This document shows, piece after piece, positions 1 through 16,736 of a stretch of DNA of 16,736 bases. Position 1 is the stretch's first letter, and each line of letters opens with the position of its first letter. This DNA is from Streptomyces sp. WM6386 (GTDB lineage Bacteria; Actinomycetota; Actinomycetes; Streptomycetales; Streptomycetaceae). The stretch covers positions 1-16,736 of the forward strand of contig NZ_JXTE01000120.1 in the NCBI RefSeq assembly GCF_000972385.1, written 5' to 3'. The translations under genes were made by a program, and so were the position numbers. The notes below the pieces were generated by a model. It worked only from the letters and a program-made list of their open reading frames with translations. It was not told where the DNA came from and searched no databases.

Positions 1-1
1 G

Positions 2-730
2 GTGAACGGGGCGGCCCGGACCGTGCGGTTCTCGGACGGCTCCGCGGTCGCCGCGCACAGCGTGATCCTGGCGACCGGTGTGTCGTACCGGCAGCTGGAG
101 GCGCCGGGCTGCACCGACCTGACCGGATGCGGGGTGTACTACGGCTCGGCGCTGACCGAGGCGTCCTCCTGCCAGGGGCAGGACATCTACATCGTGGGCG
201 GCGCCAACTCCGCGGGACAGGCGGCGATGTACCTGTCCCGGGGCGCCAAGTCGGTGACTCTGCTGGTGCGCGGCCCCGACCTGTCGGCGTCGATGTCGCA
301 CTACCTGATCCAGCAGATCGGCGAGGCTCCCAACATCTCGGTACGGGCGCGGACCGTCGTCGAGTCCGCCCATGGCTCCGACCATCTGGAGCAGCTCACC
401 CTGCGCGATGTGGACACCGGGGAGACCGAACTCGTCGACACGCAGTGGATGTTCGTGTTCATCGGCGCGGCCCCGCTGACCGGCTGGCTGGACGGCACGG
501 TACTGCGCGACGACCACGGGTTCATCCTGGCCGGGCCCGACCTCACCGCCGACGGGCGGCCGCCGGCGGACTGGGAGCTGGACCGGCCGCCGTACCACCT
601 GGAGACCAACGTCCCCGGCGTGTTCGTGGCGGGCGACGCGCGCGCCGAGTCCGCCAAGCGGGTCGCGTCCGCCGTCGGAGAGGGAGCCATGGCCGTGATG
701 CTCGTCCACCGGTATCTGGAGCAGTCATGA
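2..730 (+). CDS. Thioredoxin-reductase-like FAD/NAD(P)H oxidoreductase, C-terminal part (5' end outside window)
   Basis: This is the C-terminal 242 residues of a two-dinucleotide-domain flavoprotein; the reading frame is open to the window edge, so the GTG at position 2 is probably an internal valine. Visible parts are the end of an FAD domain (ILATG, 23-27), an NAD(P)H Rossmann motif (IVGGANSAGQAA, 64-75) and the C-terminal FAD motif (VPGVFVAGD, 204-212). In classical TrxB the redox CxxC sits just before the NAD(P)H motif. Here that stretch reads ALTEASSC, with one cysteine (C57) and no CxxC, so ordinary thioredoxin reduction is unlikely by this route. Its stop overlaps the next gene's ATG (ATGA), so it is co-translated with a sensor kinase. 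Relatives often carry an N-terminal cyclic-nucleotide-binding or receiver domain; whether this one does lies upstream. Family assignment is solid; substrate is unknown. Confidence 0.88.
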   Translation: MNGAARTVRFSDGSAVAAHSVILATGVSYRQLEAPGCTDLTGCGVYYGSALTEASSCQGQDIYIVGGANSAGQAAMYLSRGAKSVTLLVRGPDLSASMSHYLIQQIGEAPNISVRARTVVESAHGSDHLEQLTLRDVDTGETELVDTQWMFVFIGAAPLTGWLDGTVLRDDHGFILAGPDLTADGRPPADWELDRPPYHLETNVPGVFVAGDARAESAKRVASAVGEGAMAVMLVHRYLEQS

Positions 731-2184
731 GCGGGCAGTTGATTCCGTGCAGCCCCGAGGAGATCGGGTCGCTGTTCCTGTTCGAGAAGCTGCCCCCGGA
801 GCAGTTGGGGCAGTTGTGCAGCGCGGGGCGAGTGGAGAGGTTCGAACCCGGCCCCGTCTACACCGAGGGCGAGCCCGCCACCTGCTTCTACGTGATGATC
901 GAGGGCACGGTCGTGCTCTCGCGCCGGGTCGGCGGCGACGACGTCGAGGTCACCCGCACCTCCCAACAGGGCGTCTACGCGGGGTCGATGCAGGCGTATC
1001 TGGGCGACCGGGTACCGCAGGTCTACAACAACTCCATGCGGGTCACCGAGCCCACGCGGTTCTTCGTACTGCCGAGTCTGAAGTTCTCGGACTTCATGCA
1101 GGAGTGGTACCCGCTGGCGGTCCACCTGTTGGAGGGGCTCTTCTTCGGATCGAAGAGCACCCAGCGGGCCATCGGCCAGCGGGAACGGCTGCTGGCGCTC
1201 GGCTCGTTGTCCGCCGGTCTCACCCACGAGCTCAACAACCCGGCGGCCGCCGCCGTACGGGCCACCGCGACCCTGCGCGAGCGCGTGGGCAAGATGCGGC
1301 ACAAGCTCGCCGTCATCGCCCAGGGCAACTACGCCCCCGAGGTCATGGCGAACCTCATCGACATCCAGGACCGCACGGCCGAACGCGTCGCCAAGGCACC
1401 GACGTTGAGCCCGCTGGAGGCCTCGGACCGCGAGGACACGGTCACCGACTGGCTGGACGACCACGGCATCCAGAACGGCTGGCGGCTCGCCCCCACCTTC
1501 GTACAGGCCGGTCTCGACGTGGACTGGCTGGACCAGGTCGCCGCGGCCGTGGACGAGCAACTCCTGCCCAACGCGATCGGCTGGCTCAACTACACCGTCG
1601 AGACCGAGCTGTTGATGGACGAGATCAACGACTCCACCAACCGCATCTCCCACCTCGTCGACGCCGCCAAGCAGTACTCGCAGCTCGACCGGGCGCCGTT
1701 CCAGAACGCCGATGTGCACGAACTCCTGGACAGCACCCTGCTGATGCTGTCCGGCAAGATCGGACAGCGGATCAAGGTCGTCAAGGAGTACGACCGGACG
1801 CTCCCGAAGATCCCCGCGTACCCGGCGGAACTCAACCAGGTGTGGACCAATGTGATCGACAACGCGGTCGCCGCGATCAACAGTGCGGGCGGGGAAGGCA
1901 CCTTGACCGTGCGGACGGCGCTCGATCATGAGCGGCTGCTGGTGGAGTTCCGGGACACGGGGCCGGGGGTGCCGAAGGAGATCCGCAGCCGGATCTTCGA
2001 TCCGTTCTTCACCACGAAGCCGGTGGGCGAGGGGACGGGGCTCGGTCTCGACATCTCGTGGCGGATCGTGGTGAACAAGCATCACGGGACGCTTCAGGTG
2101 GAGTCCCGGCCGGGCGACACGCGGTTCCAGGTGCTGCTTCCGCTCACCGCCGCGGACAGTGACACGAGCGAGGAGTTGGAATGA
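727..2184 (+). CDS. Soluble histidine kinase with N-terminal cyclic-nucleotide-binding-like domain
   Basis: The product has 485 residues and no membrane segment, so it is a cytosolic sensor kinase. Residues 10-140 resemble a cyclic-nucleotide-binding (cupin-like) domain. The DHp H-box is at 161-172 (LSAGLTHELNNP), with H167 the likely phosphorylated histidine. The N-box is at 369-379 (NVIDNA, N375 and N379), the G1 box is DTGPGVP (410-416), the F-box is FDPFFTTK (424-431) and the G2 box is GEGTGLGL (434-441). About 90 residues (195-285) separate the two DHp helices, longer than in simple kinases. The usual cNMP phosphate-cassette Glu and Arg are not obvious, so the ligand may not be cAMP. The start is fixed by the ATGA overlap with the flavoprotein gene and a GGAG a few bases upstream. 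It overlaps the zinc finger gene the same way. No response regulator is present in the window. Kinase call is firm; the signal sensed is inferred to be redox-linked. Confidence 0.93.
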   Translation: MSGQLIPCSPEEIGSLFLFEKLPPEQLGQLCSAGRVERFEPGPVYTEGEPATCFYVMIEGTVVLSRRVGGDDVEVTRTSQQGVYAGSMQAYLGDRVPQVYNNSMRVTEPTRFFVLPSLKFSDFMQEWYPLAVHLLEGLFFGSKSTQRAIGQRERLLALGSLSAGLTHELNNPAAAAVRATATLRERVGKMRHKLAVIAQGNYAPEVMANLIDIQDRTAERVAKAPTLSPLEASDREDTVTDWLDDHGIQNGWRLAPTFVQAGLDVDWLDQVAAAVDEQLLPNAIGWLNYTVETELLMDEINDSTNRISHLVDAAKQYSQLDRAPFQNADVHELLDSTLLMLSGKIGQRIKVVKEYDRTLPKIPAYPAELNQVWTNVIDNAVAAINSAGGEGTLTVRTALDHERLLVEFRDTGPGVPKEIRSRIFDPFFTTKPVGEGTGLGLDISWRIVVNKHHGTLQVESRPGDTRFQVLLPLTAADSDTSEELE

Positions 2185-2534
2185 CCGAGATCCAGGGACT
2201 CGACGTCGACGTGCCGGCGAGCGGGAACGGGTGCGTCGAGTGCGATGCCGCGGGCGGGTGGTGGTTCCATCTGCGGCGGTGTGCGCAGTGCGGGCACGTG
2301 GGGTGCTGCGACTCCTCGCCCGCCAGGCACGCCACGGCACATTTCCAGGAGACCGGGCATCCGTTGGTGCAGAGCTTCGAGCCGGGTGAGGAGTGGTACT
2401 GGAACTTCTCGACCAAGGAGATGTTCGAGTCCGGTCCCTCGCTCGCGGCACCGGACAGTCATCCGGCGGATCAGCCCGCGCCGGGTCCGCAGGGACGGGT
2501 TCCGGCGGACTGGGCGAAGACCTTGCGTGCCTGA
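2181..2534 (+). CDS. Small UBP-type zinc finger protein
   Basis: The 117-residue protein has a UBP-type (ZnF-UBP) zinc finger over about residues 16-75 and a proline-rich, probably disordered tail. Candidate zinc ligands are C18, C21, C34, C37, C42 or C43, H50, H54 and H60, in the family order CVEC...RRCAQCGHVGCC...RHATAHF...GHPL. In eukaryotes this fold binds the C-terminal Gly-Gly of ubiquitin. The Arg of the eukaryotic CGR motif is not conserved here (CCDSS), and the late Cys seen after the Trp in many relatives is replaced (EWYWNF), so ubiquitin-like binding should not be assumed. ATG overlaps the kinase stop (ATGA) and AGGAG lies 6 bases upstream, so it is translated with the kinase and probably acts in the same pathway. 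The biochemical role of bacterial members is not established. Confidence 0.88.
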   Translation: MTEIQGLDVDVPASGNGCVECDAAGGWWFHLRRCAQCGHVGCCDSSPARHATAHFQETGHPLVQSFEPGEEWYWNFSTKEMFESGPSLAAPDSHPADQPAPGPQGRVPADWAKTLRA

Positions 2535-2575
2535 TCGGCTCGGGGGCTTCTGTGCTTTGGTGACAGGATGTATGC

Positions 2576-5465
2576 GTGCCTCCGACCTCCTTTTCCTCTC
2601 CGCTCATCGGCCGTGCCGACGAACTCGCCCGGCTCGACGGTGTGCTGTCGCGTGCCCGCGGTGGTGAAGCGCGTGCCGTACTGATCGCCGGGGACGCCGG
2701 AGTCGGCAAGACACGGCTCCTCGGCGAAGCCTCCGAGCGGGCCGCCCGTGCCGGGATGACGGTGCTCACCGGGCACTGTGTGGACCTCGGTGACGTCGGA
2801 CTGCCCTATCTGCCGTTCACCGAGATCCTGGGGATCCTCGCCTCCGACGAGCGGTACGCTCCCGTACTCTCGGGGCATCCGGTGGCCGGGCGGCTGCTGG
2901 GGGGCGAGGGCGACGGCGGACGGTTGCAGCTGTTCGAGGGCATGGCGGGGCTGCTGGCCGATCTGGCCGATGTCGCACCGCTGTTGCTCGTGCTGGAGGA
3001 TCTCCACTGGGCCGACCAGTCCTCGCGGGACCTGCTGAGGTTCCTGCTCAGCCGGGGCATCCTGCAACGGTCGGCGGGCGGAGCGCCCACCCATCGGCTG
3101 GCGGTCCTCGCGTCGTACCGGGCCGACGATCTGCATCGGCGTCATCCGCTGCGGCCGTTGCTCGCCGAGCTCGTACGGCTGCCCGCTGTGGAGCGGCTGG
3201 AACTGCGGCCGCTGGGCGACGCCGAGGTGACACGGCTCGTGCAGGCGCTGCAGGACCGGCCGTTGCCGGACGCCACGGTCCGGGGCATCGTGGCGCGGGC
3301 CGAGGGCAACGCCTTCTACGCCGAGGAACTGGTCGCGGCCACGGACACCGAGATGGGCGGGGTGCCCAGCGGGCTGGCCGACGTTCTGCTCATCCGCTTC
3401 GAGCAGCTCTCGGAGACCGCCCAGCAGGTGCTGCGTACCGCCGCCGTCGCCGGGCGCCGTGTCGAGCACACACTGCTGCGGGACGCCGTCCGGCTTCCCG
3501 AGGACGAGCTGGAGGCGGCGCTGCGGGAGGCCGTGGGGCGACAACTCCTGGTGCCCGGGGACGGAGACACGTACTCCTTCCGGCACGCACTGGCCCGGGA
3601 GGCCGTCTACGCCGATCTGCTCCCGGGTGAACGGGCCCGGCTGCACGGCGCGTTCGCCCGGTTGCTGTCCGGGCAGGGCCAGCGGGCCGAGTCCGCGGCG
3701 GAGCGGGCCCACCACTACCGCGAGAGTCATGACCTGGCCGAGGCCCTGACCGCGTCGCTGGAGGCGGCCGATCACGCCCAGCGGGTCGGGGCGCCGGCCG
3801 AGGAGCTGCGGCATCTGGAGGCGGCCCTCGATCTGTGGTCGGCGGTGGAGGCGTCCGTACGCCCTTCCGAGGACCGGATCACGCTCACGCTGCGGGCATC
3901 CGCCGCGGCCGCGCACGCCGGGGAGTCGCACCGCGCGGTCTCCCTCACCCGGGCCGCCCTCGCGGGCATCGACCAGGACGCCGACTCCGAACTCGCCGCC
4001 CGGGTCCGCTACACCCTCGCCGGGAACCTGATCAGCGTCGACAACCTGACCTCGGCGTTCGCGTACAGCAGCGAGGCGCTCGCCCTCATCCCGGCCGATC
4101 CCCCGTCGCGGACCTGGGTGTGGGCGGCGGCAACCCATGTCATGGCCGCCCGCCATGTCGGCGAGAACGAGATCGCGTTGCGGGTCGCACGCGAGGCCCT
4201 GCGCGTCGCCGAGCAACTGGGGGCGGCGGACGCCCGGGCCGATCTGCTCATCTCGCTCGCCTCCCTGGAAGGCAAAGGCCGGCGCACCCCGGAGGGGCGC
4301 GAAATCATCAGCCGGGCGCGGGAGTTGGCGCACGATGCCGGCAACGCGTCCGTGGAGCTGCGCGCGCTGTTCAATCTCGCCATCGGCAGCTACGAGTCCG
4401 GCGACCTGGAGGAGTCTCTCCCCTGGCTGGCCGAGGGCCTCGACCGGGCTCGTCGTGCCGGGCTGCTGTCCTCGCTGTATCCCCAGGCCATGCGCCATCT
4501 CCAGCTCCTGGTGCTCTACACGCTGGGCCGCTGGGACGAGGCCCTGCGGGCGGCGAACGGCTCCCGGATGCTGCCCGCGATCGACGGGTACGCAGCCGGG
4601 CCCGCGCTCTATCGTCGACCGGGCACGCGCCCTGCTCCAGGGCCACTTCGACTGGATGGCCACGCTCGTCGCGAGCATCGCACTGACCGAAGCGGCGGCG
4701 CTGCGCGGGGACGCCGAGGCCGCGGTGGAGCAGCTGCGCTCGTCGGTCAAGGCCCTCACGGACGACGCGGGCGCCCGTCCGGACGTCGCGGTCCGGCTCG
4801 CCGCCCTCGCGCTGTCCGCGGTCGCCGACACGACTGCCGGGCTGCGGCTGACCGGCGACGAGGCAGGCGCCGGACGCTGGGCGGCCACGGCGGACGAACT
4901 GGTGGAGCTGGCCCGCCACACGGCCGTGCGCGGCGAGGACGGCACTCCGCAGGGGCCGGAGGGCCAGGCGTGGCTGGCGCGTGCCGAGGCGGAATGGGTG
5001 CGGGCGGTGTCCGGGCCGGACGCGGCGGCCTGGGAGAAGGCCGTCGCCGCGTTCGACTTCGGCGACACCTACGAGCACGCCCGCTGCCAACTCCGGTACG
5101 CCGAAGCGCTGTTGGTGGCCGAGCGCCGTGAGGAGGCGGCCGTCGAGGCCGGTGCGGCGCGGGAGACGGCCGTACGGCTCGGGGCCACCCTCCTGCTGGA
5201 GGAGGCGGACACGCTGATACGCCGGGGCCGGCTGTCGGCGGCACCGAAGAACCCGGACGGTCCCTCGCCCCTGACCGCCCGCGAGCAGGACGTGCTGCGC
5301 CTCCTCGCTCTGGGCCGCAGCAACCGGCAGATCGGCGAGGAGTTGTTCATCAGCGGCAAGACGGCGAGTGTGCACGTCTCCAACATCCTGGCCAAGCTGG
5401 GCGCCGCGAGCCGTACCGAGGCGGTGGCCGTCGCCTATCGGGAAGGCCTGATCGCCCCGGAGTGA
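2576..5465 (+). pseudogene. LAL-type ATPase/LuxR transcriptional regulator, interrupted by a frame change near 4610
   Basis: Two frames together encode one large regulator of about 962 residues: 2576-4609 in one frame and 4611-5465 in the next. The N-terminal half has an AAA/STAND ATPase domain with Walker A GDAGVGKT (39-46) and Walker B LLLVLEDLHWAD (136-147). A long alpha-helical, TPR-like middle follows, and a LuxR HTH ends the protein (about 898-962, LTAREQDVLRLLALG onward). Dropping one base (T4610 in GCGCTCTATCGTC) joins GPAL directly to IVDRARALL, in character for the family. Past 4610 the first frame becomes an Arg/Gly/Pro-rich shadow without HTH, ending at 5131. The GTG at 2576 is the first possible start after an in-frame stop at 2561, with AGGA 7 bases upstream. 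Either the gene is inactivated or the base is a sequencing error; nothing suggests programmed shifting. LAL regulators usually activate metabolic or biosynthetic genes; no target is evident here. Confidence 0.82.
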
Positions 5466-5479
5466 TCAACGGTCCGGGC
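5454..5479. terminator. Inverted repeat over two facing stop codons; possible bidirectional terminator
   Basis: CCCGGA (5456-5461) and TCCGGG (5473-5478) are perfect inverted arms around an 11-base loop; a G-C pair (5454/5479) can be added with one bulged C. The loop contains the TGA of the LAL regulator (5463-5465) and the reverse-strand stop of the SGNH hydrolase (5466-5468), which face each other with no spacer. There is no T-run, which is common for actinobacterial hairpin terminators. Folding is modest, so this is a candidate only. Confidence 0.4.
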
Positions 5480-6665
5480 AGTCGAGGCTCCGCAGGTCGA
5501 CGGCGTCCGCCATGGCCTGCATCCCCTTGTCGTTGGGGTGGATGTGGTCCCCGCCGTCCAGGGCGGGGAGCATCCGCTCCTGGTCGTAGGGGCTGCGCAG
5601 GATCCGGTCGAAGTCGGTGACCGCGTCGAACTCGCCGCTGTTCCTGATGAACGCGTTGACCTCCTGGCGTACGGCCTCGGCGGCCGGGTTCCACTCCGAC
5701 CAGCCCTTGAAGGGCGCGACGGTGGCGCCGACCACGCACGTGCCGGCCGCGTGCGCCCGGTCGATGATCTCCCGGTAGCCGTCGATCAGGTCCTGGGCGG
5801 TGACGCCGGTGTGGGCCTTGATGTCGTTGACGCCCTCGAAGAGGAACACGGTCCGTACGCCGGGCTGGGAGAGCACGTCCCGGTCCAGCCGGTTCAGGGC
5901 GCTCTGCCCGGCGCCGTCCGCCAGCACCATGTTGCCGGAGATCCCCTCGTCGGCCACGCCCTTGACCACGTTCCGCGACTTCTGGAGCCGGCGGGCCAGG
6001 TAGTCGGGCCAGCGGCGGTTGGCATCGGTCGTGGACTGCCAGCCGTCGGTGATGGAGTCACCGAGCGCGACCACGGCACCGGCGTCGGCGCGCACCGACA
6101 CCGCGTCCAGGTAGAACCAGGACCCGATGGTCTCGGTCCAGTGCGCGCCGCCCTCGTCGGCGGTGTGGTCGCCCTGGGTGGCGTACGACGTCTGCATGGC
6201 CATCCAGTGGCCGGTGAGCGGGCCCGCCGCGTCCGGCGTGTGGACGCTGACGACCAGGTCGCTACCGGCGGGCAGGCTGCCTGGTAGCGGGTCGCTGTAC
6301 GCCGTGGCGCCGGGCGGGACGGTGACGGACGTCGAACCGTCGAAGGTGAGCCGGCGGTTGGTGCGGCGGACGAGTTCGGGGCCCTCCTTCCGGATGCCGG
6401 CGTAGACGCTGTCGAAGGTCACCGGTCGGTCGCCGAAGGCGTTGGAGAGCCGGATGCGCGGGTCCCGGCCGGCGACGCTGGTGTGCACGACCATGCGGTA
6501 GCCGCGGTCGGCGACCGCCTCACCGATGCGGTCGGCGCTCGCGCCCCAGGTGACGACGCCGTCGGGCGGGCTCTGGGCGGCGGCTCGCGCCGGTGCGGCC
6601 TGAAGGACGGCTGCCATGAGCGTGACGACCAGCAGCCGCCCGGCCCGGGCGGGGCGGCCCGTCAT
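5466..6665 (-). CDS. Secreted SGNH/GDSL hydrolase (probable carbohydrate esterase)
   Basis: The 399-residue product begins with a Sec-type signal peptide (basic MTGRPARAGR, hydrophobic core, APARA-AAQ near 25-31). A beta-rich N-terminal domain (about 37-190) precedes an SGNH esterase domain. Blocks are GDSITDG (202-208, nucleophile S204), the block II glycine in DEGISGN (239-245), GVND (278-281, N280) and GDHIHPND (372-379, D373 and H376), so the catalytic set is complete. Family members release acetyl or acyl groups from polysaccharides or lipids. Placed last behind GH27 and GH95 genes, a deacetylase that clears substituents for the glycosidases is the best guess. The ATG overlaps the GH95 stop (ATGA), so the two are translationally coupled. 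The C-terminus abuts the convergent LAL gene with no gap. Fold and catalytic residues are clear; substrate is inferred. Confidence 0.9.
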   Translation of the reverse strand: MTGRPARAGRLLVVTLMAAVLQAAPARAAAQSPPDGVVTWGASADRIGEAVADRGYRMVVHTSVAGRDPRIRLSNAFGDRPVTFDSVYAGIRKEGPELVRRTNRRLTFDGSTSVTVPPGATAYSDPLPGSLPAGSDLVVSVHTPDAAGPLTGHWMAMQTSYATQGDHTADEGGAHWTETIGSWFYLDAVSVRADAGAVVALGDSITDGWQSTTDANRRWPDYLARRLQKSRNVVKGVADEGISGNMVLADGAGQSALNRLDRDVLSQPGVRTVFLFEGVNDIKAHTGVTAQDLIDGYREIIDRAHAAGTCVVGATVAPFKGWSEWNPAAEAVRQEVNAFIRNSGEFDAVTDFDRILRSPYDQERMLPALDGGDHIHPNDKGMQAMADAVDLRSLDCPDR

Positions 6666-9004
6666 CGGTCGAGGTCCTTGAGCGTCACGGACGCACCGGG
6701 CTTCAGTGCCACGGTCCGGGAGGTCCCGGCGTACGCGACCGTCGTGGTGCGGCCGCCGATGCTGCGGATGCGTGCCTCGGTCGGTTTCCCATCCCTCCAC
6801 CGTAGATCGACGACGAAACCGCCGCGCGCACCGGCCCCGGTGAGGGAGCCGGAGGCGGCCCACGCGTCCGGGAGGGCCGGGAGGAGTTCGAGGTGGCCCG
6901 GGCGCGAGTACAGCAGCATCTCGATCATCGCGGCCGGGGTGCCGAAGTTGCCGTCGATCTGGAAGATGCCCCGGCCCTGTTCCACCTCGTAGATGTCGAA
7001 GAGGTTGAAGGCGGTGCCGTTGCTGCCGTCGGTCGAGGGACGCAGGTTGGTGACGACCAGTTGGTAGGCGTTGTCCGCGTTCTTGAGCCGGGCCCAGCAC
7101 AGGCTCCGCCAGGCGTTCGCCCAGCCGAAGCTCTCCATTCCGCGCGCGGTGAGCAGGGCGGTGGCGCCTTCCACGAGGGCGGCGGGAGTGGAGCCGTCGG
7201 GTCGGATGCGGTCGCCGGGGAAGAGGCCGACGAGCGGGGACAGGTGCCGGTGGGTGGTCTCGCCGAGGTTGTCGGGGGACATCCACTCCTCCAGCCAGCC
7301 CGTGGTCGGGCTGACCTGCGGCAGATACAGCCGTTCACGGAGGCCGGCGACCCTGTCGGCGAAGCCGGTGTCCTTCTTCAACTCCGCGGCCGCGACGCAG
7401 TAGTTGCCGAAGAGCGTCCGGACGAGTTCCTGGGCGTAGGTGATGCCCTTGGCGTCGAGCGGCCCGTGCTCGGGCGACCAGTCGCTGTCCGCGACGAGCA
7501 CCTCCTCGGAGGTGCCCGGGAGGGTGATGGTGAGCAGTCGGGCCTCCCAGAACTCGCAGGCGCCCTTGAGCAGCGGGTAGATCTTCTCCAGATGGGAGCG
7601 GCGCGCGGTGAACTCGTAGTGCTCCCAGAGGGAGTTGCACAGCCAGGCGTTGCCTGCCGGATGCCACCACCAGCCCATCCCGCCATGGATGTTGGTGGAG
7701 ATGGCGACGGTCCAGCCGGCGATCTTTCCGGTCGAGTTGCGGTAGCGGTTGCGCGGGTCGTTGAAGCGGGTCCGGGTCAGTTCGGTCCAGGACGGGAGTT
7801 GGTCGACGCAGTAGTCGGTGAACGCGTCGAAGCACTCGGACAGTCCGGCCCGGTCGGCCATCCAGTAGTTCATCTGGAGGTTGATGTCGGTGTGGTAGTC
7901 GCCCATCCAGTCCGGGTCGTTGCCGTCGAGCCACAGCCCCTGGAGGTTGAGGGGCAGGCCGGCGCGTGAGCCAGCGATCATCAGATACCGGCCGAACTGC
8001 AGGTACTGGGCCTCCAGTTCGGGATCGGGCACGCCGTCCCGGGCGCGCGCCCTGATCCGTTCCCAGGTGTCGAGGGAGCGCTGCTCCTCGGATGATGTGC
8101 CGAGGGCGACGTCGAGCTGCCCGAACAGGGCACGGTGGTCGGCGACATGGGTGCGCAGCAGGGTGTCCGCCGTATGGCGGGTGGCGGCCCGGACCTTGGT
8201 GCGGGCCAGCTGCTCGGGGTGGAGGGACGGGTCCCGGTAGTGGGTGGCGGCGTCGGGTGCGTAGTTGGTGCCACCGCTGAGCACCACGGTGAGGTCCTTG
8301 CAGCGGGCGAAGGAGATGCCCGAGCCGCCGACGGTGACCGTGCCACCGGTGCCGTACGCCGTCACGGCGGCACCGTAGCGCAGGCCGTTGGCGAAGGCGG
8401 CCCCGAAGGACACCGAGCTCCCCTCGCTGTGCGTCCCCTCCAGCGCCACCGCGCCGGAGTACCGGCCGCCTCCGCTCTGGGAGAAGTGCAGGACGATCAC
8501 GTCGTCGGGCCGGCTGGCGAAGATCTGCCGCCGGTACGTCACTCCGGAGCGGACGTACGACGTGGTGATCACGCCTCGGGCGAGGTCGAGGGTGCGGCGG
8601 TAGCCGGAGACGGCGGACAGGTCGTGGTCGGGGATGTCGACGGCGAGCCGGGCGAGCAGGGTGAAGGAGCCGAAGTCCTCCCGGCCGTACGGGAATTGGC
8701 CGTCCGCGTCGAGCGTGTCGTTGAGGCCGCCGGTCCACATCGTGGCGTCGGTGACGAGAAGGAGTTCGCGGCCGGGGTCGTTGCTCGCGAGGGCGCCGAG
8801 ACGGCCGTTGCCGATGGGCAGACCCTGTTCGATCATCGAGTGCTCGTCGGCGGGGGCCTGCCACCGGAGCCGGTGGCGGGCGTCGGCGTCGAGGGCGGGC
8901 GAGTCGGCGGGTCTCCGCGGTGCCGCGGTCGCCGTGAACGGAGGCAGGGCGGCGAGCGCGGCGGTCAGCGCGAGGACGCCGCGTCTGGAGGGGGCGGGGG
9001 TCAT
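6662..9004 (-). CDS. GH95 alpha-L-fucosidase / alpha-L-galactosidase, Tat-exported
   Basis: At 780 residues this is full length for glycoside hydrolase family 95, inverting enzymes that remove alpha-1,2-linked L-fucose or the closely similar L-galactose. A twin-arginine signal (SRRGVLAL, 6-13) and AAP near 27-29 indicate Tat export. The N-terminal beta-domain has the family motif LPIGNGRLGA (62-71). In the (alpha/alpha)6 domain are DINLQMNYW (373-381), NIHGGMGWWWHPAGNAWL, SPEHGP, GWLEEW (569-574; E573 matches the general acid by pattern) and QIDGNFGTPAA (D684). In the Bifidobacterium enzyme AfcA the water-activating pair is N-x-N; here it reads D373-I-N375. ATG has AGGAG just upstream and lies 20 bp after the GH27 gene. 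Operon position between GH27 and an SGNH esterase supports work on a branched glycan. Family is certain; fucose versus L-galactose preference cannot be read from the sequence. Confidence 0.93.
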   Translation of the reverse strand: MTPAPSRRGVLALTAALAALPPFTATAAPRRPADSPALDADARHRLRWQAPADEHSMIEQGLPIGNGRLGALASNDPGRELLLVTDATMWTGGLNDTLDADGQFPYGREDFGSFTLLARLAVDIPDHDLSAVSGYRRTLDLARGVITTSYVRSGVTYRRQIFASRPDDVIVLHFSQSGGGRYSGAVALEGTHSEGSSVSFGAAFANGLRYGAAVTAYGTGGTVTVGGSGISFARCKDLTVVLSGGTNYAPDAATHYRDPSLHPEQLARTKVRAATRHTADTLLRTHVADHRALFGQLDVALGTSSEEQRSLDTWERIRARARDGVPDPELEAQYLQFGRYLMIAGSRAGLPLNLQGLWLDGNDPDWMGDYHTDINLQMNYWMADRAGLSECFDAFTDYCVDQLPSWTELTRTRFNDPRNRYRNSTGKIAGWTVAISTNIHGGMGWWWHPAGNAWLCNSLWEHYEFTARRSHLEKIYPLLKGACEFWEARLLTITLPGTSEEVLVADSDWSPEHGPLDAKGITYAQELVRTLFGNYCVAAAELKKDTGFADRVAGLRERLYLPQVSPTTGWLEEWMSPDNLGETTHRHLSPLVGLFPGDRIRPDGSTPAALVEGATALLTARGMESFGWANAWRSLCWARLKNADNAYQLVVTNLRPSTDGSNGTAFNLFDIYEVEQGRGIFQIDGNFGTPAAMIEMLLYSRPGHLELLPALPDAWAASGSLTGAGARGGFVVDLRWRDGKPTEARIRSIGGRTTTVAYAGTSRTVALKPGASVTLKDLDR

Positions 9005-9024
9005 GGCGGCTCCTGGAGGCTCGG

Positions 9025-10818
9025 TCAGGACTTCGGGATGTCGATCCGGTCGATGTCCGGTGCGTAGCCGGTACCGCTGTCGAACGTGATCGTGTTGGCG
9101 CCGGCCTTGAGCGTCACGGGCACGTACACGCTGGACACAGTCCCCCAGTCGCCGGTGGCGGGGAGCTTGTGGCGGGTGGCGCCGCCGCCGTTCGCCGAGA
9201 CGTCCACCGAGCGGGCGTCGCCGCTGATGTACGAGACCTTGATCTGGTAGGTGCCCGCCCGGGCGACGACGACGTCGTTGAAGGTGAGCTTGCCACCGAG
9301 GTACAAGTTGCCGACCTTCTTTCCGTCGGAGCAGGCGGAGCAGTCGGCGACGGAGGCGTTGCCGCCGAGGGTGTTCGTGGCGGACTCGGCCTCGATGCCC
9401 GTCCAGGTGAGCTGGTCTCCGCGCGGGGTGACGGTGAACAGGCGGGAGCCGTGGGCCGGCAGGGCCTGGGTGATCCTGTTCTTGTAGGTGCCGAGGTTCT
9501 CGTGGTTCCAGAGGTCCCGGACCGTCGCCTTTCCGGTGAGACCGAGGGTCGTCCAGTCGGCCGTCACGGCGGCGGGGGCGTCGGCGAGGTTGAACAGGGC
9601 GACGGTGTAGGTGCCGTCGGGGTTCTTCGCGGCCCACACCTGCTGGGGGTCGGACGGAGTGACCGGGTGCGCGGGCGGGGCGGCGCCCTGGTTGAGGGCG
9701 ATGACCTCGCGGTTGGTCAGCAGGGACAGGCCGTAGGAGTCGAGGCGGGTGAGGTCGTCGCCGGTGTAGAGGGGCGACTTGGCGATGGCCCACAGGGTGG
9801 CGTAGCTCTGCCGTTCCGCCTTGGTGAGACCGTCCATCTCGCCGTTGCCGACGTCGAGGGAGTCGAGGTCGTTCCAGCCGCCAGGACCGGCGTGCCGGGT
9901 CCAGGCGGGGGTGTCGTCCCAGCGGTCGTCGACGGAGTTCTCCCAGCTGACGAGGGTGTTGCAATAGCACTCGACGTCGGTGTCGAGGCGCCAGCCCTGG
10001 GAGTACTTCTTCCAGTCCTCGGCGTGGCCGATGTCGAGGGACCAGGAGAGTTCGAGGTGGATCGGGCGGCCGGTGGCGGCGATCGCCTTGTGCCACGCGG
10101 CCACGTCGGCAACGTTGTCGTACTGGTCGCCGCTCTTGCCGGAGCCGGGGCCCACGCCGTCGAGTTTGAGGAAGTCGTAGCCCCAGTCGGCGATCAACCG
10201 GGCCTGGGAGTCGATGTACTTCGCGGTGCAGGGGCGGGAGAAGTCGAGTTTGTAGGAGCTGTCCCAGCCGTTGGTGGTGCGCAGGTCGCCGTGGACGATG
10301 TCGGCGGTGGTGCAGCCGCCGGCGTTCCAGACCGGCGTCCTTCCCTCGCCGTAGGCCCCCTTCTCCAGGCCGGCCGGCAGGTAGATACCGGCCTTGAGGC
10401 CCTTGGCGTGGATGCGGTCGGCGACGGCCTTCATACCGCTGGGGAAGCGGACCGGGTCGGCCTTCTGGCGCCCGTACTGGTCGAACCCGGATTTCCAGGT
10501 CTTGTCCATCCACCAGCCGGCGTCGATGTTGACGTACTCGTAGCCGAACTTCTTGAGCTTGGCGGCCATCGCGTCGCTCTGCTTGAGGACGTTGGCCTCG
10601 GTGAGGTAGCTGTAGTCGCCGTCCGGGTTGAGACCGGGGTACTTGGACGACTGCATGCTCCAGCTGGACCAGCCCATGTAGGGCTTGGCGGCGAGGGCCG
10701 GAGCGGCGGTCTCGGCGCCGGCCGTCGGTGCGACGGTGACGGCACCGGCGGCGAGGGCCAGGACCACGAGGGCTCTGAGGGTGCGTGCGGGCATGACGGA
10801 GTACGAGGATGACCGCAT
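9025..10818 (-). CDS. GH27 alpha-galactosidase-type glycosidase with C-terminal carbohydrate-binding module
   Basis: The 597-residue precursor has a Sec-type signal (about 1-36), then a GH27 (beta/alpha)8 domain (about 46-385). Visible are PYMGWSSW, VNIDAGWW (D99), the nucleophile D220 in DFLKLDG, the probable acid/base D281 in WRLDTD, and PGGWNDLDSLDVGNG. A beta-domain (about 390-465) and a CBM35/CBM6-like module (about 473-595, starting TGIEAESATN and ending DIDRIDIPKS) follow. GH27 enzymes are retaining and mostly release terminal alpha-galactose; some actinobacterial members act on beta-L-arabinopyranosides, an alternative here. AGGAGG lies 8 bases before the ATG (9 codons before another Met), which fixes the start. 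It follows the ROK gene by 26 bp and precedes GH95 by 20 bp, so the three are likely one transcript. The binding module suggests a polymer or glycoprotein substrate rather than free oligosaccharide. Confidence 0.93.
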   Translation of the reverse strand: MRSSSYSVMPARTLRALVVLALAAGAVTVAPTAGAETAAPALAAKPYMGWSSWSMQSSKYPGLNPDGDYSYLTEANVLKQSDAMAAKLKKFGYEYVNIDAGWWMDKTWKSGFDQYGRQKADPVRFPSGMKAVADRIHAKGLKAGIYLPAGLEKGAYGEGRTPVWNAGGCTTADIVHGDLRTTNGWDSSYKLDFSRPCTAKYIDSQARLIADWGYDFLKLDGVGPGSGKSGDQYDNVADVAAWHKAIAATGRPIHLELSWSLDIGHAEDWKKYSQGWRLDTDVECYCNTLVSWENSVDDRWDDTPAWTRHAGPGGWNDLDSLDVGNGEMDGLTKAERQSYATLWAIAKSPLYTGDDLTRLDSYGLSLLTNREVIALNQGAAPPAHPVTPSDPQQVWAAKNPDGTYTVALFNLADAPAAVTADWTTLGLTGKATVRDLWNHENLGTYKNRITQALPAHGSRLFTVTPRGDQLTWTGIEAESATNTLGGNASVADCSACSDGKKVGNLYLGGKLTFNDVVVARAGTYQIKVSYISGDARSVDVSANGGGATRHKLPATGDWGTVSSVYVPVTLKAGANTITFDSGTGYAPDIDRIDIPKS

Positions 10819-10844
10819 GGGCCGTACCTCCTGGGTCGTGGGAG

Positions 10845-12011
10845 TTATATGTCGGCTCGGACGAATGACTGGATCGCGGTGGCGGCGGCCCCGCGGGCCC
10901 ACTCCTCGAAGGGCAGCGGGCGGGTCCGGACGTCGCACTGTGCGGCGGAGCCGAAGGCGGCCGCGACGAACGCGTCGCGGATCTGTTCGGCGAACAGGTC
11001 GTAGGCGGCGAGCCCCTCGCCGGAGATGATCACGCGTTCGGGGCCGAGGAGGTTGGCGACGGTGGCGATGCCGCGGCCGATCGCCTCGCCGGCCCGCGCG
11101 TACACCTCGCGGGCTCCGGCGACGCCTCGGCGGGCCAGGGTCAACGCCTCGGCCGCGTCGGCGAGTTCGACGCCGGTGATCTCCCGGATCCGGCGGACGA
11201 TCGCGGCCTCTCCCGCGATCGCCTCCACGCAACCGCGGTTGCCGCAGTGGCACAGCGGGCCGTTCGGATCGACGGTCACATGGCCGATCTCACCGGCCAC
11301 GCCGTGGGCCCCGGCGACCACCCGGCCGTGCACGACGAGGCCGCAGCCGATGCCCGCGCCGACGGTCACCACGGCGAAGTCGGAAAGGCCCGCGCCGGCG
11401 CCGAACCACTGCTCGGCGACGGTCAGGGCGCGCACGTCGTTGTCGACGGTGACCGGCAACCCGGTGGTCAGGGCGGCGAGTTCGGCGAGGGGTACGTCGC
11501 GCCAGTCGAGGAACGGCGAGTAGCGGACGGTGCCCTCGGCCCGGTCCACGTCTCCGGAGACGGCGACGCCGAGGCCCAGTACCGGGACGCCGTCCGCCTC
11601 GGTCAGCAGGTCCTGGACCAGGTCCGCGATGGACGCCAGCACCGCCTTGGCCGCACGGTCGGGCAGCGGCACATGGCGGGCGACGCGGATGCGGCAGCAC
11701 AGGTCGGTGAGGACGCCGATGATCTCGTCGCCGGTCACCTTGACGCCGATGAACAGGGCACGCCCGCCGTCGACCCGCACCAGGCTCGCGGGCCGTCCGA
11801 GTGCGGGGCGGGCCTCGTCGTCCGCGCCCTCCACCAGGTAGCCGGCCTCGATGAGGGGACGGACCGCCTTGGTGACGGCGGCCGCGGACAGACCCACCCG
11901 ACGGGCCACCTCCAGCCGGGCGAGCGGGCCTTGGGACAGGACGGTGGTGAACACCTGCGAGGCGGCGGGGGTGTTCACGGGGAAGGTCTCGGCGCGGGAG
12001 ATCGGGCGCAT
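10845..12011 (-). CDS. ROK-family transcriptional repressor
   Basis: The 388-residue product has a winged HTH at about 15-65 (ARLEVARRVGLSAAAVTKAVRPLIEAGYL), then a ROK sugar-kinase-fold domain. Marks of the latter are VDNDVRALTVAE (189-200), GAGIGCGLV (218-226), GEIGH (240-244, H244) and the zinc site CHCGNRGCVE (254-263; C254, C256, C261). Such proteins bind a sugar or sugar phosphate and release DNA. I chose ATG 12011 over a TTG at 12047 because that TTG is part of a good -35 box. From 12011 the -10 box is 7 bases upstream, implying a leaderless mRNA, as is common in actinobacteria; no Shine-Dalgarno is seen. It heads the GH27-GH95-SGNH cluster with a 26-bp gap, so it is probably the local, sugar-responsive repressor of these genes and of itself. 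Confidence 0.92.
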   Translation of the reverse strand: MRPISRAETFPVNTPAASQVFTTVLSQGPLARLEVARRVGLSAAAVTKAVRPLIEAGYLVEGADDEARPALGRPASLVRVDGGRALFIGVKVTGDEIIGVLTDLCCRIRVARHVPLPDRAAKAVLASIADLVQDLLTEADGVPVLGLGVAVSGDVDRAEGTVRYSPFLDWRDVPLAELAALTTGLPVTVDNDVRALTVAEQWFGAGAGLSDFAVVTVGAGIGCGLVVHGRVVAGAHGVAGEIGHVTVDPNGPLCHCGNRGCVEAIAGEAAIVRRIREITGVELADAAEALTLARRGVAGAREVYARAGEAIGRGIATVANLLGPERVIISGEGLAAYDLFAEQIRDAFVAAAFGSAAQCDVRTRPLPFEEWARGAAATAIQSFVRADI

Positions 12012-12018
12012 GGCCGGG

Positions 12019-12047
12019 AACCTAGAGGGGTTCTTTTCCGTCGTCAA
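12019..12047 (-). promoter_or_regulatory. Promoter of the ROK operon, leaderless
   Basis: On the minus strand TTGACG (12047-12042) and TAGGTT (12024-12019) are separated by exactly 17 bases, close to the sigma-70/HrdB consensus of Streptomyces. The usual start point, about 7 bases after the -10 box, coincides with the A of the ROK ATG at 12011. This arrangement supports both a leaderless transcript and the chosen start codon. Confidence 0.7.
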
Positions 12048-12055
12048 TAAAAGAA
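12031..12055. promoter_or_regulatory. Inverted repeat TTCTTTT-N11-AAAAGAA, candidate ROK operator
   Basis: Arms at 12031-12037 and 12049-12055 are perfectly complementary. The element is A/T-rich in a very GC-rich sequence, covers the -35 box of the ROK promoter, and has the TTTT-N11-AAAA outline of NagC/Mlc operators bound by other ROK proteins. Binding here would block RNA polymerase, giving autorepression. It could also affect the divergent gene at 12107. Operator function is inferred from position and family. Confidence 0.6.
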
Positions 12056-12083
12056 GCAGGATTCGTCTGTGACCGGGCTGTCA

Positions 12084-12100
12084 GTGCCGGGCGGCACAAT
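12084..12100 (+). promoter_or_regulatory. -10 region of the 12107 gene with overlapping GTGCCG-GG-CGGCAC palindrome
   Basis: CACAAT (12095-12100) ends 6 bases before the ATG at 12107, so transcription probably starts on the start codon, and no Shine-Dalgarno is present. A perfect inverted repeat GTGCCG/CGGCAC (12084-12097, 2-base centre) overlaps this box and could be an operator. No convincing -35 box is seen at 17-18 bases, so promoter strength or activator dependence is uncertain. Confidence 0.4.
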
Positions 12101-12106
12101 CGCCCC

Positions 12107-12847
12107 ATGACGACGATCAATTGGGCCGAGCTGACCCACGCCTACGGCAGCGCGGACGACATCCCGGGACTCTTCGCGCAGCTCGGCGGCCCGGACGACG
12201 GCAAGGTGTGGAACGACCTGTGGTCCGCGCTGTGCCATCAGGGCTCGGTGTACGAGGCGAGCTGGGCGGCGATGCCGGTCCTCGCGGACATCGCGCTGGG
12301 CCGGGCGCCCGGCGAGCCGCTCCAGGCGGTGCTGATGGCCGGGCTGATCACGACGGACCCGGACTCCGCCCGCCGCGAGCGCTGTGCCCGCGAGATCGAG
12401 GAACTGCTCGGCGTCGCACGCGGACTGTTCGCCGCCGGGGATCTGGAGACGGGCGACTTCGTCTATCTCCAGATGGCCGTCCTGGCCCTGGAGGACGCCG
12501 GAGTGTGGGCCTCGGCGCTGGAGGGGGTGCTCAACGAGGAGTACGAGCTGGAGTGCCCCGCGTGCGAGGACGGACTCTTCGTCGCCTTCGGTTCGTACGG
12601 CCACTTCTCCGTGGCGGGCGACTACGTGACCGGCCCGGGCGCGGAGGACGAGGAGGGCCGGGCGCGGCTCGTGCCCGCGGCCCCGGAGCGGTTCGAGGGG
12701 ATCGCCGCACGTCTGTACCGGGAGGCGGTGGACGCGGGCCGGGACGAGGTCGCGCTCGCCCTGACGTATGTCTTCGGCAGGGCCCACTGCCCCTCCTGCG
12801 ACGCCGGGTTCGGTGTGTCCGACGAGGTGGAGAGACAGTGGGTCTGA
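12107..12847 (+). CDS. Uncharacterised alpha-helical protein with two CxxC pairs
   Basis: The 246-residue product is acidic and lacks signal or membrane segments, so it is cytosolic. The N-terminal part (NWAELTHAYGSADDIP, then LWSALCHQGSVYEASWAAMPVLADIAL) resembles a widespread actinobacterial family of HEAT-like helical hypothetical proteins. Two pairs, C150-P-A-C153 and C228-P-S-C231, each followed by an acidic residue and a glycine, could form one zinc ribbon bridging the C-terminal half. ATG at 12107 has no Shine-Dalgarno and appears leaderless. It diverges from the ROK gene (95-bp gap) and converges on the M4 protease gene (20-bp gap). There is no evidence that it belongs to the sugar cluster. 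I do not recognise a function; a protein-binding or immunity-like role is conceivable but unsupported. Confidence 0.85.
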   Translation: MTTINWAELTHAYGSADDIPGLFAQLGGPDDGKVWNDLWSALCHQGSVYEASWAAMPVLADIALGRAPGEPLQAVLMAGLITTDPDSARRERCAREIEELLGVARGLFAAGDLETGDFVYLQMAVLALEDAGVWASALEGVLNEEYELECPACEDGLFVAFGSYGHFSVAGDYVTGPGAEDEEGRARLVPAAPERFEGIAARLYREAVDAGRDEVALALTYVFGRAHCPSCDAGFGVSDEVERQWV

Positions 12848-12871
12848 CAGTGCGGTGTGCCGTGCCGTCAG
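12844..12871. terminator. Stem-loop between convergent genes, likely terminator
   Basis: Arms CTGACAGTGCGG (12844-12855) and CCGTGCCGTCAG (12860-12871) form a 12-pair stem with one A-C mismatch, two G-U pairs and a TGTG loop in the plus-strand transcript. The stem contains both stop codons: TGA 12845-12847 of the plus gene and the reverse-strand stop 12868-12870 of the M4 protease. It is weaker in the minus-strand RNA, where the wobbles become mismatches. No T-run follows. Confidence 0.5.
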
Positions 12872-14625
12872 TGCCGGGCGGCCGGGGTGTTGGCCGCGGT
12901 CACGTTGACGGCGGCCCAGGACCGGTTCACCGCCTTGTACTCGGTGCTGCCCGCCCCGTAGAGGTCCTTCGCCGCCTTCAGGGTCGCCGTGCGGGCGTCG
13001 TGGAAGTCGGTGGTGGAGACCATGTAGCGGGTCAGGGCGCGGTAGTAGACCGCCGTGGCCTTGGTACGTCCGATGCCCTTCGCGGGCAGGCCGTCGACGG
13101 TCGGCGAGTCGTAGGTGACGCTGCCGATCTTCTTGCGGCCGCTGCCCTCGGCGAGCAGGTAGTACGCGTGCGACGAGACGCCGGAGCCGGCGTGGACCTC
13201 GGCGTCGTAGACGGCCGGTGACCAGTAGTCGATGGCGCCTTCGAGCACGTCGAGCGAGGGCTTGTCGAGGCGGCGCAGGAACTTCTGGTCCAGGCCGAGC
13301 TTCTCGCCGAGCAGGTAGTTCGGCGGGTTCTTCGGGTTGTTGGCGCTGAACTCGACGTTGGAGCCGAAGATGTCGGCCAGCGACTCGTTGAGGGAGCCCG
13401 CCTCGCCGTACTGGTTGCCGTCCGCGTCCACGCGGGTGGGCTCCAGACGGGCGGTGGCGTCCACGACTCCGTGGGTGAGCTCGTGGCCGGTGACGTCGAG
13501 GACGACGAGCGGCTTCTTGAACATGTCGCCGTCACCGTCGCCGTACAGCATGCAGCCGCAGGCCGGGTCCCAGAACGCGTTGGCCACCTTGTTGCCGAAG
13601 TGGACCATCGCCTTGGCGCCCTTGGAGTTGTTGGCGATGCCCTTGCGGCCGAAGGTCTTCTTGTAGAAGTCCAGGGTCTTGGTGATGCCGTACTGGGCGT
13701 CGACGGCGGCGCTGGCACGGTTGGAGACGGTGCCGTTGCCCCACTTGTTGGTGGTGCTGGTGAACTTCTTGCCGCGGGCGAAGTTCTCCAGTTCCCGGCC
13801 CTGCGCGTCCCGGGTCTCGGTCCCCCAGCGGTTGGGGTCCTTGAGGAGGTAGCTGCGGCCGGCCGTCTTGGTGGTGGTCAGCGTGACCTTGCCGGCGAAG
13901 AGGGAGTTGCCGGTGCCCGAGGCGGTCGCCGCGAGGGCGTCGGTCTGCGGGGCGGTGCCGGTGGCCGGGTCCAGCTTCTCGCCGCGTTCGCGCAGGGTGG
14001 CGATGAGCTGGGGCGAGAGGAACTCGTCGCTGTCCGGCGTGTTGCTGCGCACCTTGCCGGTGACGGCGTCGACGACGACCGTGCGGGAGCCGCCCGCCTC
14101 GGCGGTGGCACTGCCGGTGACCCGCACCTGGTAGGCGAGGGCCGAGGCACCGTCACGGGCGTCGAGGACGAGTTCCGCCGGGCCGGCGTCCCCCTTGGCG
14201 ACTGCGGCGGCACGCTCCTGGGCCTGCTGGGCCGTCAGCCGGGCGCGCGCGGCCCTGGGCTGGACAGCATGGTCGGCCGCGCGGGTGACGCCCGTGTAGG
14301 CCAGCTGCTCGGTGAGGTGGACGACGAGATCGCCGCCGAGGACCGGCATGCCGCGATGGGCCCGGACGAACCGGACGTGCCGGGCGCCCTCCGGGTCGAT
14401 CAGCACATCCTGGGCCCGGAGTTCGTCGCCCGGGGCGACCCCGGTGGCCGAGGTGTGGGCGAACGCGGCGGCGCGGGCCGCATCGACGACGGACGTGGCG
14501 GTGACGGCCGGGGACTTCCCCGGCTGCCCCGTGGACGGGTCGGCGATGGCCGTGCCCGCGAGCCCCGTGGCGGCCGTCGTCACCGCGACGGCGACGGCCA
14601 GGCTGCGTATATGGGGTCTACGCAC
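12868..14625 (-). CDS. Secreted M4-family (thermolysin-like) zinc metalloprotease precursor
   Basis: The 585-residue prepro-protein has a Sec signal (about 1-28, ending TAIA-DP), an FTP/PepSY-type propeptide (about 40-230) that normally acts as chaperone and inhibitor, and a mature M4 domain (about 240-575). The zinc site is HELTH (381-385, with E382 catalytic), and the third ligand is E414 in SLNESLADIFG. VHAGSGVSSHAYYLL contains the transition-state histidine H478 (thermolysin H231). All catalytic residues are present, so the enzyme should be active after autoprocessing. Length is normal for Streptomyces neutral proteases, with no extra C-terminal domain. The start is GTG at 14625, beginning a typical n-region MRRPHIRS, with AAGGA 10 bases upstream. 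It is divergent from the DD-peptidase gene and probably monocistronic. Confidence 0.95.
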   Translation of the reverse strand: MRRPHIRSLAVAVAVTTAATGLAGTAIADPSTGQPGKSPAVTATSVVDAARAAAFAHTSATGVAPGDELRAQDVLIDPEGARHVRFVRAHRGMPVLGGDLVVHLTEQLAYTGVTRAADHAVQPRAARARLTAQQAQERAAAVAKGDAGPAELVLDARDGASALAYQVRVTGSATAEAGGSRTVVVDAVTGKVRSNTPDSDEFLSPQLIATLRERGEKLDPATGTAPQTDALAATASGTGNSLFAGKVTLTTTKTAGRSYLLKDPNRWGTETRDAQGRELENFARGKKFTSTTNKWGNGTVSNRASAAVDAQYGITKTLDFYKKTFGRKGIANNSKGAKAMVHFGNKVANAFWDPACGCMLYGDGDGDMFKKPLVVLDVTGHELTHGVVDATARLEPTRVDADGNQYGEAGSLNESLADIFGSNVEFSANNPKNPPNYLLGEKLGLDQKFLRRLDKPSLDVLEGAIDYWSPAVYDAEVHAGSGVSSHAYYLLAEGSGRKKIGSVTYDSPTVDGLPAKGIGRTKATAVYYRALTRYMVSTTDFHDARTATLKAAKDLYGAGSTEYKAVNRSWAAVNVTAANTPAARH

Positions 14626-14636
14626 TATTGAGGGTT

Positions 14637-14650
14637 CCTTCGTGCGAAGG
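14637..14650 (-). repeat. Palindrome CCTTCG-TG-CGAAGG covering the M4 gene ribosome-binding site
   Basis: The arms are perfect. In the minus-strand mRNA the second arm contributes to GAAGGA, the ribosome-binding site of the GTG start at 14625. A CCTTC-GCAC-GAAGG hairpin could therefore mask that site. Five pairs make a weak switch, and an operator role in DNA is an equal possibility. Confidence 0.45.
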
Positions 14651-14677
14651 CGGCCGGGATCACCAACCGCCCTGGGT

Positions 14678-14699
14678 CATGGCGCGGTTGCGCGCCATG
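14678..14699 (-). repeat. Strong hairpin in the predicted leader of the M4 protease mRNA
   Basis: CATGGCGCG and CGCGCCATG are perfect 9-bp inverted arms around a 4-base loop (GTTG on the plus strand, CAAC in the mRNA). It lies about 50 bases upstream of the GTG start and about 20 bases downstream of the predicted transcription start. It could stabilise the mRNA 5' end, attenuate transcription, or be a regulator site in duplex DNA. Confidence 0.6.
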
Positions 14700-14725
14700 G
14701 GGGCTGGTCGGGCCCCCGGACGAAA

Positions 14726-14754
14726 CCCTTACGGATGAGTCATGTCCATGTAAA
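14726..14754 (-). promoter_or_regulatory. Predicted promoter of the M4 protease gene
   Basis: On the minus strand TTTACA (14754-14749) and TAAGGG (14731-14726) are spaced by 17 bases and match the sigma-70-like consensus well (TTGACA, TAnnnT in part). The implied start near 14719 gives a leader of about 95 bases containing both inverted repeats described for this gene. Confidence 0.5.
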
Positions 14755-14817
14755 GCCTGAATAGTCGCTTTTCCAACACTTCATGGCGATACTTTGCGAA
14801 TCCGCAGCGCTCAGTGA

Positions 14818-16155
<1,338 letters not shown>

Positions 16156-16237
16156 CCGGGCGGGAACCCCGCTGACCGGGCGCACGTTCTTCGGACACCC
16201 CCCACCGGGTTCCGTACGACGACACCAGGACGGCGCG

Positions 16238-16736
16238 ATGACCGAGTTGGTCCCCGGGGGCAACCTGCCCCTCCCAGGCGGTGCCGTGACCGTCCGGGTG
16301 CCCGGTCCCTTCGATGTGTCCGCGCTCATCACCGACGACAGCGGCAGGGTCCGGGGCGACGGCGACTTCGTGTTCTACAACCAGCCCGCCGCCCCGGGAG
16401 CCCGGCTCTCCGGCGACACCCTGACGCTCGACCCGGCGCGACTGCGCGCCGGCGCCACGCGGATCACGGTCGCCGTCACCCCCGCCGACCCCGGCACTCC
16501 CCTGGGCCGCCTGCCCGCCCCCACTCTCCACCTCACCGGCCCGGGCGGCCGGGCACTCGCCCGGTTCGCCCCGCCACGCCCCCGCCAGGAGACGGTGCTG
16601 CTGCTCGGGGAGATCTACCGGCGCGGCACCGGCTGGAAGCTGCGCGCGCTGGGACAGGGGTACGCCGACGGCCTGGCGGGCCTGGCACGGGACTTCGGGG
16701 TGGATGTCACCGAGGAGCCGAGCCCGGCCTCCACGC
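16238..16736 (+). CDS. TerD-family protein, N-terminal part (3' end outside window)
   Basis: The first 166 codons of a TerD-domain protein are present; the frame runs off the window. Family marks are the opening MTELVPGGNLPL, DFVFYNQP (43-50), and LLLGEIYRR...GWKLRALGQGYADGLAGLARDFGVDV (about 125-161). TerD proteins bind calcium and belong to tellurite-resistance and stress-associated gene sets; in Streptomyces they often sit in larger clusters and can carry further C-terminal domains. CAGGA about 7 bases upstream supports the ATG at 16238. It follows the DD-peptidase gene by 82 bp. That gap holds only a weak GCGGG-AAC-CCCGC hairpin (16160-16172), so a separate promoter cannot be shown or excluded. 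Whether the protein has one domain or several lies beyond the window. Confidence 0.9.
   Translation, partial: MTELVPGGNLPLPGGAVTVRVPGPFDVSALITDDSGRVRGDGDFVFYNQPAAPGARLSGDTLTLDPARLRAGATRITVAVTPADPGTPLGRLPAPTLHLTGPGGRALARFAPPRPRQETVLLLGEIYRRGTGWKLRALGQGYADGLAGLARDFGVDVTEEPSPAST

Follow-up and report, generated by a model that had tools for sequence, protein, structure and literature searches.

A predicted cytoplasmic two-component system in Streptomyces sp. WM6386 whose candidate output is a flavoprotein lacking active-site cysteines

We find that three genes at the left end of a Streptomyces sp. WM6386 contig belong to a conserved set in which a soluble histidine kinase adjoins a receiver-bearing flavoprotein. 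The probable reading of this set is a two-component system that works in the cytoplasm and has an enzyme-like protein as its output. Judging from sequence, the kinase very likely pairs with the receiver fused to the flavoprotein; that the flavoprotein is the output, and that this output is something other than disulfide reduction, appears rather likely; and a role for the accompanying UBP zinc finger as an adaptor is a tentative proposal. Most response regulators act on transcription. Here, the output appears to be a flavoprotein without the Cys expected at its active site, present across many phyla, rather than gene switching. A literature search found no paper on the kinase-flavoprotein-UBP set and no characterised member of the flavoprotein. 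The window, as we call the whole stretch analysed (16,736 nucleotides, one entire contig), holds the following features:

2..730, + strand: C-terminal part (242 residues) of the flavoprotein (Pfam Pyr_redox_2), cut by the contig edge
146..157, + strand: place of the thioredoxin reductase CxxC, here Ser-Ala-Leu-Thr (alignment)
727..2184, + strand: soluble histidine kinase, 485 aa (Pfam cNMP_binding and HATPase_c)
856..1101, + strand: CNB-fold domain (Pfam cNMP_binding) without the GE...PRxA cassette (Pfam and pattern)
1225..1227, + strand: predicted phospho-accepting His167 (alignment, 19/19 rows)
1825..2148, + strand: HATPase_c catalytic domain (Pfam)
2181..2534, + strand: UBP-type zinc finger protein, 117 aa, with the finger at 2232-2426 (Pfam zf-UBP)

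The genes share one strand and are joined, as the original prediction had it, by two ATGA junctions: the kinase ATG at 727 overlaps the flavoprotein stop (728-730), and the finger ATG at 2181 overlaps the kinase stop (2182-2184). Third-position GC reaches 0.94 in the flavoprotein, 0.93 in the kinase and 0.85 in the finger, a strong codon-position signal. The overlaps suggest translational coupling. The further claim that they imply equimolar products is not supported, and the overlaps themselves are rarely conserved; judged from alignment ends and among the matches listed, the 4-base kinase/UBP overlap is present in 3 of 44 genus loci with an adjacent UBP gene. What is conserved is the adjacency of the genes, not their overlap.

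The flavoprotein gene had been taken to start at base 2. In fact, the left contig edge truncates it, and its front lies on an upstream contig (C40), the last 99 bases of which are identical to window positions 1-99 and are the only other exact match of the window start among the matches listed. Residues 1-316 are encoded there (L009:7323-8366), giving a polypeptide of 558 aa, and two genomes of the genus carry uninterrupted orthologues of the same length with 90 and 91% identity. In full, the protein consists of a complete receiver (Response_reg, 2.3e-15, with the Asp, acidic pair, Thr/Ser and Lys), a glutaredoxin-like domain and a thioredoxin-reductase-like flavoprotein module. The kinase had been described as having no visible response regulator; it looked like an orphan because the contig edge had removed the receiver part of the flavoprotein, and the receiver on C40, fused to the flavoprotein N terminus, rules an orphan kinase out. 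There was no sign that the set is the tail of an unrelated operon: on C40, a same-strand glyoxalase-like gene is followed 93 bases later by the flavoprotein start, and in S. fungicidicus the preceding gene lies on the opposite strand. A downstream LuxR-type gene (AAA_16), found in two further genus genomes and absent in S. fungicidicus, was considered as a fourth member and left out.

Kinase and flavoprotein genes occur side by side in many bacterial phyla. A receiver-flavoprotein lies beside the kinase in 17 of 18 survey loci (one of the 17 flavoproteins is broken by stops and one is truncated at the end of its contig), and each of the 17 kinase-bearing genomes in a phylum sample of 149 encodes the flavoprotein. 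Among 79 loci recruited by flavoprotein motifs (80 minus L167, in which the flavoprotein is split), 61 have the kinase within 300 bp and 69 have it anywhere in the locus; these distances and counts come from stop-to-stop open reading frames, crude gene calling having missed core genes. The other ten loci, some of them short, lack a kinase in the available DNA, and all ten receivers are intact. Co-occurrence on this scale, together with the upstream region, bears out the original view that the three genes form a conserved, recurring set. We then scored 103 flavoproteins, which exceed set receiver, middle and reductase score limits and come from part of the loci. Of the 85 whose locus contains a kinase, 84 retain all five receiver residues, the single exception being a sequence cut by a contig end, compared with 10 of the 18 whose locus has none (Fisher 1.5e-6, a value that shared descent makes optimistic). 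All eight degenerate receivers fall within one more distant group (40-45% identity), which means that the effect of a missing kinase cannot be separated from that of lineage.

The flavoprotein module has the FAD/NAD(P)H fold of thioredoxin reductase (Pfam Pyr_redox_2) and lacks its redox-active CxxC. At places set by alignments, Cys occurs at neither CxxC position in any of the 103 relatives, and a single Arg in the NAD(P)H portion is invariant in all of them; across 127 open reading frames, the CxxC stretch contains no C..C pattern. The glutaredoxin-like domain has the glutaredoxin/mycoredoxin fold (profile comparison with 2LQO, E 2.6e-10) without a CxxC or CxxS active site, its first Cys being present in 0/103 and its second in 4/103. 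Were the protein an ordinary thioredoxin reductase, its receiver would simply adjust disulfide reduction; by sequence, thioredoxin reductase does score best among families, and the database names of relatives agree. Against this stand the 103 relatives with both active-site Cys missing (SALT in the window) and the 127 reading frames; a sequence without these Cys excludes the dithiol mechanism of an ordinary reductase, ordinary disulfide reduction is therefore unlikely, and we rejected thioredoxin reductase activity and give this account very little credence. The name "thioredoxin reductase" predicts an activity that the protein is unlikely to have. A structure model of an Acidimicrobiia relative, built without ligands, compares with L. 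lactis thioredoxin reductase at TMt 0.95 for the flavin-reducing form (5mh4) and 0.63 for the flavin-oxidising form (5mjk). Loss of the CxxC could leave a purely structural or sensory flavoprotein. We infer that the set may serve redox signalling which, given the lost dithiols, would not be of the classical thioredoxin kind.

The kinase is soluble and combines a CNB-fold input with a HELNNP phospho-His helix and HATPase_c (3.6e-23; HisKA is weak, 0.0022), the phospho-His and HATPase pairing of two-component kinases, and His167 is invariant in 19/19 aligned rows. Its "cNMP-like" domain stands as a CNB fold (Pfam cNMP_binding) and falls as a standard cyclic-nucleotide pocket. With the GE...PRxA cassette missing, cyclic-nucleotide sensing was rejected for the window kinase, though not for some relatives. 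A strict cassette pattern undercounted, and two looser ones were used after it; one of these finds the cassette E and R in 14 of 83 kinases, and the looser of the two finds them in 19 of 73 loci, about three of the 19 being doubtful by eye. A nucleotide cyclase gene lies near 6 of the 19 loci with the cassette pattern versus 1 of 54 without, in a post hoc comparison covering the 73 of 98 loci with a scorable CNB-kinase, and dropping the three doubtful rows leaves this result. Cyclase genes are frequent in the phylum in general, occurring in 69 of 149 genomes, with as many as 22 in a single genome.

Clustering 763 flanking open reading frames (80 residues or more) from 95 loci revealed a largest cluster (11 loci) that mixes kinases with receivers, and a second (7 loci) that unites cyclases with one LuxR-type protein through an ATPase part. 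EgtD/EgtB appeared in four loci, three from one genus, a weak observation. Anti-phage defence was set aside after PADLOC gave no match for a close flavoprotein orthologue, the window kinase or the finger. The flavoprotein might instead be a sensor that relays the redox state of NAD(P)H and flavin through its Cys-less domains and receiver and so controls kinase or phosphatase activity; the output would then be elsewhere, either in the UBP finger or in a regulator encoded at an unlinked site. Thiols lost yet FAD and NAD(P)H motifs kept would suit such a sensor, as would the three kinases adjoining one flavoprotein in L043, L157 and L183 and the other kinases and receivers of the 11-locus cluster. 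That cluster, however, holds no single recurring regulator, the kinases bear varied input domains (CNB, PAS, receiver-PAS), and a complete receiver whose intactness tracks kinase presence fits a kinase target. We consider a sensor flavoprotein unlikely and favour the flavoprotein as output.

The third protein has the ZnF-UBP fold (Pfam zf-UBP, 7.2e-14; model against 2IDA, E 8.4e-10). Among 50 UBP rows (the 48 strongest of the matches listed plus two beside kinases), its gene adjoins the kinase in 44 of 47 kinase-bearing genus genomes; it occurs in 13 of the 79 motif-recruited loci and was not seen in 66. Across the 149 genomes, which hold 44 flavoprotein places (45 before the window's own C40 fragment was dropped), nine UBP-flavoprotein pairs lie within 6 kb against 0.12 expected. 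Some flavoprotein variants carry a fused CNB domain, and two of these (L104, L110) also adjoin a UBP gene. If the three genes were merely clustered by position, with separate functions, the missing UBP of most loci and the unconserved overlaps would follow readily. Such clustering is nonetheless scarcely credible beside the nine pairs, a kinase adjoining the flavoprotein across many phyla, one kinase-UBP fusion, and a UBP gene that switches sides of the pair between groups. The UBP finger is a recurrent optional third part. The original prediction had seen it as output or adaptor; as output, the flavoprotein is the more likely candidate. UBP fingers also occur apart from the set: some UBP gene is present in 96 of 101 genus genomes and the kinase in only 47, and other fingers adjoin or are fused to Na+/H+ antiporters, which lie near the flavoprotein in two loci only, both with UBP. 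A tree of 50 UBP rows is poorly resolved: marking which fingers neighbour the flavoprotein requires 12 changes along it, at least six of them forced by supported branches, and gains of this neighbourhood are indistinguishable from losses.

We know of no established role for bacterial UBP zinc fingers and of no ligand for those with the CC(D/E/N) signature; they may be discussed in the treble-clef survey that Burroughs and colleagues published in 2011. The present set gives these fingers a concrete, repeated genetic partner. Reading of ubiquitin tails by the finger's relatives had been part of the original argument. If the finger recognised the C-terminal tail of a ubiquitin-like protein or of Pup, the set would belong to a bacterial tagging or degradation pathway, and the fold does match eukaryotic ZnF-UBP domains, including HDAC6-ubiquitin complexes, with the pocket Trp invariant in 33/33 rows. 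Yet none of these 33 rows has a basic residue at either of the two places able to face the carboxylate-binding Arg of ubiquitin-tail readers, and we rejected ubiquitin-tail reading on this ground. The same finger type also sits on antiporters, and no tagging gene was evident by eye among the neighbour clusters listed, which covered reading frames of 80 residues or more and would miss a Pup-sized gene. We judge a tail-binding finger highly unlikely.

For the favoured two-component system, we propose that the kinase would sense an intracellular signal and phosphorylate the fused receiver. Where relatives keep the cassette intact, a cyclic nucleotide is the probable signal, supplied in some cases by a neighbouring cyclase; in the window's clade, where the cassette is lost, it would be something else. 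Receiver phosphorylation may alter electron uptake by the flavoprotein from NAD(P)H or flavin transfer to an acceptor protein, and the UBP finger, not a ubiquitin reader, may dock the flavoprotein or the kinase onto a target. A bolder version, decidedly speculative and improbable as a whole, envisages a widespread signalling class built on an NAD(P)H-flavoprotein devoid of thiol chemistry in two redox folds, whose phosphorylation by a kinase would control the passage of flavin electrons to an acceptor protein. There, a UBP adaptor would choose the target, for which a cation antiporter is one possibility; the ancestral input would have been a cyclic nucleotide, made in some lineages by the product of an adjacent cyclase gene, and the window's clade would have exchanged it for another signal; and a CNB sensor fused to the flavoprotein would be the one-component form.

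Each component has known counterparts. The kinase has DHp and HATPase_c in common with HisKA histidine kinases (5IDJ is the best solved match, 5IDM, CckA, the second) and differs in its CNB-fold input and in about 100 extra residues, which alignment to the solved structure places between the helices of the DHp hairpin. The finger is alike in fold and zinc-ligand pattern to ZnF-UBP domains (RPA1320, 2IDA, the closest solved structure; HDAC6; USP5), with CC(D/E/N) in bacterial fingers in place of the eukaryotic Cys-Gly-Arg. Low-molecular-weight thioredoxin reductase and AhpF have similar FAD and NAD(P)H folds, to which the window protein adds an N-terminal receiver and a Cys-less glutaredoxin-like domain while lacking the CxxC. 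Fusions of a receiver to thioredoxin reductase, the same architecture as that of the window flavoprotein, are listed as a "Mycobacterium-like combination" in a response-regulator census, the passages of which consulted here name no kinase partner, Cys loss, glutaredoxin-like domain or UBP finger (PMC5847659). Finally, proteins recorded in Deinococcus aquaticus and Paraburkholderia aromaticivorans as "cyclic nucleotide-binding domain-containing thioredoxin-disulfide reductase" have the same glutaredoxin-like and reductase core (48-49% identity over ~73% of the query), with a CNB domain replacing the receiver; this CNB-fused flavoprotein is a one-component version of the circuit.

Three genes open the window, and the expectation that they lie on one strand with two overlapping junctions was borne out at 727–730 and 2181–2184:

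2–730, forward strand: 3' part of the flavoprotein gene, TGA at 728–730 (Pfam Pyr_redox_2)
727–2184, forward strand: kinase gene, ATG at 727 (Pfam cNMP_binding and HATPase_c)
2181–2534, forward strand: zinc finger gene, ATG at 2181 (Pfam zf-UBP)

The flavoprotein TGA overlaps the kinase ATG, and the kinase end at 2184 overlaps the finger ATG at 2181. Third-position GC is 0.94 in the flavoprotein, 0.93 in the kinase and 0.85 in the zinc finger; HisKA is a weak Pfam match in the kinase (0.0022). Streptomyces fungicidicus p1 keeps this gene order and has overlaps of 4 bases; the products are annotated there as FAD-dependent oxidoreductase, ATP-binding protein and UBP-type zinc finger domain-containing protein, and the gene ahead of its flavoprotein lies on the opposite strand. 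Further along the window (2576–5465, forward strand), a LuxR-type regulator gene (AAA_16) is apparently frameshifted, reflecting either a sequencing error or a pseudogene; its two parts are in separate frames here and in a single one in two relatives from the genus (L034, L035).

The original prediction described a kinase without a visible response regulator, which did not survive reconstruction of the cut flavoprotein gene. The source assembly comprises 856 contigs, the window being one entire contig (C25, 16,736 bases), and window positions 1–99 exactly match the terminal bases of contig C40, the sole other match among those listed. Reading C40 through into the window yields a single 558-residue protein, whose orthologues in two congeneric genomes are uninterrupted (90 and 91% identity). 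The C40 part bears a receiver (Response_reg, 2.3e-15) and a middle domain; the kinase's 'missing' response regulator is therefore the front of the flavoprotein. A glyoxalase-like gene on the same strand of C40 ends 93 bases ahead of the flavoprotein start.

Pairing of kinase and flavoprotein is widely conserved. All 17 of the 149 phylum-sample genomes with the kinase (E <= 1e-30) have the flavoprotein, and a receiver-flavoprotein adjoins the kinase in 17 of 18 fetched loci (L044 is the exception), counting one flavoprotein broken by stops (G135) and one cut by a contig end (G028). The broken G135 frame (L051) sits beside a shortened kinase and has probably decayed. Recruitment by flavoprotein motifs gave a longer list, whose best 80 named loci span Actinomycetota, Chloroflexota, Cyanobacteriota, Pseudomonadota, Gemmatimonadota, Bacteroidota, Acidobacteriota, Deinococcota, Myxococcota and others. 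With L167 left out, the kinase lay within 300 bp (stop-to-stop frames) in 61/79 of these and anywhere in the locus in 69/79, so that the pair is conserved across many phyla; loci flanked by over 2 kb at each end gave 47/62 and 54/62. Where the locus held a kinase, 84/85 flavoproteins had intact receiver residues, versus 10/18 where it did not (Fisher 1.5e-6). The eight degenerate receivers all fall in a more distant group (40–45% identity), in which lineage cannot be told apart from kinase absence as the cause. The single non-intact receiver among kinase-bearing loci is a truncated sequence, and kinase-less loci of the named set had an intact receiver in 10/10.

The flavoprotein lacks the expected thiols. 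Its middle domain resembles glutaredoxins by profile (2LQO, E 2.6e-10), with SxxS facing the glutaredoxin CxxC, and its C-terminal module aligns with thioredoxin reductases, with Ser-Ala-Leu-Thr opposite CATC. Cysteine stood at neither reductase CxxC place in 103/103 aligned relatives, and at the first and second glutaredoxin-like places in 0/103 and 4/103; one Arg of the NAD(P)H part was kept in 103/103. A separate check of 127 ORFs found no C..C in the reductase CxxC stretch. In classical thioredoxin reductase, the flavin-oxidising form serves the dithiol. For an Acidimicrobiia relative, a ligand-free model (mean pLDDT 86.8, pTM 0.75) matched Lactococcus lactis thioredoxin reductase more closely in its flavin-reducing crystal form (TMt 0.95) than in its flavin-oxidising one (0.63), which fits a flavoprotein that would hand electrons on by a route other than a dithiol.

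In the kinase, His167 within HELNNP is invariant in 19 aligned sequences, and alignment to 5IDJ places ~100 additional residues between the two DHp helices; this stretch (window ~1309–1596) is common to its relatives. The same core occurs in some loci with PAS, receiver-PAS-PAS or an added CoA-binding domain (ten proteins scanned), the last C-terminal in L137 (7643–9484; PF13380, 1.5e-39). Three kinases of the family adjoin one receiver-flavoprotein in L043 (5853–10203), L157 and L183, which suggests several inputs to one output.

The CNB-fold input of the window kinase and its closest relatives is without the GE...PRxA cassette of the cyclic-nucleotide-binding pocket, which this clade has lost. 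By pattern, 83 related kinases had E and R in 14, E only in 40 and neither in 29. Some loci encode class III nucleotide cyclases (Pfam Guanylate_cyc). In a test devised after these had been seen, a cyclase ORF occurred in 6/19 cassette-pattern loci versus 1/54 others (73 loci with a scorable CNB-kinase; Fisher 9e-4, or 3e-4 without three doubtful rows). Cyclases are frequent in the phylum (69/149 genomes, up to 22 in one), so some near the set are there by chance; G114 has a single cyclase in 4.6 Mb, adjoining the set. Given the association and G114, the kinase input in some lineages is probably a cyclic nucleotide supplied by the neighbouring cyclase. Cyclases near the pair (L125, L128, L130, L135, L170, L049; also L042, L129, L152) occur mostly where the kinase keeps the cassette, and the window's own genome has one class III cyclase.

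Membership of the finger in the conserved set held in the genus and extended to a minority of loci elsewhere. The kinase (E <= 1e-100) occurs in 47/101 genus genomes, and a UBP gene adjoins it in 44/47 loci, on the same strand in 43; one of these UBP genes is broken (G023). This broken gene (L035, ~8339–8699) goes out of frame mid-finger in a genome that is one contig. Close UBP relatives (E <= 7.5e-46) fall in kinase genomes in 43/44 cases; some UBP occurs in 96/101 genus genomes, which means that more distant members exist where the kinase is absent. In the phylum sample, UBP maps to 39 places (30 genomes) and the flavoprotein to 44 (32 genomes), and 9 pairs lie within 6 kb, whereas random placement would give 0.12. 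Both occur together in 21 genomes (Fisher 4e-11, ignoring descent and genome size). Among the named loci, UBP occurs in 13/79.

Arrangements vary: the window's genus has flavoprotein-kinase-UBP, three Dyadobacter and one Chitinophaga have kinase-flavoprotein-UBP, G092 has UBP-flavoprotein without kinase, and G094 has a single CNB-kinase-UBP protein. In G049 and G089, UBP adjoins a CNB, glutaredoxin-like and reductase protein, which is input and output joined without a phosphorelay. G093 has the kinase-flavoprotein pair and no UBP match, and many sampled UBP genes have neither partner nearby. Fingers are also fused to Na+/H+ exchangers (L086, L102, L105, L201, the last adjoining a kinase-flavoprotein pair) or divergent from them (L094, L107, L109 and, in the window's own genome, L010). 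Ergothioneine-type genes lie near the set in L191, L196 and L199 (Dyadobacter) and L130 (Chloroflexi); Pfam confirms one EgtD-like (PF10017) and one EgtB-like protein (FGE-sulfatase/DinB_2), the others being assigned by clustering.

Among structures, the finger model comes nearest to 2IDA, followed by USP49 and HDAC6. An Arg in HDAC6 and USP5 grips the ubiquitin carboxylate; Ser/Asp-type residues face it in bacterial fingers, with a basic residue in 0/33, and the pocket Trp is invariant in 33/33. Reading of ubiquitin tails is less likely for them than another ligand or a plain protein contact.

The reading best supported by sequence, linkage and models is that the kinase would phosphorylate the flavoprotein's receiver, the flavoprotein would provide the output through NAD(P)H/flavin chemistry or through binding, and the UBP finger would serve as adaptor. 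The chief alternative casts the flavoprotein as the sensor. The literature searched, which covered subscription journals thinly, yielded no paper describing the trio, the pairing with the kinase or the loss of cysteines. The set would be a two-component system whose output is enzyme-like, a variant of an already known kind.
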